Positions 1 to 64,000 of a DNA stretch of 64,000 nt are shown here, piece after piece. Every line of letters starts with the position of its first letter. Within the stretch, counting starts at the first letter, position 1. Origin of the DNA: Burkholderia seminalis DSM 23518 (lineage in GTDB: Bacteria > Pseudomonadota > Gammaproteobacteria > Burkholderiales > Burkholderiaceae); NCBI RefSeq assembly GCF_902832885.1, contig NZ_CADFDK010000008.1, positions 227,338 to 291,337 on the forward strand, in the 5' to 3' direction. A program made the translations under genes and the position numbers. The notes below the pieces were generated by a model, which ran no database searches, was not told where the DNA came from, and saw only the letters and a program-made list of their open reading frames with translations.

Positions 1-1326
1 CTCGTGATCTCGACTGCAGCCGGCGTGATCGTGTCGCGTGTCGCGACCGACGAGGACATCGGCACGCAGATCACCGGCCAACTGTTCACGAACCCGCGCG
101 TGCTGACGATCACCGGCGTGATCATCGTGGTCATGGGGCTGATCCCCGGGATGCCGCACTTCGCGTTTCTCGCGCTCGGCGGCGGCGCGATCTGGCTGGC
201 CCGCACGCTGACCCGGCGCGCGGCGGCCCGCAAGGCGGCCGGCGACGTGACCGACATCGCGCCGCCCGCGGTGCTGCCGTCCGACAGCCACGAGGCAACC
301 TGGGACGACGTGCAGCTGATCGATCCGCTCGGCCTCGAAGTCGGCTACCGGCTGATCCCGCTTGTCGACAAGGGCAGCGACGGCGAGCTGCTCAAGCGCA
401 TCAAGAGCATCCGCAAGAAATTCGCGCAGGAAATCGGCTTCCTGCCGCCGGTGATCCATATCCGCGACAACCTCGAGCTGCGGCCGAATGCGTACCGGAT
501 CGCGCTGAAGGGCGTCGAGATCGGCGTCGGCGAAGTGTTCCCGGGCCAGTGGCTCGCGATCAACCCGGGCCAGGTGACGGCCGCGCTGCCGGGCGCGGTC
601 ACGCAGGATCCCGCGTTCGGGCTGCCGGCCGTGTGGATCGACGTCGCGCTGCGCGAGCAGGCGCAGGTGTACGGCTACACGGTGGTCGACGCGAGCACGG
701 TCGTCGCGACGCACCTGAACCATCTCGTCGTCCAGCATGCGGCCGAACTGCTCGGCCGCCAGGAAGTGCAGGCGCTCATCGAGCGCACCGGCAAGGACGC
801 GCCGTCGCTCGTCGAGGACCTCGTGCCGAAGACGATCTCGCTGACGACGCTGCAGAAGGTGCTGCAGAACCTGCTCGAGGAAGGCGTGCCGATCCGCGAC
901 ATGCGCACGATCCTCGAGGCCGTGTCCGAACACGCGGGCCGCGGCGACGCGTACGAGATCACGGCCGCGGTGCGGCTCTCGCTCGGCCGCGCGATCACGC
1001 AGCAGTGGTATCCGGGCGCCGGCGAAATGCAGGTGATGGGCCTCGATGCGAATCTCGAGCGCGTGCTGTCGCAGGCGCTCGCCACCGGCGCGAACCCGGG
1101 CCTCGAACCCGGCCTCGCGCACAACCTTCTGACCGGCACGCAGCAAGCGATGCTGCGTCAACAGAATCTCGGGCTGCCGCCCGTGCTGCTCGTGCAGCAC
1201 GCGCTGCGCGCGATGCTCGCGCGTTTCCTGCGCCGCAGCCTGCCGCAATTGAAAGTGCTGTCGTATGCCGAAGTGCCGGACACACGCACGATCAAGGTCG
1301 TTAACGTCATCGGGGGTTCCGCTTGA
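1..1326 (+). CDS. flhA: Flagellar export apparatus protein FlhA, C-terminal part
   Basis: Integral inner-membrane component of the flagellar type III export gate. The gene is cut by the left edge of the window; about 441 of the usual ~700 codons remain and the frame is open from base 1. The fragment begins in the conserved LVISTAAG segment. Two hydrophobic helices follow within the first ~75 residues (last of the membrane domain), and then the large cytoplasmic domain that binds export chaperones and substrates. The reading frame runs to a TGA that overlaps the TTG start of flhF, so translation is probably coupled. Identification is firm from the conserved C-terminal domain and from the flhF-flhG-fliA order downstream. 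Confidence 0.96.
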   Translation, partial: LVISTAAGVIVSRVATDEDIGTQITGQLFTNPRVLTITGVIIVVMGLIPGMPHFAFLALGGGAIWLARTLTRRAAARKAAGDVTDIAPPAVLPSDSHEATWDDVQLIDPLGLEVGYRLIPLVDKGSDGELLKRIKSIRKKFAQEIGFLPPVIHIRDNLELRPNAYRIALKGVEIGVGEVFPGQWLAINPGQVTAALPGAVTQDPAFGLPAVWIDVALREQAQVYGYTVVDASTVVATHLNHLVVQHAAELLGRQEVQALIERTGKDAPSLVEDLVPKTISLTTLQKVLQNLLEEGVPIRDMRTILEAVSEHAGRGDAYEITAAVRLSLGRAITQQWYPGAGEMQVMGLDANLERVLSQALATGANPGLEPGLAHNLLTGTQQAMLRQQNLGLPPVLLVQHALRAMLARFLRRSLPQLKVLSYAEVPDTRTIKVVNVIGGSA

Positions 1327-3104
1327 ACATTCGCAAATTCACCGGCGCAACGAGCCGCGACGCACTTCGTCTCGTGCGCGAGGCGCTCGGCGCCGACGCG
1401 GTCGTGCTGTCGAACCGCACGCTCGATGACGGCAGCGTCGAAATCGTTGCACTCGCCGATTCGGACCTGGCCGCGGTGACGCCGCCGGCCGCCCGCTCGC
1501 GCCTCGCCACGCCGCGCCTGCCGGAATCCGTGCCGGCCGCCGCCGTGCCGGGCATCGTGTCGCGCCCGGGCGCGGTACCGGCGCGCCCGGTCATGAATCC
1601 TTATGCCGCCGGCGAAGGCGGGCTGCCGGACGTGTTCTCGTCCGTGTTCGGCGCGAGCGCCGACGCGGAGGAGCCGGACGCGCACGCGTCGGCGCTCGAT
1701 GCGGATGCGCCGGCCATGCCGCCGGCTGCGGCCTCGCCGCCGATCGCCACGTCCGCCGCCGGCATCGCCGCCGACACCCCGGCCGCCGGCGCGGCCGAAC
1801 CTGCCCCCTGGCTGGTCGAGCACGCGAAGCGCCTGACGCAGCAGCGCGACGCGCTGATCGCACGCGCGCAGGCGCCGGCCACGCCGCCCGCGAGCGCACC
1901 CGCGCCGCAGGCCGCCGCGCGCGCGACGCCGCCCGACTGGGCGCGCGACATCGTGCGCGACGCCGAGCGCCGGATGCCGGCCGCCTCCCGCGCGCCCGAC
2001 ACGGGCGCCGCGCACGCGGCAAAGACGGCCGAGCGCGCGCGCCTGTCCGCCGACACGGCCGCCGCGGTGGCCGACGCGGTGAAGTCGCGCATCGAGCGGA
2101 TCGTCAACGACACGGTGATGCAGGAACTCGGCGAACTGCGCGGGATGATGGAAGAGCAGTTCGACAGCCTGAAGTGGCACGACCGCCAGCGTCGCAGCGC
2201 CGTGCACGGCGCGCTGACGAAGCACCTGTTCGCGGCCGGTTTCTCCGCGCAGCTCGTGCGGATGCTGGTCGACAACCTGCCGTCCGGCGACGGCACGCAG
2301 ACCTTCGAACAGGCCGCCGAATGGGCGCAGTCGGTGCTCGCGTCGAACCTGCCGGTGCTCGACAGCGAGGATGCGCTGATGGAGCGCGGCGGCGTGTTCG
2401 CGCTGATGGGGCCGACGGGCGTCGGCAAGACGACCACCACCGCGAAGCTGGCCGCGCGCTGCGTGATGCGCTTCGGCGCGAGCAAGGTCGCGCTGCTGAC
2501 CACCGACAGCTACCGGATCGGCGGCCACGAGCAGTTGCGCATCTTCGGCAAGATCCTCGGCGTGCCGGTGCACGCGGTGAAGGATGCGGGCGATCTCGCG
2601 CTCGCGCTGTCCGAGCTGCGCAACAAGCACATCGTGCTGATCGACACGATCGGCATGAGCCAGCGCGACCGCGCGGTGTCCGACCAGATCGCGATGCTGC
2701 ACGGCGCGAACGCGCCGGTGCAGCGCTTGCTGCTGCTCAACGCGACGAGCCACGGCGACACGCTCAACGAAGTCGTGCAGGCATACCGCAGCGCGGGCGA
2801 GCATCCGCACGCGGCATCCTCCGATCTCGCCGGCTGCATCCTCACGAAGCTCGACGAGGCGACCCACCTCGGCGGCGTGCTCGACACGGTGATCCGCTAC
2901 AAGCTGCCGGTCCACTACGTGTCGACCGGCCAGAAGGTGCCGGAGAACCTGTACGTCGCCTCGACCAAATTCCTGCTGAAGAGCGCGTTCTGTGTGCCGC
3001 GCGACGGCTCCCCCTTCGTGCCGCAAGACGAGGACATGCCGACGCTGCTTTCCGCACTGACCGCACGTTCCACCGCCGAGCTGCACGAGGTGCGATTTGG
3101 ATAA
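1323..3104 (+). CDS. flhF: Flagellar biosynthesis GTPase FlhF
   Basis: SRP-type GTPase that sets flagellar position and number in polarly flagellated bacteria. It has 593 residues: a B domain at the N-terminus, a long Ala/Pro-rich low-complexity linker (roughly residues 60-230), then the NG GTPase domain. The P-loop GPTGVGKTTTTAKLA begins near residue 363, TTDSYRIGG follows, and the DTIG motif is the G3 equivalent (DTAG in SRP GTPases). The start is TTG, overlapping the flhA stop by 3 bases; no other start fits the conserved NIRKFTG opening. The stop overlaps the start of flhG. The linker is longer than in many homologues, which is common in Burkholderia. Confident. Confidence 0.96.
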   Translation: MNIRKFTGATSRDALRLVREALGADAVVLSNRTLDDGSVEIVALADSDLAAVTPPAARSRLATPRLPESVPAAAVPGIVSRPGAVPARPVMNPYAAGEGGLPDVFSSVFGASADAEEPDAHASALDADAPAMPPAAASPPIATSAAGIAADTPAAGAAEPAPWLVEHAKRLTQQRDALIARAQAPATPPASAPAPQAAARATPPDWARDIVRDAERRMPAASRAPDTGAAHAAKTAERARLSADTAAAVADAVKSRIERIVNDTVMQELGELRGMMEEQFDSLKWHDRQRRSAVHGALTKHLFAAGFSAQLVRMLVDNLPSGDGTQTFEQAAEWAQSVLASNLPVLDSEDALMERGGVFALMGPTGVGKTTTTAKLAARCVMRFGASKVALLTTDSYRIGGHEQLRIFGKILGVPVHAVKDAGDLALALSELRNKHIVLIDTIGMSQRDRAVSDQIAMLHGANAPVQRLLLLNATSHGDTLNEVVQAYRSAGEHPHAASSDLAGCILTKLDEATHLGGVLDTVIRYKLPVHYVSTGQKVPENLYVASTKFLLKSAFCVPRDGSPFVPQDEDMPTLLSALTARSTAELHEVRFG

Positions 3105-3915
3105 ACGGATCATCGACCAGGCCGAAGGGCTGCGGCGCCTGCTGGCCGGGCGCGCGTCGCGCATCGTCGCGGTGACGGGCGGGCCGACGGGGGTGGGCTG
3201 CACGTCCGCCATCGTGAATCTGGCGACGGCGCTTGCGTCGCTCGGCAAGGACGTGCTCGTCGTCGACGAACGCGCCGACGTGCATTCGGCCAGCGCGACC
3301 CTGGCGGGCGCGTGGCTGCGCGACGGCGAACGCACGCGGGTGGCCGCCGGCTTCGGCCTGTGCGCGGCCGCGCGGCTCGCGCGTGCCGGCTACAGCGACG
3401 CGCAGTTGAGCGATTTCATCGACGGCCCGGCCGACATCGTGCTGGTCGACGCGCAGCTCGGCGCCGACGGTTCGTTCTCGGCGCTCGCCCGCGAGGCCCA
3501 CGACGTGCTGGTCGTCACGCGGGTCGCCGCGCAGGCGATCACCGAGGCGTACGCATGCATGAAGCGGCTGCATTTCGCGCACGCGTTCGCGCAGTTCCGC
3601 GTGCTGACCAATCACGTCGGCAGCCACGCGGACGCGAAGACGGCCTTCGACAACCTCGCGGGCGTCGCGAGCCGCTACCTGACCGTGTCGATCGCCGACG
3701 CGGGCTGCGTGAGCGCCGATCCGCTCGTCGAGCATGCGCGCGAACTGATGCACGCGGTGGTCGATGCGTTCCCGTCGTCGCCGGCCGCGCGCGACTACCG
3801 GCAGATTGCCGCCGACCTGCTGTACTGGCCGATGCGCCCGCGGCCGGGCACGGGGCGCGCGGTCCACGCGGGCGGCAAGCCGTCGTATGAGGCCGGCGCG
3901 GCACACGCCGCGTGA
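3097..3915 (+). CDS. flhG: FlhG/FleN-like MinD-family protein with degenerate P-loop
   Basis: By position (between flhF and fliA, overlapping flhF by 8 bases) and by its ParA/MinD-like fold this is the flagellar-number regulator FlhG (FleN), 272 residues, starting at TTG. The usual deviant Walker A of this family is GGKGGVGKT. Here residues 28-36 read GGPTGVGCT, so the signature lysine is Pro30 and the P-loop lysine is Cys35. The following NLATALASLGKDVLVVDE segment is otherwise family-like. Known FlhG works as an ATP-dependent dimer that stimulates FlhF. Loss of both lysines suggests weak or no ATP hydrolysis, but this is inference. There is no frameshift, and codon use matches its neighbours, so the gene looks maintained. 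Confidence 0.85.
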   Translation: MDKRIIDQAEGLRRLLAGRASRIVAVTGGPTGVGCTSAIVNLATALASLGKDVLVVDERADVHSASATLAGAWLRDGERTRVAAGFGLCAAARLARAGYSDAQLSDFIDGPADIVLVDAQLGADGSFSALAREAHDVLVVTRVAAQAITEAYACMKRLHFAHAFAQFRVLTNHVGSHADAKTAFDNLAGVASRYLTVSIADAGCVSADPLVEHARELMHAVVDAFPSSPAARDYRQIAADLLYWPMRPRPGTGRAVHAGGKPSYEAGAAHAA

Positions 3916-3937
3916 GCGCCACCGGAAGGAGAGAGCC

Positions 3938-4672
3938 ATGATGTACAACGCTCAAGGAAAGATGTCCCAAGCCGACGTGCTCGCGCAATATGCGCCGCTC
4001 GTGCGTCGCCTCGGGCTGCAGCTCGTCGCGAAGATGCCGGCGAGCGTCGACCTCGACGATCTGATCCAGGCCGGCATGATCGGCCTGATGGACGCGGCCG
4101 GCCGCTACAAGGAAGACCAGGGCGCGCAGTTCGAGACCTACGCGACGCAGCGCATCCGCGGCGCGATGCTCGACGAGCTGCGCAGCAACGACTGGCTGCC
4201 GCGCAGCCTGCGCAAGACGTCGCGCGAGGTCGAGCACGCGGTGCACCAGGTCGAGCAGCATCTCGGCCGCTCGGCGAGCGAGACCGAGATCGCCGAGCAC
4301 CTGAAGATGCCGCTCGACGAATACCAGGGGATGCTGCAGGACCTGCACGGCAGCCAGCTCATCTACTACGAGGATTTCGACCGCGCGGCCGACGACGAGC
4401 CGTTTCTCGACCGCTATCGCGTCGATCACGCCGATCCGCTGTCGGCGCTGCTCGACGAGCACCTGCGCGAGGCGCTCGTCGAGGCGATCGAGCGGCTGCC
4501 GGAGCGCGAGAAGCTGCTGATGTCGCTGTACTACGAACGGGGTCTGAATCTGCGCGAGATCGGCGCGGTGCTCGAAGTGAGCGAGTCGCGCGTGTGCCAG
4601 CTGCACAGCCAGGCCGTCGCGCGCCTGCGCGCGCGGCTGCGCGAACAGGCCTGGGTCGGCGCGGAGTCCTGA
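3938..4672 (+). CDS. fliA: RNA polymerase sigma factor FliA (sigma-28)
   Basis: Alternative sigma factor for late flagellar and chemotaxis genes, 244 residues. Region 2 includes LDDLIQAGMIGLMDAAGRY (the -10 recognition core) and GAMLDELRSNDWLPRS. Region 3 includes VEHAVHQVEQHLGRSASETEIAEHL. The C-terminal region 4 helix-turn-helix is LNLREIGAVLEVSESRVCQLHSQA cut short here as LREIGAVLEVSESRVCQLH. Two in-frame ATGs are adjacent at the start (3938 and 3941), with a GGAAGGAGAG ribosome-binding site just upstream. It lies 22 bases after flhG, as the last visible gene of the flhAFG-fliA operon. No clear terminator follows; a short GC hairpin near 4677 lacks a T tract. Confidence 0.96.
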   Translation: MMYNAQGKMSQADVLAQYAPLVRRLGLQLVAKMPASVDLDDLIQAGMIGLMDAAGRYKEDQGAQFETYATQRIRGAMLDELRSNDWLPRSLRKTSREVEHAVHQVEQHLGRSASETEIAEHLKMPLDEYQGMLQDLHGSQLIYYEDFDRAADDEPFLDRYRVDHADPLSALLDEHLREALVEAIERLPEREKLLMSLYYERGLNLREIGAVLEVSESRVCQLHSQAVARLRARLREQAWVGAES

Positions 4673-4759
4673 CCCTGTCAGGGCGGCCACGCGCGCCGAC
4701 GCCGCGCGCTTGTGCCGTGCTTGCGTCGCGGTGCTCGCGCATTTTGCGCGCCGATTTGC

Positions 4760-4765
4760 TACAAT
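4760..4765 (+). promoter_or_regulatory. Candidate -10 box of the ahcY transcript
   Basis: TACAAT lies about 11 bases before the first riboswitch helix, which is the right place for the start of an SAH-riboswitch transcript. No convincing -35 at 17 bases was found, so the promoter may be weak or activator-dependent. Confidence 0.45.
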
Positions 4766-4775
4766 CCCCTCCGTT

Positions 4776-4893
4776 TTCCGAGGAGCGTTGCGACGGACCG
4801 TCCGTGTCCGCCAGGCTCGGAAGGCTTCACCAAGCAGCCGTGCGGCGCGTTCAGCGATCGTCGCGCCGGCCCCGCTTCCTGAACGGCGCTCAC
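4776..4893 (+). ncRNA. S-adenosylhomocysteine (SAH) riboswitch
   Basis: Leader of ahcY matching the SAH aptamer known from betaproteobacteria. P1 is a perfect 7-bp helix (TTCCGAG 4776-4782 with CTCGGAA 4816-4822). Inside it P2 is ACGGA-CCG-TCCGT (4793-4805), and the conserved GCCAGGCTCGG segment precedes the P1 3' strand. The pseudoknot P4 pairs GAGCG (4783-4787) with CGCTC (4887-4891). A ~60-nt GC-rich insertion (4823-4881) lies where an optional extra stem is known to vary. SAH riboswitches turn expression on when SAH accumulates, which fits ahcY as the target. The ahcY ribosome-binding site begins ~27 bases after the pseudoknot. Confidence 0.88.
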
Positions 4894-4930
4894 GTCACCA
4901 ATCTAGAACTTTTTTAGAAAGGAGGGCGTG

Positions 4931-6349
4931 ATGAACGCCATTATCGATTCCAAGGCTTCCCACGATTACGTCGTCGCCGACATGGCACTGGCCGGCTGGG
5001 GCCGCAAGGAACTCAACATCGCCGAGACCGAAATGCCGGGCCTCGTGCAGATCCGCGACGAATACAAGGCGCAGCAGCCGCTGAAGGGCGCGCGCATCGC
5101 CGGTTCGCTGCACATGACGATCCAGACGGGCGTGCTGATCGAGACGCTGAAGGCGCTCGGCGCGGACGTCCGCTGGGCCTCGTGCAACATCTTCTCGACG
5201 CAGGATCACGCCGCGGCCGCGATCGTCGAAGCCGGCACGCCGGTGTTCGCGTTCAAGGGCGAGTCGCTCGACGAATACTGGGAGTTCTCGCACCGCATCT
5301 TCGAATGGCCGAACGGCGAATTCGCGAACATGATCCTGGACGACGGCGGCGACGCAACGCTGCTGCTGATCCTCGGCGCGAAGGCCGAGAAGGACCGTTC
5401 GGTGATCGCGAAGCCGACCAACGAGGAAGAAGTCGCGCTGTACAAGTCGATCGCGAAGCACCTCGACATCGATGCGACCTGGTACTCGAAGCGCCTCGCG
5501 CACATCAAGGGCGTGACCGAGGAAACCACGACCGGCGTGCACCGCCTGTACCAGATGGAAAAGGACGGCCGCCTGCCGTTCCCGGCGTTCAACGTGAACG
5601 ATTCGGTCACGAAGTCGAAGTTCGACAACCTGTACGGCTGCCGCGAATCGCTGGTCGACGGCATCAAGCGCGCGACCGACGTGATGATCGCGGGCAAGGT
5701 CGCGGTCGTCGCGGGCTACGGCGACGTGGGCAAGGGCTGCGCGCAGTCGCTGCGCGGCCTGGGCGCGACCGTGTGGGTCACCGAAATCGATCCGATCTGC
5801 GCGCTGCAGGCGGCGATGGAAGGCTACCGCGTCGTGACGATGGAATACGCGGCCGACAAGGCCGACATCTTCGTGACGGCGACCGGCAACTACCACGTGA
5901 TCAACCACGATCACATGAAGGCGATGCGCCACAACGCGATCGTCTGCAACATCGGCCACTTCGACTCGGAAATCGACGTCGCGTCGACGCGCCAGTACCA
6001 GTGGGAAAACATCAAGCCGCAGGTCGACCACATCATCTTCCCGGACGGCAAGCGCGTGATCCTGCTGGCGGAAGGCCGCCTCGTGAACCTCGGCTGCGCG
6101 ACCGGCCACCCGTCGTTCGTGATGTCGAACTCGTTCGCGAACCAGACGCTCGCGCAGATCGAGCTGTTCGTGCGCGGCAACGAGTACGAGAACAAGGTGT
6201 ACGTGCTGCCGAAGCATCTCGATGAAAAGGTCGCGCGCCTGCACCTCGCGCGCATCGGCGCGAACCTGTCCGTGCTGTCGGACGAGCAGGCTTCGTACAT
6301 CGGCGTGCAGAAGGACGGCCCGTTCAAGCCGAACCACTACCGCTACTGA
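4931..6349 (+). CDS. ahcY: Adenosylhomocysteinase (SAH hydrolase)
   Basis: Cytosolic NAD-dependent enzyme that reversibly splits S-adenosylhomocysteine into homocysteine and adenosine, removing the product inhibitor of methyltransferases. It has 472 residues, the size of the long bacterial form with the ~40-residue insertion. The NAD-binding motif [17 protein letters not shown] is central, the substrate domain carries [13 protein letters not shown] and [13 protein letters not shown], and the protein ends in the family-typical KPNHYRY. ATG 4931 is preferred over GTG 4928 because AAAGGAGGG sits ~6 bases before it. It is preceded by an SAH riboswitch and followed by a small membrane protein and metF, so a methyl-cycle transcript is likely. 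Confidence 0.97.
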
Positions 6350-6513
6350 TGCGTCGCGGCCGCCGCCGTGCCGTGCGCGCCCCGCTGCGGGACGCACGGT
6401 GCGGCAGCGGCCCGGCGCCGGATCGCCGGCTTGCCGCGCGGCGCCTTCGGGCCCGCGCGGCGGCCGGCGGCGGCCACTGATCGTACAGATCGACAACCGA
6501 ACCGGAGCACTCC

Positions 6514-6867
6514 ATGAGCGTCATCCTCACCTGGGTCATCAACGCGCTCGCGCTGCTGATCATCACGTATCTCGTGCCGTCGATCCACATCAAGAGCTTC
6601 GGCACCGCGCTGATCATCGCGGTCGTGCTCGGCCTGATCAACACGGTGATCCGTCCGGTGCTGATCCTGCTGACGCTGCCCGTGACGATCGTCACGCTGG
6701 GGGTGTTCATCCTCGTCGTGAACGCGCTGTGCTTCTGGTTCGCGTCGTCGCTGCTGAAGGGCTTCGAGGTGTCGGGATTCTGGTCCGCGTTCTTCGGGTC
6801 GATCCTGTACAGCATCGTGTCGTGGCTGCTGTCCGCCCTGATCTTCGGCCAGCGCGACATCGGCTGA
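6514..6867 (+). CDS. YvlD/DUF360-type small membrane protein ("phage holin family 4" superfamily)
   Basis: Protein of 117 residues made almost entirely of four hydrophobic segments (about residues 5-25, 30-50, 55-77 and 85-110), with the conserved loop GLINTVIRPVLILLTLPVTI typical of the YvlD / Phage_holin_4_2 family. Start ATG is preceded by CGGAG. The holin name is only a Pfam superfamily label; nothing phage-like surrounds it. Its function is unknown. It sits 164 bases after ahcY and 19 bases before metF, an arrangement that keeps it inside the methyl-cycle cluster, though a role there is not evident from its sequence. Confidence 0.85.
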   Translation: MSVILTWVINALALLIITYLVPSIHIKSFGTALIIAVVLGLINTVIRPVLILLTLPVTIVTLGVFILVVNALCFWFASSLLKGFEVSGFWSAFFGSILYSIVSWLLSALIFGQRDIG

Positions 6868-6886
6868 GGGCTGAACCCACCGAATC

Positions 6887-7717
6887 ATGAAACCGATCGA
6901 ACTCTCGTTTGAATTCTTCCCGCCGAAGACGGCGGACGGCGTCGAAAAGCTGCGCGCGACGCGTGCGCAACTGCTGCCGCTGAAGCCGAAATTCGTCTCC
7001 GTGACGTTCGGCGCCGGCGGCTCGACGCAGCAGGGCACGCTCGATACCGTGCTCGACATGCAGAAGGACGGCCTCGAGGCCGCGCCGCACCTGTCGTGCA
7101 TCGGCTCGTCGCGCGACAGCCTGCGCGCGATCCTCGACCAGTACCGCTCGCACGGCATCCGGCACATCGTCGCGCTGCGCGGCGACCTGCCGTCGGGTAT
7201 GGGCGAGGTCGGCGAGCTGCGTTATGCGTCCGAGCTCGTCAGCTTCATCCGCGCCGAGCATGGCGACTGGTTCCACATCGAAGTCGCCGGCTACCCGGAG
7301 TATCACCCGCAGTCGCGTTCGCCGAAGGCCGATCTCGAGAATTTCGCGCGCAAGGTGAAAGCCGGCGCGAATTCCGCGATCACGCAGTACTTCTTCAACG
7401 CCGACGCGTATTTCCGCTTCGTCGACGATACGCGCAAGCTGGGCGTGGACGTGCCGATCGTGCCGGGCATCATGCCGATCACGAACTTCTCGCAGCTGAT
7501 GCGCTTCTCCGAGATGTGCGGCGCCGAAGTGCCGCGCTGGGTCGCGCGCCGGCTCGAAAGCTTCGGCGACGATCGCGAGTCGATCCGCGCGTTCGGCGCG
7601 GACGTCGTCACGGGCCTGTGCCAGCGCCTGATCGATGCGGGCGTGCCTGGGCTGCATTTCTATACGCTGAACGCAGCGACCGCCACGCGGACGATCTGCG
7701 AACGGCTCGCCGTGTAA
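6887..7717 (+). CDS. metF: 5,10-methylenetetrahydrofolate reductase
   Basis: Flavin-dependent TIM-barrel enzyme that reduces methylene-THF to methyl-THF, the methyl donor for methionine synthesis from the homocysteine that AhcY releases. It has 276 residues, the usual bacterial MetF length. Visible motifs are ELSFEFFPPKT at the N-terminus (with the catalytic glutamate), VSVTFGAGGSTQQGT, IVALRGDLP, and GANSAITQYFFNADAYFRF for substrate and FAD contacts. It starts 19 bases after the YvlD-like gene and is followed by a strong bidirectional terminator, so it closes the transcription unit that begins at the SAH riboswitch. Confidence 0.96.
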   Translation: MKPIELSFEFFPPKTADGVEKLRATRAQLLPLKPKFVSVTFGAGGSTQQGTLDTVLDMQKDGLEAAPHLSCIGSSRDSLRAILDQYRSHGIRHIVALRGDLPSGMGEVGELRYASELVSFIRAEHGDWFHIEVAGYPEYHPQSRSPKADLENFARKVKAGANSAITQYFFNADAYFRFVDDTRKLGVDVPIVPGIMPITNFSQLMRFSEMCGAEVPRWVARRLESFGDDRESIRAFGADVVTGLCQRLIDAGVPGLHFYTLNAATATRTICERLAV

Positions 7718-7742
7718 GCGCGGTCGCGCGGTTGCATGCGCC

Positions 7743-7776
7743 AAAACCCCGCCGGGTTCCCGGCGGGGTTTTTTTT
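7743..7776. terminator. Bidirectional terminator between metF and the amidase gene
   Basis: AAAACCCCGCCGGG and CCCGGCGGGGTTTT form a 14-bp stem around a 2-base loop, followed on the plus strand by an eight-base T run and preceded by A residues that give T's on the minus strand. It serves the convergent metF and amidase genes. Confidence 0.9.
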
Positions 7777-7804
7777 CGTGACGCGTGGCGCAAGCGCCGG
7801 CGCG

Positions 7805-9283
7805 TCAGCGCTGCGCCTGCATCAGCGGCGGGCGGCGATCGAACCACGGCCGCGCCTGCTCGAGCTGCCGCGCGAGCCTGAGCAGCAGCGCGTCGTCGGC
7901 GTGGCGCGCGGCGAACTGCACGCCGATCGGCAGCCCGCGCGCATTCCAGTAGAGCGGCACCGACATCGCCGGCTGGCCGGTCAGGTTGAACAGCTCGGTA
8001 CAGCCGGCCCACGCGAACGCCTTTTCCGACGACTTCGCGAGCATTTCCTTCAGCAGCGGCTTGACGGGCAGCGCGGCGACCAGCTTCATCTGCGCGGATT
8101 CGAACGGCGTCGGCTGCAGCTCGCCGATCTTCACCGGCGGCGCCGCGAGCGACGCGCACAGGATCGCGTCGTAGCGCGAGACGAGACCGGAAACCTGCAC
8201 GGTCAGCTGGCGCTGCCATTCGAGCACGTCCGGCAGGCGCGTGCGGGCGAGGCGCCGGCCGACCACGGCCATCGCCCACGTCGCGGCCTCGAATTCGCCG
8301 CGCCGCGGCGTGCGGCCGGTCAATGCGCGCGCGCCGAGCACCATCTCCTCGGCGATCGTCGCCCACAGCGTGAGGAAGGTTTCGGCGGCGCGGGCGTAGT
8401 CGACGTTCAGCGTCGCCGGTTCGACATGGTGACCGAGCGATTCGAGCAGCGCGGCCGCATCGTCGAGCGCCGCCCGCGTGTCGTCGGCGAGTGCCGGCGC
8501 GAGCATCGGATCGACGACGAAGCCGATCCGCAGCGGGCCGGGCGGCGTGTCGATCGCGCGGAGGAAGGTGCCCGGCGCGCCGGCCGGCAGCGTCTGGCCG
8601 GTCGTCACGTCGAGCAGCAGCGCGCTGTCGCGCACGCTGCGCGACACCGCATGCTGGACGACGAGTTCGCCGTTCGACGGCTGGTCGACGAGCACCGGGT
8701 TGCGGCTCGGCTTCAGGCCGAACAGCCCGCAGCACGACGCGGGAATCCGGATCGAGCCGCCGCCGTCGGACGCATGCGCGAGCGGCACGATGCCGGCCGC
8801 GACCGCCGCCGCGGCGCCGCCGCTCGAGCCGCCGGGCGTGTGGTCGAGATTCCACGGGTTGCGGCACGCGCCGAACAGCTCGGGTTCGGTGTACGGCATC
8901 TGGCCGATTTCCGACGTGTTGGTCTTGCCGAACAGGTTCAGGCCCGCCGCGCGGCTGCGCGCGATCACCGGGGAATCGTCGGCCGGCACGAAATAGCGGT
9001 AGTGCCGGCTGCCCATCGACAGCGGCAGCCCGGCGACCGCCGCGCCGAGATCCTTGACGAGATAAGGCACGCCCGCGAACGGCGCATCGGCGCCGGGTTC
9101 GGGCGCGGCGCCCGCGCGCTGGCGCGCGGCTTCGTAGTCCTGCAGCACGATCGCGTTGATCGCGCCGTTGACCGCTTCGGCCTGCCCGATCGCGGCGTCG
9201 AGCAGTTCGCGCGGGCTGGCCTTGCGGCCGCGCACGAGCGCCGCGAGGCCGATCGCGTCATGCGCGAGATAGTCCGAGTGCAT
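7805..9283 (-). CDS. Amidase (amidase-signature family)
   Basis: Hydrolase of 492 residues with the amidase signature: catalytic Lys in YLVKDLG, and the Gly/Ser-rich stretch GGSSGGAAAAVAAG carrying the cis-Ser and Ser nucleophile of the Ser-cisSer-Lys triad. After that comes HASDGGGSIRIPASCCGLFG. Substrate is not predictable; relatives act on aryl or alkyl amides, and GatA is unlikely because no gatB/C is nearby. I chose ATG 9283, which has GGGGGTG upstream and gives the expected N-terminus, rather than an upstream ATG 42 bases earlier. It is a single gene, convergent with metF. Confidence 0.9.
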   Translation of the reverse strand: MHSDYLAHDAIGLAALVRGRKASPRELLDAAIGQAEAVNGAINAIVLQDYEAARQRAGAAPEPGADAPFAGVPYLVKDLGAAVAGLPLSMGSRHYRYFVPADDSPVIARSRAAGLNLFGKTNTSEIGQMPYTEPELFGACRNPWNLDHTPGGSSGGAAAAVAAGIVPLAHASDGGGSIRIPASCCGLFGLKPSRNPVLVDQPSNGELVVQHAVSRSVRDSALLLDVTTGQTLPAGAPGTFLRAIDTPPGPLRIGFVVDPMLAPALADDTRAALDDAAALLESLGHHVEPATLNVDYARAAETFLTLWATIAEEMVLGARALTGRTPRRGEFEAATWAMAVVGRRLARTRLPDVLEWQRQLTVQVSGLVSRYDAILCASLAAPPVKIGELQPTPFESAQMKLVAALPVKPLLKEMLAKSSEKAFAWAGCTELFNLTGQPAMSVPLYWNARGLPIGVQFAARHADDALLLRLARQLEQARPWFDRRPPLMQAQR

Positions 9284-9364
9284 CGCTGTCACCCCCGTTG
9301 TGACTCGTGGCGATGAGGGGAGCATAACGCGGGCCCGGTGCGCCGGGCCCGCGGCCGGGCATGT

Positions 9365-10057
9365 TTACAGGTGCTCGGCGAGGAACGTCAGCGTGCGGCC
9401 GTGCGCGAGCGCCGCCGCGCGCTGGTTGTACGACGCGCGGTCCGTGCAGTTGAAGCCGTGCTCGGCGCCCGCGTACACGTGGAAGGACGCGTGGCCATGG
9501 CCGGCGAACGCGGCCTTCACCGCATCGACGGCCGTGATCGGAATCCCGTGATCGTTTTCCGCGTAGTGGAACAGGATCGGCTGCGTGACCTTGCCGGCCA
9601 GGTCGAGCGCGTTCTGGATGCCGCCGCCGTAGTAGGACACGGCCGCGTCGAGCTTGCCGGTCGCGGCCGCGCGGTATGCGAGCTGGCCGCCGAAGCAGTA
9701 GCCGATCGCGGCGACCTTGCCGGCTACTTCGGGGCGGGCGCGCAACGCGTCGGCCGCCGCGCCGATGTCGGCAACCGCGAGACCCACGTCGGTCTTCTTC
9801 ATCAGCTCGATGCCCTTGTCGCGATCCGCGCCTTCGTAGGTCAGCTCGACGCGCGGCTGCGTGCGCCAGAACACGTCCGGCGCGAGCGCGACGAAGCCGT
9901 CGGACGCGTACTGGTCGGCGACCGCGCGGATGTGCGCGTTCACGCCGAAGATCTCCTGGATGATGATGACGGCAGGGCCCTTGCCGCGCTTGGGCAGCGC
10001 GAGATAGCCGCCGAAGCTGTCGTTACCGGTCGGGATGTCGATCCATTGGGCAGTCAC
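9365..10057 (-). CDS. Dienelactone hydrolase family protein
   Basis: Alpha/beta hydrolase of 230 residues. The nucleophile motif is GYCFGG (Cys as in dienelactone hydrolase rather than Ser), with the probable Asp in ENDHGIP and His in AEHGF completing the triad. Known members open the lactone ring of dienelactones in chlorocatechol degradation, but most genomic homologues away from clc/tfd genes have no assigned substrate. The start is GTG 10057, supported by AGGAG eight bases upstream. No operon partner is evident: it lies 81 bases upstream (transcriptionally) of the amidase gene, so co-transcription with it is possible. Confidence 0.9.
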   Translation of the reverse strand: MTAQWIDIPTGNDSFGGYLALPKRGKGPAVIIIQEIFGVNAHIRAVADQYASDGFVALAPDVFWRTQPRVELTYEGADRDKGIELMKKTDVGLAVADIGAAADALRARPEVAGKVAAIGYCFGGQLAYRAAATGKLDAAVSYYGGGIQNALDLAGKVTQPILFHYAENDHGIPITAVDAVKAAFAGHGHASFHVYAGAEHGFNCTDRASYNQRAAALAHGRTLTFLAEHL

Positions 10058-10281
10058 GTTCTGAACTCCTGGCGAACGGGATGCGCGATGCGCACCCCGG
10101 GGTGAAAGAGGGCGGCCTAGTGTGCCACCAATCGCCGGGTGCTGCAGCGCACGCGCCGGCTTCTCGCGCAGCGATCGTTTCGATCTCGATTATTCATTTT
10201 TCGGCGCCGAGCGGCTTCGATAGAGTCGATGTACCGGCATTTACAAAGCGCTTTCGCGCATCGTTCATCGAAGGATTCGCC

Positions 10282-11361
10282 ATGTCTGCCCGTCTGTTTG
10301 CCACGCCCTTTTCCGAACGCTTCGGCCTGCGCCTGCCGCTCGTGCAGGCGCCGATGGTCGGCGCGACCACGACCGCGATGGTCGCCGCCGCATCGAACGC
10401 GGGCGCGCTCGGCAGCCTCGGCGCCGCCGCGTTCGCGCCCGAGCGCCTCGCCACCGAAGTCGACGCCATTCGCGCGGCGACCGATCGCCCGTTCGCGGTC
10501 AACCTGTTCGTGCTGCCGGACGCCACGCCCGACGCGGCGACCGTCGCGCGCGCACTGGCCGCGATCGACCCGCTGAACGCGGCGCTCGGCTTGCCGCCGG
10601 GCACCGCGCCGGCCCGCTACGCGCCCGACTTCCGCGCGCAGCTCGACGCGCTCGTCGCGCTGCGCGTGCCGGTCGCGAGCTTCACGTTCGGCGTGCTCGA
10701 CGCGGCCGACGTCGCGCGGCTGAAGGCGGCCGGCACCTATGTGATCGGCACCGCGACGCACGTGGCCGAAGGGCTCGCGTGGCAGGCGGCCGGCGCCGAC
10801 GCGCTGTCCGCGCAGGGCGCCGAGGCGGGCGGCCATCGCGGCACGTTCATCGGTTGCGCCGACGATGCGCTGATCGGCACGCTCGCGCTCGTGCCGCAGC
10901 TCGTCGACGCGACCGGCCTGCCCGTGCTCGCCGCGGGCGGCATCATGGACGGCCGCGGGATCGCGGCCGCGCTCGCGCTCGGCGCGCAGGGCGCCCAGCT
11001 CGGCACCGCGTTCCTCACCTGCATGGAAAGCGCGATCGCGGCGGACTGGAAGGCGCGCCTGCTCGCGAGCACCGATACGTCGACGCAGGTCACCCGTGCG
11101 ATCACCGGCCGCCATGCGCGCGGGTTGCGCAACACGCTGATGGCGCGGCTCGGCGCACACGTGGCCGACGTCGCGCCGTACCCGGTGCAGAACGCGCTGA
11201 CGCAGCCGCTGCGTCAGGCCGCCGCGCGCGCGAACGACGGCGACTACCTGTCGCTGTGGGCCGGACAGGGCGCGCCGCTCGCGCGGCGCCGCGGCGATGC
11301 GCTGACGACGTCGCAGCTCGTCGCGGCGCTCGATGCCGAATGGCGCGCATCGGCCGCCTGA
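10282..11361 (+). CDS. Nitronate monooxygenase (2-nitropropane dioxygenase family)
   Basis: FMN-dependent TIM-barrel oxidase of 359 residues that detoxifies alkyl nitronates such as propionate-3-nitronate. Motifs visible are LPLVQAPMVGATTTAMVAAA at the N-terminus, the phosphate-binding LPVLAAGGIMDGRG, and AQGAEAGGHRGTF, whose His matches the catalytic histidine of class I nitronate monooxygenases. Start ATG 10282 was chosen over upstream in-frame codons because GAAGGA precedes it and the family N-terminus begins there. It is divergent from the dienelactone hydrolase gene across 224 bases in which I see no clear operator. Confidence 0.88.
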   Translation: MSARLFATPFSERFGLRLPLVQAPMVGATTTAMVAAASNAGALGSLGAAAFAPERLATEVDAIRAATDRPFAVNLFVLPDATPDAATVARALAAIDPLNAALGLPPGTAPARYAPDFRAQLDALVALRVPVASFTFGVLDAADVARLKAAGTYVIGTATHVAEGLAWQAAGADALSAQGAEAGGHRGTFIGCADDALIGTLALVPQLVDATGLPVLAAGGIMDGRGIAAALALGAQGAQLGTAFLTCMESAIAADWKARLLASTDTSTQVTRAITGRHARGLRNTLMARLGAHVADVAPYPVQNALTQPLRQAAARANDGDYLSLWAGQGAPLARRRGDALTTSQLVAALDAEWRASAA

Positions 11362-11384
11362 ATGGTTCATGCCGGACGACGAAG

Positions 11385-11408
11385 CGCGCGTGTTGTCACG
11401 CGCGTTTC
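11385..11408 (+). terminator. Weak terminator after the nitronate monooxygenase gene
   Basis: CGCGCGTG and CACGCGCG form an 8-bp stem with a TTGT loop, followed by only three T residues (TTTC). The short T tract makes it a low-confidence call. Confidence 0.4.
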
Positions 11409-11780
11409 ATTCAATGATCCCGGGCACAAAATACCGAATCGAAATGACCCGGGAATCTTTTGAATCGATCTGTCGGGAAGCTGCCGGAAATTAGCGGAAA
11501 CCCTTATCCGGCGGGGCTTGCGGCGATATTCGAGTCACCCTTCCAAAGTGCGCATATCGGTAGTGTTACCACTACCCCAAAAAAGTCCCACAAATTAATT
11601 TGATCGCCTACACTTGCGCGCAAGTACGGACGGGGGCGGCTGCTAAAAGCGGCTGTTTTCACGTGCTTGAGGCCAAGTGCATGAACGATGCATCCGGCGA
11701 ATCGTCCAGTGATTGCAAACACAGGGATGGCAGCGGGGCACCGGGCGATGGCGTTTATTGGGACCGAACTGGAGACTTAC
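11409..11780 (+). promoter_or_regulatory. Regulatory region of the branched-chain amino-acid binding-protein gene
   Basis: About 370 bases without a gene, noticeably more A/T-rich around 11560-11610 than the surroundings. A 14-bp perfect palindrome ACTTGCGCGCAAGT lies at 11612-11625 immediately after a possible -10 (TACACT, 11609-11614, overlapping). It is a good candidate operator. The rest is a leader of ~155 bases with a GGAG ribosome-binding site at its end. No known riboswitch was recognised. Confidence 0.45.
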
Positions 11781-12923
11781 ATGAATATCAAGATGCAAAA
11801 GCTGTTGCCGATCACCGCCGCAGCAATGCTGTGCGCTGCAGCTGCAAGCAACGCGTCCGCCGATCAAGTCGTCAAGATCGGCCACGTCGCGCCGTTGACG
11901 GGCGGCATTGCACACCTGGGCAAGGACAACGAAAACGGTGCGCGTCTCGCAGTCGAGGAGATCAACGCGAAGGGTCTCACGATCGGCGGCCAGAAGATCA
12001 CGCTGCAACTCGACCCGCAGGATGACGCGGCCGACCCGCGGCAGGCCACGCAGGTTGCGCAGAAGCTCGTCGACGACAAGGTCGTCGCCGTGGTCGGCCA
12101 CCTGAACTCGGGCACGTCGATCCCGGCCTCGAAGATCTACAGCGATGCGGGCATCGTGCAGATCTCGCCGTCGGCGACCAACCCGGCCTATACGCAGCAA
12201 GGCTTCAAGACCACGTACCGCGTGGTCGCGACCGATGCGCAACAGGGCCCGGCACTGGCGAACTACGCGCACTCGAAGGGCATCAAGAGCGTGGCGGTGG
12301 TCGACGATTCGACCGCATACGGCCAGGGTCTCGCGAACGAGTTCGAGAAGAAGGCGAAGGCGCTCGGCCTGAAGGTGATGTCGCATGACGCGACGAACGA
12401 CAAGGCGGTCGACTTCCGCGCGATTCTGACCAAGATCAAGGGCGAGAACCCCGACGCGATCATGTACGGCGGCATGGACGCCACCGGCGGCCCGTTCGCG
12501 AAACAGGCGAAGCAGCTCGGCCTGCGCGCGAAGATCTTCGCGGGCGACGGCGTGTGCACGGAAAAGCTGGCCGACCTGGCCGGCGATGCGACCGACAACG
12601 TGGTGTGCTCGGAAGCCGGTGCCTCGCTCGAGAAGATGGCGGGCGGCGCGGCGTTCAAGGCGAAGTACGAGAAGCGCTTCGGCCAGCCGATCCAGATCTA
12701 CGCACCGTTCACGTATGACGCCGTGTACATCATCGTCGACGCGATGAAGCGCGCGAACTCGACGGACCCGGCGAAGATCCTCGCGGCGATGCCGACGACG
12801 AACTACTCGGGCGTGATCGGCACGACGACCTTCGACTCGAAGGGCGACCTGCAGCACGGCGTGATCTCGCTGTACAACTACAAGGGCGGCAAGAAGTCGC
12901 TGCTCGACGAAGTGAAGATGTAA
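11781..12923 (+). CDS. livK: Branched-chain amino-acid ABC transporter, periplasmic binding protein
   Basis: Periplasmic ligand-binding protein of the LIV family, 380 residues. A signal peptide of ~25 residues ends at ASNASA before DQVVKIGHVAPLTGG, the typical mature start. The LIV-fold continues with GKDNENGARLAVEEINAKG, VVGHLNSGTSIPASKIY (ligand pocket) and DDSTAYGQGLANEFEK. ATG 11781 with GGAG seven bases upstream was chosen over earlier in-frame ATGs, which would bury the signal peptide. No permease or ATPase gene (livHMGF) is adjacent; it is a stand-alone gene with its own terminator. The symbol reflects family only, since Burkholderia have many paralogues with varied ligands. Confidence 0.88.
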   Translation: MNIKMQKLLPITAAAMLCAAAASNASADQVVKIGHVAPLTGGIAHLGKDNENGARLAVEEINAKGLTIGGQKITLQLDPQDDAADPRQATQVAQKLVDDKVVAVVGHLNSGTSIPASKIYSDAGIVQISPSATNPAYTQQGFKTTYRVVATDAQQGPALANYAHSKGIKSVAVVDDSTAYGQGLANEFEKKAKALGLKVMSHDATNDKAVDFRAILTKIKGENPDAIMYGGMDATGGPFAKQAKQLGLRAKIFAGDGVCTEKLADLAGDATDNVVCSEAGASLEKMAGGAAFKAKYEKRFGQPIQIYAPFTYDAVYIIVDAMKRANSTDPAKILAAMPTTNYSGVIGTTTFDSKGDLQHGVISLYNYKGGKKSLLDEVKM

Positions 12924-12950
12924 CGCGACAAGCGGTCAACAGAAGGGGTG

Positions 12951-12987
12951 AAAACGCGCATGCGGCAACGCATGCGCGTTTTCTTTT
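12951..12987. terminator. Bidirectional terminator
   Basis: AAAACGCGCATGCG and CGCATGCGCGTTTT form a perfect 14-bp stem with a GCAA loop, followed by TCTTTT on the plus strand and TTTTC on the minus strand. It separates the convergent binding-protein and MFS genes. Confidence 0.88.
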
Positions 12988-13027
12988 GGTTTTCTTTGGG
13001 CCGTTCGGGGCGGTGTGCGTCGTACCG

Positions 13028-14245
13028 TCAGATCTTCAGATGGGCGAGCACCCTCGGCGCGACGAGCGCGACGAGTGCCGCGCACAGCGCGACGACCGAC
13101 AGGCCGATCGTCAGGTTCGCGGCCTGCGCGACCGCACCGATCACGACCGGACCGAACAGCAGTCCGAAATACGCGAGCCCCGCCACGTGCGCGAGCCCTT
13201 CGGCCGCGTGGATGCCCTTCACGCGCGCGGCGGCCGCGAACAGCACGGGCATCATGTTCGCGAGGCCGAGGCCCATCAGCGTGAAGCCGGTCAGCACCGC
13301 GGCCGGATTCGGCAGCAGCAGCGCACCGATCATCCCCGCGCATGCGAGCGACGCGCTCGCGAATACGAGCTGCGGCGCGCCGAAGCGCGCACGCACGGCG
13401 TCGCCCGCGAAGCGCGCGACGGCCATCCCGCCCGAGAACGCGGCATACGCGGCGCTCGCGAGCGCGGGGCTCGCCGCGACGACGTCGCGCATGTAGACCG
13501 TCGCCCAGTCGTACATCGCGCCTTCGGCGACCAGTGCGATCAGCGCGATGCCGCCGAGCATCCACAACGCGGGCGAGCGCCAGCGGTTGCCGCCGCCGTG
13601 CGCGTGTTCGTGGTGCGGCACGTGCGGCAGCACGGCCGGGCTGGCGGCCACGAGCACCGCCGCGCTCACGGCCGCCGCGAGTGCGAGGTGCACGGCCGGC
13701 GCCATGCCCGCCGACAGCAGCGCGCCGCCGGCGGCCGCGCCCGCCATCCCGCCGATGCTGAACATCCCGTGCAGCGACGACATGATCGGCTTGCCGAGCG
13801 CGATCTCGACCGCGCTCGCCTCGGCGTTCATCGCGACGTCGAGCGTGGCCATCGAGAAGCCGAACAGCGCGAGCACCGCGAGCAGCATCCAGTAGTCGGG
13901 CACGACGAGGATCAGCGCCGCGCACGCTGACATCACGAGCCCGCCGGCGAGGCACGCGGTGCGCGAGCCGACGCGGGTGATCCAGTGCGCGATGGTCAGC
14001 ATCGCGGCGATCGATCCGCCGGCGACCGCGAACAGCGCGATCGACAGCAGGCCGGGGCTCAGCGCGAACTTGTCGCGCACGGTCGGCACGTGCACGCCCC
14101 AGGACGCGTACATCATGCCGGCGACGAAGAACAGCGCCATCGACGCCGTGCGCGCGCGCTGGAGGGCCGGCAGCGGCAGCACGCGGTGCGCGTCGGGCGG
14201 CGCGGCGAACGGGGACGACGATTCGGGAGAAGAGGATTCGGACAC
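13028..14245 (-). CDS. MFS transporter
   Basis: Twelve-helix major facilitator of 405 residues. Hydrophobic helices run throughout, with the YASWGVHVPTVRDKFALS segment after helix 1 and a helix-rich C-terminal half. A His-rich cytoplasmic loop (HVPHHEHAHGGG, ~residue 210) separates the two halves. It resembles the YbjJ-like subgroup of MFS proteins; the substrate is unknown. The annotated start is GTG 14245 after which an Ser/Pro-rich N-terminal tail of ~30 residues precedes helix 1; no strong ribosome-binding site is visible, so a shorter start is possible. It is a single gene, divergent from the HugZ-like gene. Confidence 0.85.
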   Translation of the reverse strand: MSESSSPESSSPFAAPPDAHRVLPLPALQRARTASMALFFVAGMMYASWGVHVPTVRDKFALSPGLLSIALFAVAGGSIAAMLTIAHWITRVGSRTACLAGGLVMSACAALILVVPDYWMLLAVLALFGFSMATLDVAMNAEASAVEIALGKPIMSSLHGMFSIGGMAGAAAGGALLSAGMAPAVHLALAAAVSAAVLVAASPAVLPHVPHHEHAHGGGNRWRSPALWMLGGIALIALVAEGAMYDWATVYMRDVVAASPALASAAYAAFSGGMAVARFAGDAVRARFGAPQLVFASASLACAGMIGALLLPNPAAVLTGFTLMGLGLANMMPVLFAAAARVKGIHAAEGLAHVAGLAYFGLLFGPVVIGAVAQAANLTIGLSVVALCAALVALVAPRVLAHLKI

Positions 14246-14469
14246 GGAAAGGCTCGCCAGGAGAAATGCGCGGACGCACGCGGCGTCCGTCGGAATCGTC
14301 CGATTCTATCGAACCGCTTACGATCGTGCCGGGCACTGCCGTTCGGCCGACGATCGGACGGCCGGGCCGCATTGGCCATTCGGTCGATGCGCGGCGCGTC
14401 GCGCCGGCGGGTAACATCGAATCGTATGCGGCATGAACGACGCGCCGCCCTTCGACCGCAGGAGTCCTC

Positions 14470-15129
14470 TTGAACATCGATCCCGCCCTCGCGCTGCATT
14501 TGCTGCACCGTTGCGCGCTCGGCACGCTCGCCACTCATACGCGCGAACCACAGGGTTTCCCGTATCCGACGGTCGTCCCGTTTGCACCCGATGCAAGCCA
14601 TCGGCCCGTGATCCTCGTCAGCGGCCTGGCCGAGCACACGCGCAATCTCGCCGCCGATCCGCGCGCGGGCTTCCTGGTCGTCGACGCGCCGGATGGCGAC
14701 GTGCTGAACGCCGAGCGTGCGACGCTGCTCGGCCGGTTCGTGCCGCTCGGCGACGATCCGCATGTCGCCGCGCGCTACCAGCGCTATGAGCCGGACGCCG
14801 CGCGCTATCTCGCACTCGGCGATTTCGCGTTCTGGGCGCTCGAGATCGAGCGGCTGCGCTATATCGGCGGTTTCGGGCGGATGGGCTGGGTCGACGGCCC
14901 GCATCTCGATGCACGGCCGCCGCTCGCGTTCGACGACGAGCAGGCGCTGTGGAACGCCTACGAGACGGGCGAGGCGCGCCGCGACGGGCTCGACCTGCTC
15001 GGCGTCGATTGCCACGGCGCCGACTGGCGATACGACGGCCGCCGGGTGCGTACGCCCTTCGATGCGCCGTCGGCCGATCTCGGCGCGCTGCGCGACCGGC
15101 TGACGGCATGCGCACGCGGTGTGACGTGA
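14470..15129 (+). CDS. HugZ-like pyridoxamine-phosphate-oxidase-fold protein with DUF2470 domain
   Basis: Protein of 219 residues. The N-terminal ~150 residues form a split-barrel flavin-reductase / PNPOx-type domain (CALGTLATH, GFPYPTVVPFA, LSGLAEHTRN-like LVSGLAEHTRNLAADPRAG). The C-terminal ~70 residues match the DUF2470 helical domain (LDLLGVDCHGADW). This arrangement is that of HugZ/HutZ-like heme-utilisation proteins, but no heme uptake genes are nearby, so heme degradation is only a possibility. The start is TTG 14470 with CAGGAG upstream. A single gene divergent from the MFS transporter. Confidence 0.8.
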   Translation: MNIDPALALHLLHRCALGTLATHTREPQGFPYPTVVPFAPDASHRPVILVSGLAEHTRNLAADPRAGFLVVDAPDGDVLNAERATLLGRFVPLGDDPHVAARYQRYEPDAARYLALGDFAFWALEIERLRYIGGFGRMGWVDGPHLDARPPLAFDDEQALWNAYETGEARRDGLDLLGVDCHGADWRYDGRRVRTPFDAPSADLGALRDRLTACARGVT

Positions 15130-15485
15130 CGTCGCGGGTCAGTGATTTGTCCGTTTAGCAAACCGCGTCATGTGGTTTTCGCAAAGCTGTCGTCCGATGA
15201 AAGCTTCTATTTTCCCGAATACAGGGTAATTGCGTATGTTGATAGTCCGAATAGGCAATCGCTAATGTCCTAATCTCTGTACGGAGACGTAAAAATTTGA
15301 GAAAAGGCCGCGGCCGGTCAAAATGACATGCGCGAATTACAATTGATCTCGGGATTTTCGTGAATCTCGCTTCTATCAAATCTTTTTTGTGCTAATCTCT
15401 GCCTTCGAAAATCCGAGGCACATATATTTCATGAATGGTGAGCTGGCTGCAGACCGGCGCCATTAGTCAGATAGAAAGGGAAACT
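15130..15485 (+). promoter_or_regulatory. AT-rich leader/promoter region of the H-NS gene
   Basis: About 356 bases without a gene, with a clear drop in G+C against the flanks and many A/T tracts (for example AAATCTTTTTT near 15380). This is the composition H-NS binds, so autoregulation is plausible. TACAAT at 15338-15343 and TAATCT near 15393 are possible -10 boxes, but neither has a good -35. GAAAGGGAAA ends the region as the ribosome-binding site. Confidence 0.45.
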
Positions 15486-15779
15486 ATGTCTTCTTACAAG
15501 GACCTGCTGGCCCAGCGGGAGAAGCTGGAGAAGCAAATCGAAGAAGCGAAGTCGCGTGAATACGCTGAAGTGCTGAATGACGTGAAGCAGAAAATTGCCG
15601 ACTACGGCTTTTCGCTCGCCGAACTCGGTCTCAGCCGCGCGAAGGCAGGCAAGGTTGGCCGTCCGCGCGCAGGCGTGGCCGCGAAGTACCGCGATCCGGA
15701 AACGGGCGCGACGTGGTCGGGCCGTGGCAAGCCGCCGCGCTGGATTGCAGGCAAGAACCGCGAACAGTTTGCGATTTAA
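15486..15779 (+). CDS. H-NS family histone-like nucleoid-structuring protein
   Basis: Small DNA-binding protein of 97 residues. The N-terminal half is a charged coiled-coil (LLAQREKLEKQIEEAKSREY) for oligomerisation. A basic linker (RAKAGKVGRPRAG) leads to the C-terminal DNA-binding domain YRDPETGATWSGRGKPPRWI, whose RGKPP loop inserts into the minor groove of AT-rich DNA. It belongs to the short H-NS/BpH3-like group common in Burkholderia, which encode several paralogues. Start ATG 15486 with an AAAGGGAAA ribosome-binding site. Its own upstream region is AT-rich and it is followed by a good terminator, so it is monocistronic. Confidence 0.93.
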   Translation: MSSYKDLLAQREKLEKQIEEAKSREYAEVLNDVKQKIADYGFSLAELGLSRAKAGKVGRPRAGVAAKYRDPETGATWSGRGKPPRWIAGKNREQFAI

Positions 15780-15806
15780 ACGTTTGTTTAAGTCGTCTGC
15801 GCTTCG

Positions 15807-15845
15807 AAAGAGCCGCGTGTCCGTTCAGGAGCGCGGCTTTTTTGT
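15807..15845 (+). terminator. Terminator of the H-NS gene
   Basis: AAAGAGCCGCG (15807-15817) pairs with CGCGGCTTTTTT (15832-15843) across a 14-base loop; the run of T's follows directly. Confidence 0.85.
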
Positions 15846-16021
15846 TTCCGGACGCAGCCGCCCTGCAAACATTGTCATGAAAATGTAATAATCGCCATGT
15901 GAATGAAAATGCGACACGTTCGTATAAGCGATTGATTTGAATAAGAAATTTTCGGGTATTGAGCGGGTTCGCGACGCGCTTTTGATAGAATTGCGTATCG
16001 CACACCGATATCTCATATTTC

Positions 16022-17179
16022 ATGTCCACGTTTTCCGGCGACGCGCAGAGCGCAGATAAGCACACGGTTGCGCGCAAGAGCACGCTCGTCAGTATTGTGC
16101 TGAATGTGGTGCTCGCCACATTTCAGATCGTCGTCGGTACGATTGCGCATTCGCAGGCGTTGATTGCCGACGGTGTGCATTCGATATCCGATTTGATCTC
16201 GGATTTTGTCGTGCTGGTTGCGAATCGTCATAGTGGCGCATCGCCCGATGCCGACCACAATTACGGTCATAGCCGCTACGAGACGGTCGCATCATTGTTT
16301 CTCGGCGCGATCCTGATCGCGGTCGGGATCGGCATGCTCTGGCGCGCCGGCGACCGCCTCGTCAATCTCGACAATATCCCCGCCGTCCATTTTTCCGCGC
16401 TGGTCGTGGCGCTGACGGTACTCGTGTCGAAAGAGGCGCTGTTTCGCTACATGCTGCGCGAGGCGCGGCGCGTGCGTTCGGCGATGCTCGTCGCGAATGC
16501 ATGGCATGCGCGTTCGGATGCCGCCTCGTCGCTGGTCGTCGCGATCGGCATCGTCGGCAGCCTGGCCGGCGTGAAGCTGCTCGACCCGATCGCGGCCGCG
16601 ATCGTCGGCTTCATGGTCGCGCGGATGGGCTGGACGTTCGGCTATGACGCGCTGCAGGACCTGTCCGACCGCGCGCTCGATATGGGCGATACGGCCGAGA
16701 TCCGCGCGCTGCTCGCGGCGACGCCGGGCGTACGCGACGTGCACGACCTGCGCACGCGCAAGATGGGCGATGCCGCGCTCGTCGACGCGCACATCCTCGT
16801 CGATCCGAAGATTTCCGTATCCGAAGGGCACTACATTGCCGAAACCGCGCGTGCGCGTGTGCTGTCCGACCCGCGCGTGCTCGACGCGCTGATCCATGTC
16901 GATCCGGAGAACGACGCGGCGCGCCGTCCGGCGCTCGCGCTGCCGCCGCGCGGTGAGATCGCGGCACGGCTCGAGGCCGCGCTCGCGCAGCGCGGGCTGC
17001 AGGCGGCGGCGATCAACCTGCATTACCTGAGTACGGGGCTCGAGATCGATGTGACGCTCGTCAGCGATCCGCACGATACCGATGCGGCGCTGGCCGGCCG
17101 GATCGACGTCGGTGCGCTGGAGCGCGAGTTCGGCGCGCGCCGGATCGGCTTCACGCGCGCGATGCCCGCGCGTGCGTGA
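16022..17179 (+). CDS. Cation diffusion facilitator (CDF) family metal exporter
   Basis: Inner-membrane divalent-metal/proton antiporter of 385 residues. Six transmembrane helices fill the first ~215 residues. The family's paired metal-binding motifs are both intact: HSISD in ALIADGVHSISDLISD (helix 2) and HARSD in NAWHARSDAASS (helix 5). A C-terminal cytoplasmic ferredoxin-like domain (residues ~220-385) follows, longer than in minimal CDFs. The HSxSD / HxRSD pattern, as opposed to HxxxD/HxxxD with a His-rich loop, is compatible with Fe/Mn or Zn; the metal cannot be fixed by eye. No ribosome-binding site is obvious before ATG 16022. The 180-base upstream region is AT-rich. Confidence 0.9.
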   Translation: MSTFSGDAQSADKHTVARKSTLVSIVLNVVLATFQIVVGTIAHSQALIADGVHSISDLISDFVVLVANRHSGASPDADHNYGHSRYETVASLFLGAILIAVGIGMLWRAGDRLVNLDNIPAVHFSALVVALTVLVSKEALFRYMLREARRVRSAMLVANAWHARSDAASSLVVAIGIVGSLAGVKLLDPIAAAIVGFMVARMGWTFGYDALQDLSDRALDMGDTAEIRALLAATPGVRDVHDLRTRKMGDAALVDAHILVDPKISVSEGHYIAETARARVLSDPRVLDALIHVDPENDAARRPALALPPRGEIAARLEAALAQRGLQAAAINLHYLSTGLEIDVTLVSDPHDTDAALAGRIDVGALEREFGARRIGFTRAMPARA

Positions 17180-17221
17180 CCGGCGGCCGGCGGCCGCGCA
17201 CCGGCCGGGCCGGCCCGCGCG

Positions 17222-17680
17222 TTACAGCGGCAGTTGCGTGTCGAACTTGATTTCGCGCAGCACGACGCTCGTGCGCACCTGCGACACGGCGGGGATCTTG
17301 AAGATGCGCTCGTGCAGGAACACGTCGTATGCCTTGATGTCCGGCGCGACGATCTTGAGGATGTAATCGGCTTCGCCCGTCGTGCTGTAGCACTCGGTGA
17401 CTTCCGGGCAGGTCGCGATCTCGCGCTCGAACTGCTCGACGCCGCCTTCGTTGTGGCGTGTCAGGTGCACGTGCGCGAGCGCGCAGACGTGCAGGCCGAG
17501 CTTCTCGCGATCGAGCAGCGCCGTGTAGCGCTGGATCACGCCCGACTGTTCCATGTCCTTGATGCGGCGCCAGCACGGCGTGCTCGACAGGCCGACCTGG
17601 TCGGAAATTTCCTGAACGGAACGGCGCGCGTCGAGCTGCAACAGGCGAAGGATTTTTTGCGAAAAGGAATCGAGCGTCAC
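17222..17680 (-). CDS. Lrp/AsnC family transcriptional regulator
   Basis: Feast/famine regulator of 152 residues. The N-terminal winged helix-turn-helix is SVQEISDQVGLSSTPCWRRI. The C-terminal RAM/ACT-like effector domain includes EVTECYSTTGEADYILKI. I place the start at GTG 17680 because GGAGG sits five bases upstream; the ATG at 17692 lies on the far side of that ribosome-binding site and lacks one of its own, though it would add only four residues. It is convergent with the CDF gene and transcribed away from the exonuclease gene. The regulated gene is unknown. Confidence 0.9.
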   Translation of the reverse strand: MTLDSFSQKILRLLQLDARRSVQEISDQVGLSSTPCWRRIKDMEQSGVIQRYTALLDREKLGLHVCALAHVHLTRHNEGGVEQFEREIATCPEVTECYSTTGEADYILKIVAPDIKAYDVFLHERIFKIPAVSQVRTSVVLREIKFDTQLPL

Positions 17681-17771
17681 CTGCGCCTCCATGCGGCAGC
17701 AACAACATGCTGAATGTTAGAGGGCCGGGAAAGGAAAGGCAATCTGGCGTGGCGCTGGTGAGCGAGATTCG

Positions 17772-18431
17772 CTAATTTGCTCGCGGATCCGTGGGATTTT
17801 GTCCCGCCCCCGCGCGCTCCGACCGATCGGTGTCCGATACGGCGAGGCCGGCGAGCGCGGCCTGCTGGCGGCGCAGGTCGGCGAGCATGTTGCAGAACAG
17901 CGCGCCTTGCTCGATCGCGTCGTCGAGCGCGACGTGCGTGTGCGGATGGTCGTCGAACCAGTGCTTCGGAAAGCGCGGCTTGATCGCTTTGCGGTACGGC
18001 AGGCCCGTCATCGCGAACGCGAGCGTCTTGATGTCGAGCGCGGACCACGAGAACGGGCAACGTCCCGCGAAGCGCATCATGTACCAGAACATGAACGTGA
18101 AATCGAAGCCGGCCGGCATCGCGACGAACACGGGCTTGCCGGGCAGCGCCTCGACCCAGTCGACGTACGCGACCAGCGCCGCCTCGGGCGCCTGCAGGTC
18201 GCGCCGGCACGCGGCCCAGGCTTCCGGTTCGGTCTTCCACCACGCTTCCTGCACCGGGTGCGCCTGCGCGCCGGGCAGCGTCTCGAGGTTGGCCGAGAAC
18301 GTCGCGATCAGCTGCTTGTCCTCGGTATAGGCGGCCGACGCGAAGCTCAGCATCGAGTGCGGGCCGGGAATCGGGCCGTCGGCCTCGACGTCGGTGCTGA
18401 CGTAGATTTCCGGGATGGCGGTCTGGTTCAT
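17772..18431 (-). CDS. DEDDh-type 3'-5' exonuclease family protein
   Basis: Protein of 219 residues with a ribonuclease-H-like exonuclease fold. The first acidic motif is STDVEADG (Asp and Glu of the DEDD set). A central Asp is in ALDIKTLA, and [11 protein letters not shown] gives the His and final Asp of the DEDDh subtype. Similar proteins are annotated as exonuclease or RNase T-like; nucleic-acid type and role are unknown. Its ATG overlaps the TGA of the upstream metallo-hydrolase gene (ATGA), so the two are translationally coupled. There is a Gln/Asp-rich, non-conserved tail at the C-terminus. Confidence 0.82.
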
Positions 18432-19072
18432 CCGAATACCTTGTCTGACACGAACGGGTTCGTGCGGCGCTCGTCGCCGAACGTCGACACCGGGCCGTGG
18501 CCCGGCACGAACGTGACGTCGTCGCCGAGCGGCCACAGCTTCTCCTTGATCGAACGGACGAGATCCTCGTGGTTGCCGCGCGGGAAATCGGTCCGGCCGA
18601 TCGAGCCCGCGAACAGCACGTCGCCGACGATCGCGATGCGGTGTGCGCGGCTGAAGAACACGACGTGGCCGGGCGTGTGGCCCGGGCAGTGATAGACCTC
18701 GAGCGTCTCGTCGCCGAACTGCACGGTGTCGCCGTCGTTCAGCCAGCGGTCGGGCTCGAAGGTGTCGGCGGCCGGAAAGCCGAAGCGCTCGCTCTGCATC
18801 GGCAGCTTCTCGATCCAGAAGCGTTCTTCTTCCTGCGGCCCCTCGATGGGCACGCCGTAGTGCGTCGCGAGCGTCTTCGCGCCCGCGCAGTGATCGATGT
18901 GCCCGTGCGTGAGCAGCACTTTCTCGACCTGCACGTTCTGCCGCGCGATTTCCTGCTGGATCCGGTCGAGATCGCCGCCCGGATCGACGACGGCGGCACG
19001 GCCCGTTTTCTCGCAGACGAGCAGCGAGCAGTTCTGCTGGAACGGCGTGACCGGAATGAGCGTGACTTTCAT
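18428..19072 (-). CDS. MBL-fold metallo-hydrolase (glyoxalase II-like)
   Basis: Metallo-beta-lactamase-fold enzyme of 214 residues. The zinc site is complete: THGHIDH, the third His in CPGHTPGH, the bridging Asp in IVGDVLF, and a last His in VPGHGPVS. Homologues are often called GloB-like or YcbL-type hydroxyacylglutathione hydrolases. The short length (GloB is ~250-260) favours the YcbL group, which has a truncated C-terminal substrate domain. ATG 19072 fits the family start [15 protein letters not shown]. It is the first gene of a two-gene unit with the exonuclease. Confidence 0.9.
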
Positions 19073-19727
19073 GGAGGCACCGGCGGCTAAAAGGAGCGAT
19101 TGTACCGGTCGCGCGCGCCGCCTGCCGCTCGTGCGATGCGTGCCGCGGCGCGCGGGTGAGGGCATTCCCGGAGCATGCCGATTGTTACAGCCATAGTGAG
19201 AATCAATGGTCCGTCGGGGGTGCTTTTCGAGATGGCGTTTTGATTTATGTATAATGCGCCCCATTGCGCGTGAATTTCACGCCATTCGCTGGTGTTTCGG
19301 CCCCGTTAAAAGAGGCGTCCGATTCACCGTCAAGCATCAGCCGCCGGGGAGTCCGGCGGTGTATCCAGCACCGAGCATTCGGTGCTCACGTCTTGTCCGG
19401 CCGGGTGCTGCGCGCCCGCCTGCGGCCCTGCTGCCGCGCCGCCGGATGAGGCCTGTGCCGCCGTTCCTGTGCGTTGGTCGTATCGACGCGCGCGAACGTG
19501 GAGCCATGTTCGATGGCGGCATGTGGGGTCTGGTCAGGCTGTTGGGGACAGGTTGCGCCAGACGTGAAAACTAATCAGGACGGTTGCGGCATAGACGAAA
19601 GCCGCGCCCATGCTAGCCGCCTGCTCGCATCCGAGCGGGGCGTGCACGCATTTGCCGTCCGGGCCGCGTATCTGCGTTGTGAAGCAGCGTTGTATCGGAG
19701 CGGCCCGAACCAGAAGGCGACACGTCG
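19073..19727 (+). promoter_or_regulatory. Long structured leader/intergenic region before rlpA
   Basis: About 655 bases with no credible gene. A perfect TATAAT lies at 19250-19255, ~470 bases before rlpA. Downstream are at least three strong small hairpins: GCGTG-AATTT-CACGC (19268-19282), CCGCCGG-GGAGT-CCGGCGG (19341-19359) and GCACCGA-GCAT-TCGGTGC (19368-19385). None is followed by a T run, and I do not recognise a known riboswitch. Short open frames here have poor codon bias and no ribosome-binding sites. The -35 match is weak. Confidence 0.45.
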
Positions 19728-20339
19728 ATGAATTTACGTTTTCCGAGTCGATTCGGAACCATTGCATTGTTTTTTGCGCTGACGGGCTGCGCGGTGCCAT
19801 CCAGCCAGACCACCGGCAGCGTGAACCAGAAGAAGGCGGTCGACAAGACGGCCGCGGCCGCCAAGGCGGACGACGACAAGCAGCCGCTCAATTTCGATTC
19901 CGCGCTGGCATCGCTGCCGGCCGCGGACAGCAAGGACGCGAAGAAGCCGTCGCTGGCCGACGCCGAGCCGATCGACGGCAAGGATGTATCCGACTTCCGC
20001 CAGACGGGCCGCGCTTCGTGGTACGGGCGGGATTTCCACGGCCGCCGCACCGCGAACGGCGAGCGCTTCAACATGAACGCGCTTACCGCCGCGCACCGCA
20101 CGCTGCCGCTGTCGTCGTACATCAAGGTGACGAATGCGTCGACCGGCAAGTGGGTCGTCGTGAAGGTCAACGATCGCGGGCCGTTCAAGCGCGGCCGTGT
20201 GCTCGACCTGTCGTATGCCGCTGCCAAGCTGATCGGCCTCGTGCATGCCGGCACGGGCCGCGTGAAGATCGAGGGGCTGTCGCCGCAGGAAGCGCGCGAG
20301 GCGCGCGACGAAATGCTCGCGTCGATCTCGGCGAAGTAA
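19728..20339 (+). CDS. rlpA: RlpA-family septal-ring lytic transglycosylase, lipoprotein
   Basis: Outer-membrane lipoprotein of 203 residues: a signal peptide with lipobox LTGC (Cys21), a ~80-residue Ala/Lys/Asp-rich spacer, then the double-psi beta-barrel domain ([46 protein letters not shown]) with the conserved catalytic Asp in NDRGPF. Characterised RlpA in Pseudomonas cleaves peptidoglycan strands lacking stem peptides at the septum. The SPOR domain that targets E. coli and Pseudomonas RlpA to the septum is absent, so localisation must differ or depend on a partner. A short hairpin terminator follows. Confidence 0.9.
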
Positions 20340-20378
20340 CGCGGCGGTTCGTCCGCTCACGCGTCGAGCATCAAGTGC

Positions 20379-20404
20379 AAAGGGCTGCCTTCCGGCAGCC
20401 CTTT
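20379..20404. terminator. Terminator between rlpA and rsmI
   Basis: AAAGGGCTGCC and GGCAGCCCTTT form an 11-bp stem with a TTCC loop between two convergent genes. T tracts are short on both strands. Confidence 0.65.
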
Positions 20405-20431
20405 GTCGTTTCGGCGCGGCGTCGTTCCGCG

Positions 20432-21310
20432 TCAGCCTTCCTTCAGCGCGAGCGCACGCGCATACAGCGTGTTGCGCGATGCGCCCGTCAGCGCGGCCGC
20501 GAGCTTGGCCGCGCTCTTCACCGGCACTTCTTCCAGCAGCAGCCTGAGCAGCGCGTCGTGCGCGGTGTCGTCGGCTTCGCCGCTCGACGCCGGCGCGCCT
20601 TCGACGACCAGCACGAACTCGCCGCGCTGCCGGTTCGCATCGCCGGCCAGCCAGGTCTGTCCTTCGGACAGGGTGCCCTGGAACAGCTGCTCGTGTAGCT
20701 TGGTGAGTTCGCGCGCGATCAGCAGCCGGCGCGCGGGGCCGAATGCATCGGCGAGCGCGGCGACGGTTTCGGCGATCCGGTGCGGCGCTTCGTAGAACAC
20801 CAGTGCATACGGGTGCGACACCAGCGCCTGCAGCGCGCTGGCGCGCTGCTTGGCCTTCGGCGGCAGGAAGCCCGCGAACGTGAACGCGCCGGCCCAGTCG
20901 CCGGCCACGCTCAGCGCGGTCACGGCCGCGCTCGCGCCCGGCAGCGGGATCACCGCGAAGCCGGCCTCGCGCACCGCGTCGACGAGCCGCGCGCCGGGGT
21001 CCGAGATGCCGGGCGTGCCGGCGTCCGAGACGTAAGCCACGCGTTCGCCGCCACGCAGCAGTTCGATCACGCGCTGCGCGGCTTCGCGTTCGTTGTGTTC
21101 GTGCACGGCCAGGAGCGGCTTCGAGATCCCGTAGCGGGCGAGCAGCTGGCCGGTGTTGCGGGTGTCTTCGGCCGCGATGCGGTCGGCGAGGCCGAGCACG
21201 TGCAGCGCGCGCAGCGTGATGTCGGCCGTATTGCCGATCGGCGTGGCGACCACGTAAAGCGCGGCGTCCGGGTAGTGCTGCGTGTGCGCGAGTTCGAGGA
21301 GGGCAGTCAT
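20432..21310 (-). CDS. rsmI: 16S rRNA (cytidine-1402 2'-O)-methyltransferase
   Basis: SAM-dependent tetrapyrrole-methylase-fold enzyme of 292 residues that methylates the ribose of C1402 in the ribosomal P site. Family motifs: [16 protein letters not shown] at the N-terminus, [17 protein letters not shown], and [19 protein letters not shown]. The C-terminal ~45 residues carry the small helical domain ([20 protein letters not shown]). Its ATG (complement of 21308-21310) overlaps an in-frame ATG of the divergent yraN gene through the shared CATG, and the rsmI / yraN / diaA / dolP neighbourhood matches that of E. coli. Confidence 0.96.
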
Positions 21311-21356
21311 GGCAGGCAATGCACGCAATCGCGGCGCAAGCGGAACAAGGTCGGCA

Positions 21357-21785
21357 TTGTGCCACGCGGCGCCGGCCAGCCCGGGCGACGGGCGCGGATT
21401 GCCGCACGCGGGCGACAACTTTTCCGGCGCGGCACGATCCAAACCGGTCGGTGCGGCGTTCGAGCAGCGCGCGCGGCAGTTTCTCGAGCGCCGCGGCCTC
21501 GGGTTCGTCGCGGCGAACGTGACGATGCGCGGCGGCGAGCTCGATCTCGTGATGCGCGAGCCCGACGGCATGCTCGTGTTCGTCGAGGTGCGCGCACGGC
21601 GCAGTGTCCGGCACGGCGGCGCGGCCGCGAGCGTCGGCTGGCGCAAGCGGCGGCGCCTCGTGGCGGCGGCGCTGCAGTTCTGGGCGCGGCACGGTGCCGG
21701 TGCCGCGTGCCGGTTCGATGTCGTCGCGTTCGAGGCCGGCCGGCTCGCGTGGCTGCGCGACGCATTTCGTACCGACGATGCGTAG
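21357..21785 (+). CDS. yraN: YraN family (UPF0102) predicted nuclease
   Basis: Small restriction-endonuclease-like protein of 142 residues. The core motif is [23 protein letters not shown], with the Glu/Asp and ExR residues expected for the PD-(D/E)XK fold. The biochemical role is not established. I chose TTG 21357 because AAGG lies six bases upstream and the resulting N-terminus ([11 protein letters not shown]) looks like that of Burkholderia relatives as I remember them. An ATG at 21309, overlapping the rsmI start codon, would add 16 residues and cannot be excluded. The gene is divergent from rsmI and points into diaA. Confidence 0.85.
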
Positions 21786-21911
21786 CCGCGACGTGTGACG
21801 AGATGTAAAGAGTTCTTGCCCGACCCCCGGAGAGGGTGCCGGAGTACGGTAAACTCGCCGCACCCACGATGTCGCGCGAAATGTGCCACGCGCCCAGTTC
21901 ACCAGGAATCG

Positions 21912-22496
21912 ATGTCAGTCGAACGTATTCAGCAACAATTCCACGACAGCGCCGCGCTTCACGCTGAAGCGGCCGACGCGCTGTCGTTGCCGATCGCAGC
22001 CGCGGTCGATGCGATGTTCGCCGCGCTGGCGAACGGCAACAAGATCGTCGCGTGCGGTGACGGCCCGTCGGCTGCTGCCGCGCAGTATCTCGCCGCGTCG
22101 CTCGTCGGCGGCTTCGAGCGCGAGCGTCCGGGCCTGCCGGCGATCGCGCTGGCCACCGATGCGTCGCAGGCCGGCCTCATGGGGGCGGCGGCCGCCGAGC
22201 AGCTGTTCGCGCAGCAGGTGCGCGTGCTCGGCCAGACCGGCGACATCCTGCTGGTGCTCGATGCGGGTGGCGCGTCGCCGCGCGTGCTGGCGGCGATCGA
22301 CGAGGCGCACGAGCGCGAGATGACCGTCGTCGCGCTGACGGGCGGCAATGGCCATGCAGTCGCGGCCGCGCTGTCCGATACCGATATTCCGATCAGCGTG
22401 CACGCCGTTCGCGCGGCACGCATCCACGAAGTCCATCTGCTGACCATCCACTGCCTGTGCGACGGCATCGACGCGATGCTGCTGGGTGAGGATTGA
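21912..22496 (+). CDS. diaA: SIS-domain protein, DiaA / GmhA family
   Basis: Sugar-isomerase-fold protein of 194 residues. The SIS domain shows KIVACGDGPSAAAAQYLAASLVGG near residue 40 and GDILLVLDAGGASPRVLAAI. In E. coli DiaA binds DnaA and promotes timely initiation of replication; the closely related GmhA makes sedoheptulose-7-phosphate isomerase product for LPS heptose. Position between yraN and a dolP-like gene, as in E. coli, favours DiaA. The GmhA catalytic Glu/His residues are not obvious by eye, consistent with that. Start ATG 21912 with CAGGAA upstream; 17 bases before the next gene. Confidence 0.82.
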   Translation: MSVERIQQQFHDSAALHAEAADALSLPIAAAVDAMFAALANGNKIVACGDGPSAAAAQYLAASLVGGFERERPGLPAIALATDASQAGLMGAAAAEQLFAQQVRVLGQTGDILLVLDAGGASPRVLAAIDEAHEREMTVVALTGGNGHAVAAALSDTDIPISVHAVRAARIHEVHLLTIHCLCDGIDAMLLGED

Positions 22497-22513
22497 ACGA
22501 AGGAGAGCCGTCG

Positions 22514-23314
22514 ATGAATCAAAGCCGCGTCAAACAGACGCTCGTCAGAACCACGCTGCTCGCCGCGCTGACGGCGGGCCTCGCCGTGTCGCTGCAGGGT
22601 TGTGTGCTCGGAGTCGTGGGTGCAGCGGCCGGCGGCGGCGCGCTGATCGCGACCGATCGCCGGACGCTCGGCGCGCAGACGGAGGACCGCGAGATCCAGG
22701 TCAAGGCGCTTTCGCAGATCAACAACGGGCTACCGGACCAGTCGCACGTGAATGTGACGGTGTTCAACCGCCGCGTGCTGCTGACGGGTGAAGTGCCGAA
22801 CGATGCGTCGAAGCAGCGCGCCGAGGAAATCGTGCGCGGCATCAACAACGTGAACGGCATCGTCAACGAGCTGTCGGTCGAGCCGGCGTCGTCGTTGTCG
22901 TCGCGCGCGAACGACTCGTATCTCGAAGGGCGCGTGAAGTCCGAGCTGATCGCGACGAAGGGCATCTCGGCGAACTACTACAAGGTCGTCAGCGAACGCG
23001 GCAACCTTTACCTGATGGGCCTCGTGACGGTGGACGAAGGCAATCGCGGCGCGGAAGCCGCGAGCCAGGTGCCGGGCGTCGAGAAGGTCGTGAAGGTGTT
23101 CCAGTACGTGAAGCCGCAGGACGCGCAGGCGCTGCAGGCCGCCTCGCCCGCGAGCGGCGCATCCGGCGTGTCGGCTGCCGCCGCGCCGGCGGACAGCGCG
23201 ACGGTCGGCGCGGTACCCGACGCGTCGGTGCAGTCCGCGCCGCTGCAGTCGCCCGCCCCGATCTCGAATTCGTCGAGCGTGCACCCGGGCAACCCGAAGG
23301 CGCCGGCGCAATGA
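22514..23314 (+). CDS. dolP: BON-domain outer-membrane lipoprotein (DolP/YraP-like)
   Basis: Lipoprotein of 266 residues: signal peptide with lipobox LQGC, then two BON domains (about residues 47-120, containing VNVTVFNRRVLLTGEVPN, and 125-195, containing YYKVVSERGNLYLMGLV). In E. coli DolP supports outer-membrane integrity and BAM activity. The Ala/Ser/Pro-rich C-terminal tail of ~70 residues is extra compared with the 191-residue E. coli protein. ATG 22514 preceded by AGGAG was chosen over an upstream ATG 21 bases earlier. The stop overlaps the ATG of the cytochrome gene (ATGA). Confidence 0.88.
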   Translation: MNQSRVKQTLVRTTLLAALTAGLAVSLQGCVLGVVGAAAGGGALIATDRRTLGAQTEDREIQVKALSQINNGLPDQSHVNVTVFNRRVLLTGEVPNDASKQRAEEIVRGINNVNGIVNELSVEPASSLSSRANDSYLEGRVKSELIATKGISANYYKVVSERGNLYLMGLVTVDEGNRGAEAASQVPGVEKVVKVFQYVKPQDAQALQAASPASGASGVSAAAAPADSATVGAVPDASVQSAPLQSPAPISNSSSVHPGNPKAPAQ

Positions 23315-23673
23315 AGGGCGCGCGGATGAAGCAGATGAAACAGTGGATGGTGCAGGGCGCCGCCGGCGCGGCGCTCGTGGTCGGCACGCTGGGCGCAGCG
23401 CACGCGGACGTCGGCGATGGCCTGAAGGTTGCGCGCAGCAACGCCTGCATGGGCTGTCACGCGGTCGACCGCAAGCTCGTCGGCCCGTCGTTCAAGGATA
23501 TTGCTGCGCGCTACAAGTCCGATCCGCAGGCCGTCGCGAAGCTGTCGAAGAAGGTGAAGGACGGCGGCTCGGGCGTCTGGGGCGCGATTCCGATGCCCGC
23601 GCATCCGCGCATGAGCGACGCCGATGTCCGTTCGGTGGTCGAATGGGTGCTGGCCGGCGCGCCGTCAAAGTAA
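23311..23673 (+). CDS. Small periplasmic c-type cytochrome
   Basis: Mono-heme cytochrome c of 120 residues (c5/c551-like class I). A signal peptide of ~32 residues ends at AHA before DVGDGL. The heme site is CMGCH, and the axial Met is most likely in the IPMPAHP motif near the C-terminus. The ATG at 23311 overlaps the TGA of the dolP-like gene, implying coupling; an ATG at 23326 is an equally good start for the signal peptide. Its electron partners are not in the window; as the last gene of the yraN-diaA-dolP run its placement is probably opportunistic. Confidence 0.9.
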   Translation: MKGARMKQMKQWMVQGAAGAALVVGTLGAAHADVGDGLKVARSNACMGCHAVDRKLVGPSFKDIAARYKSDPQAVAKLSKKVKDGGSGVWGAIPMPAHPRMSDADVRSVVEWVLAGAPSK

Positions 23674-23697
23674 CGCTTCAGGGGGATGTAACCCCTA

Positions 23698-23727
23698 TTG
23701 CCAAGCGCAGAAATGCGTGTGTATGAT
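23698..23727 (+). promoter_or_regulatory. Promoter of tRNA-Ala
   Basis: TTGCCA (23698-23703) and TATGAT (23722-23727) with an 18-base spacer lie just upstream of the tRNA gene, placing the start ~5 bases before the mature 5' end. Confidence 0.7.
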
Positions 23728-23738
23728 GGTCGACTGTT

Positions 23739-23814
<76 letters not shown>

Positions 23815-23824
23815 ACGGAATTCG

Positions 23825-23860
23825 AAAGGCCCGATCGCGAGATCGGGCCTTTTTGTTTTT
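23825..23860 (+). terminator. Terminator of tRNA-Ala
   Basis: AAAGGCCCGATC and GATCGGGCCTTT form a 12-bp stem with a GCGA loop, followed by TTGTTTTT. Confidence 0.9.
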
Positions 23861-23881
23861 GCGGGTCCGATAGCCGGCGGA

Positions 23882-24193
23882 CTACGTCGCCAGATCCTGA
23901 ACCAACCGGAACGTCGGCACCGACAACACGGCCGCCCCCACCGTAACGACCGCGAGAATCGCCGTTCTTTTCCGCAGCAGCGCGCCGACGACGATCGATA
24001 GCGCATAGAACGTGCAGGTCAGCAGAATGATCCACCATAGCGCTGCGTAACCGGCACCGCCTTCGAAATTCGATACGTTGCGCGTAATCCGAGCTGCGAC
24101 ATAGCTGGCGACGGTCACGCTCGCCGGCAGACACAACACCGAATACAGCATGAAGACGATGATTTGCCGAAGTGTCGGATCGGATGACGTCAT
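23882..24193 (-). CDS. Small three-helix membrane protein, unknown function
   Basis: I do not recognise this family. The 103-residue protein has three hydrophobic segments: about residues 11-30 (IIVFMLYSVLCLPASVTVAS), 47-67 (YAALWWIILLTCTFYALSIV) and 75-92 (AILAVVTVGAAVLSVPTF). A short basic turn (RKR) lies between helices 2 and 3. ATG 24193 was chosen because the protein before it would be unlike any signal. Base composition is somewhat less G/C-rich than the neighbours, and it lies directly downstream of a tRNA gene, so later acquisition is possible. It is an isolated gene convergent with the tRNA. Confidence 0.6.
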   Translation of the reverse strand: MTSSDPTLRQIIVFMLYSVLCLPASVTVASYVAARITRNVSNFEGGAGYAALWWIILLTCTFYALSIVVGALLRKRTAILAVVTVGAAVLSVPTFRLVQDLAT

Positions 24194-24319
24194 GGAGAGC
24201 GTTCTTTCGCGGATGAGCGGGAGCGCCCGACCATCCGCCGCGCGGGCCGATCCGGGCAGCCGGCAGGATGCGGCCGTTTTCGGCATTTGGCAACCGCCAC
24301 CCGTCATCCCGCCTTCCCC

Positions 24320-25717
24320 TCACCCCCGCCCGAAACTCGGCCGCTTCGGATCGTAAGCCCACCCCGGCACCAGATAGCGCATCGCGACCGCGTCATCTCG
24401 CGCGGTGCCGCCCACCGCGTTGTACAACGCATGCGCCGCCTCGACCTGCGCCATGTCGAGCTCGATCCCGAGCCCCGGCCGTTCCGGCACGGCCACCTTG
24501 CCGCCGACGATCGCGAGCGGCTCGCGCGTGAGCCGCGCGTCGCCTTCCTGCCAGATCCAGTGCGTATCGATCGCGGTGATCGTGCCGGGCGCGGCGGCGG
24601 CCGCGTGCGTGAACATCGCGAGCGACACGTCGAAGTGGTTGTTCGAGTGCGACCCCCACGTGAGCCCCCAGTCGCGGCACAGCTGCGCGAGCCGCACCGA
24701 GCCCTGCATCGTCCAGAAATGCGGGTCGGCGAGCGGGATGTCGACCGCCTGCAGCCGCACCGCGTGATCCATCTGCCGCCAGTCGGTCGCGATCATGTTG
24801 GTCGCGGTCGGGATCCCCGTCGCGCGGCGGAATTCGGCCATGACCTCGCGGCCCGAATAGCCGCCTTCGGGCCCGCACGGATCTTCCGCATACGCGAGCA
24901 GGTGGCCCTGCCCACGGCACAGCGCGACGGCTTCGTCGAGCGACCACGCGCCGTTCGGGTCGAGCGTCGCGCGCGAATCGGGGAAGCGCGCCTTGATCGC
25001 CGCGATCGCTTCCAGCTCGTCGGCGCCGGCCATCACGCCGCCCTTCAGCTTGAAATCGGCGAAGCCGTAGCGGTCGACCGCGGCTTCGGCCTGCCGCGCG
25101 ATGTCGGCCGGCGCGAGCGCCGTTTCGTTGCGCAGCCGGAACCACGCGTTCGCCGCATGCGCGTCGTCGCGATACGGCAGGTCGGTGCGGCGCCGGTCGC
25201 CGATATAGAACAGGTACGCGAGCATCGGCACCGCTTCGCGCTGCTGGCCTTCGCCGAGCAGCGCCGCGACCGGTACGTCGAGGTGCTGGCCGAGCAGGTC
25301 GAGCAGCGCGGCCTCGATCGCGGTGATCACGTTGTCGAGCCGCAGGTTGATCTCGTGCGGCTGCCGCAGCACCGCGGCCTCGCCGGCCGACGTCACCTCG
25401 TGCCGGATCGTGCGGCCCGCCCCGGCACCCGCGCCGGACAGCGCCGCACGCACCGCGTTGAGGGTCGCCTGGTAGCGGCCGATCGACTGGCCGACCACGA
25501 GATCCGTCATGCGCTCGAGCGCGTGGCGGATGCCTTCGCCGCCCGGCACTTCGCCGACGCCCGTATGCCCGCTGCTGTCGTCGAGGATCACCAGGTTGCG
25601 CGTGAAGTACGGCGCGTGCGCGCCGCACAGGTTGAGCAGCATGCTGTCGCGGCCGGCGACGGGAATCACCTGCATGCGCGTGACGCGCGGCGTGCCCGCG
25701 CGGCTGGGTTCGGACAT
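24320..25717 (-). CDS. gudD: Glucarate dehydratase
   Basis: Enolase-superfamily enzyme of 465 residues that dehydrates D-glucarate (and usually L-idarate) to 5-keto-4-deoxy-D-glucarate. Visible motifs: the [11 protein letters not shown] capping segment, the catalytic Lys pair region [12 protein letters not shown], metal ligands in [15 protein letters not shown] and [12 protein letters not shown], and the general-base His in [12 protein letters not shown]. These match GudD rather than mandelate racemase. ATG 25717 has AGGAG nine bases upstream. It lies 62 bases downstream of the MFS gene gudP, so both are likely co-transcribed. The later pathway enzymes are not in the window. Confidence 0.94.
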
Positions 25718-25779
25718 CGGTTCGCTCCTGGTTCCGGTGGCGCGCGGGCCGCCGGACGCGCCGGCGCGGCCCGCGCCGT

Positions 25780-27120
25780 TCATTGAAGCTCGACGCGGCG
25801 GATCTCGCCGACGACGAACAGGTAGCAGATCACGGCGACGAGCGCGTGCGCGACGACATAGACGAGCGCGCCGTTGAACGAGCCGCTGCGGTCGACGATG
25901 TAGCCGATCGCGATCGGCGTCGTGATGCTGGAGAGGTTGCCGCAGGTGTTGAGCAGCGCGCCGCTCAGCCCGGCGATCTGGCGCGGCGCGGTGTCTGCGT
26001 TGACCGCCCAGCCGAGCGCGCCGAGCCCCTTGCCGAAGAACGACAGCGCCATGAACAGCACGACGAGCACGTGCGAATCGGTGTAGTTGCAGACGATCAT
26101 CGACATCGACAGCAGCATGCCGGCCACGATCGGCACCTTGCGCGCGACCGACAGCGACCGGCCCTGCTTGAGCAGCGCGTCGGACACGACGCCGCCGAGA
26201 ATCCCGCCGAGGAACCCGCACACGGCCGGGATCGACGCGACGAGCCCCGCGTTGAGGATCGACATCCCGCGCGCCTGCACGAGATAGACGGGAAACCACG
26301 TGATGAAGAAATAGGTGAGCGCGTTGATGCAGTACTGCGCGACGTACACGCCGATCAGCATCCGGTTCTTCAGCAGCGCCTTCACGTGACGCATCGACGG
26401 GCCGCCGTCGCGTCCGCCCGTCGCCTGGTCGATGTTGACGAGCGCGCCGCCTTCGGCGAGGTAGTCGAGTTCCGCGCGGTTGACGTTCGGGTGGTCCTTC
26501 GGGTCGTACATCGTGCGGTTCCACACCATGACGAACGCGAAACCGAGCACGCCCATCACCGCGAACACCGACTGCCAGCCGAACGCGTGCACGAGCCAGC
26601 CCATCAGCGGCGCGAACACGACGGTCGCCGCGTACTGCGCGGCGTTGAAGATCGCGGACGCGGTGCCGCGCTCGGCAGCCGGGAACCACGCGGACACGAT
26701 TCGGCTGTTGGCCGGGAACGACGGCGCCTCGGCCGCGCCGACGAGGAAGCGCAGCCCGAACAGCAGCGCGAACGCGGCCGCGCCGCCGAAGAAACCGATC
26801 GCGCCCTGCAGCAGCGTGAACAGCGACCAGAAGAAGATGCTGAACGCGTAGACGATGCGCGACCCGTAGCGGTCGAGCAGCCAGCCGCCCGGCAGTTGCG
26901 CGACCACGTACGACCAGCCGAACGCGGAGAAGATGAAGCCGATCTGCACGTGGCTCAGGTGCAGCGCGCGGGCAAGGCTCGGGCCCGCGATCGCGATCGC
27001 CGCCCGGTCCGCGTAGTTGATTGTCGTGACCGCGAACAGGACGGCCAGCACGAGCCAGCGCACGCGCGTGCGCCGGACCGTTGCCGACGCGGACGCCGGC
27101 AGCGCGTGAAGCGGATTCAT
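25780..27120 (-). CDS. gudP: MFS transporter, glucarate/galactarate permease (GudP-like)
   Basis: Anion:cation symporter subfamily (ACS) major facilitator of 446 residues with twelve predicted helices. Typical ACS features: [19 protein letters not shown] after helix 1, [20 protein letters not shown] in helix 2 and loop 2-3, and the Asp-containing amphipathic signatures of hexuronate/glucarate carriers. The neighbour gudD makes D-glucarate the probable substrate. ATG 27120 is preceded by GGAGGAG. Its upstream region holds a 25-bp perfect inverted repeat that is a good operator candidate. Confidence 0.9.
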
Positions 27121-27297
27121 GACTTGTCTCCTCCGAAGGACGGAAGGTGCCGTCGTGCGGCGGGCGCGTCGGCGCGCGCGTGATGTTGTCGTATGGGTGC
27201 CGCCGGCCGGAGGCAGGGCACCGGGCGCCGAGTCGGGCAAGGCGTCCGGGCCATTCTGTCATGTCGAAAACTTCGCTTTCATGCCAATTGCTGACTT

Positions 27298-27322
27298 GAT
27301 CGATTCAGCATTTGAATCGATC
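27298..27322. promoter_or_regulatory. 25-bp inverted repeat upstream of gudP, candidate operator
   Basis: GATCGATTCA (27298-27307) and TGAATCGATC (27313-27322) are perfect reverse complements around GCATT. The site lies ~180 bases before the gudP start. Glucarate genes in other bacteria are often under GntR-family or LysR-type control. No regulator gene is adjacent, so the partner is unknown. The remainder of 27121-27480 shows nothing else I can support. Confidence 0.55.
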
Positions 27323-27498
27323 GGTCCGGCGCGCGCGTCGTCCGCGCCAGCCGGCAGGACGCGCGCGAGCGTGCCGGACGCCAGCGCGGAGCGCCGTCGG
27401 CGGTGTCGCCGTCGCGTTGCAGCCGCCCTGGTTGCCCGTCCGGGCGGCCTGACCGGCGCCGTGGTCGCCCGAGGGGGAGGCACTGCCGTCAAATTTTT

Positions 27499-27536
27499 AC
27501 CCGGATAATATTGACATCCAATTAATACCCGGATAA
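27499..27536. promoter_or_regulatory. Paired direct repeats flanking a -35-like box upstream of DUF2239 gene
   Basis: ACCCGGATAA occurs at 27499-27508 and again at 27527-27536 (28-base period), each copy with A/T-rich flanks. TTGACA lies between them at 27511-27516, and an A-rich TAAAAA follows 17 bases later, so the repeats would bracket the -35 and overlap the -10 of the DUF2239 promoter. The local region is far more A/T-rich than its surroundings. This looks like a repressor or activator binding pair. Confidence 0.55.
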
Positions 27537-27575
27537 AAATAGCGCCATTCTGATCCCGGCCTGCGGGCGACCACG

Positions 27576-28202
27576 ATGACAACCTCCACGCTTCTTCCTT
27601 CGTACACGGCCTTCGACGGCCACCGGCGGCTCGCGTCGGGGCCGCTCGCGACAGTTGCGCTCGCGGTCCGGCAGGCGGCCGGCGACGCGACGCACGGCAC
27701 GATCCTGATCTTCGACGACGCGACGGGCCGCTCGATCGACCTCGACCTGCGGGGCACGGACGACGACATCCGCGTGCGCTATGCGCCGCCGTCGGGCGAC
27801 GTGCCCGGCGCCGCCGGCGCGCCGGCAGGCGCGGGCGAGCAGCGCGGCCGCGGTCGGCCGAAGCTTGGCGTCGTATCGCGTGAGGTCACGCTGCTGCCGC
27901 GTCACTGGGAATGGCTTGGCGCGCAGCCGGGCGGCGCGTCGGTCGCGCTGCGCAAGCTGGTCGAGGACGCGCGGCGCACGCATGCGGCGGCCGACCGGCA
28001 CCGCGACGCGCAGGCGCGCGCCTATCACTTCATGTCGGCGATGGCGGGCGACCTGCCCGGTTTCGAGGAAGCCGCGCGGGCGCTGTACGCGAACGAGCCG
28101 GCGCGGCTGGCCGAACTGGTTGCCGGCTGGCCGGACGACGTGCGCGACCACGCGCTCGCGCTGGCGCGCGGCGACATGCCGCCGTCCGCCGAAGACTGCT
28201 GA
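27576..28202 (+). CDS. DUF2239 family protein
   Basis: Protein of 208 residues matching the DUF2239 family: N-terminal ATVALAVRQAAGDATHGTILIFDDATGRSIDLDLRG-type segment (residues ~25-60), a Gly/Arg hinge GRGRPKLGVVSREVTLLPRHW, and a helical C-terminus (VALRKLVEDARRTH, PGFEEAARALYANE). The GRGRPKLG patch resembles an AT-hook-like basic stretch, but DNA binding is only a guess. Function is unknown. It lies 15 bases upstream of a carotenoid-oxygenase gene and so is probably co-transcribed with it. Confidence 0.82.
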   Translation: MTTSTLLPSYTAFDGHRRLASGPLATVALAVRQAAGDATHGTILIFDDATGRSIDLDLRGTDDDIRVRYAPPSGDVPGAAGAPAGAGEQRGRGRPKLGVVSREVTLLPRHWEWLGAQPGGASVALRKLVEDARRTHAAADRHRDAQARAYHFMSAMAGDLPGFEEAARALYANEPARLAELVAGWPDDVRDHALALARGDMPPSAEDC

Positions 28203-28217
28203 CGGAGCGCCGACGCG

Positions 28218-29549
28218 ATGACCGCATTCGACCTGAACCACGGCGCGATCGCGCCGGTCGCCGACGAAGTCGATGTCGTCGACCTGCGCGTGACGGGCGC
28301 CATCCCGCGCGAACTCGACGGCACGTTGCTGCGCAACGGCCCGAATCCGCCGGGCGGCCGCTTCGAAGGCAACGACATGCTGTCGTGGTGGCCGGAAGCC
28401 GCGATGCTGCACGCGATCGCGTTCGACCGTGGCCGCGCGACCGGCTACCGGAACCGCTGGGCGCGCACGCAGCGCTGGGCCGCCGTGCATGCGCCGGGGC
28501 AGGTGCCGCATCTGCCCGACACCAATCCCAACGTGAACGTGCTGCAGCATGCGGGCGAATTGCTCGCGCTGGCCGAGGGCGGCGCGCCCCTCGCGATCAC
28601 GCCCGCGCTCGATTCGCTCGGCGCGGCGGCGCGGCACGCGGGCTTCGGCGGCGGAATGACCGCGCATCCGAAGGTCGATCCGGTGACCGGCGAACTGATC
28701 GCGTTCCGTGCGGACTGGCGCGCGCCGTGGCTGCGCTACGGCGTGATCGACGCGCACGGCGTGCAGCGCGTCGACGTCGAAATCGACCTGAATGCGCCGT
28801 CGATGATGCACGACCTCGCGATCACCGAAACCCGCAGCCTGCTGCTCGACCTGAACGTCGGCTACGACTTCTCGCTGCTGAAGCAGGGCCACCGGATGCC
28901 GCTGCGCTGGCACGACGACCGGCCCGCGCGCATCGGCGTGATGCCGCGGCACGGCGGCGCCGTGCGCTGGTTCGGTGTCGAGCCGTGCTTCATCCAGCAC
29001 GTCGTGAACGCATATGACTGCGACGCGTCGTGCATCGTGCTCGACGCGGTGCGCTATCCGTCGTTCCTGCGGTTCGATGCGCGCACGGGCCGCTTCGCCG
29101 ACAACCCGGTCGGCGAGCTGTGGCGCTACGTGATCGACACGGCGAACGGGCTGGTCGACGAAGGGCCGCTCGCCGACGGCGGCATCGAATTGCCGCGCAT
29201 CAACGACAGCCGGACGGGGCGCCGCTACTGCTACCTGTATGCGGTCGAGCAGCCGAACAACGCGGAAATGCGCGGCGTGATGCGCTTCGATCACGCGCGC
29301 GGCACGACGACGCATTACGCCGTGCCGCCCGGCGACCAGAACGGCGAGCCGGTGTTCGTGCCGCGCCCGGGCGGCACCGACGAGGACGACGGCTGGCTGC
29401 TGGTGATGGTCTACCGCGCGGCGACCGACGCGAGCGACGTGGTGATCCTCGATGCGCGCGCGATCGATGACGAACCAGTCGCGACCGTGCACCTGCCGCG
29501 CCGCGTGCCGGCCGGGTTCCACGGCGCATGGGTACCGCGCGAGCGTTGA
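28218..29549 (+). CDS. Carotenoid oxygenase family protein
   Basis: Non-heme iron dioxygenase of the RPE65/CCO family, 443 residues, a seven-bladed propeller. The four iron-binding histidines can be assigned: His150 (TAHPKVD), His198 (MMHDLAIT), His261 (FIQHVVNAYD) and His435 (GFHGAWV). The N-terminal signature GTLLRNGPNPPGG is also present. Relatives cleave carotenoids, apocarotenoids, or stilbenes such as lignostilbene. No carotenoid biosynthesis is nearby, so a plant-derived stilbene or phenylpropanoid substrate is as likely. CGGAG precedes the ATG. Convergent with the ABC exporter operon. Confidence 0.9.
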   Translation: MTAFDLNHGAIAPVADEVDVVDLRVTGAIPRELDGTLLRNGPNPPGGRFEGNDMLSWWPEAAMLHAIAFDRGRATGYRNRWARTQRWAAVHAPGQVPHLPDTNPNVNVLQHAGELLALAEGGAPLAITPALDSLGAAARHAGFGGGMTAHPKVDPVTGELIAFRADWRAPWLRYGVIDAHGVQRVDVEIDLNAPSMMHDLAITETRSLLLDLNVGYDFSLLKQGHRMPLRWHDDRPARIGVMPRHGGAVRWFGVEPCFIQHVVNAYDCDASCIVLDAVRYPSFLRFDARTGRFADNPVGELWRYVIDTANGLVDEGPLADGGIELPRINDSRTGRRYCYLYAVEQPNNAEMRGVMRFDHARGTTTHYAVPPGDQNGEPVFVPRPGGTDEDDGWLLVMVYRAATDASDVVILDARAIDDEPVATVHLPRRVPAGFHGAWVPRER

Positions 29550-29568
29550 ACGTGAGCGGCGGCGCGCG

Positions 29569-30735
29569 TCACTGCGCGCGCAGCGCGTCGACGATCTTCA
29601 GCCGCGCGGCGCGCATCGCCGGCAGGAACCCGCCGACGAGCCCCATCACGAGCGAGAACAGCAGCGTCTTCACGACGATCGCGGGCGTCAGCACGAAGCG
29701 GAACGACAGGTCCGAGAAGGTCTGGAAGTTGGTGGTCGAGAACGACGCGAACTGCATCAGCGACGCGCACGCGAGCCCCGCGACGCCGCCGACGAAGCCG
29801 AGCAGCAGCGCTTCGAGCAGGAACGCGGCGAGCACGTTCCTGCGCTTGAAGCCGAGCGCGCGCAGCGTGCCGATCTCGGCCACGCGGTTCGCGACCGACG
29901 CATACATCGTGATCATCGCGCCGATCATCGCGGCGATCGAGAAGATCGTCGACAGCGTGATGCCGAGGATGTTGATGAACGTCGACAGCGACTTCGACTG
30001 GTCGCCGTAGAACGTCTGCTCGCGTTTCGCCTCGTCGGTCAGCCGCGGGTCGACGTCGATGTCGGCCTTGAAGCGCGCGAAGCCGTCGGCGCCCGGGATG
30101 CGCAGCACCATCGACGAATAGCTGGTGCGCCGGAACGACTGCATCAGCTGGTCGACGTCGCCCCAGATTTCCGAATCGAAACCGCTGCCGCCCGCGTCGA
30201 AGATGCCGACGATGGTCCAGTCGCGCTGCGCGAAATGCAGGCTGTCGCCGAGCTGCGTGCCGCTGAAGCCTTTCGCGATCGCGCTGCCGACGACGATCTC
30301 CGACGAGCCCGGCGCGAACATCCGGCCGGCCACGCGCTTCACGTGCGGGCGCAGCGCGAGCCCGGCCGGCGACACGCCGCGGATCACGACGTTCGACGGT
30401 TTGCCGCTCGACGTCTTCACGAGCGAGATCAGCACGACCGCTTCCCTCGACACGAGCGGCCGGCCGTCGGGGCCGAGCGCGACGGCCGGGTGCATCTCGA
30501 GCGCGTTGGCCTGCTGGTGGTCGATCGAACTCTGGATCTCGGTCTCGGCGCCCTTGCGGATCACCACCGCGTTGTCGGCTTCGCCGGTCGACACGAGCGT
30601 CTGCGTGAGCCCCGCGTCGAGCATCTGCACGGTCGCGAACACGAAGATCACGAGCGCCATCCCGCCGGCGGTGAGCGCGGTGGTGAGGCGCCGGGTCCAC
30701 AGGTTGCGCGCGATGTAGGTGAGCGGGATCGCCAT
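29569..30735 (-). CDS. ABC exporter permease, FtsX/MacB-like (second permease)
   Basis: Permease of 388 residues. It has one N-terminal helix (LTTALTAGGMALVIFVFATV), a ~220-residue periplasmic domain, and three C-terminal helices that make up the FtsX domain (NILGITLSTIFSIAAMIGAM, FLLEALLLGFVGGVAGLACA, FSLVMGLVGGFLPAMRAARL), ending in the typical AARLKIVDALRAQ. The EIGTLRALGFKRRNVL segment is the coupling-helix loop found in MacB, LolC/E and DevC. Last gene of a four-gene unit (adaptor, ATPase, permease, permease), 8 bases after its partner. Substrate is unknown. Confidence 0.88.
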   Translation of the reverse strand: MAIPLTYIARNLWTRRLTTALTAGGMALVIFVFATVQMLDAGLTQTLVSTGEADNAVVIRKGAETEIQSSIDHQQANALEMHPAVALGPDGRPLVSREAVVLISLVKTSSGKPSNVVIRGVSPAGLALRPHVKRVAGRMFAPGSSEIVVGSAIAKGFSGTQLGDSLHFAQRDWTIVGIFDAGGSGFDSEIWGDVDQLMQSFRRTSYSSMVLRIPGADGFARFKADIDVDPRLTDEAKREQTFYGDQSKSLSTFINILGITLSTIFSIAAMIGAMITMYASVANRVAEIGTLRALGFKRRNVLAAFLLEALLLGFVGGVAGLACASLMQFASFSTTNFQTFSDLSFRFVLTPAIVVKTLLFSLVMGLVGGFLPAMRAARLKIVDALRAQ

Positions 30736-30743
30736 GCGCGTCG

Positions 30744-31898
30744 TTACCCGATCGCCCGCAGGCCTTCGACGACGCGCACGCGTGCGGCCTGCCACGCCGG
30801 CACGAGCGCGGCCGCGAGGCCGACCGCGACCGAGCATGCGGCCTGCAGCGCGACCGTCCCGGCCGACACCCTGAACACCGGGAAGATGCCGCCGGCCGCC
30901 TGCTTGAACAGGCTCGCGGCGGGCGGTGTCGCGAGGATCCCGAGGCCGCCGCCGGCCAGCGCGATCACGACCGATTCGCCGAACACGATCAGCGCGAGAA
31001 AGCCGGGGCCGAAGCCGAGCGCCTTCAGCGTCGCGTACTCGGCCGTGCGTTCGCGCGCGCTCATCGCCATCGCGTTGGCCATCACGGCCATGATGATCAG
31101 GATCACCACGTAGGACACGAGGCGAATCGCCGCGATGATCTGGTTCGACATCGCGACGAAGCCGAGCTGGAACGCCTGCTCGGTCTCGGTCAGCGTCTCG
31201 GCGAGCGAGTTCTTGAACACCGCGTCGACGTTGCGTGCGATCGACGCGCCGTCGTCGGGGTTCGCTACGCCGAGCACGAACACGCCGACCTGGTCGGCCT
31301 GCTTCGGCGTGCGCTGGCGCACCGTCTCGTTCAGGTAATCCCAGTGGAACACCAGTTGGCGCGTGATCGTCGAGTCGTCGCGGCCGTCGAGGATCCCGCG
31401 CACGACGAAATCCCACGTGCCGGGATAGATCGTGCCCTTCAACGGGATCACGTCGCCGATCTTGAAGCCGAACTGCGTGGCGAGCTGGCGGCCGACCAGG
31501 CAGCCGCGGCGGTCGCGGTCGTAGTCGGCGCGCTGCTGCGCCGGGATGATGAATTCCGGATACAGGTCGAGATAGTTGTCCGACACCGCGAAGCTCGCGA
31601 AGAAGTTCTTCGGGTCGCGGTAGATGCCGCCGAACCAGTTCGAGCGGACCACGGCCGTCACGCCGTCGACGCCGCGGATCCGGTTCTCGTAGCTGACGGG
31701 CAGCGGAAACACCAGCGAGATCGCGTTGCGCGTGACGAGCCGCCCGCTGGACGCGGCGGCCGCGCCCGCGTACCACGCGTCGACCACCGTATGCAGCAGC
31801 CCGAACGCCAGTACGGCGATGGTCAGCCCGAGCACGGTCAGCAGCGTGCGCAGCCGGTGGCGCAGCGCGTTGCGTGCGATCAGCTTTAGCACGTACAT
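30744..31898 (-). CDS. ABC exporter permease, FtsX/MacB-like (first permease)
   Basis: Permease of 384 residues with the same layout as its neighbour: N-terminal helix ([21 protein letters not shown]), large periplasmic domain (residues ~45-260), three C-terminal helices with the [20 protein letters not shown] coupling loop, and the final [13 protein letters not shown]. The two permeases are only distantly alike in sequence, so the transporter is probably a heterodimer. It lies 21 bases after the ATPase gene. This heterodimer-plus-adaptor design resembles DevBCA-type exporters, but the substrate cannot be inferred. Confidence 0.88.
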
Positions 31899-31919
31899 CG
31901 CGCGCGCTCCCGCCGCCGC

Positions 31920-32618
31920 TCAGCCGGCGTGCCCATCGATCAGCTCCCCTTTTTCCAGATGCACGAGCGACTGGGCGGCGCTGGCCGCATGCGCGTCGTG
32001 CGTCACCATGATGATCGTCTTGCCGAGCTCGGCGTTCATCCGCTGCAGCATCGCGAGCACGTCGGTGGCCGACGCGCGGTCGAGGTCGCCGGTCGGCTCG
32101 TCGGCGACGATCAGCACGGGATCGGTGATCAGCGCGCGGGCGATCGCGACGCGCTGCTGCTGGCCGCCCGACAGCTCGGACGGATAGTGGCTGGTCCGGT
32201 CGCCGAGGTTCACCATGTCGAGCACGAGCTCGACGCGCTCGCGCCGCTCGCGGCGCGACAGGTGCGTGAGCATCAGCGGCAGCTCGACGTTCTCGAACGC
32301 GGTGAGCACCGGCATCAGGTTGTAGAACTGGAAGATGAAGCCGACGTTCGCCGCGCGCCATTCGGCGAGCTGCGCCTCCGCGAGCTGCGAGATGTCGAGG
32401 CCGCCGACGCGCAGCTCGCCGCTGTCGGGCCGGTCGATGCCGGCCACCAGGTTCAGCAGCGTGCTCTTGCCGGAGCCCGACGGCCCCATCAGCGCGACGA
32501 AGTCGCCTGCGCCGATGTCGAGCGTGATGTCGGTCAGCACGGGCACGATCTGGTTGCCGCGCCGGTACGACTTCGCGACGTGGCTGATCTCGACGAGGGG
32601 CGGCGGTGCGTCGTTCAC
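31920..32618 (-). CDS. ABC exporter ATP-binding protein (MacB/LolD type)
   Basis: Nucleotide-binding subunit of 232 residues. All motifs are intact: Walker [12 protein letters not shown]-loop [11 protein letters not shown], signature [15 protein letters not shown], Walker [13 protein letters not shown] and switch His in IIMVTHD. The length and the [17 protein letters not shown] stretch are typical of LolD/MacB-type ATPases. The start is GTG 32618, giving [11 protein letters not shown]; six bases separate it from the stop of the adaptor gene. Part of the exporter operon. Confidence 0.94.
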
Positions 32619-32623
32619 GCGCG

Positions 32624-33829
32624 CTACTTTTTCGCGACGGTCACTTTCGCGCCGTCCTTCAGCTTCGCGCCCGGTGCGAGCACGACCGTGTCGCCGGGTT
32701 TCACGCCGCGGATCGCCACCAGTTCGCCGATCCGCAGGCCGCGCGTCACGGCCGCCGCGTGCACGGTGTCGTCCTTCACGACGAACACGACCGGCCGGCC
32801 GTCGCGCTCGACCACCGCGCTCGCCTGCACGGCCGTGACGGGCTGCCGGTCCTGCGCCGACACGGGTTTCGACAGGAATGCGATCTTCGCGCTCATGTCG
32901 GGCAGCACGCGCTCGTCGCGGTCGACGAAACGCACCTTCACGAGCACGGTGGCCTTCGAGCGGTCGACGGTCGGCACGATGCGCGACACGCGGCCCGCGA
33001 AGCGCATGTCGGGCAGCGCGTCGAGCTGGATCTCGCACGGCTGCTCGGCGCGGATCTTCGCGATGTTCGATTCGGCGACGTCGGCCTCGACCTCGAGCGT
33101 GTCCATGTCGGCGATCGTCACGACCGCGCCCTTGCTGTCCGACGCGGACGAGAACGGCGTGATGTTGTCGCCGACGTTCGCGTGTTTCGCCAGCACGATG
33201 CCGTCGAACGGCGCGCGGATCACCGTCTGGTCGACCGCGACCTGCGCGGCCTGCGCATTCGCTTCGGCCGACGCGATCGCCGCCTGGTCGCTGCCGACCG
33301 ACGCGCGCGCCTTGTTCACGCGGGCCGTGTCGATGTCGAGCTGCGCGGCCGGCACGGCGCCCTTCGGCGCGAGCGCGGCGGTGCGGCGCAGCGCGATTTC
33401 GGCGTCCTTCTGCTCGGCCAGCGCCACGCCGAGGTTGGCGCGGGAGACCTGCACCTGCGCGCGCGCCTGCGCGAGCGACGCTTCCACGTCGCGGCTTTCG
33501 AGGCGCGCGATGATGTCGTCCTTCTTCACGCGCGTGCCTTCGAGCACGCCGAGCCATTCGACGCGCCCCTGGCCCTTCGACGCGACCGCGGCCTTGCGCT
33601 GCGGCACGACGTAGCCGGTCGCATTGAGCTGCGTGTCGTTCTGGTACGGGTAGGCGGACGTGACGGACGTGGTTTCGACCGTCGGCCGGCCGCTGAGCGC
33701 GATGCCGGCGGCGATCGCGACGACGACGGCCGCGGCGGCGGCGGCCACGCGGGCCCACCGGCGCCGACGGGGCGCCGGTGCGATCGGACGCCGGTCGATT
33801 TTCAGTTTGTCCAGATTGTGATCGGGCAA
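32624..33829 (-). CDS. HlyD/MacA-type periplasmic adaptor (membrane fusion protein)
   Basis: Adaptor of 401 residues: a basic cytoplasmic start, one membrane anchor (residues ~26-46), a lipoyl half-motif, a coiled-coil hairpin (ASLAQARAQVQVSRANLG to VDQTVIRAPFDG), then beta-barrel and membrane-proximal domains. The RAPFDGIVL motif is a family hallmark. The start is TTG 33829; a weak GAGG lies upstream. It is the first gene of the exporter operon. MacA-type adaptors usually dock on an outer-membrane TolC-like channel, which is absent here and would have to be supplied from elsewhere. Confidence 0.9.
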   Translation of the reverse strand: MPDHNLDKLKIDRRPIAPAPRRRRWARVAAAAAAVVVAIAAGIALSGRPTVETTSVTSAYPYQNDTQLNATGYVVPQRKAAVASKGQGRVEWLGVLEGTRVKKDDIIARLESRDVEASLAQARAQVQVSRANLGVALAEQKDAEIALRRTAALAPKGAVPAAQLDIDTARVNKARASVGSDQAAIASAEANAQAAQVAVDQTVIRAPFDGIVLAKHANVGDNITPFSSASDSKGAVVTIADMDTLEVEADVAESNIAKIRAEQPCEIQLDALPDMRFAGRVSRIVPTVDRSKATVLVKVRFVDRDERVLPDMSAKIAFLSKPVSAQDRQPVTAVQASAVVERDGRPVVFVVKDDTVHAAAVTRGLRIGELVAIRGVKPGDTVVLAPGAKLKDGAKVTVAKK

Positions 33830-34188
33830 TTTGAGCGCCTCGAGACGGCGGCGGTCTGGCGACCGGCCGCGATCCGGTTTCCGGGGAAAGGGACGGATGG
33901 ACGCCAGTATAAGCGCCGCCCCGACGGTGCGCGAGCCGGTTTGCGGCGCGACGCGGCGGCAGCCGGAGCGGCTCGCCGGCGCGGGACGACGAGCCGGCCC
34001 CCGGGGAAACCCGAAGGTGCAAGCAACGTGTCAACTTGCCGCGAACACGGTGCGTTATGGAACCAGTGCGTCAGGTTTTGTCGCGGCGGACCGGCGAAAG
34101 CCGGCCTCGCGGCCTGGGGCTCCGATGCGAATGCCTCGCATCTTTACTTACCGGTACGTTTGATTTTTTCTCCGCTAAAGGAAGAACA
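33830..34188 (+). promoter_or_regulatory. Divergent intergenic region between exporter operon and small secreted protein gene
   Basis: About 359 bases without a gene. It contains two clear hairpins on the side of the small protein: CCGGC-GAAA-GCCGG (34091-34104, a GNRA-capped stem) and GATGCGA-ATGCC-TCGCATC (34124-34142) followed by TTTACTT. The second hairpin could act as an attenuator. AAAGGAAG at the end is the ribosome-binding site. No promoter is confidently placed. Confidence 0.4.
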
Positions 34189-34422
34189 ATGAAGAAGACG
34201 CTCGCTTCGATCATCGCCGCGGCATTCGCGCTCGCATCGGTTTCGGCATTCGCACAGGCGTCCGCGCCGGCAGCCGACACGTCGGCAGCCGCTCCGGCAC
34301 CGGCCAAGAAGGATCACAGCAAGCCGAAGCACCAGCTGAAGCACCACGGTTCGAAGAAGGGCCAGGCGAAGGCTGCAGCCGCATCGGCCGCCGGCACGAA
34401 CGACGCAGGCACGCAGAACTAA
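34189..34422 (+). CDS. Small secreted Ala/Lys/His-rich protein
   Basis: Short gene of 77 residues. A standard signal peptide (MKKTLASIIAAAFALASVSAFA, cleavage before QASAP) precedes a mature part of ~55 residues that is low-complexity: Ala/Pro-rich, then a Lys/His patch (KKDHSKPKHQLKHHGSKKG), then Ala-rich again. Such small basic periplasmic proteins are common in Burkholderia and have no known function; the His/Lys patch could bind metal or polyanions, but this is a guess. It has a good ribosome-binding site and a strong terminator, which supports it as a real gene. Confidence 0.8.
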   Translation: MKKTLASIIAAAFALASVSAFAQASAPAADTSAAAPAPAKKDHSKPKHQLKHHGSKKGQAKAAAASAAGTNDAGTQN

Positions 34423-34467
34423 GCACGCTGCCTGGCGACGGCAGGCGTAGCCGGCCGTCCGTCGAAC

Positions 34468-34503
34468 AACCCCGCATGCTCCGGCATGCGGGGTTTTGTT
34501 TTT
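34468..34503 (+). terminator. Terminator after the small secreted protein gene
   Basis: AACCCCGCATGC and GCATGCGGGGTT form a 12-bp stem with TCCG loop, followed by TTGTTTTTTC. Confidence 0.9.
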
Positions 34504-35274
34504 TCAGGCGCCGCGTTCGCCGGACGGCAGTGGCGATGGCCGTGACGGCGTACGCATCGCGTCGACCACCGCACGCATGCGCCGCCAGTGCGAGCCTTCC
34601 CAGAACACGCGCCGGCACACGTCGCACGCGGCGAAGCGCCGGTGCCGCTGCCGGACCCCGTCCGGCACGCGCGGCGCGGCGGCGGCCGCGTCGAGCGGGT
34701 GCAGCGGCGCATTGCAGCGCAGGCACAGCCGGAACGGCCGCATGTGCGGCGCGAGATCGAGCCGCTCGAACAGCTCGCGCAACTGGTCGGCCGGCTGCAG
34801 CGCATGCAGGTAGCAGCCGCGCACGACCGCGCGCCGCTTGAGCAGCTCGCGGTCTCGCGTCAGCACGATCCGGCCCTCCCGCTCGGCCAGCGCCGCGAGT
34901 TCGTCGTCGCGGTAGTGGTTGTCGTAGCAGGTGTCGAAGCCGGCGAGGCACAGCAACTGAGCGAGGCCGCCGAGATGCGCGTCGGCGACGAAGCGCCACG
35001 GCACCGGCGGCGGCGCGGTGGCCCCGTTCGCCGCCGGCCGGGCGCGTTCCGGAAAGGCTTCGACGCGGTCGCCGTCGCAAAGCGGCCGGTCGAGCGCGGC
35101 GGGCAGATCGTTCACGCAAAGCCGGCCGATTTCGGTATGCGGGATACCGAGCGCCTCGATCGCATGCTTCACCGTCGCGTCGCGCGCACAGGCGCGCCCG
35201 AACGCGCGGTCGCGCCGCGCGCGCGGGAGAAACGCGTTCAGTTCGCCATGGAAGCGGAAGGTCGCGATCGCCAT
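34504..35274 (-). CDS. Mut7-C RNase-domain protein with N-terminal ubiquitin-like domain
   Basis: Protein of 256 residues with two recognisable parts. Residues 1-80 form a MoaD/ThiS-like beta-grasp domain (FRFHGELNAFLP, RDATVKHAIEALGIPHTEIG). Residues ~93-250 match the Mut7-C domain, a PIN-type nuclease fold: RFVADAHLGGLAQLL, GFDTCYDNHYRDDELAAL, IVLTRDRELLKR carry the acidic residues. A C-terminal zinc ribbon has CLRCN and CDVCRR. In metazoa Mut-7 is a 3'-5' exonuclease; the bacterial function is unknown. ATG 35274. Divergent from the dehydrogenase gene with 96 bases between. Confidence 0.88.
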   Translation of the reverse strand: MAIATFRFHGELNAFLPRARRDRAFGRACARDATVKHAIEALGIPHTEIGRLCVNDLPAALDRPLCDGDRVEAFPERARPAANGATAPPPVPWRFVADAHLGGLAQLLCLAGFDTCYDNHYRDDELAALAEREGRIVLTRDRELLKRRAVVRGCYLHALQPADQLRELFERLDLAPHMRPFRLCLRCNAPLHPLDAAAAAPRVPDGVRQRHRRFAACDVCRRVFWEGSHWRRMRAVVDAMRTPSRPSPLPSGERGA

Positions 35275-35370
35275 CCGTGCAGTATCGCACCGCGCCCGGC
35301 CGGCGGCAGGCGCTGCAGACGGCCGGCATCTGTGTTTAACTCGCGGCTTCACGGAGCGAAGGAGCGGGCA

Positions 35371-36240
35371 ATGGATCTCGGGTTTATCGGGCTGGGCGAA
35401 ATGGGGCAGGCGATCGCGACGAACCTGCTGAAGGCGGGCCACACGGTGCGGGTCTGGAACCGGTCGCGCGAGCGCGCCGAGCCGCTCGCGGCGTTCGGCG
35501 CGCAGATCGTCGACACCCCGGCCGATGCGTTTCGCGGCGACGCGGTGTTCTCGATGCTCGGCGACGATGCCGCCGCGCGCGCGGTGTTCGACGACGCGCT
35601 GCTCGCGCAGGCGCCGCGCGGGCTGATCCACGTCAACATGGCGACGGTGTCGGTCGCGCTCGCCGAATCGCTCGCGCACGCGCACGCGTCGCGCGGTATC
35701 GACTACGTCGCCGCGCCGGTGATGGGGCGGCCCGACGTGGCCGCCGCCGCACGCCTGACGATCATGGCCGGCGGCCCGGCCGAGGCGATCGACCGCGTGC
35801 AGCCGCTGTTCGACGCGATCGGCCAGAAGACCTGGCGGTTCGGCTCGCTGCCGCAGCACGCGAACGTCGCGAAGATCGCCGCGAACTTCACGCTCGCGTC
35901 GGCGATCGAGACGCTCGGCGAGGCGTCGGCGCTGCTGGGCGCGCACGGCGTCGCGATGCGCGACTTCCTCGACGTGATCACCAACAGCGTGTTTCCGGGG
36001 CCGGTCTACGAGGGCTACGGCTCGATGATCGCGGAGCGGCGCTACGAGCCCGCGCGCTTCAAGGCGCGCCTCGGGCTGAAGGATGTCCGCCTCGCGCTGG
36101 AAGCCGGCGACGCGACGTCGGTGCCGCTGCCGGTGGCGAGCGTCGTGCGCGACAGCCTGCTCGACGCGCTCGCGCATGGCGGCGGCGACCAGGATTTCGC
36201 GGTGCTCGGCGAGGTCGCGCTGCGCCGCGCCGGCCGCTGA
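35371..36240 (+). CDS. NAD(P)-dependent beta-hydroxyacid dehydrogenase (3-hydroxyisobutyrate dehydrogenase family)
   Basis: Oxidoreductase of 289 residues with an N-terminal Rossmann domain (MDLGFIGLGEMGQAIATNLL) and a helical C-terminal domain. The substrate-binding motif is VAAPVMGRPDVAAAARLTIMAGG, where Ser is often found in place of Arg/Pro in hydroxyisobutyrate dehydrogenase itself. The catalytic Lys is in HANVAKIAANF. The arginine after the NAD-binding fold (NRSRERAEPL) suggests NADP(H) preference, as in glyoxylate/succinic semialdehyde reductases. AAGGAG precedes ATG 35371. Substrate not assigned. Confidence 0.88.
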   Translation: MDLGFIGLGEMGQAIATNLLKAGHTVRVWNRSRERAEPLAAFGAQIVDTPADAFRGDAVFSMLGDDAAARAVFDDALLAQAPRGLIHVNMATVSVALAESLAHAHASRGIDYVAAPVMGRPDVAAAARLTIMAGGPAEAIDRVQPLFDAIGQKTWRFGSLPQHANVAKIAANFTLASAIETLGEASALLGAHGVAMRDFLDVITNSVFPGPVYEGYGSMIAERRYEPARFKARLGLKDVRLALEAGDATSVPLPVASVVRDSLLDALAHGGGDQDFAVLGEVALRRAGR

Positions 36241-36316
36241 CGCGCGACACAAGCGCCATGCTCGCGGCATAATCGGCATTTCGTTTTCCCTGCATTCCCT
36301 ACATTCAGAGGCGGTC

Positions 36317-36955
36317 ATGAACCTGCATACGTGGTGGCTTTTCGTGGCGACGGTGTTCGTCGTATCGGCGATCCCGGGCCCGAACATGCTGCTCGTGATG
36401 ACGCACGGCGCGCGCCACGGGCTGCGCCGCTCGGCGTCGACGATGGCCGGTTGCCTGAGCGCGCTGGTGCTGATGCTGTCGGTGTCGGCGGCGGGCCTCG
36501 GCGCGGTGCTCGAGGCGTGGCCGGCGATGTTCAACACGCTGCGCTTCGCGGGTGCGGCTTACCTGATCTACCTCGGCGTGAAGGCATGGCGCGCGCGTGC
36601 CGACGATGTCCCGGCGGCCGGCGCCGAGCCGGCGGCGGGCCAGACGGCGGCCGCATCGCGCGGGACGCTGTTCCGCAACGGTTTCCTGGTCGCGGGCAGC
36701 AACCCGAAGGCGATCCTGTTCGCGGCCGCCTTGCTGCCGCAGTTCATCAACGCGGCCGAGCCGACGCTGCCGCAATTCGGCATCCTCGTCGTCACGTTCG
36801 CGGTGATCGAGGTGAGCTGGTATCTCGTCTACGCGTCGTTCGGCACGCGCATCGGCACGACGCTGAAGAGCCAGAGCGTCGCGAAGGTGTTCAACCGGCT
36901 GACGGGCGGGCTGTTCGTCGGCTTCGGCGCGATGATGGCGCTCGTGCGTCACTGA
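36317..36955 (+). CDS. LysE/RhtB family amino-acid exporter
   Basis: Inner-membrane exporter of 212 residues with six hydrophobic segments. The family signature is at the N-terminus (VSAIPGPNMLLVMTHGARHG), and FLVAGSNPKAILFAAALLPQF is conserved mid-protein. Substrates in this family are amino acids such as homoserine, threonine or leucine. The start ATG 36317 lies 76 bases after the dehydrogenase gene, so co-transcription is possible but no functional link is evident. A bidirectional terminator follows. Confidence 0.9.
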   Translation: MNLHTWWLFVATVFVVSAIPGPNMLLVMTHGARHGLRRSASTMAGCLSALVLMLSVSAAGLGAVLEAWPAMFNTLRFAGAAYLIYLGVKAWRARADDVPAAGAEPAAGQTAAASRGTLFRNGFLVAGSNPKAILFAAALLPQFINAAEPTLPQFGILVVTFAVIEVSWYLVYASFGTRIGTTLKSQSVAKVFNRLTGGLFVGFGAMMALVRH

Positions 36956-36980
36956 TTTCGACCCGACCTGATTCCGGCGC

Positions 36981-37026
36981 GCCGAACGCCCCGTCCCTTG
37001 CATGAGGGCGGGGCGTTCGGCTTTTC
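36981..37026. terminator. Bidirectional terminator between LysE and MFS genes
   Basis: GCCGAACGCCCCG and CGGGGCGTTCGGC pair perfectly (13 bp) across a 15-base loop, followed by TTTTC on the plus strand. Confidence 0.8.
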
Positions 37027-37056
37027 GGGGCCGCTTCAGGCCCGCTGCACCGCCGC

Positions 37057-38340
37057 TCATGCACGCGGGCGAGTCAATGCCGCCGCGCCGGCCCCGCGCC
37101 CGGCCGCGAGACCGAACCCGGCGGCCGTGCCGGCGAACGCGAACCCCACGCCGCACACCGCGTTCCATCCGCCCCAGGCCCAGGCGCTGCCCGCGAGCGC
37201 CGCGCCGAGTGCGCCGCCGACGAAGAACAGGCCGACGAACAGCCCGTTCAGGCGGCCGCGTGCGGCCGGGTCCAGCAGGTTGATCGCGCGGCGGCCGATC
37301 GTCTGGTCGACGATGACGCCCGCGTCCAGCAATGCCGCACCGCTGGCCAGCAGCGCGAGTGCGACGCCGCGATGCGCATGTGTGTCGAAACCGAACCAGC
37401 CGGCCCCGGCGATGCCCAGCACGACGAGCGCCGCGAGCATCGTGCCGTGCGCGATCCGCTGCGCGGCCGGGCCGTGGCCATGGTCGCCGGCGCGGCCGGC
37501 CAGCGGCGTGACGATCGCGCCGCTGGCGCCCGCGAACGCGAACAGCGCGATTCCGTGCAGGTCGAGCGCGAACGGCGGCTGCGCGAGCCGCAGCCCGACG
37601 GCCGTCCAGAATGCGCTGAACGCGGCCATCGCGAGCGCGGCCGACAGCGCATGCCGGCGCAGCACCGGTTCGTCGGCGAGCAGGCGCCCCAGCGACGCGA
37701 GCAGCGTGCGGTAGCCGGCCGTGATCGACGGCGTGCGCGCCGGCAGGCGCAGCGCGAGCACGACGGCGATCGCCGCATTCGCGACCGCGGCCAGCAGGTA
37801 GAACGCGCGCCACCCGGCCGAACCCGCGATCAGGCTCGCGAGCGGCCGCGACAGCAGGATGCCGAGCATCAGCCCGCTCATCACGTTGCCGACCGCGCGG
37901 CCGCGCTGCGCTTCGGGCGCCATCGACGCGGCCATCGGCACGAGCATCTGGATCACGCTCGACGCCGCGCCGGCCGCCAACGTCGCCAGCAGGAACACGG
38001 TGCCCGATTGCGTGAACGCGGGCAGCGCGAGCGCCGCGGCACACGCGGCGAGCGTCGTGACGATCAGGCGGCGGTTCTCGAGCAGGTCGACCAGCGGCAC
38101 GAGCAGCACGAGCCCGGCCGCGTAGCCCAGCTGCGGCAGCATCGCGACGAGGCCGGCGAGGCCGGGCGGCAGGTGCAGGTCGGCGCTGATCGGGCCCGTC
38201 AGCGGTTGCGCGGCGAACAGGTCCATCACGATCACGCCGACCGTCGCGGCGAAGAACAGCGTCATCCCGGTGCTCAGCGCGGGCGGCGCGGCGACAGACG
38301 GGGGAACGGAGGCGGGACAACGGTGGGCAGGGCAGTTCAT
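37057..38340 (-). CDS. MFS transporter (YgaY/Sugar-efflux-like subfamily)
   Basis: Major facilitator of 427 residues with twelve predicted helices. Motifs: VIVMDLFAAQPLTGPISADL in helix 1, GYAAGLVLLVPLVDLLENRR (motif A region), and GNVMSGLMLGILLSRPLASL in helix 5. The pattern resembles the DHA1-type efflux carriers (YgaY group). Divergently transcribed from a LysR regulator 97 bases away, the usual arrangement for a regulator controlling an efflux pump. Substrate unknown. The first ~24 residues are a Pro/Ala-rich tail before helix 1, so a shorter start is possible. Confidence 0.87.
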   Translation of the reverse strand: MNCPAHRCPASVPPSVAAPPALSTGMTLFFAATVGVIVMDLFAAQPLTGPISADLHLPPGLAGLVAMLPQLGYAAGLVLLVPLVDLLENRRLIVTTLAACAAALALPAFTQSGTVFLLATLAAGAASSVIQMLVPMAASMAPEAQRGRAVGNVMSGLMLGILLSRPLASLIAGSAGWRAFYLLAAVANAAIAVVLALRLPARTPSITAGYRTLLASLGRLLADEPVLRRHALSAALAMAAFSAFWTAVGLRLAQPPFALDLHGIALFAFAGASGAIVTPLAGRAGDHGHGPAAQRIAHGTMLAALVVLGIAGAGWFGFDTHAHRGVALALLASGAALLDAGVIVDQTIGRRAINLLDPAARGRLNGLFVGLFFVGGALGAALAGSAWAWGGWNAVCGVGFAFAGTAAGFGLAAGRGAGAAALTRPRA

Positions 38341-38437
38341 CGGAAGCCTGGGAGAGGGAGCGAAGGAATCCCCATCGTAGGTGCCCGATGTTTATGCGAC
38401 AATTGAAATATGTCTAACATGATTATGCGAGTTTGTT
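38341..38437. promoter_or_regulatory. Divergent promoter/operator region, MFS-LysR pair
   Basis: The 97-base spacer becomes strongly A/T-rich at 38385-38430. ATGT-CTA-ACAT (38410-38420) is an inverted repeat of the T-N11-A type that LysR regulators bind, and a wider ATGTT...AACAT pair brackets the A/T-rich part. I infer binding by the adjacent LysR protein. Confidence 0.5.
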
Positions 38438-39367
38438 TTGAATACGCGTGATCTCCTGGCGTTCGTGGCGGTGGTCGACAGCGGGTCGATGGTCGCCGCG
38501 GCCGCGAAGCTCCACCTGACGCAGCCGGGCCTGACGCGGCGTGTGCAGAACCTCGAAACGCTGCTCGGCGTGCCGCTGCTCGAGCGGCAAAGCAAGCCGC
38601 TGAAGCCGACCGCCACCGGGCGCGACGTCTACGCGCTCGCGCGCAACGTGCTGGGTGCGGTCGACGAACTGATGGCGGCGGGCGCGCCGGACAGCGAGCC
38701 GTCCGGCGAGCTGCGCATCGGCGTGCCGCCGTTCCTGTCCGAGCTCGCGCTCGAGCGGCCGATCGATCGGCTGCGCGACGCGTTCCCGCGCCTCACGCTG
38801 CGCGTGACGGCCGGCTGGTCGCCGGCGCTGATGCAGGGCATCGAGCGCGGTGCGCTCGACGTCGCGGCCGTGATGGTGCCGGCCAGTACGGTGCTGCCCG
38901 ACGCGTTCGCCGCGACGCTGCTCGCGACGCAGCCGACGGTGCTCGTTGCCGCGCGCGACTTTCCGCTGCCGGACGGTCCGCTGTCGCTCGACACGCTGTC
39001 GGGTTTTCCGTGGGTGCTGAGCCAGGACGGCTGCGGGATGCGCTCGGCGCTGAGCCGCGCGCTCGGCGCGGCCGGGCTGCCGTTCGACGTCGCGGTCGAG
39101 GCGTTCGGCTCGGAGCTGCAGCTCTCACTCGTCGCGCGCGGCGCCGGGATCGGCATCGCCGCGCCGAATGCGCTGGCACGCAGTGCGCATCGCGACGCAT
39201 TGAGGGTGGTGGAAACGGCGGGGCTGGAAACGCGGATCAACGTGTGGATCGTGCAGGGCACGCTGCCGGGCCGGCTGGTGCGGCCTGTCGCGCTGCTGCG
39301 CGACGCGCTGGGCGAGGTGCTCGACCGCGAGAACGGGGGAGGGTCAGATGCGGCAATGGCGAACTAG
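38438..39367 (+). CDS. LysR family transcriptional regulator
   Basis: Regulator of 309 residues. The N-terminal winged helix-turn-helix is typical (LLAFVAVVDSGSMVAAAAKLHLTQPGLTRRVQNLE), followed by the two-lobed effector-binding domain (ELRIGVPPFLSELALERPID). The start is TTG 38438; neighbouring ATGs are out of frame. It is divergent from the MFS gene and probably regulates it. An A/T-rich intergenic region and a candidate small RNA follow it. Confidence 0.92.
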   Translation: MNTRDLLAFVAVVDSGSMVAAAAKLHLTQPGLTRRVQNLETLLGVPLLERQSKPLKPTATGRDVYALARNVLGAVDELMAAGAPDSEPSGELRIGVPPFLSELALERPIDRLRDAFPRLTLRVTAGWSPALMQGIERGALDVAAVMVPASTVLPDAFAATLLATQPTVLVAARDFPLPDGPLSLDTLSGFPWVLSQDGCGMRSALSRALGAAGLPFDVAVEAFGSELQLSLVARGAGIGIAAPNALARSAHRDALRVVETAGLETRINVWIVQGTLPGRLVRPVALLRDALGEVLDRENGGGSDAAMAN

Positions 39368-39410
39368 AGGCAGCGTTCGAGGGAAAATCCTTATTTTCTC
39401 TACGGAAATG

Positions 39411-39439
39411 TTGCAATGCGGAAATCGATTCGATATAGT
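39411..39439 (+). promoter_or_regulatory. Promoter of a candidate small RNA
   Basis: TTGCAA (39411-39416) and TATAGT (39434-39439) are separated by exactly 17 bases. The only thing downstream before a terminator is ~60 bases of non-coding sequence, as OmpW is transcribed towards it from the other side. Confidence 0.7.
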
Positions 39440-39445
39440 GACACC

Positions 39446-39505
39446 TGTCTCCTCCATGTCTCCTCTGATATGGATTCAGCCCGCCGGTTAGGCGGGCTTT
39501 TTTTT
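39446..39505 (+). ncRNA. Candidate ~60-nt small RNA with repeated anti-Shine-Dalgarno motif
   Basis: Predicted start ~7 bases after the -10 box, end at a rho-independent terminator (AGCCCGCC-GGTTA-GGCGGGCT, 39478-39498, then eight T's). The 9-base motif TGTCTCCTC occurs twice, at 39446-39454 and 39457-39465. The second copy lies in the loop of a short hairpin (TCCAT 39453-39457 with ATGGA 39470-39474). CTCCTC is complementary to strong ribosome-binding sites, the usual seed of Hfq-dependent small RNAs that block translation. I do not know whether it corresponds to a small RNA already catalogued in Burkholderia. No open frame with a start fits inside it. Confidence 0.6.
39478..39505 (+). terminator. 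Terminator of the candidate small RNA
   Basis: AGCCCGCC and GGCGGGCT form an 8-bp stem with GGTTA loop, followed by a T run to 39505. It also terminates read-through from the LysR gene. Confidence 0.88.
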
Positions 39506-39551
39506 GCCTGCGATTTTGCCGCGGCGATCCATTCGTCGGCGCGCGCCGGCG

Positions 39552-40388
39552 TCAGAACTTGTACGTCATCCCGACGTAGCTGATGATCGGGTCCGCCTTC
39601 AGGTCCGATTTCGATTCCGCGAGCACCGAACCGTCGGCCGCCTTGATCGTCACCGTCGACGTCGTCTTCAGCGGGATGTACGTCACCGATGCGATCAGCC
39701 CGAAGTGCTCCGTCATGTTGTACTGCAGGCCCGCGTTGAACACCGGCTGCCATGACGACGACGCCTTCGCTTCCACCGATGTCGTCCCCGGCTTGCCCGC
39801 GCCCGCCGCGAGGATCGCGCCGAGGTTGTCCTGCGTCTGCTTGATGAAGTTCGTGTTGAGCTGCAGGTCGCTGAACCAGTTGTACGACACGCCGAGGCCG
39901 AGGAACGGCCGGAACTTCGCGGTCGCCTGCCCGAAGTAGTACTGCAGGATCACCGCCGGGCTCCACTGCCGCACGCTCTTCACGATCGGGTTGACCGACG
40001 CCAGCCCGATGTTCTGCGTGCCGAGCGCGCCGGCAGGTCCCGGCGGCTTGATCGTGCCCTGGCCCGACACCTTGAACACCGGCGGCACGCCCGCCACCGA
40101 CGTGACCGCGATGTGGTCGGTCAGGAAGTGGCTGACCGTCAGGCCGACGGTGTCGGCGCCGCTCGTGTGCAGCCCCGTGCCCGCCGACGTGAACGACGGC
40201 GGCAGCCGCAACGGCGTGTTGATCGGCGTCGGCGCGACGTTGGTCGTCATCGGCGTGCTGCTCTGCTGCGGCATGATGTGGAACCAGCCCAGCGTGACGA
40301 CGTTGCTGCCGGCGCTCTGCGCGTGCGCCGCGAGCGGCGCCAGCACGGCGGCGCCGGCCGCCGCGCGGAGAAGGGTTGTCTTCATCAC
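39552..40388 (-). CDS. OmpW family outer-membrane protein
   Basis: Outer-membrane beta-barrel of 278 residues. A signal peptide ends at HAQ (~residue 24). The mature part shows OmpW signatures: VGLTVSHFLTDHIAVTSVAGVPP, FGQATAKFRPFLGLGVSYNWF, and the C-terminal strand ending in Phe (YVGMTYKF) needed for BAM insertion. OmpW proteins form narrow hydrophobic channels; their substrates are poorly known. It is larger than E. coli OmpW (212 residues), with an insertion of ~40 residues after the signal peptide and a longer extracellular loop near residue 175-205. It lies 15 bases downstream of a DUF2957-type lipoprotein gene, probably in one transcript. Confidence 0.9.
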   Translation of the reverse strand: MMKTTLLRAAAGAAVLAPLAAHAQSAGSNVVTLGWFHIMPQQSSTPMTTNVAPTPINTPLRLPPSFTSAGTGLHTSGADTVGLTVSHFLTDHIAVTSVAGVPPVFKVSGQGTIKPPGPAGALGTQNIGLASVNPIVKSVRQWSPAVILQYYFGQATAKFRPFLGLGVSYNWFSDLQLNTNFIKQTQDNLGAILAAGAGKPGTTSVEAKASSSWQPVFNAGLQYNMTEHFGLIASVTYIPLKTTSTVTIKAADGSVLAESKSDLKADPIISYVGMTYKF

Positions 40389-40403
40389 GGCTTTTCCCTC
40401 CGC

Positions 40404-41645
40404 TTACTGGACGAATGCGCCGATCGTGAAATACGGCGTCGATCCCGCGTTGTCGAGGAAACCGAACACGCCACCCGAGAAGATGAACTTGCCGGTCGGC
40501 GACGTGCTGCTTGCGCCCGTGTGGGTCGTCGTGACCGTGCCCGGCACCTTCTGCGTGTAGTCGAGGTCGAGCACGCGCGTGAGCGACGCCTGGGACGGCT
40601 GGAACGGATCGAGCAGCGTCGCCTGGGTGTTGATCAGCGCGGTGGTCCGGTAGTTGAACTCGCTGTCGACGCCGATGTACTCGCCGTTCTGCGAACCGGC
40701 CGCGATCGCCGTCTGCGGCGCGAGGATCGAGATGCTCGATTCGTCGTCCGCGGTGAGGCCCGGCACGCCGTTGCTGTCCGGCGTCGGGTTCGGGTTCGCG
40801 ACGCCCGTGCGCACGAGGATCGGCACGAGCTGGTTGCGCAGCTTGCCGACGATCATGAAGCCCTTGCCCTGCGGCGTGGCCGACAGCGTCGGCTTCAGCT
40901 GGCTCTGGTAGTTGTTCGACTGGAACGCGCCGCTGCCGTCGGCGGACAGCGCGAAGTTCGAGCCCTGCTGCGTGCACGCGCCGCCGGCGAACTGGCCGGT
41001 CGAGTCGCACTTGGTCCACGAGCCGTCCGCGTTGATCGTCACCTTCGCGTCGATCGACGCCGGCGCGAACTTCTGCGACGGCACTTCGCCGAAGCCGGTG
41101 TGGCTGTACGTGCCGGCGACCTTCGTGATGTCGGTCTCGATCGACGAGAAGCCGATGAACGGGTAGTACGGGAATTTCGTGTCGGGCACCGCGGCCTGGC
41201 CGAGCACGCCGTCGAACTGGATTTCCTTGCCGGGGATCGTGCCGCCCGCGACGCCGAAGCCGACGAAGATCCGCGCCGGGCGCGATGCGTCGAGGCTCGC
41301 GCCGTTCAGCCGGAACGCGCACTGGTTCAGCTTGTTGGTCGGCAGCAGCGTTTCCTGCGTGAGCGTGCCGCTGTCGACGGTGCCCGCGCGGGTCGGCGTG
41401 ACCGTGCCGGTCGTGCGCGGCACGGCCGATTCGACGTACGTCACCTGCCAGGTCATCTTGGTCGTGTCGAGCTGGACCTTCGCGAGTTCGCCGCTGCCCG
41501 CGCCGCCCGTGAACACGGTGCTGTAGTCGAGCGTGGCGGGACAGAGCCGGTCTTCGACGAGCGGCGGCGGGTTGTCGCTGCCGCCGCCGCAGGCGGAAAG
41601 AAGGGGGGCGGCAAGGGCCGCCGCCAGAATGAGGTTGCGCTTCAT
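40404..41645 (-). CDS. Lipoprotein, DUF2957-type (second of a tandem pair)
   Basis: Protein of 413 residues of unknown function; family assignment to DUF2957 is from memory. Signal peptide with lipobox LSAC then GGGSDNPPP. The body is Gly/Thr/Ser-rich and beta-prone. It aligns with the upstream neighbour along its length: LCPA, GGAGSGE, TGTVTPTRAGT, CAF, FVGFGVAGG(T)IPG, FYPFIGF / YYPFIGF, LVPILVRTG, DDESSISIL and the end motif STPYFTIGAF. Both were therefore made by tandem duplication. Two cysteine pairs are possible disulfides. Position next to an OmpW-like porin suggests an envelope role. Confidence 0.75.
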   Translation of the reverse strand: MKRNLILAAALAAPLLSACGGGSDNPPPLVEDRLCPATLDYSTVFTGGAGSGELAKVQLDTTKMTWQVTYVESAVPRTTGTVTPTRAGTVDSGTLTQETLLPTNKLNQCAFRLNGASLDASRPARIFVGFGVAGGTIPGKEIQFDGVLGQAAVPDTKFPYYPFIGFSSIETDITKVAGTYSHTGFGEVPSQKFAPASIDAKVTINADGSWTKCDSTGQFAGGACTQQGSNFALSADGSGAFQSNNYQSQLKPTLSATPQGKGFMIVGKLRNQLVPILVRTGVANPNPTPDSNGVPGLTADDESSISILAPQTAIAAGSQNGEYIGVDSEFNYRTTALINTQATLLDPFQPSQASLTRVLDLDYTQKVPGTVTTTHTGASSTSPTGKFIFSGGVFGFLDNAGSTPYFTIGAFVQ

Positions 41646-41785
41646 GTTGCTCCTCCAGATTTGTCTTGTACGGCGGCCAGCTCCCTGTCGGCCGCTTCTG
41701 TTCGTCGTGCTCGTCCTGCTCGCGCCGTGCCGCGCGCGTCGTGCGTTACGCGACGGCGGACGGGCCGCCGCCGCGTCCCCGTTCG

Positions 41786-43222
41786 CTACTTGCTGATCTG
41801 CGCGCCCACGCCGAAGTACGGTGTCGACGAAGTCGTCGAGTTCGCCGACGTCGACGTGACGCCGCCGTTCACCGTGCCCTGGATCAGTGCCGCGTACAGG
41901 CCGCCCGTCGCGATCACCACGCCCGATGCGGACGGGTAGTTCGTGCCGGACGGCGGCCTCGGTGTCGTCGTCGCGTTCAGCAGGCCCGGCGTCGTCTGGC
42001 CGTAGTCGAGCGTGAAACCGTCTTCCTCGACCTGCGTGGACGGATTGATGAACGACGCGTTGCCGCCGCGGATCAGCGCGGCCGTGTACTTGAAGTTCGA
42101 GTCCGCGCCCGCGTAGCCGCCGTCGATCGTGCCCGACTGGATCGCCGTCGCCGCACCGAGCACCGCGATGCCCGATTCGTCGTCGACCTGCGCGTCGACG
42201 TGCAGCGGCGGCGTGCCGAGGTTCACGTTGCCCGTGCGCACGATCACCGGCACCGTCGCGCCGTTGAGCTGGCCGATCACCATGTGCGCGGTCGCCGACT
42301 TGCCGGTCGCGCCGACGATCGGCAATTGCGTCTGCGGCAGCGTCTGCGGCGCCTTCGTGCTGTCGAAGTAGCCGCCGTTCGCGCTCGTCTTCCACGGGTC
42401 GCCGGTCGTCTGGCAGCCGCCCGAGCCGCTCGACGTGCACGCGCCGTTCGCATCGAACGTCTCGCTCGAATTCGTGCCCTTCGTCGCGTAGTCGCCCGAC
42501 GGCACGAGGTGGTAGATCAGCGCGTTGTACGTGCCCGGCAGCTTCGACAGGTCGGTCGTCGTGTTCGCGAAGCCGAGGAACGGATAGAAGTCGAAATGAC
42601 GGTTGGGCACCTTGCCGACGTCCTTTGCCACCACGATCGGGCCGACGGCGATCGTCAGTCCGTCGTACTGGATCGTCGCGCCCGGAATGCCGCCGCCCGC
42701 GACGCCCATGCCGACCAGCAGCATCGGCGGGTTCGCCTGGTTGAAGTCGGCGGCCGTCGAATAGGTCGAGCCGTCCGGCGCGGGGCCCGTGCCCGGCGTG
42801 AGGACGAATGCGCAACGCGTCTGCTCGGCGGTCGGCAGCGTGCCGGTCGGCGGGTGGATGACCTTGCCGGTGATGGTCGTGCCGACGCGGCTCGGCGTGA
42901 CGGTGCCCGTCTTCAGCGGAATCGGCGATTCGAGCCACTTGAGCGTGTACGTCATCGCGACCGCGTCGATGTTGACGCTGACGATCTCGCCGCTACCGGC
43001 GCCGCCGAGATACGTGCTCTTCACGATGTCGGCGTTGGCCGGGCACAGCGCGCCGTTGATGGGCTGCGACGGCGGCGGCCCTTGCGTGCCGCAACTCGAT
43101 CCGGAACATTGGGGCGCGTTGATCGGCGCGAGCGCGCCGCCGGAGTCCCCTCCACCACATGCAACCAGGAAAGGGGCGATGGCAAAGGCCGTTGCCACCC
43201 CCTTCGATAAGGCGTGCGACAT
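41786..43222 (-). CDS. Lipoprotein, DUF2957-type (first of a tandem pair)
   Basis: Protein of 478 residues, paralogue of the gene after it. Lipobox LVAC followed by GGGDSGG. Shared blocks: LCPAN, GGAGSGEIVSV, TGTVTPSRVGT, CAFVLTPG, GMGVAGGGIPG, FYPFLGFANTTTDLSKLPGTY, VPVIVRTG, DDESGIAVLG, and the terminal SSTPYFGVGAQISK. Extra Cys pairs near residues 39-44 and 250-260 may form disulfides. Downstream gap of 140 bases contains no gene and only GC-rich sequence. TTGGAG precedes the ATG, and a TTGACA box lies upstream. No function is known. Confidence 0.75.
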   Translation of the reverse strand: MSHALSKGVATAFAIAPFLVACGGGDSGGALAPINAPQCSGSSCGTQGPPPSQPINGALCPANADIVKSTYLGGAGSGEIVSVNIDAVAMTYTLKWLESPIPLKTGTVTPSRVGTTITGKVIHPPTGTLPTAEQTRCAFVLTPGTGPAPDGSTYSTAADFNQANPPMLLVGMGVAGGGIPGATIQYDGLTIAVGPIVVAKDVGKVPNRHFDFYPFLGFANTTTDLSKLPGTYNALIYHLVPSGDYATKGTNSSETFDANGACTSSGSGGCQTTGDPWKTSANGGYFDSTKAPQTLPQTQLPIVGATGKSATAHMVIGQLNGATVPVIVRTGNVNLGTPPLHVDAQVDDESGIAVLGAATAIQSGTIDGGYAGADSNFKYTAALIRGGNASFINPSTQVEEDGFTLDYGQTTPGLLNATTTPRPPSGTNYPSASGVVIATGGLYAALIQGTVNGGVTSTSANSTTSSTPYFGVGAQISK

Positions 43223-43608
43223 GCCGCTGTCTCCAATCGTTTAATTGTGCGAGCTAATGTCGCTGCCTGGGTTTTTGCTGTCAATTGATGAACCCGTCTA
43301 AAAAAGGCGATTGAAACGGGAATCGTGTTTTGAGTCCTTGCCTGACATGGCATTCGGTAAGAATTTAAACGTGCGGCGGGCCGAGAAAAGCTTCCTGAGT
43401 GGGGGATGCGCGACGCCCGGCACGCTCTCGGCGCGCCTTCCTGCGGATAACGGCAGCGTTTAAAGCGACGGTATCCGGTTTATCCCTATTCGGGATTGAC
43501 TGGAGCAGGATCGGGGGATTTAATTCGCCGGTAATCGCACAATGGAAAGCTTGTAAATATTTGTAAATGCGCGATCAGGGATTTTTATTTATTGCCTGAT
43601 ATGGATAA
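43223..43608 (-). promoter_or_regulatory. A/T-rich promoter region of the lipoprotein-OmpW locus
   Basis: About 390 bases with no gene, and G+C clearly below the surrounding genes. On the minus strand TTGACA (43284-43279) with GACATT 17 bases further (43261-43256) is a candidate promoter for the first lipoprotein gene. The rest has several A/T tracts but no repeat I could define. Confidence 0.45.
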
Positions 43609-43635
43609 ATAAAAAGCCGGCCACTGGCCGGCTTT
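43606..43635 (-). terminator. Terminator of argC
   Basis: On the minus strand AAAGCCGGCC and GGCCGGCTTT (43635-43613) form a 10-bp stem with a 3-base loop, followed by TTATTTAT. Confidence 0.85.
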
Positions 43636-43655
43636 GCATTGCATGCGATGCTGAA

Positions 43656-44606
43656 TCAGCGTTTGAGACCTGCGTCCTCGGCCGCGCCGATGTTCAGGTT
43701 CATGCACTGGATCGCGGCGCCCGACGCGCCCTTGCCGAGGTTGTCGAGGCGCGCGACCGTGACGAAGCGCTCGGCATTGCCGAACACGAACAGGTCGACA
43801 CGGTTCGTATCGTTGTTCGCCTGTACGTCGAAGAAGCCGCCGTCGAGGTTCGCGTCCGCATCGAACGGTGCGACGCGCACGAACGCTTCGTCCGCGTAGT
43901 ACTCGGCGAACACACGCTGCACGTCCTGCGGCGTGGCGCGCTTCGCGAGCTGCTCGGCCGTGAAGTAGGTCGTCACCGCGAGCCCCTTCAGGAACGGGCC
44001 GACGATCGGCGTGAAGATCGGTGCGTTCGCGAGGCCCGTGTGCGCGGCCATTTCCGGAAGGTGTTTGTGCGTGAGGCCGAGCGCATACGGGCGCGGGCTC
44101 GCGAGCTTGCCGCCGGGCGCCGCGCTTTCGTATTCGGCGATCATCGACTTGCCGCCGCCGCTGTAGCCGGTGATCGAGTAGCTGTGCGCGGCGAACGTCG
44201 GCGCGACGATCCCTGCGTCGACGAGCGGGCGCATCGCGAGCACGAACGCCGAGGCGTGGCAGCCGGGCACGGCGATGCGCTTCGACGTCCGAATCTTCTC
44301 GCGCTGCGCGCGGGTCAGCTCGGGCAGGCCGTAGGCCCAGTCGGCGCTCGTGCGGAATGCGGTGCTCGCGTCGATCAGCGTCGTGTTCGGGTTCTCGACG
44401 AGCGAGGCCGATTCGCGCGACGCGACGTCCGGCAGGCACAGGAACGTGACGTCCGACGCGTTGATCAGGCGGCGGCGCTCGTCGACGTCCTTGCGCTTCG
44501 CTTCATCGATACGCAGGATCTCGATGTCGTTGCGTGCCGACAGGTATTCGAAGATCTTGAGGCCGGTCGTGCCTTCCTGGCCGTCGACAAAAACTTTGGT
44601 GCTCAT
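43656..44606 (-). CDS. argC: N-acetyl-gamma-glutamyl-phosphate reductase (type 2)
   Basis: NADP-dependent third enzyme of arginine biosynthesis, reducing N-acetylglutamyl phosphate to the semialdehyde. It has 316 residues, the short 'type 2' form. Motifs: [17 protein letters not shown] (NADP-binding start), [18 protein letters not shown], and the catalytic cysteine in [10 protein letters not shown], then [12 protein letters not shown]. It is a single gene here; Burkholderia typically also carry a long type 1 argC elsewhere, which cannot be checked from this window. ATG 44606. Confidence 0.95.
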
Positions 44607-44696
44607 TTCGCTCTCACTGGATGAAACGCGGGCCCGCGCCCGGAAACCGCCATTTTAAGACGTCATCCGGCGGGTCTGCGCCGCGCGGGGCGAAAA

Positions 44697-44717
44697 AAGA
44701 CGGCCGCCGGCCGTCTT
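44697..44717 (-). terminator. Terminator of the flavodoxin-family gene
   Basis: AAGACGGCC and GGCCGTCTT pair around a 3-base loop; on the minus strand a six-base T run follows. A second hairpin (ACGCCCGC-CGGT-GCGGGCGT, 44731-44750) lies just before it. Confidence 0.8.
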
Positions 44718-44761
44718 GTGTCCCTTTGCGACGCCCGCCGGTGCGGGCGTCAGGGGCGTGT

Positions 44762-45334
44762 TCAGCGGGCGCCGGCGTCCCAGCGTGCGGTCGCTTCGGC
44801 CACGCGCCGGCCGAATGCCTTGCCGGTCTCGAGGTCGCCCGGCAGCGGGCCTTCGTCGGGCGTCGCGTCGGCCGGCGATTGCGCGAGCAGGCCCGTGGAG
44901 CCGCCGAGGTAGTTGATGTCGTTGCGCGTGGCCGCCTTCGAGTTGGCCGGCATCAGGCTCGTGCCGACCCATACCATCCCGTGCTGCATCGCCAGCGTGA
45001 CGAAATATTGAATCGTCGAGAACTTGTCGCCGTTCATCGTCGCGGAGTTCGTGAAGCCCGCGGCGACCTTGTCCTTCCACTTCTGCGTGAACCACGCTTT
45101 CGACGTGGCATCGGCGAATTGCTTGAACTGCGCCGACGGGCCGCCCATGTAGGTCGGCGCGCCGAAGATGATCGCGTCGGCCGCGTCGAGGGCGGCCCAG
45201 CCCGCGTCGTCGAGGTCGCCGACGGCGATCAGGCGCACGTTCGCGCCGGCGTCCTGCGCGCCGGCATGCACGGCCTCGGCCAGTTTCTGCGTGTGACCGT
45301 AGCCGCTGTGATAGACGATGACGATGTTCGACAT
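44762..45334 (-). CDS. Flavodoxin family protein (WrbA-like NAD(P)H:quinone oxidoreductase)
   Basis: FMN-binding protein of 190 residues. The FMN phosphate loop is IVYHSGYGHTQKLAEAV, and the isoalloxazine-binding segment is IIFGAPTYMGGPSAQFKQF. Also LAMQHGMVWVGTSLMP matches WrbA. ATG 45334 preceded by CGGAG was chosen; an earlier in-frame ATG would add 18 residues that do not look like part of the fold. Likely role is two-electron quinone reduction; WrbA proper is confirmed only by biochemistry. Confidence 0.88.
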   Translation of the reverse strand: MSNIVIVYHSGYGHTQKLAEAVHAGAQDAGANVRLIAVGDLDDAGWAALDAADAIIFGAPTYMGGPSAQFKQFADATSKAWFTQKWKDKVAAGFTNSATMNGDKFSTIQYFVTLAMQHGMVWVGTSLMPANSKAATRNDINYLGGSTGLLAQSPADATPDEGPLPGDLETGKAFGRRVAEATARWDAGAR

Positions 45335-45550
45335 GAAGCGTTCTCCGGAAAGGGACGGGAACGGCGGACCGCAGGCTCGCCGCGTCACGCGCCGCCTGCC
45401 GGCGGCGCGACGGTCGCGCGGCAGGAATTGCCGCGGCCGGTGACGACGAGTCTAGCAAGCCGAAATGACGAGACAACGTGCGCGCGCGGCGCACTGAAAT
45501 TCGCGGCGGACGGCCATCGCGGCGGCGCCGTCTGGCGGCGCATGGCGCCG

Positions 45551-46147
45551 CTACTGGCCGTAAGTGACCGTGAATTGCGCGGTGCCGATCGCCAGCGTGC
45601 CGATCTCGTGCTCGAACATCGGCGCGGGGCGGCCCTGCGACACGCGCAGGTCGGTGCCTTTCAGCGCGTAGACGGTGATCACGTAGCGGTGCGGCTTGCC
45701 GGGCGGCGGGCACGGGCCGCCGTAGCCGTCGCTGCCGAAGTCGTTGCGCGCCTCGCTCGCGCCGATGCGCCGCAGGAAGCCGGATGCGCTCGCGTCGGCC
45801 GGCAGGCTCGTGACGGTGGCCGGGATGCCCGCGACGGCCCAGTGCCACCAGCCGTGGCCGGGCGCATCGGGATCGAAGATCGTGACCGCATAGCCGCGCG
45901 TGCCGGCCGGCGGGTTGTGCCATGCGAGCTGCGGCGAGCGGTTCGCGCCCTTGCAGTCGCCGCGGTCGAATACGTTCGCGGCGCGCACGCGCCCGCCGGG
46001 CGTCAGGTCGTCGCTCGTCACGGTGAACGGGCTTTCCGCGTGTGCGGGCAGCGCCGCGAACACGGCGGCGCAGAGCAGGACGAAGCGGATGGACGGAGAC
46101 GGGTGACCCGATGGCGCAGGCGGAGTGGTCCGGCGATCCACACGCAT
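45551..46147 (-). CDS. YbhB/YbcL family PEBP-like protein, secreted
   Basis: Phosphatidylethanolamine-binding-protein fold, 198 residues. A membrane/signal segment (residues ~21-37: FVLLCAAVFAALPAHA) precedes the PEBP core: CKGANRSPQLAWHNPPAGTRGYAV, FDPDAPGHGWWHWAVAGIP, and YGGPCPPPGKPHRYVITVYAL. The ligand-pocket residues (Asp-Pro-Asp, HWAVAGI, GPCPPPG) are conserved. Family members are called Raf-kinase-inhibitor-like; bacterial function is unknown. The first ~20 residues are poorly hydrophobic, so a later start cannot be excluded. Confidence 0.85.
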   Translation of the reverse strand: MRVDRRTTPPAPSGHPSPSIRFVLLCAAVFAALPAHAESPFTVTSDDLTPGGRVRAANVFDRGDCKGANRSPQLAWHNPPAGTRGYAVTIFDPDAPGHGWWHWAVAGIPATVTSLPADASASGFLRRIGASEARNDFGSDGYGGPCPPPGKPHRYVITVYALKGTDLRVSQGRPAPMFEHEIGTLAIGTAQFTVTYGQ

Positions 46148-46314
46148 ATGGCGCTTCTCCCGTCACGTGGGCCGGCCCGATGCTCCCGGCGTTGTTGGCG
46201 TTGTGTGTTGCCCGCGCAGCTGATGGCGGCGATGGTTCAAGTCTAGCATTAGGGTTCGATGAACGACGCACGCCGCAGCCCGCGATTGCGCCCGGTCATC
46301 GTGCGGATCGGCGG

Positions 46315-46352
46315 ACGAAAAAAAACCGCCCGCGATCGGGCGGGCGGTTTTT
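46315..46352. terminator. Bidirectional terminator downstream of pyrE
   Basis: AAAACCGCCCGC and GCGGGCGGTTTT pair with a 6-base loop; eight A's precede it (T's on the minus strand, the pyrE direction) and six T's follow on the plus strand. Confidence 0.85.
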
Positions 46353-46387
46353 TCGGCCAGGACGCCGGCATGCAGGCCGGCGCGGCG

Positions 46388-47074
46388 TCATTCCTTCGGG
46401 GCCGTCGCGCCGCCGTGCGCCGCCGACCACTCGGCCGGCGCGTGCAGGAATTTCTCGACTTCGTCGAGCGTCTTCGTTTCGAAGTAGCCGGAGGCCTTCG
46501 CGACGCGCAGCACGTCCCACCACGTCGCCAGCGCATGCAGGTCGACGTCGATATCCTTCAGGACCGACACGCTTTCCTTGAAGATGTTGTAGTGGAACAG
46601 CACGAAGCAGTGGTTCACCGTCGCGCCCGCGGTGCGCAGCGCGTTGACGAAGTTGATCTTGCTGCGGCTGTCGGTCGTCAGGTCTTCCACCAGCAGCACG
46701 CGCGAGCCTTCTTCCAGATGGCCTTCGATCTGCGCGTTGCGGCCGAAACCCTTCGGCTTCTTGCGCACGTACTGCATCGGCACCATCATCCGGTCCGCGA
46801 TCCAGGCCGCGAACGGGATGCCGGCCGTCTCGCCGCCCGCCACCGCGTCGATCTGCTCGAAGCCGATGTCGCGCGTGATCGTCGTTTCCGCCATTTCCAT
46901 CAGCGCCCGGCGCACGCGCGGGTACGAGATCAGCTTGCGGCAGTCGATATAGACGGGGCTTGCCCAGCCGGACGTGAAGATGAACGGTTTTTCGGCGTTG
47001 AAGTGCACCGCCTGCACTTCGAGCAGGATTTTGGCGGTCGTATCCGAGATCGACTGACGATCGTAGCCTGTCAT
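46388..47074 (-). CDS. pyrE: Orotate phosphoribosyltransferase
   Basis: Fifth step of pyrimidine synthesis, joining orotate and PRPP to give OMP; 228 residues. The PRPP-binding loop is [17 protein letters not shown], and [21 protein letters not shown] is a conserved N-terminal segment. [14 protein letters not shown] holds the catalytic flexible loop. ATG 47074 has AAGGA seven bases upstream; the ATG six bases earlier would place the ribosome-binding site too close. It is a single gene with its own terminator, divergent from maeB. Confidence 0.94.
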
Positions 47075-47534
47075 GGGCATTCCTTGGGTGATGAGCGAGG
47101 AGCGGGCGCGGGCCCGGTGGCGCAGCAAGGGGAACCTGCCCAGGGGGCCGGGGCGCGATCGGAGGACCAATCGCATCGCTGCGCGCGTAGCCGGCTATTT
47201 TACCCGATTCAGGCCGGTTTTCGGCGGAATTCGCGCAGGTTCGCGTGGCCCCTCACCACCGGCGAAACAAACGGGGCGCGACCGACCCGGTGCCGATGCC
47301 TGGGATGCGGCGCTGCACCAACGGGCGTCATTTAGGGGGTGTACACTAGGCGACCCTTAGAAATCGTTCAGTACTTTGTACTTTCCTCTTGCCACCCGCC
47401 AAGGTTCGATGGCGTGCCGACCCGGCGCGTCGCGTGCCGTCTCGCAGTCGACCACCCCCTCGATTCAAGCAGACGCGGCCGAAGGTGCTGTGTACTGAGC
47501 CGTCAATATTTCGCATGTCTCTCGCAGGTCAATC
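47075..47534. promoter_or_regulatory. Divergent pyrE-maeB intergenic region
   Basis: About 460 bases without a gene. GGTGTACACT at 47339-47348 contains a palindromic GTGTACAC and a possible -10 (TACACT). AGTAC-TTT-GTACT (47370-47382) is a perfect short inverted repeat ~150 bases before maeB. Both are candidate operator or promoter elements. No riboswitch recognised. Confidence 0.4.
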
Positions 47535-49805
47535 ATGGACGAACAACTGAAGCAGGCCGCTCTCGCTTATCACCTGAATCCGAAACCCGGCAAGATTTCG
47601 GTCACCCCCACCAAGCCGCTGTCGAACCAGCTCGATCTGTCGCTCGCGTATTCGCCGGGCGTCGCCGCCGCGTGCGAGGCGATCCACGCCGATCCGCTCG
47701 ACGCGCAGAAGTACACGTCGCGCGGCAACCTGGTCGGCGTGATCACGAACGGCACGGCCGTGCTCGGCCTCGGCAACATCGGCCCGCTCGCCGCGAAACC
47801 GGTGATGGAAGGCAAGGGCTGCCTCTTCAAGAAATTCGCGGGCATCGACGTGTTCGACATCGAACTGTCGGAGTCCGACCCCGACAAGCTCGTCGAGGCG
47901 ATCGCGATGCTCGAGCCGACGCTCGGCGGCATCAACCTCGAGGACATCAAGGCGCCGGAATGCTTCTACATCGAGCAGAAGCTGCGCGAGCGCATGAAGA
48001 TCCCCGTCTTCCACGATGACCAGCACGGCACCGCGATCATCGCGTCGGCCGCGATCCTGAACGGCCTGAAGGTCGTCGGCAAGAAGCTGTCCGACGTGAA
48101 GCTCGTGTGCTCGGGTGCCGGCGCCGCGGCCATCGCGTGCCTGGACCTGCTGGTGAACCTCGGCCTGACGAAGTCGAACATCCTGGTCGCCGATTCGAAG
48201 GGCGTGATCTACGAAGGGCGCGGCAACCTCGACCCGTCGAAGCAGCGCTACGCGGCCACCACCGACGCGCGCACGCTCGCCGACGCGATCGTCGGCGCGG
48301 ACGTGTTCCTCGGCTGCTCGAGCGCGGGCGTGCTGAAGCAGGACATGGTCAAGACGATGGGCGAGTGCCCGCTGATCCTGGCGCTCGCGAACCCGGAACC
48401 GGAAATCCGCCCGGAAGACGCGAAGGCCGTGCGCCCGGACGCGATCGTCGCGACCGGCCGTTCGGACTACCCGAACCAGGTCAACAACGTGCTGTGCTTC
48501 CCGTTCATCTTCCGCGGCGCGCTCGACGTCGGCGCGACGACGATCACGGAAGAAATGAAGCTCGCGTGCGTGCGCGCGATCGCCGAGCTGGCGCAAGAAA
48601 CCGACCAGAGCGAGGAAGTCGCGAAGGCGTACGAAGGCCACTCGCTCGAATTCGGGCCGGACTACCTGATCCCGAAGCCGTTCGACCCGCGCCTGATCAT
48701 CAAGATCGCGCCGGCCGTCGCGCAAGCCGCGATGGATTCGGGTGTCGCCACGCGCCCGATCCAGGACATGGACGCGTACCGCGAGCAACTCGGCGCGACC
48801 GTCTACCGCACCGGCATGGTGATGCGCCCGGTGTTCGCGACCGCGAAGCAGAAGCAGGCCCGCATCGTGTTCGCCGAGGGCGAGGACGAGCGCGTGCTGC
48901 GCGCCGCGCAGTTCGTGCTGCAGGAAAAGATCGCCAGGCCGATCATCGTCGGCCGTCCGTCGGTCGTCGACATGCGCCTGCAGAAGATCGGCTCGAAGCT
49001 GAAGGCCGGCGTCGATTTCGAAATCGTCGATCCGGAAGACGATGCGCGCTACCACCGCTACTGGCAGGCGTATCAGGAGATCGGCGCGCGCGACGGCGTG
49101 ACGCCGGAAGTCGCGAAGGCCGCGATGCGCAAGTTCAACACGCTGATCGGCACGATGCTCGTGCACCTGGGCGACGCGGACGGGATGATCTGCGGGATGA
49201 TCGACACGTTCCACAGCCACCTGAAGTTCATCGAGCAGGTGCTGGGCCGCGCGAAGGGCGCCGAGCACTTCGCCGCGATGAACCTGCTGATGCTGCCGGG
49301 CCGCAACCTGTTCGTGTGCGACACGTACGTGAACGAGCTGCCGAGCGCCGAACAGCTGGCCGACATGACGATCCAGGCCGCGGCTGAGATCGAGCGCTTC
49401 GGCATCGCGCCGAAGGCCGCGCTGCTGTCGAACTCGAACTTCGGCAGCGCGCCGTCGGCGTCGTCGCGCCGGATGGGCGAGGCCCGCAAACTGATCGTCG
49501 AACGCGCACCGAACCTGGAAGTCGACGGTGAAATGCACGGCGACGCGGCACTGTCGGAAGTGATCCGCAAGCAGGCGTTCCCGGGCACGACGCTGTCGGG
49601 CGAAGCGAACCTGCTGATCATGCCGAACGTCGAGGCGGCGAACATCGCGTACAACCTGCTGAAGATGGTCGGCGGCGAAGGCGTGACGGTCGGCCCGTTC
49701 CTGCTCGGCGCGGCGAAGCCGGTCCACATCCTGACGCCGGCCGCGACCGTGCGCCGGATCATCAACATGACGGCCGTTGCCGCCGCGAACGTGAACACGA
49801 AGTAA
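47535..49805 (+). CDS. maeB: NADP-dependent malic enzyme (MaeB type, with C-terminal phosphotransacetylase-like domain)
   Basis: Fused protein of 756 residues. Residues ~18-150 form the malic N-domain ([35 protein letters not shown]), ~160-400 the NAD(P)-binding domain ([29 protein letters not shown]), and ~430-756 a phosphotransacetylase-like domain ([20 protein letters not shown] onwards). The enzyme decarboxylates malate to pyruvate with NADP reduction; in E. coli MaeB the C-terminal domain binds regulators such as acetyl-CoA rather than catalysing. It ends at a strong terminator. ATG 47535 with GCAGGT just ahead, a modest ribosome-binding site. Confidence 0.95.
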
Positions 49806-49846
49806 GTTCGCGCCCGCGTGTGCCGCGCTCGATGCGCGGCGCAATG

Positions 49847-49885
49847 AAAAACGCCACGGAACCTGCGTTCCGTGGCGTTTTTTTT
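49847..49885. terminator. Bidirectional terminator between maeB and the oxidoreductase gene
   Basis: AAAAACGCCACGGAAC and GTTCCGTGGCGTTTTT form a perfect 16-bp stem with CTGC loop, followed by three more T's. Confidence 0.92.
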
Positions 49886-49952
49886 CGCATGAACCGCAAC
49901 GGCGGGGCGGGCGGGGCGTCCCGAGCGCGAACGCCTCGCCTGCCGCGTCCCG

Positions 49953-52900
49953 TTACGCGACCTGCTGGTGCGACTGGCCGCCTGCCGGCGAACGCCACTT
50001 CGTCAGCAGCGTGTCCCACTTCCGGCGTACCGCGCGCAGGTTGTTCTCCTTCACGTGGCCGTAGCCGCGAATGCCGTCCGGCAGCGCCGCGAGCTCGAGC
50101 GCGAGCGGGCGGTTGGCCGCGTTCAGTTTGCCGAGCACCTCGCCGATCAGCGCTTCGTACTCGCCGATCAGCGCGCGCTCGGTGCGGCGCTCCTCGGTGC
50201 GGCCGAACGGATCGAGCCCCGTGCCGCGCAGGAACTTCGCTTTCGCGAGCAGCCGGAACGCCGACATCATCCACGGGCCGTACGCCTTCTTCACGAGATG
50301 GCCGTGAGCATCCGTCTTCGCGAACAGCGGCGGCGCGAGGTGGAATTTCAGCTTCCAGTCGCCTTCGAACTGCGCGCTCAGGCGCGCGAGGAACGCGGGG
50401 TCGGACTGCAGTCGCGCGACCTCGTATTCGTCCTTGTACGCCATCAGCTTGAACAGGTTGCGCGCGACCGCTTCGGTCAGTTGCTCCTGCACCGTGTCGC
50501 CGTCCGCCAGCGCGCGTTCGGCGGCGCGCACCTTGTCGACGAAGGCCGCATAACGCGAGGCGTACGCGGCATCCTGGTACGCGGTGAGGAATTCCACACG
50601 CTTCGCGATCAACGCGTCGACCGCCTTCTTCGTGTGCAGCGCGATCACCGTGGCGCCTTGCGCGGGACGTGCGTCGCCGGCCGCGGCCTGCTTCACGCTG
50701 GCGAGGTCGTACGCGGCGCGGCGGCCCCAGTCGAATGCCGCACGGTTCTTCTCGACCGACACCGCATTCAACTCGATCGCACGTTCGAGCGACGCGAGCG
50801 TGAGCGGCAGCCAGCCTTTCTGCCACGCGTAGCCGAGCACGAACGGGTTCGTGTAGATCGCGTCGCCGAGCAGCGCGACCGCGAAGCGGTTCGCGTCGAT
50901 GAAGTCGACCGCGGCGCCTGCCGCCGCGCGGATGTCGTTCTCCGCGGACAGCCCCGGGAATGCCCAGTTCGGGTTCTTGATGAACTCGGCGGTCGGCGTC
51001 TGCGCGCTGTTGACGACCACGCGCGTCGTGTCGTGCCGCATCCGCGACGTGCACTCGTCGCCGGCCGTGACGATCGCGTCGCAGCCGATCACGAGGTCGG
51101 CTTCGCCCATCGCGATCCGCGTCGCATGGATGTCGGTCGGCGCGTGCGAGATCTGCACGTGGCTCATCACGGCGCCACCCTTCTGCGCGAGGCCGGTGAC
51201 GTCGAGCACGGTCACGCCCTTGTTTTCCAGATGCGCGGCCATCCCGAGCAGCGCGCCGATCGTGACGACGCCCGTGCCGCCGACGCCCGTCACGAGCACG
51301 CCGTACGCACGGTCGATCTCGGGCAGCGTCGGTTCCGGGATCGGCGGCAGCGCGTTGCCGTCGACCGAAACCGCCTTCGGCTTCTTCAACTGGCCGCCCT
51401 CGACCGTGACGAAGCTCGGGCAGAAGCCCTTCACGCACGAGAAATCCTTGTTGCAGCTCGACTGGTTGATCTGGCGCTTCGTGCCGAATTCGGTTTCCAG
51501 CGGCTCGACCGACAGGCAGTTCGACTGCACCGAGCAGTCGCCGCAGCCTTCGCACACCGCGTCGTTGATCACGACGCGTTTGGCCGGATCCGGATACGTG
51601 CCGCGCTTGCGGCGACGGCGCTTCTCGGTCGCGCAGGTCTGGTCGTAGATCAGGATCGTCGTGCCTTCGATCTCGCGCAGCTCGCGCTGCACGTCGTCGA
51701 GCTGGTCGCGGTGATGGACCGTCACGCCCGGCGCGAGCAGCGCCTTCTGGCTGTCGTACTTCTCCGGCTCGTCGGTCACGATCACGATCTTCTTCGCGCC
51801 TTCGGACGCGAGCTGGTGCGTGATCTGCGGCACCGTCAGCACGCCGTCGACCGGCTGGCCGCCCGTCATCGCGACGGCGTCGTTGTAGAGGATCTTGTAG
51901 GTGATGTTCGCCTTCGACGAAATCGCCGCGCGCACGGCCAGCAGGCCCGAGTGGAAGTAGGTGCCATCGCCGAGGTTCGCGAACACGTGCTTCTCGTCCG
52001 TGAACGGCGCCTGGCCGATCCACGGCACGCCTTCGCCGCCCATCTGGCTGAAGGTGCTCGTGCTGCGGTCCATCCACACGGTCATGTAGTGGCAGCCGAT
52101 GCCGGCGATCGCCCGCGAGCCTTCCGGCACGTTGGTCGACGTGTTGTGCGGGCAGCCCGAGCAGAACCACGGCTTGCGCTCGGTCTGCACATGCGGCTTC
52201 GCGAGCGCCATTTCCTTCGCGTTGATCACCGCGAGCCGCGCGGCGATGCGCGCGCGCACGTCGGACGGCAGCTCGAACTTCTCGAGGCGCGTCGCGATCG
52301 CCTTCGCGATGATCGCCGGCGACAGTTCGTAGTGCGCGGGCAGCAGCCAGTTGCCCATCGGCACCGACCATTCGCCGCCGGCGCCGTCCTTCTCGTCGAA
52401 CTTGCCGAACACGCGCGGGCGCTGGCCGTCCGGCCAGTTGTACAGCTCTTCCTTGATCGCGTATTCGAGAATCTGGCGCTTTTCCTCGACGACCAGGATT
52501 TCGTCGAGGCCGCGCGCGAACGCCTGCGCGCCCTGTGCTTCGAGCGGCCATACGCAGCCGACCTTGTAGAGCCGGATGCCGATCCGCGCGCAGGTGTCGT
52601 CGTCGAGGCCGAGATCGGTCAGCGCCTGGCGCACGTCGAGATACGCCTTGCCGCCCGTCATGATCCCGAAGCGCGCGTTCGGCGAATCGATCTCGATCCG
52701 GTCGAGCTTGTTCGCGCGCACATAAGCGAGCGCGGCATACCACTTGTAGTCGAGCAGCCGCGCTTCCTGCACGAGCGGCGGGTCGGGCCAGCGGATGTTC
52801 AGCCCGCCTTCCGGCAGGATGAAATCGGTCGGCAGCACGATCTCGGTGCGATGCGGGTCGATGTCGACCGACGCCGACGATTCGACGACGTCCGTCACGC

Positions 52901-53543
52901 ACTTGAGCGCGACCCACAGGCCCGAGTAGCGGCTCATCGCCCAGCCGTGCAGGCCGAAATCGAGATATTCCTGCACGTTGGACGGGAACAGCACGGGCAG
53001 GCCGCACGCCTTGAAGATGTGTTCGGACTGGTGCGCGAGCGTCGACGATTTCGCCGCGTGGTCGTCGCCGGCGAGCACCAGCACGCCGCCGTGCTGCGAC
53101 GAGCCGGCCGAGTTCGCGTGCTTGAAGACGTCGCCGGTGCGGTCGACGCCCGGGCCCTTGCCGTACCACATGCCGAACACGCCGTCGTGCTTCGCGCCGG
53201 GGTACAGGTTCACCTGCTGCGAGCCCCATACGGCGGTGGCGGCGAGATCTTCGTTGAGGCCGGGCTGGAAGACGATCTGGTGGGCCGCCAGATGCTGCTT
53301 GGCTTTCCAGAGCGACAGATCGAGGCCGCCGAGCGGCGAGCCGCGGTAGCCGGAGATGAAGCCGGCCGTATTGAGACCGGCGGCGCGGTCGCGTTCCTGC
53401 TGGAGCATCGGCAGGCGCACGAGGGCCTGGATGCCGCTCATGTACGCGCGACCGCGCTCGAGTGTGTATTTGTCGTCAAGCGTGACGGACTTCAGCGCGG
53501 CTTCTAGCGACGCGCGTTGGTCTGCGTCTAGCGGGGCATTCAT
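49953..53543 (-). CDS. Fused indolepyruvate ferredoxin oxidoreductase (IorAB-type)
   Basis: A single protein of 1196 residues that joins the alpha and beta parts of archaeal indolepyruvate:ferredoxin oxidoreductase. It contains a TPP-dependent pyrimidine-binding and PP-binding portion (for example MDRSTSTFSQMGGEGVPW), a 4Fe-4S ferredoxin-like motif (CEGCGDCSVQSNC with further Cys) near residue 650, a C-terminal gamma-type domain (VLVTGVGGTGVVTIGALLG), and a C-terminal helical extension. The reaction is CoA-dependent oxidative decarboxylation of arylpyruvates to arylacetyl-CoA. The PP/gamma fusion is the usual proteobacterial form. Adjacent to hppD and upstream of paa genes. Single gene. Confidence 0.92.
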   Translation of the reverse strand: MNAPLDADQRASLEAALKSVTLDDKYTLERGRAYMSGIQALVRLPMLQQERDRAAGLNTAGFISGYRGSPLGGLDLSLWKAKQHLAAHQIVFQPGLNEDLAATAVWGSQQVNLYPGAKHDGVFGMWYGKGPGVDRTGDVFKHANSAGSSQHGGVLVLAGDDHAAKSSTLAHQSEHIFKACGLPVLFPSNVQEYLDFGLHGWAMSRYSGLWVALKCVTDVVESSASVDIDPHRTEIVLPTDFILPEGGLNIRWPDPPLVQEARLLDYKWYAALAYVRANKLDRIEIDSPNARFGIMTGGKAYLDVRQALTDLGLDDDTCARIGIRLYKVGCVWPLEAQGAQAFARGLDEILVVEEKRQILEYAIKEELYNWPDGQRPRVFGKFDEKDGAGGEWSVPMGNWLLPAHYELSPAIIAKAIATRLEKFELPSDVRARIAARLAVINAKEMALAKPHVQTERKPWFCSGCPHNTSTNVPEGSRAIAGIGCHYMTVWMDRSTSTFSQMGGEGVPWIGQAPFTDEKHVFANLGDGTYFHSGLLAVRAAISSKANITYKILYNDAVAMTGGQPVDGVLTVPQITHQLASEGAKKIVIVTDEPEKYDSQKALLAPGVTVHHRDQLDDVQRELREIEGTTILIYDQTCATEKRRRRKRGTYPDPAKRVVINDAVCEGCGDCSVQSNCLSVEPLETEFGTKRQINQSSCNKDFSCVKGFCPSFVTVEGGQLKKPKAVSVDGNALPPIPEPTLPEIDRAYGVLVTGVGGTGVVTIGALLGMAAHLENKGVTVLDVTGLAQKGGAVMSHVQISHAPTDIHATRIAMGEADLVIGCDAIVTAGDECTSRMRHDTTRVVVNSAQTPTAEFIKNPNWAFPGLSAENDIRAAAGAAVDFIDANRFAVALLGDAIYTNPFVLGYAWQKGWLPLTLASLERAIELNAVSVEKNRAAFDWGRRAAYDLASVKQAAAGDARPAQGATVIALHTKKAVDALIAKRVEFLTAYQDAAYASRYAAFVDKVRAAERALADGDTVQEQLTEAVARNLFKLMAYKDEYEVARLQSDPAFLARLSAQFEGDWKLKFHLAPPLFAKTDAHGHLVKKAYGPWMMSAFRLLAKAKFLRGTGLDPFGRTEERRTERALIGEYEALIGEVLGKLNAANRPLALELAALPDGIRGYGHVKENNLRAVRRKWDTLLTKWRSPAGGQSHQQVA

Positions 53544-53884
53544 TAACTGTCTCCTCCACCCGGTCTGGGATCACCAAAACTTCGGTTGCGTCGGCATCTT
53601 TTGGATGCGTCGGCAGTGGCCGGCATGTTCGCCGGTTTTAAGCGATGGTAGCACTGGGGCAAACCCGCCGCCCATCGGTTCGAATGCGGTTGGAAGGCAG
53701 GTGGAATGGCGGCGGCGCACCGAAAAAAGGGGCGTGATGATGCGTTACATCATGTAAAAGCATGTAAAGCCGCGTCCATCTGCGAGCAAATGCCGTTAAT
53801 CTTGTCGGCCTGCCGGAGGTGCCCGGTCGCGTTGGCTCGTTTCGACGCAATCGGGGAGGCGCCGGCAGTTTTACAGGAGGTGCA
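53544..53884. promoter_or_regulatory. Region upstream of the oxidoreductase gene, with repeated TGTAAA
   Basis: About 341 bases without a gene. A tight cluster at 53735-53770 contains ATGATG-CGTTA-CATCAT (53737-53753), TTACAT-C-ATGTAA (53745-53757) and a second ATGTAA at 53762-53767. TGTAAA repeats resemble half sites bound by TyrR/PhhR-type regulators of aromatic amino-acid genes, though the classical TGTAAA-N6-TTTACA spacing is not met. It lies ~200 bases before the oxidoreductase start. Confidence 0.45.
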
Positions 53885-54079
53885 ATGAACACACGTCATA
53901 TCCAGAGTTTCCTGATCGTGTCCGCCGCGTTTTTCGCGATGACCGGCCCGGTGCGCGCGCAAGGCGCGAGCGCACTGGCGGCAGCCGGCGCGCAGATGCG
54001 TCAGATCGTGCCGGCCCAGGACGCCGCCGCGCAGCCGTCGGCCGAGCGCGCCGTCGAGTCGAAGGCGAACGCGCGTTGA
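53885..54079 (+). CDS. Small secreted Ala-rich protein
   Basis: Short gene of 64 residues: a signal peptide (residues 1-25, ending VRA before QGASA) and a ~39-residue Ala/Gln-rich mature part ending KANAR. Function unknown. AGGAGGTG, a near-perfect ribosome-binding site, precedes ATG 53885 and a strong terminator follows. Together with its own upstream region these support a real gene despite the small size. Confidence 0.7.
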   Translation: MNTRHIQSFLIVSAAFFAMTGPVRAQGASALAAAGAQMRQIVPAQDAAAQPSAERAVESKANAR

Positions 54080-54117
54080 TCCGGTCGCGCGGCCGGCAGG
54101 CCGCGCCGGAATGAGAG

Positions 54118-54150
54118 AAGGGCGGGAATCCTCGGATTCCCGCCCTTTTT
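54118..54150. terminator. Bidirectional terminator between the small secreted protein gene and hppD
   Basis: AAGGGCGGGAATC and GATTCCCGCCCTT form a 13-bp stem with a CTCG loop, followed by TTTTTC. Confidence 0.9.
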
Positions 54151-54211
54151 CTTTGCGCCGCCGGATCGTGCGGCCGGCCCGGTTGCCCGAGGCCGCCGCT
54201 TGCCGAGTGCG

Positions 54212-55309
54212 TCAGGCCTTGTCCTGCACGACGCCGCGGCGGATCTGGTCGAGTTCGATCGACTCGAACAGCGCCTTGAAGTTGCCTTCGCCGAAGCCCT
54301 GGTTGCCCTTGCGCTGGATGATCTCGAAGAAGATCGGCCCGATCTGGTTCTCGGTGAAGATCTGCAGCAGCAGGTCGTCGCGCGCGCCGTCGATCAGGAT
54401 CTTGCGCTTCTTCAGTTCGTCCAGCGATTCGCCGTGGTTCGGCACGCGGCGGTCGACCAGCTCGTAATACGTGTCGATCGTGTCGAGCAGTTTCACTTCC
54501 TTGCTGCGCAGGCCGTCGACCGCCTGGTAGATGTCGCTCGCGCCGAGCGCGATGTGCTGGATCCCTTCGCCGTGGTACGCGTCCAGGTATTCCTGGATCT
54601 GGCCGGCCGTTTCCGAGCCTTCCTCGTTGATCGGGATGCGGATCTTGCCGCACGGCGACGTCATCGCCTTCGACTTCACGCCCGTCACCTTGCCTTCGAT
54701 GTCGAAGTAACGCACTTCGCGGAAGTTGAACAGGCGCTCGTAGAACTCGGCCCATTCCTGCATGCGGCCGCGGTGCACGTTGTGCGTCAGGTGGTCGATG
54801 TAGGTCAGGCCGTGGCCGACCGGGTTCGGGTTCGCGCCGGCGATCGGCTCGAAGTCGACGTCATAGATGCTGATGTCGCCGATCGCGCCCGGCTGCGCGC
54901 CGTTCTTGCCGCGCCAGCGGTCGACGAAATAGATCAGCGAATCGCCGATGCCCTTGATCGCCGGGATGTTCAGCTCCATCGGGCCCGTCTTGTTGTCGAA
55001 GCCCCACGCGCCGAGGTCGAGCGCGCGCTGGTACGCCTTCGCGGCGTCCTGCACGCGGAATGCGATCGCGCAGATCGACGGGCCGTGCAGGCGCGCGAAG
55101 CGTTGCGCGAACGAGTCGGGTTCGGCGTTGATGATGAAGTTGATGTCGCCCTGGCGGTACACCGTCACGTCCTTGTGGCGGTGGCGTGCGATCGCGGTGA
55201 AACCCATCCGCTCGAACAGTTGTCCGAGCGCTTTCGGGTCCGGCGCCGTGTATTCGATGAATTCGAAGCCGTCGGTGCCGACGGGGTTGTCCCAGTTGGG
55301 GATCTGCAT
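54212..55309 (-). CDS. hppD: 4-hydroxyphenylpyruvate dioxygenase
   Basis: Non-heme iron dioxygenase of tyrosine catabolism, making homogentisate from 4-hydroxyphenylpyruvate; 365 residues. The iron ligands can be placed at His173 (TYIDHLTHNV), His252 (GIQHIALGA) and Glu329 (FFEIIQR), in the two-domain vicinal-oxygen-chelate fold. ATG 55309 was chosen over an upstream ATG 108 bases earlier, which would add residues lacking family similarity. It is divergent from an Lrp/AsnC regulator that probably controls it. The homogentisate genes hmgA and fahA are not in the window. Confidence 0.95.
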   Translation of the reverse strand: MQIPNWDNPVGTDGFEFIEYTAPDPKALGQLFERMGFTAIARHRHKDVTVYRQGDINFIINAEPDSFAQRFARLHGPSICAIAFRVQDAAKAYQRALDLGAWGFDNKTGPMELNIPAIKGIGDSLIYFVDRWRGKNGAQPGAIGDISIYDVDFEPIAGANPNPVGHGLTYIDHLTHNVHRGRMQEWAEFYERLFNFREVRYFDIEGKVTGVKSKAMTSPCGKIRIPINEEGSETAGQIQEYLDAYHGEGIQHIALGASDIYQAVDGLRSKEVKLLDTIDTYYELVDRRVPNHGESLDELKKRKILIDGARDDLLLQIFTENQIGPIFFEIIQRKGNQGFGEGNFKALFESIELDQIRRGVVQDKA

Positions 55310-55523
55310 GTCGTGTCTCCTGTGCGGGGCGGTCGGCCCGGGGCGACGTCCGCCTGCCTGGCCTGGTTCGATGTCGACGGCCGCACATGCCCGGGCGTGC
55401 GCGGCGAATCGATACATGCGACAGAGTGTAGCGGGCGGGCACGAGCGGAAACTTGCGAACTTAATCGCCGCTCCCTACGATGACGCAATTTCCAGCCTTG
55501 AAACAATCATTGGAGGGCAGAAG

Positions 55524-56048
55524 ATGGCGCAAGCCGAACTGGATGCCATCGACCGGCGGATTCTCGCGATTCTTCAGGAGAACGGGCGCCTGTCGAACCA
55601 GGAGATCGCCGAGCGCGTGAACCTGTCGCCGAGCCCGTGCCTGCGGCGGATCCGGCGGCTCGAGGAGATCGGCGTGATCACCGGTTATGTCGCGCTGCTG
55701 AACCCGCAGAAGCTCGGGCTCGACCTGCTCGCGTACGTGAGCGTGCGGCTCGAGAAGCGCGGCGGCCTGGCGCCGATGCGGGTCGACGAGACGTCGGCGC
55801 GCGCGGGCGCGACCCATGCGGAGCTGTTCCGCGCGGCCGTGCAGACCTGGCCGGAAGTGGTCGCGTGCCATGCGATGACGGGGGACATGGATTACCTGCT
55901 GCGCGTGCAGGTGGAGGACATGGCGCATTTCTCCCGCTTCGTGCAGGAGCACTTGCTGCATCACCCGTCGGTGATCGACGTGAAGACGAGTTTTTCGCTC
56001 GAATGCTTCAAGGAGACGACGGCGTTGCCGATTCGCTCGGTGCGCTAG
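55524..56048 (+). CDS. Lrp/AsnC family regulator, probably of hppD
   Basis: Feast/famine regulator of 174 residues: winged helix-turn-helix with NQEIAERVNLSPSPCLRRIRRLE, then an RAM domain (VEDMAHFSRFVQEHLLHHPSVIDVKTS). Residues ~86-110 (MRVDETSARAGATHAELFR) are an insertion compared with most Lrp proteins. GGAGGGCAGA precedes ATG 55524. The 214-base divergent spacer with hppD has the usual organisation of a regulator and its target; I infer control of tyrosine degradation. Confidence 0.9.
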   Translation: MAQAELDAIDRRILAILQENGRLSNQEIAERVNLSPSPCLRRIRRLEEIGVITGYVALLNPQKLGLDLLAYVSVRLEKRGGLAPMRVDETSARAGATHAELFRAAVQTWPEVVACHAMTGDMDYLLRVQVEDMAHFSRFVQEHLLHHPSVIDVKTSFSLECFKETTALPIRSVR

Positions 56049-56103
56049 TGTGGAGGGAAGGGCGGGAACCGGGCGCGCCGCTGGCGCACCCGGCCGGCCG
56101 ATG

Positions 56104-56751
56104 TCAGGCCGTCAGTGCGGCGGGCATCAGCGATTCGATGAACTTCGTCGTGCGGCGCGCCTGGCGCTTCATCGCGTAGTCGAACACCGCAGCCTGTTCC
56201 TGCAGCATCTCGGCGATGATCGTCGAGTGGTCGGCCGGCGGCAGCGACAGGTACGCATCGGCTTCGCCGTACGCGTACTCGATTCGCATCCCGGACTTCT
56301 TCGCGATGTGCATCATCGTCGCGTTACGCGACAGGCAATGCATGTACAGCATCGTCACGTGCGTATTGCGGCTGCGGATCGCCGCGCGCTCGAACAGCTT
56401 CGAGCCGACGCCGCGGCCGCGTGCGCTTTCGAGCACCGACACGCCGAATTCGGCCGTGCGCTTGTCGCCCTCGGCCGGCAGGTAGGCCAGGTGGCCGACG
56501 CCGATCAGTTCGAGGTCGTGGTCGAACACGCCGAACACGGTGTCGCGACCGAAGTCGATCGTGCGGACATAGTTCTCGATCACGTGGTCGGGCACCATCT
56601 GGCCGAAGCGCAGCAGGCGGTCCTCTTCGCCGAGCGAGAGAAAGTGGGTGAGCATCTGCTCACGGTCTTTGGAAGCCAGTTCCCTGACGAGAACCGGCGC
56701 ACTGCCGACCGTGCCGGCGACTGCGGCGGGGCCGTTGAATTGCGTGTTCAT
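56104..56751 (-). CDS. GNAT family N-acetyltransferase
   Basis: Acetyl-CoA-dependent transferase fold, 215 residues. Motif A with the CoA-pyrophosphate loop is ESARGRGVGSKLFERA, preceded by the beta strands VGHLAYLPAEGDKRTAEFGVSV. The C-terminal ~55 residues (DHSTIIAEMLQEQAAVFDYAMKR) are an added helical segment. ATG 56751 with GAGGAA upstream was chosen. Substrate unknown. The 235-base upstream region (56752-56986) is A/T-rich, with short T tracts, but no defined operator was seen. Confidence 0.88.
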   Translation of the reverse strand: MNTQFNGPAAVAGTVGSAPVLVRELASKDREQMLTHFLSLGEEDRLLRFGQMVPDHVIENYVRTIDFGRDTVFGVFDHDLELIGVGHLAYLPAEGDKRTAEFGVSVLESARGRGVGSKLFERAAIRSRNTHVTMLYMHCLSRNATMMHIAKKSGMRIEYAYGEADAYLSLPPADHSTIIAEMLQEQAAVFDYAMKRQARRTTKFIESLMPAALTA

Positions 56752-56986
56752 CGTGGGTTCCTCAGTGTGTGGCTGCACAAGCGGGTTGTGCAATGCAACA
56801 GCATTTTACCCGACAGGGGTTGGGGAAAACCCGTATTTGACGTTGTTTGTGCCGAGGAGAAATTCTAAACCCGCTTAGTTCATTTACTATCTATCTGATT
56901 TTTAACGGATTTAAAATTCATCATATGAAACGCGCGACGGGCGATCGCAGTGTACCCGTCACGCAACGCATGCTGCTGCGCGGCAA

Positions 56987-57592
56987 TCAGGCCGCCGTCG
57001 ACAGCCCGCGTTCGATCAGGTCGATCACCTGCTCCGCGAAGTCGCGATAGCCGAGGCGGCCGCCCGGCTTCAGCCACGTGAACGTCCAGTTGATCATTCC
57101 GAACACCATCATCGTCACCGATGTCTGGTTTTCCTTCGAGATGCGGTCCGGGTACGCGCGGGCGAGCTGCCGCGTGAATGCCGCGACGATGTCGCGCTGG
57201 CGGTCGAGCACGATTTCGCGCTGCGCGTCCTCGAGATACTTCACGTCGTTGAGCAGCGCGACGTGTCGGCTGTGCGACGTCTCGTATTCGGCGAGGAACG
57301 CGCGCACGAGCTCGGCGAACGCGTCGCGTTCGCTCAGGCCGCGCCGCTGGCTCGCGCCTTCGACCTCGGCGATGATCAGCATCAGCCGTTTGGTATAGCG
57401 GTCGAGCAGGTCGAACAGGATCGCTTCCTTGCTCTCGTAATAGTGATAGAGGCGTGCCTTCGACGTGCCGCTCGCGGTCGCGAGATCGGACATCGACGTG
57501 CTCGGATAGCTCGTCTGCGCGAATTTCTCGGCGGCCAGATCGAGGATCTGTTCGCGCTGGGATTCGTGGTCGGGCGCTCGGGTACGGGCCAT
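56987..57592 (-). CDS. paaR: TetR family regulator, probable PaaR
   Basis: Repressor-type protein of 201 residues. The N-terminal helix-turn-helix is SMSDLATASGTSKARLYHYYESKEAILFDLL, and the C-terminal ligand domain follows. In Burkholderia the repressor of the paa genes is, as I remember it, a TetR protein encoded close to paaABCDE, next to a DUF1835 gene. That is the arrangement here. The paaA promoter holds a perfect 16-bp palindrome of the kind bound by TetR proteins, which supports the call. PaaR from other bacteria responds to phenylacetyl-CoA. Confidence 0.75.
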   Translation of the reverse strand: MARTRAPDHESQREQILDLAAEKFAQTSYPSTSMSDLATASGTSKARLYHYYESKEAILFDLLDRYTKRLMLIIAEVEGASQRRGLSERDAFAELVRAFLAEYETSHSRHVALLNDVKYLEDAQREIVLDRQRDIVAAFTRQLARAYPDRISKENQTSVTMMVFGMINWTFTWLKPGGRLGYRDFAEQVIDLIERGLSTAA

Positions 57593-57608
57593 GGTCGAAT
57601 GGGGAAGA

Positions 57609-58433
57609 TTAGCGGTGCGCGAAAGCCGCGCGGGCCGCGCGCACCTGCGTGGAAGAGAGGGCGTCGGGCGCGTCGTCCTGCAACTCGAGCCGGCCGGCTG
57701 CCGCCAGTGCGCGGCAGCGCCACCAGGCGATCGAATCGCTGACGAACAGCCCGCCGCGGTCGGCGGCGGCCATGATGCTGCCGACGAGGCGCCGCGCGGG
57801 CAGCCAGTCGGTTTCGGCGTGCGAGACGATCAGCGCGTCGAGATCGGCATAGTAGCCGCTCTTGATCGTGTTGCTGACCCAGTAGCGCAGTTCGGCGTTC
57901 AGGTGTTTCGCCTCCTGCCATTCGAGTGCGAGGCGGCCGATGCGCAGCACCGAGACCGGCGCGGCCGCCGGGCGTTTGCGCGCCAGTTCCGCGGGCGAGA
58001 ACATCCCGGTCGAGCATGCCTGGTCGGTGCGCGACAGCGCCCTGCGCTGCGCCGGGTCGAAATCGGCGGCCGACAGCCGTACCTCGTTCAGGCGCTGCGG
58101 CACGTTGCGCAGGTGGTAGGCGACGCGGCGCAGCAGCAGCTTGTCGCCGACGCTCGGCGCGTGCCATACGACCACCTGGCCCGTGTCCATCGCGAGTTGG
58201 TCGAGACGCGCGAATTCGCCCTCGATTTCCGCGTTCCAGTCGGGGATCTGGTCGCCGAGCACGTCGTGCCAGAAGGCGGCGCGCGTGTCGGGCGTCTCGT
58301 CGGCGCCCTTGAGTGGTCCGACGCCGAGATCGTCGAGCAAACCGACGACGTGCTCGTCGCGCCCGGCTTGCGCGAGTGCCTCGCGCAGCGACGCGGCGGC
58401 GGTGCCGCCCTGAATCACATGAATGGTACTCAT
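57609..58433 (-). CDS. DUF1835 domain-containing protein
   Basis: Protein of 274 residues. The N-terminal ~110 residues match DUF1835 (IHVIQGGTAAASLREALAQAG, DDLGVGPLKG, VVVWHAPSVGDKLLLRRVAYHL); the C-terminal ~100 residues probably belong to the DUF3658 family often paired with it. The function is unknown. It is 16 bases upstream (transcriptionally) of the TetR gene, so the two are likely co-transcribed, and downstream of the paa operon, separated from paaE by a terminator. Confidence 0.8.
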   Translation of the reverse strand: MSTIHVIQGGTAAASLREALAQAGRDEHVVGLLDDLGVGPLKGADETPDTRAAFWHDVLGDQIPDWNAEIEGEFARLDQLAMDTGQVVVWHAPSVGDKLLLRRVAYHLRNVPQRLNEVRLSAADFDPAQRRALSRTDQACSTGMFSPAELARKRPAAAPVSVLRIGRLALEWQEAKHLNAELRYWVSNTIKSGYYADLDALIVSHAETDWLPARRLVGSIMAAADRGGLFVSDSIAWWRCRALAAAGRLELQDDAPDALSSTQVRAARAAFAHR

Positions 58434-58451
58434 CGGCCTGTCGTCAACAAA

Positions 58452-58499
58452 AGAAAACCGCCGGCCGGGCGGACGTTGTGATGTCCAGCCGGCCGGCGG
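58452..58499 (-). terminator. Terminator of the paaABCDE operon
   Basis: On the minus strand CCGCCGGCCGG (58499-58489) pairs with CCGGCCGGCGG (58468-58458) across a 20-base loop and is followed by TTTTCTTTTG. Confidence 0.75.
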
Positions 58500-58561
58500 C
58501 CCCTAGTGTAAGCGAGATGTGTGACGGCGAGAAACCGCCCGGCGCCGCGGCGCAATGCCGC

Positions 58562-59650
58562 TCAACGCTCGTCGTAGCTCACGACGACCTTGTCGCTGAT
58601 CGGGTGGCACTGGCACGTGAGCACGAAACCGTCCTTCACTTCGTGCTCCTCGAGCGTGTAGTTCTTCTCCATGCGCACCTCGCCTTCGATCACCTTCGCG
58701 CGGCACGTGCAGCACACGCCGCCCTTGCACGCGTACGGCAGCGCGAGGCCCGCGCGCAGGCCGACATCCAGCAGGCTCACGCCTTCGTACGGCAGGCGCA
58801 GCTTGCGCTTCTTGCCGTCGAGCACGATTTCGAGGTCGGCGGCCGGCGTCTGCTCGGTGATTTCGACGGCCGGTGCGCCGGCTTGCGGCAGCGGCGTGCC
58901 GAAGCGCTCGACATGCACCTTCGCCTGCGGCACGCCGGCCGCCTTCAGCGCGGCTTCCGCCGCGTCCATCATCGGCGCCGGGCCGCAGATGAACGCTTCG
59001 TCGATTGCGTCGGCGGGCGTCAGCGTGCGGAGGAATTCCGCGCATTTCGCCTGGTCGAGCACGCCGTTGAACAGCTCCACGTCCTGCAGGTCGTCCGACA
59101 GCACGTGATAGAGGACGAAGCGGTTCATGTAGCGGTTCTTCAGGTCCTCGAGCTCCTCCGCGAACATGATCGCGTCGACGCTGCGGTTCCCGTAGATCAG
59201 TGTGAAGGTGCTGCGCGGCTCGAGTTCGAGCGTCGTCTTCACGATCGCGAGCACCGGCGTGATCCCCGAGCCGCCGGAAAACGCGACGTACTGCTTGCCG
59301 TGGTCGGCGTTCAGGTGCGTGAAGAAGCGGCCGTCCGGCGTCATCACGTCGATCGTGTGGCCGGGTTTCAGCGTGTCGAACGCGAAGTTCGAGAAGCGGC
59401 CGCCGCGCACGCGCTTGATGCCGATGCGCAGTTCGCCGTCGCGGTCGTAATCCGTCGTGCCGACGCAGATCGAATACGAGCGGCGCGTTTCCTCGCCGTC
59501 GATGTGGGTCTTCAGCGTGACGAACTGGCCCTGCGTGAAGCGGTACGCGTCGCGCAGCTCGGGCGGCACGTCGAACGAGACGGTGACGGCGTCGGCGGTC
59601 TCGGGCCGCACGTCGCGGATACGCAGCGGATGAAATTGCGGGGTCGCCAT
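58562..59650 (-). CDS. paaE: Phenylacetyl-CoA epoxidase reductase subunit PaaE
   Basis: Electron-transfer subunit, 362 residues. N-terminal FAD domain (RRSYSICVG), NAD(P) domain (YVAFSGGSGITPVLAIV, FICGPAPMMDAAEAAL), and a C-terminal plant-type 2Fe-2S ferredoxin (YACKGGVCCTC...LTCQCHP). It passes electrons from NADPH to the PaaA di-iron site. The start ATG lies two bases after the stop of paaD. Last gene of the operon, followed by a terminator. Confidence 0.95.
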   Translation of the reverse strand: MATPQFHPLRIRDVRPETADAVTVSFDVPPELRDAYRFTQGQFVTLKTHIDGEETRRSYSICVGTTDYDRDGELRIGIKRVRGGRFSNFAFDTLKPGHTIDVMTPDGRFFTHLNADHGKQYVAFSGGSGITPVLAIVKTTLELEPRSTFTLIYGNRSVDAIMFAEELEDLKNRYMNRFVLYHVLSDDLQDVELFNGVLDQAKCAEFLRTLTPADAIDEAFICGPAPMMDAAEAALKAAGVPQAKVHVERFGTPLPQAGAPAVEITEQTPAADLEIVLDGKKRKLRLPYEGVSLLDVGLRAGLALPYACKGGVCCTCRAKVIEGEVRMEKNYTLEEHEVKDGFVLTCQCHPISDKVVVSYDER

Positions 59651-59652
59651 AT

Positions 59653-60216
59653 TCAGTAGGGTTTGAAGTAGTCGAAGGGTTCGCGGCAGTCGACGCAGCG
59701 ATACAGCGCCTTGCAGGCCGTGGACGCGAATTGCGCGAGACGCTCGGTGCGGGCGGAGCCGCAGCGCGGGCAGGCGGGCGCCGCGACCGGCCGCGGCACG
59801 AAGCGCACGACGTTTTCCCGTGGCGCGGCGCTGCCGCACTGGCCGACCGGCGGCGCGATGCCGTACGCGCGCAGCTTGTCGCGCGCCTCCTGCGTGATCC
59901 AGTCGGTCGTCCACGCGGGCGCGAGCACCGTCTCGATCCGGTGCGGCGGCAGGTCGGCGGCCTGCAGCGCGGCGGCGATGTCCTCGGCGATCTGCGACAT
60001 GGCCGGGCAGCCCGAGTAGGTCGGCGTGATCACGACCTCGAGCTGGCCGTCGTCCGCGCGGCGGACGTCGCGCAGGATGCCGAGTTCGCGGATCGACACG
60101 ACCGGAATCTCGGGATCGGGCACGGCTTCCAGCACGTCCCACGCGCGGGCGAGCAGCGGATCGTCGTGGCGCGCGGCGGGTGTGGCGTGGGAGGGGGCAG
60201 CGGTCTGGACGGACAT
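59653..60216 (-). CDS. paaD: Phenylacetyl-CoA epoxidase subunit/maturation factor PaaD
   Basis: Protein of 187 residues with a MIP18/DUF59-like domain (DPEIPVVSIRELGILRDV, YSGCPAM) and a C-terminal zinc ribbon (CPRCG...CVDC). It is thought to help assemble the iron-sulfur or di-iron cofactor of the epoxidase. Located between paaC and paaE, in the conserved operon order. Confidence 0.93.
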   Translation of the reverse strand: MSVQTAAPSHATPAARHDDPLLARAWDVLEAVPDPEIPVVSIRELGILRDVRRADDGQLEVVITPTYSGCPAMSQIAEDIAAALQAADLPPHRIETVLAPAWTTDWITQEARDKLRAYGIAPPVGQCGSAAPRENVVRFVPRPVAAPACPRCGSARTERLAQFASTACKALYRCVDCREPFDYFKPY

Positions 60217-60241
60217 CGTCGGGCTCCGTGGCGTTGGCCGG

Positions 60242-61045
60242 TTACCAGGTCGCGCCGGGATGCTGGCGCGCGAGGCTCTGCATTTCGGCGAGCAGGTAGC
60301 CCATGTGCTCCGAGTGCTCGCCCTGCTTGCCGGTCGTCACGTGCTTCACGGGCGCCGGCAGCGCGAGCGTCGCCTCGGCGAGCGCATCGTCCACGTCCGC
60401 GCGCCACGCGGCTTCGAGCGCGGCCGGCGCCGGGCCGATGCCCGAAGCGGCGATCGCGTTGTCGATCGCATCGGCCGCGAAGCATTCGCGCGTGTACGGC
60501 ATCAGGTAGTCGAGCGCATCCTGCGCGCGGCGATGCGATGCGTCGGTGCCGTCGCCGAGGCGCACGAGCCACTCGCGGGCGTGCTGCACGTGATAGCGGG
60601 TTTCCTTCACCGATTTCGCGGCGATCGCGGCGAGCTGCGTGTCGGTCGACGTTTCCAGTGCGCTCCATACGTGCAGCATCAATGCCGCGTACAGGAAGTT
60701 GCGCACGATCGTCACCGCATAGTCCTTGTCGGCGTGCGCGGTGCCGGAGACCGGGCCGTAGTGCGGCAGCTCGGCGAGCGTGAAGTTCGCGAATTCGCGC
60801 TCGGTACGGAAGTACGCGTAGTCGTCCTCGGTCTTCGTCGTGCCGTTGAGCTGGCGCTCGAGCTCGGCCGCGTGCATATACAGCATGCGCGCCTGGCCGA
60901 TGAGGTCGAGGCTCATGTTGGTGAGCGCGATGTCTTCCTCGAGGATCGGGCCGTGGCCGCACCATTCGGCGTTGCGCTGACCGAGGATCAGCGCGTTGTC
61001 CGCGAGGCGCAGCACGTAGGAGAGGTGTTCGGGCGTGATCGTCAT
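60242..61045 (-). CDS. paaC: Phenylacetyl-CoA epoxidase structural subunit PaaC
   Basis: Ferritin-like subunit of 267 residues that forms the heterodimer with PaaA but lacks a functional di-iron site. Motifs: YVLRLADNALILGQRNAEWCGHGP, NMSLDLIGQARMLY, KETRYHVQHAREWLVRLGDGT. Ten bases after paaB. Confidence 0.93.
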   Translation of the reverse strand: MTITPEHLSYVLRLADNALILGQRNAEWCGHGPILEEDIALTNMSLDLIGQARMLYMHAAELERQLNGTTKTEDDYAYFRTEREFANFTLAELPHYGPVSGTAHADKDYAVTIVRNFLYAALMLHVWSALETSTDTQLAAIAAKSVKETRYHVQHAREWLVRLGDGTDASHRRAQDALDYLMPYTRECFAADAIDNAIAASGIGPAPAALEAAWRADVDDALAEATLALPAPVKHVTTGKQGEHSEHMGYLLAEMQSLARQHPGATW

Positions 61046-61055
61046 GGCGCGGGCG

Positions 61056-61340
61056 TTACATGTGGTTGACTTCGTCGGGCAGCGTGTAGAACGTCGGGTG
61101 ACGGTAGATCTTGTCGCCCGCCGGTTCGAACAGCTCGGCCTTCTCGTTCGGGTCCGACGCGGTGATCGCCGACGACGGCACCACCCAGATGCTCACGCCT
61201 TCCTGGCGCCGCGTGTAGACGTCGCGCGCCATGCGCAGCGCCATCGTCGCGTCGGCGGCGTGCAGACTGCCGCAATGCTTGTGGTCGAGGCCCTGCTTGC
61301 TGCGCACGAACACTTCCCAGATCGGCCATTCCTTGTTCAT
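61056..61340 (-). CDS. paaB: Phenylacetyl-CoA epoxidase subunit PaaB
   Basis: Small subunit of 94 residues: WEVFVRSKQGLDHKHCGSLHAAD and ARDVYTRRQEGVSIWVV match the family. ATG 61340 with AGGAG seven bases upstream was chosen over the adjacent GTG 61343. Follows paaA by 36 bases. Confidence 0.93.
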   Translation of the reverse strand: MNKEWPIWEVFVRSKQGLDHKHCGSLHAADATMALRMARDVYTRRQEGVSIWVVPSSAITASDPNEKAELFEPAGDKIYRHPTFYTLPDEVNHM

Positions 61341-61376
61341 CACTTTCTCCTGATTCCTGAATTCGGGTGTTGCCGC

Positions 61377-62375
61377 TCAGGCGGCGTGCTGTTCGGCGCG
61401 GGCGCGGCGCTTCGCCTCGTGCGCGAGCGCGGCTTCGCGTACCCATGCGCCGTCCTCGTGCGCTTTCACGCGGGTCGCGAGGCGTTCCTTGTTGCAAGGG
61501 CCGTCGCCGTTGACCACGCGCCAGAATTCGTCCCAGTCGATCGTGCCGTAGTCGTGGTGGCCGCGCGCTTCGTTCCATTTCAGGTCGGGGTCGGGCAGCG
61601 TCACGCCGAGCACCTTCGCCTGGTCGACCGTCGCGTCGACGAATTTCTGCCGCAGGTCGTCGTTCGAGATCCGCTTGATGCCCCATTTCGCGGACTGGCT
61701 GCTATGGACCGAGTCGGCGTCGCTCGGGCCGAACATCATCAGCACCGGCCACCACCAGCGGTCCACGGCCTGCTGGACCATCGCGCGCTGGGCGTCGCTG
61801 CCCTTCATCATCGACAGCAGTGCGTCGAAACCCTGACGCTGGTGGAACGACTCTTCCTTGCACACGCGGATCATCGCGCGAGCGTAGGGGCCATACGTGC
61901 AGCGGCACAGCGGGATCTGGTTCATGATCGCGGCGCCGTCGACCAGCCAGCCGATCACGCCGACGTCGGCCCAGGTCGGCGTCGGGTAGTTGAAGATGCT
62001 CGAATATTTCGCCTTGCCGGCGTGCAGTGCGTCGATCAGCGAATCGCGCGACACGCCGAGCGTTTCGGCCGCGCTATAAAGATAGAGGCCGTGGCCGGCT
62101 TCGTCCTGGACCTTCGCGAGCAGGATCGCCTTGCGCTTCAGGCTCGGCGCGCGCGAGATCCAGTTGCCTTCCGGCAGCATGCCGACGACTTCCGAATGCG
62201 CGTGCTGCGAGATCTGGCGTACCAGCGTCTTGCGGTATGCGTCGGGCATCCAGTCCTGCGGTTCGATCTTGCCGTCGGCTGCCATCACCGCGTCGAACCG
62301 CGCCTGCTCGGGCGACTCGGCTGCGGCGTCGAGCGGTGCGACGTTGCCGGGGATGTCGAGGGATTGCGTGTACAT
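61377..62375 (-). CDS. paaA: Phenylacetyl-CoA epoxidase catalytic subunit PaaA
   Basis: Catalytic di-iron monooxygenase of 332 residues that epoxidises the ring of phenylacetyl-CoA. The carboxylate/His iron ligands lie in [16 protein letters not shown] and in [12 protein letters not shown] written here as [12 protein letters not shown]. Also [16 protein letters not shown] and [15 protein letters not shown] are family-typical. ATG 62375 was chosen; longer in-frame starts run through the promoter. First gene of paaABCDE, with a TetR-type palindrome in its promoter. Confidence 0.96.
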
Positions 62376-62407
62376 GGCGAGACTCTCGTCCGGTTGAATG
62401 TGTGCGA

Positions 62408-62433
62408 AGTATAAACCAACCGACCGGTCGGTT
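62408..62433 (-). promoter_or_regulatory. paaA promoter with probable PaaR operator
   Basis: AACCGACCGGTCGGTT (62418-62433) is a perfect 16-bp palindrome. On the minus strand TATACT (62413-62408) follows within ~4 bases, so the palindrome fills the -10/-35 spacer and would block RNA polymerase when bound. TetR proteins bind such palindromes; the TetR gene at 56987-57592 is the likely partner. Confidence 0.75.
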
Positions 62434-62574
62434 AATAAATTTCTTGCGGATTTGCGGCGAGACTCGGGTAAACGAGGGACGTCGGGGCGCGATCGGGCGA
62501 CGCAAGCGCGTTCCCGCACGCGAGCCTCGCGCCTTCTGCGGCACAATGCCCGCTTTCCGATGAGGATTTTGCCG

Positions 62575-63840
62575 ATGTCATTCCGAAGCAGTTTCGCCGC
62601 GGCCCTGCTGGGTGCGGCCGTTCTCGTGTCGCCGCTTGCTGCGTTCGCCGCGCCGGCCGGATGGGTTGCCGCGTGGGCCACCGCGCTGCAGCCGATTCCC
62701 GACCTTGCTGCGCCGCCGCCGCTCTATCGCGCGCCCGACGTGGCCGGGCGCGCCGTGCGCCAGATCGTGTACCCGACGGTGTCGGGGCGCGCCGCGCGGA
62801 TTCGCGTCAGCAATGCGTACAGCCGTGCGCCGCTGGTCATCGAGGCCGCGAGCCTCGCGCGCGCCGGCGAGGGGGCGGCGCTCGCCGGCGGCGCGGTCGC
62901 GCCGGTCCGGTTCGGCGGCAAGCCGTCCGTGACGCTCGCGCCCGGCCAGGAGATCGAAAGCGATCCGGTGGCCATCGACGTGGCGTCCGCGCAGCCGTAT
63001 GCGATCAGTCTCCAGATGGGGCCAAACCAGCGGATGACGGTCTGGCACCGCGTGTCGAACCAGTTCAACTATGTGTCTGCGCCGGGCGATCACGTGAACG
63101 ATCCCGGCGCCGCCGCGTTCCGTACCCGTTTTACTCAATATGCCTGGGTGACCGAGCTGGCAGTCGAAACAGGTCCCGCGCGCGCCAGTATCGCCGCGAT
63201 CGGCGACTCGATCACCGACGGGCTGCGCTCCAGCGTGAACCGGAACCGCCGCTGGCCTGACGCACTCGCGCGCCGGCTGACGGCGTCGGGGGCCGATTCG
63301 GTCGGTGTCGTGAATCTGGGCATCAGCGGGAACCGGCTGCTCAGCGATTCCGCGTGCTACGGCACGTCGCTGGCGTCGCGGTTCGAGCGCGATGCGCTGT
63401 CGCGTGCGGGTGTGAAGGCGGCGGTCGTGCTGATCGGCATCAACGACATCAACTTCGCGGCGATGCCGCCGCGCGCGGGGCTCGATTGCGACCACCCGCA
63501 TACGCAGGTGACGGCCGCGTCGCTGATCGACGGCTACCGCCGGCTGATCGAGGCGGCGCACCGCCAGGGCGTGAAGGTTTACGGCGCGACGCTCACGCCG
63601 GCGGCGTTGCCGGCCGGGCGTGAAGCGATCCGGCTCGAGGTGAACCGGTGGATCCGGAGCGGCGGCGGGTTCGACGGCGTGGTCGATTTCGATGCGGTGC
63701 TGCGCGATCCGGCGCGCCCGAGCGTGCTGCAGCGCCGATATGACAGCGGCGACGGTATTCATCCGAGCGACGCGGGCTACACGGCGATGGCCGACGCGGT
63801 GCCGATCGAGCAGCTGCAGGCTGCGGCCGGCGGCAAGTGA
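62575..63840 (+). CDS. Secreted SGNH/GDSL hydrolase family protein
   Basis: Esterase-type hydrolase of 421 residues. A signal peptide (residues 1-24, ending AFA before APAGW) indicates export. Block I is [10 protein letters not shown] (nucleophile Ser), the block II/III Gly and Asn are in [11 protein letters not shown] and GINDIN, and block V is [10 protein letters not shown] (Asp/His). About 200 residues precede block I and form an N-terminal jelly-roll-like domain. ATG 62575 has GAGG nine bases upstream; ATG 62560 lacks a ribosome-binding site. Divergent from paaA; substrate unknown. Confidence 0.88.
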
Positions 63841-63915
63841 TGAGGCTCTATATATAGAGAGAAGTGTGGTCGGCGACGGTGCGGGCGTCGTTGTCGCGTC
63901 GCCCGTCGAACCCCC

Positions 63916-63950
63916 AGCCCCCGTGCGCGGCAGCGCACGGGGGCTTTTTC
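63916..63950 (+). terminator. Terminator after the SGNH hydrolase gene
   Basis: AGCCCCCGTGCGC and GCGCACGGGGGCT form a 13-bp stem with a GGCA loop, followed by TTTTC. Confidence 0.88.
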
Positions 63951-63970
63951 AAACTTTTTTCACAAAGGGC

Positions 63971-63999
63971 TTGCGTGGGCGGCGCGAGGTGCATAGAAT
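63971..63999 (+). promoter_or_regulatory. Strong promoter at the right edge of the window
   Basis: TTGCGT (63971-63976) and TAGAAT (63994-63999) with a 17-base spacer, preceded by the A/T tract AAACTTTTTTCACAAA at 63951-63966 (UP-element-like). The transcribed gene lies beyond the window; tRNA or rRNA is a fair guess. Confidence 0.65.
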
Positions 64000-64000
64000 C

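Follow-up and report, generated by a model that had tools for sequence, protein, structure and literature searches.

A conserved RF02278 small RNA with two anti-Shine-Dalgarno stretches between a LysR-family and an OmpW-family gene of Burkholderia, taken as the orthologue of ncS03

Which RNA, if any, is made from the short interval between a LysR-family regulator gene (38438..39367, + strand; Pfam PF00126 and PF03466) and a convergent OmpW-family gene (39552..40388, - strand; Pfam PF03922), and on what might it act? A sequence-only reading of the window (the whole 64-kb stretch of DNA analysed) had placed there a small RNA unit of its own and had called it unexplained. We consider it very probable that the element represents the ncS03 member of the RF02278 family of "toxic" or "double-hairpin" RNAs and, taken jointly with this, that a sigma-70-type promoter drives a ~60-nt RNA which pairs with extended Shine-Dalgarno sequences, blocks ribosome entry and lowers uptake and catabolism. 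The family, synteny, conservation, structure and complementarity of the element are established in the present analysis.

The promoter-like match (39411..39439, + strand) lies where it had been reported, with TTGCAA at 39411-39416, a 17-nt spacer and TATAGT at 39434-39439, and 38 bases separate TATAGT from the terminator stem that begins at 39478. It is the sole promoter-like match on both strands of 38400-40600 (shuffles: mean 0.2), and transcription likely starts near 39446. The claim that no gene lies between promoter and terminator was also borne out, as no known gene was found between the end of the lysR ORF (39367) and the end of the OmpW-family ORF on the other strand (39552). Such a sigma-70-type promoter would make an RNA of ~60 nt ending at its own terminator. 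The motif TGTCTCCTC is indeed present twice, at 39446 and 39457, and the pattern TCTCCTC-N2-6-TCTCCTC occurs once in the 64-kb window and in 0 of 100 shuffles.

For an RNA begun at 39446, positions 39446-39452 and the loop of hairpin 1 (39461-39466, UCCUCU) are predicted to be unpaired with a probability of at least 0.98, which leaves most of the first anti-Shine-Dalgarno stretch in a free 5' tail and places the second within that loop (hairpin 1: 39453..39474), in agreement with the claim that the second copy is exposed. The 5' end UGUCUCCUCC (39446..39455), which is the exact complement of GGAGGAGACA and identical in 30 of 30 loci (see below), extends with its final three bases into the foot of hairpin 1. 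Hairpin 2 (39478..39505), recognised from the fold and the family alignment, is an intrinsic terminator with a U tail, its stem at 39478-39498 being followed by a T run. The terminator stem by itself is not rarer than chance in the region searched (1 found vs a shuffle mean of 1.6); the fold of 39440-39510 as a whole has a stability far beyond that of 200 shuffles (z = -5.31).

The Rfam search that had been proposed gave a full-length match of 39446-39505 (+ strand) to RF02278, "Betaproteobacteria toxic small RNA", with 73.2 bits against a gathering score of 50 and model positions 1-64 of 64 covered. The layout agrees with the family in having two hairpins, the second an intrinsic terminator, together with a CU-rich tail and loop. 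It also agrees in being one of several dispersed copies per Burkholderia genome, the own genome holding five RF02278 matches at E <= 0.001, of which four exceed the gathering score and the fifth reaches 42.5 bits. Two other families fell well short of their gathering scores, namely RF02877 (NmsRb; 24.6 bits vs 52) and RF02837 (anti-hemB; 27 bits vs 49.5). In the published descriptions, the RF02278 RNAs appear as "toxic small RNAs" or "double-hairpin RNAs", that is, stand-alone base-pairing RNAs of ~60 nt with two anti-Shine-Dalgarno stretches, and the family is reported to be inhibitory to E. coli growth upon cloning (Kimelman 2012, cited by PMC4603805). The proposal of a base-pairing regulatory RNA is thus supported, and the element is what the literature describes under RF02278.

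The copy can be specified further by its position. A study that mapped transcription starts in B. cenocepacia J2315 lists ncS03 as a + strand RNA of 58 nt that belongs to RF02278 and lies between BCAL0197 and BCAL0198 in the orientation -> -> <- (PMC4603805), and BCAL0198 is termed OmpW-like in a passage of PMC10224339. The LysR-family gene and the OmpW-family gene of the window occupy the positions of BCAL0197 and BCAL0198, respectively, with the upstream gene co-directed and the downstream gene convergent. An SAH riboswitch (RF01057; 4774-4898, + strand; Rfam scan) serves as a further anchor, since it lies ~35 kb upstream of the small RNA on the same strand; the J2315 counterpart ncR1, between BCAL0144 and BCAL0145 on the + strand, is described ~52 kb upstream of ncS03 (PMC4603805), and it is in this distance that the two regions differ. 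The reported length of ncS03 (58-59 nt) and its two CU-rich stretches agree as well, and another B. cenocepacia strain carries the RNA after the same LysR gene. We therefore take the window element (39446..39505: 5' tail, hairpin 1 and hairpin 2/terminator) as the ncS03 orthologue, matched by family, gene order and strand, with the J2315 side drawn from published descriptions. Beyond the OmpW-family gene, the stretch 40404-41900 (- strand) has a DUF2957 match, and a further ORF at 41786-43222 (- strand) resembles that stretch by eye.

The word "unexplained" hence did not hold, because the family, the orthologue, the transcript and the likely mode of action are all in print. The element is already known both as a family and as the orthologous transcript ncS03, and reading the sequence by itself amounted to a clean rediscovery of a real conserved regulatory RNA and, seemingly, of a published predicted target. 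What the present analysis contributes beyond this is modest, namely an AT-rich dyad conserved at about -55 and the absence of the RNA from the LysR locus in five more distant relatives.

Scanning the named genomes with the LysR protein gave 38 loci. The RNA was found after lysR in 29 of the 29 Burkholderia loci with a LysR identity of at least 78% (L006-L034) and, by regular expression and Rfam scan of that locus alone, in 0 of 5 distant loci with 66-70% identity (L035-L039; Trinickia, Burkholderia sp. H160, two Bordetella MAGs and Caballeronia). L040-L043, which are partial LysR matches, were left uncounted; the Rfam scan of two of them, L040 and L042, gave no RF02278 match. With the window included, the 30 orthologous loci all share both UCUCCUC repeats unchanged, and all 40 columns of 39446-39485 are invariant, against 1 of 45 columns in 39506-39550. 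Variation among the Burkholderia loci affects the terminator loop and some bases of the promoter. Of the six columns in each promoter hexamer, 4 (-35) and 3 (-10) are invariant, and the mean identity is 0.91 and 0.96, respectively, vs 0.93 for the surrounding region, so that conservation of the -35 box does not exceed that of the adjacent sequence in these 30 sequences. A loss of promoter and repeats in close relatives, which had been named as evidence against the unit, was thus not seen, the repeats being intact throughout and both boxes being kept with some variation.

Conservation of the hairpins, also proposed as a check, was evident from compensatory changes at the level of the family. 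In an alignment of 27 members from this and other genera (a selection from the best matches of a sample of the order plus the own genome's five copies and two orthologues), 95.5% of the pair cells were paired and 9 of 14 pairs had changed on both sides, in members that were best-scoring and had been picked by a model that knows the structure. On four of five covariation measures 0 of 500 shuffles were as high as the alignment, while the fifth, the number of further pair types, was not beyond the shuffles (52 of 500 reached the observed value).

Published work on J2315 and on relatives bears on the expression and effects of such RNAs. The increases reported for ncS03 by qPCR were 8.0-fold in glucose medium, 3.5-fold at low pH, 2.9-fold in biofilm, 2.7-fold under osmotic stress and 2.6-fold in starvation (PMC5688073). 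In the same report, overexpression of the paralogue ncS27 slowed growth, and expression of an antisense of the ncS27 5' end led to faster growth. The published passages demonstrate Hfq binding for ncS04, not for ncS03. The paralogues ncS05, ncS27 and ncS62 share the plan of CU-rich tail, hairpin and terminator, both in the literature passages and in our alignment of the own paralogues, and differ in their loci and promoters; ncS27 is described as 92 nt long and can be processed to a short form (PMC5688073), and the own genome's ncS27-type copy has its -10 box ~37 nt before the tail. Beyond RF02278, S17S and the Neisseria sibling sRNAs are the nearest functional relatives among the RNAs compared. 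S17/S17S of Bordetella pertussis has a near-identical CU-rich 5' part and downregulates several genes, but S17S is processed from a longer RNA and is described as leaving exponential growth of E. coli unimpaired (PMC11722255). The Neisseria sibling sRNAs NmsRA and NmsRB are similar in having two anti-Shine-Dalgarno motifs, in repressing metabolic genes at translation and in their ill effects in E. coli (PMC5362039). They occur in tandem, whereas double-hairpin RNAs do not according to PMC5688073, and they belong to a separate Rfam family (NmsRb being RF02877), and since the NmsRb score is far below gathering, the likeness is one of action, not of membership.

We infer the direct targets of the ncS03-type copy, its blocking of ribosome-binding sites and its use of Hfq. 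The unpaired 5' tail would pair with extended Shine-Dalgarno sequences, best with GGAGGAGACA, and the loop of hairpin 1 would pair with Shine-Dalgarno sequences secondarily. Pairing would hit mRNAs for the transport and metabolism of carbon compounds and block ribosome entry, and uptake and catabolism would drop under certain growth conditions. The target prediction against ribosome-binding sites that had been suggested found GGAGGAGACA-N0-6-ATG at 11 places in the genome (reversed pattern: 1), one of them at the gene that the sequence-only reading had called gudP. Ten of the 11 sites were examined as loci, and nine of these head ORFs of at least 165 codons and one an ORF of 20 codons. Eight of the nine longer ORFs have a Pfam match (some being covered by the scan in part or just to the locus end): a periplasmic binding protein, a phosphatidylserine decarboxylase-type protein, a sigma-54 activator, a lactate-permease-family protein, a galactonate-type transporter, a member of the indolepyruvate ferredoxin oxidoreductase family, an OmpW protein and a CoA-transferase. 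The 11-nt tail is predicted to form local duplexes of -19.7 to -20.4 kcal/mol at nine GGAGGAGACA sites, energies that leave out mRNA folding and the cost of opening hairpin 1.

Two of these candidate sites lie in the window. GGAGGAGACAAGTCATG (27118..27134, - strand), in front of a galactonate-type MFS transporter gene, would form a 10-bp duplex with the 5' tail at -20.0 kcal/mol, and GGAGGAGACAGTTAATG (53541..53557, - strand), in front of a gene of the indolepyruvate ferredoxin oxidoreductase family, would form a duplex at -20.3 kcal/mol. The GGAGGAG reported in front of gudP is present before the ATG at 27120 (- strand), and the protein encoded there scores over the cut-off of TIGR00893, the D-galactonate transporter subfamily; gudP is therefore the reader's own name for a member of the galactonate transporter group. 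CopraRNA predictions for double-hairpin RNAs include the galactonate transporter BCAL0184 (PMC5688073, section 8). BCAL0184 stands thirteen locus-tag numbers before BCAL0197 and, judged by family and position, is probably the same gene as the transporter at 27120. As a separate observation, two of the eleven GGAGGAGACA-N0-6-ATG sites fall within the 64-kb window that bears the small RNA, with ~0.09 expected by size, a comparison that is post hoc and based on small numbers. The neighbours of the RNA were considered as targets and rejected: pairing with the ompW start was predicted at -11.7 kcal/mol, in a duplex that has a large bulge, and pairing with the lysR start at -2.8 kcal/mol, vs about -20 kcal/mol at the nine GGAGGAGACA sites, and control of the neighbours is thus not favoured.

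Shine-Dalgarno complementarity is expected of many mRNAs, so that target predictions of this kind are weakly specific, and an alternative explanation is that the RNA acts as a broad, hardly selective brake on translation, much as the 16S anti-Shine-Dalgarno sequence would if it were free, and slows growth by affecting numerous mRNAs at the same time. The reported toxicity of the family in E. coli and the attenuated growth upon ncS27 overexpression would fit such a brake, as would the abundance of partial sites, GGAGACA-N0-8-ATG occurring 187 times in the genome vs 5 times for the reversed control; the wider pattern GGAG-N3-11-ATG has 4743 matches vs 2397 (in these genome-wide counts, a start with two possible ATGs may count twice). 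However, the full 10-nt complementarity stands before an ATG at just the 11 places given above, a review states that the slowing of growth by ncS27 overexpression depended on the substrate, being seen with some and absent with others, and S17S is described as hardly toxic in E. coli (PMC11722255), so that toxicity is not uniform among the relatives. We therefore regard a general brake as rather unlikely.

The remaining explanations deny the RNA an existence of its own or give it a different product. Being on the same strand as lysR and starting 79 nt beyond its last base, the element might be nothing but the terminator and 3' end of that gene, yet it has its own promoter-like site, its tail and loop are completely conserved although a terminator does not need them, the family recurs at other loci, and ncS03 is listed from mapped transcription starts in J2315 (PMC4603805); we hold this explanation to be highly improbable. 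Even less credible is a functional product of the tiny ORF inside the RNA (ATG at 39456, 11 codons): its ATG is invariant in the 30 loci at the LysR site, but 20 of the 27 aligned family members have no ATG there (by eye) and the preceding bases are not a Shine-Dalgarno sequence.

Upstream of the promoter, the block 39379-39410 before the -35 box is conserved across Burkholderia and is UP-element-like. It holds an AT-rich dyad, GAAAAT-N4-ATTTTC (39383..39398, + strand; centre at about -55), exact in 28 of 30 loci, which could be an UP element or operator of the ncS03-type copy. Its position and composition recall an UP element; alternatively, it may be an operator for a regulator, and it could also form an RNA hairpin in the 3' end of lysR, but one without a U tract after it. 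Judged by eye, 33 of 41 Burkholderia genomes have the dyad at a distance of 63 nt before an RF02278 match; it is absent there in 4 (G009, G013, G059 and G063), and 4 were left unjudged (G021, G036, G039 and G064).

A dyad with one mismatch also precedes the C5 copy of the own genome (L002, ncS27-type) and looked like a common regulator site, an idea that was dropped after other copies had been inspected. Of 20 ncS27-type copies in other Burkholderia genomes, 19 had no closer match to the dyad in the 200 nt upstream than one with 3 mismatches, and one (L120) had a match with 1 mismatch; for 20 more copies, namely L147 and L148 (63-nt matches) and 18 that fall into the 68-nt class of L001, the closest match had 4 to 6 mismatches. 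Several ncS27-type copies (e.g. L111, L114, L124 and L128) carry an A run and a T run at a similar place with another spacing, which the fixed-spacing test does not count, so that the shared operator is not cleanly dropped. It is possible, if doubtful, that the paralogues provide one output on several inputs, with the same anti-Shine-Dalgarno tail behind individually regulated promoters; the ncS03-type copy would then answer through its own dyad or UP-like element at about -55, which is kept across Burkholderia and is not found in the same form before the ncS05-like and most of the ncS27-type copies examined. The common upstream motif described for three homologues in PMC5688073 may be the TTGCAAYGC region at -35.

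The fifth copy of the own genome (L005 1501-1569), the one below the gathering score, is divergent, and its second repeat is altered. In all 65 Burkholderia genomes searched, one or more matches exceed the cut-off, and the total per genome ranges from 3 to 7. In a sample of 200 genomes of the order, the family was matched at E <= 0.001 in 128, and the cut-off was exceeded in 75; none of 14 control genomes had a match. The sample maximum was found in three genomes of one other family of the order (G071, G120 and G242, with 9, 8 and 8 matches), and in G071 and G242 two of the RF02278 matches lie less than 1 kb apart.
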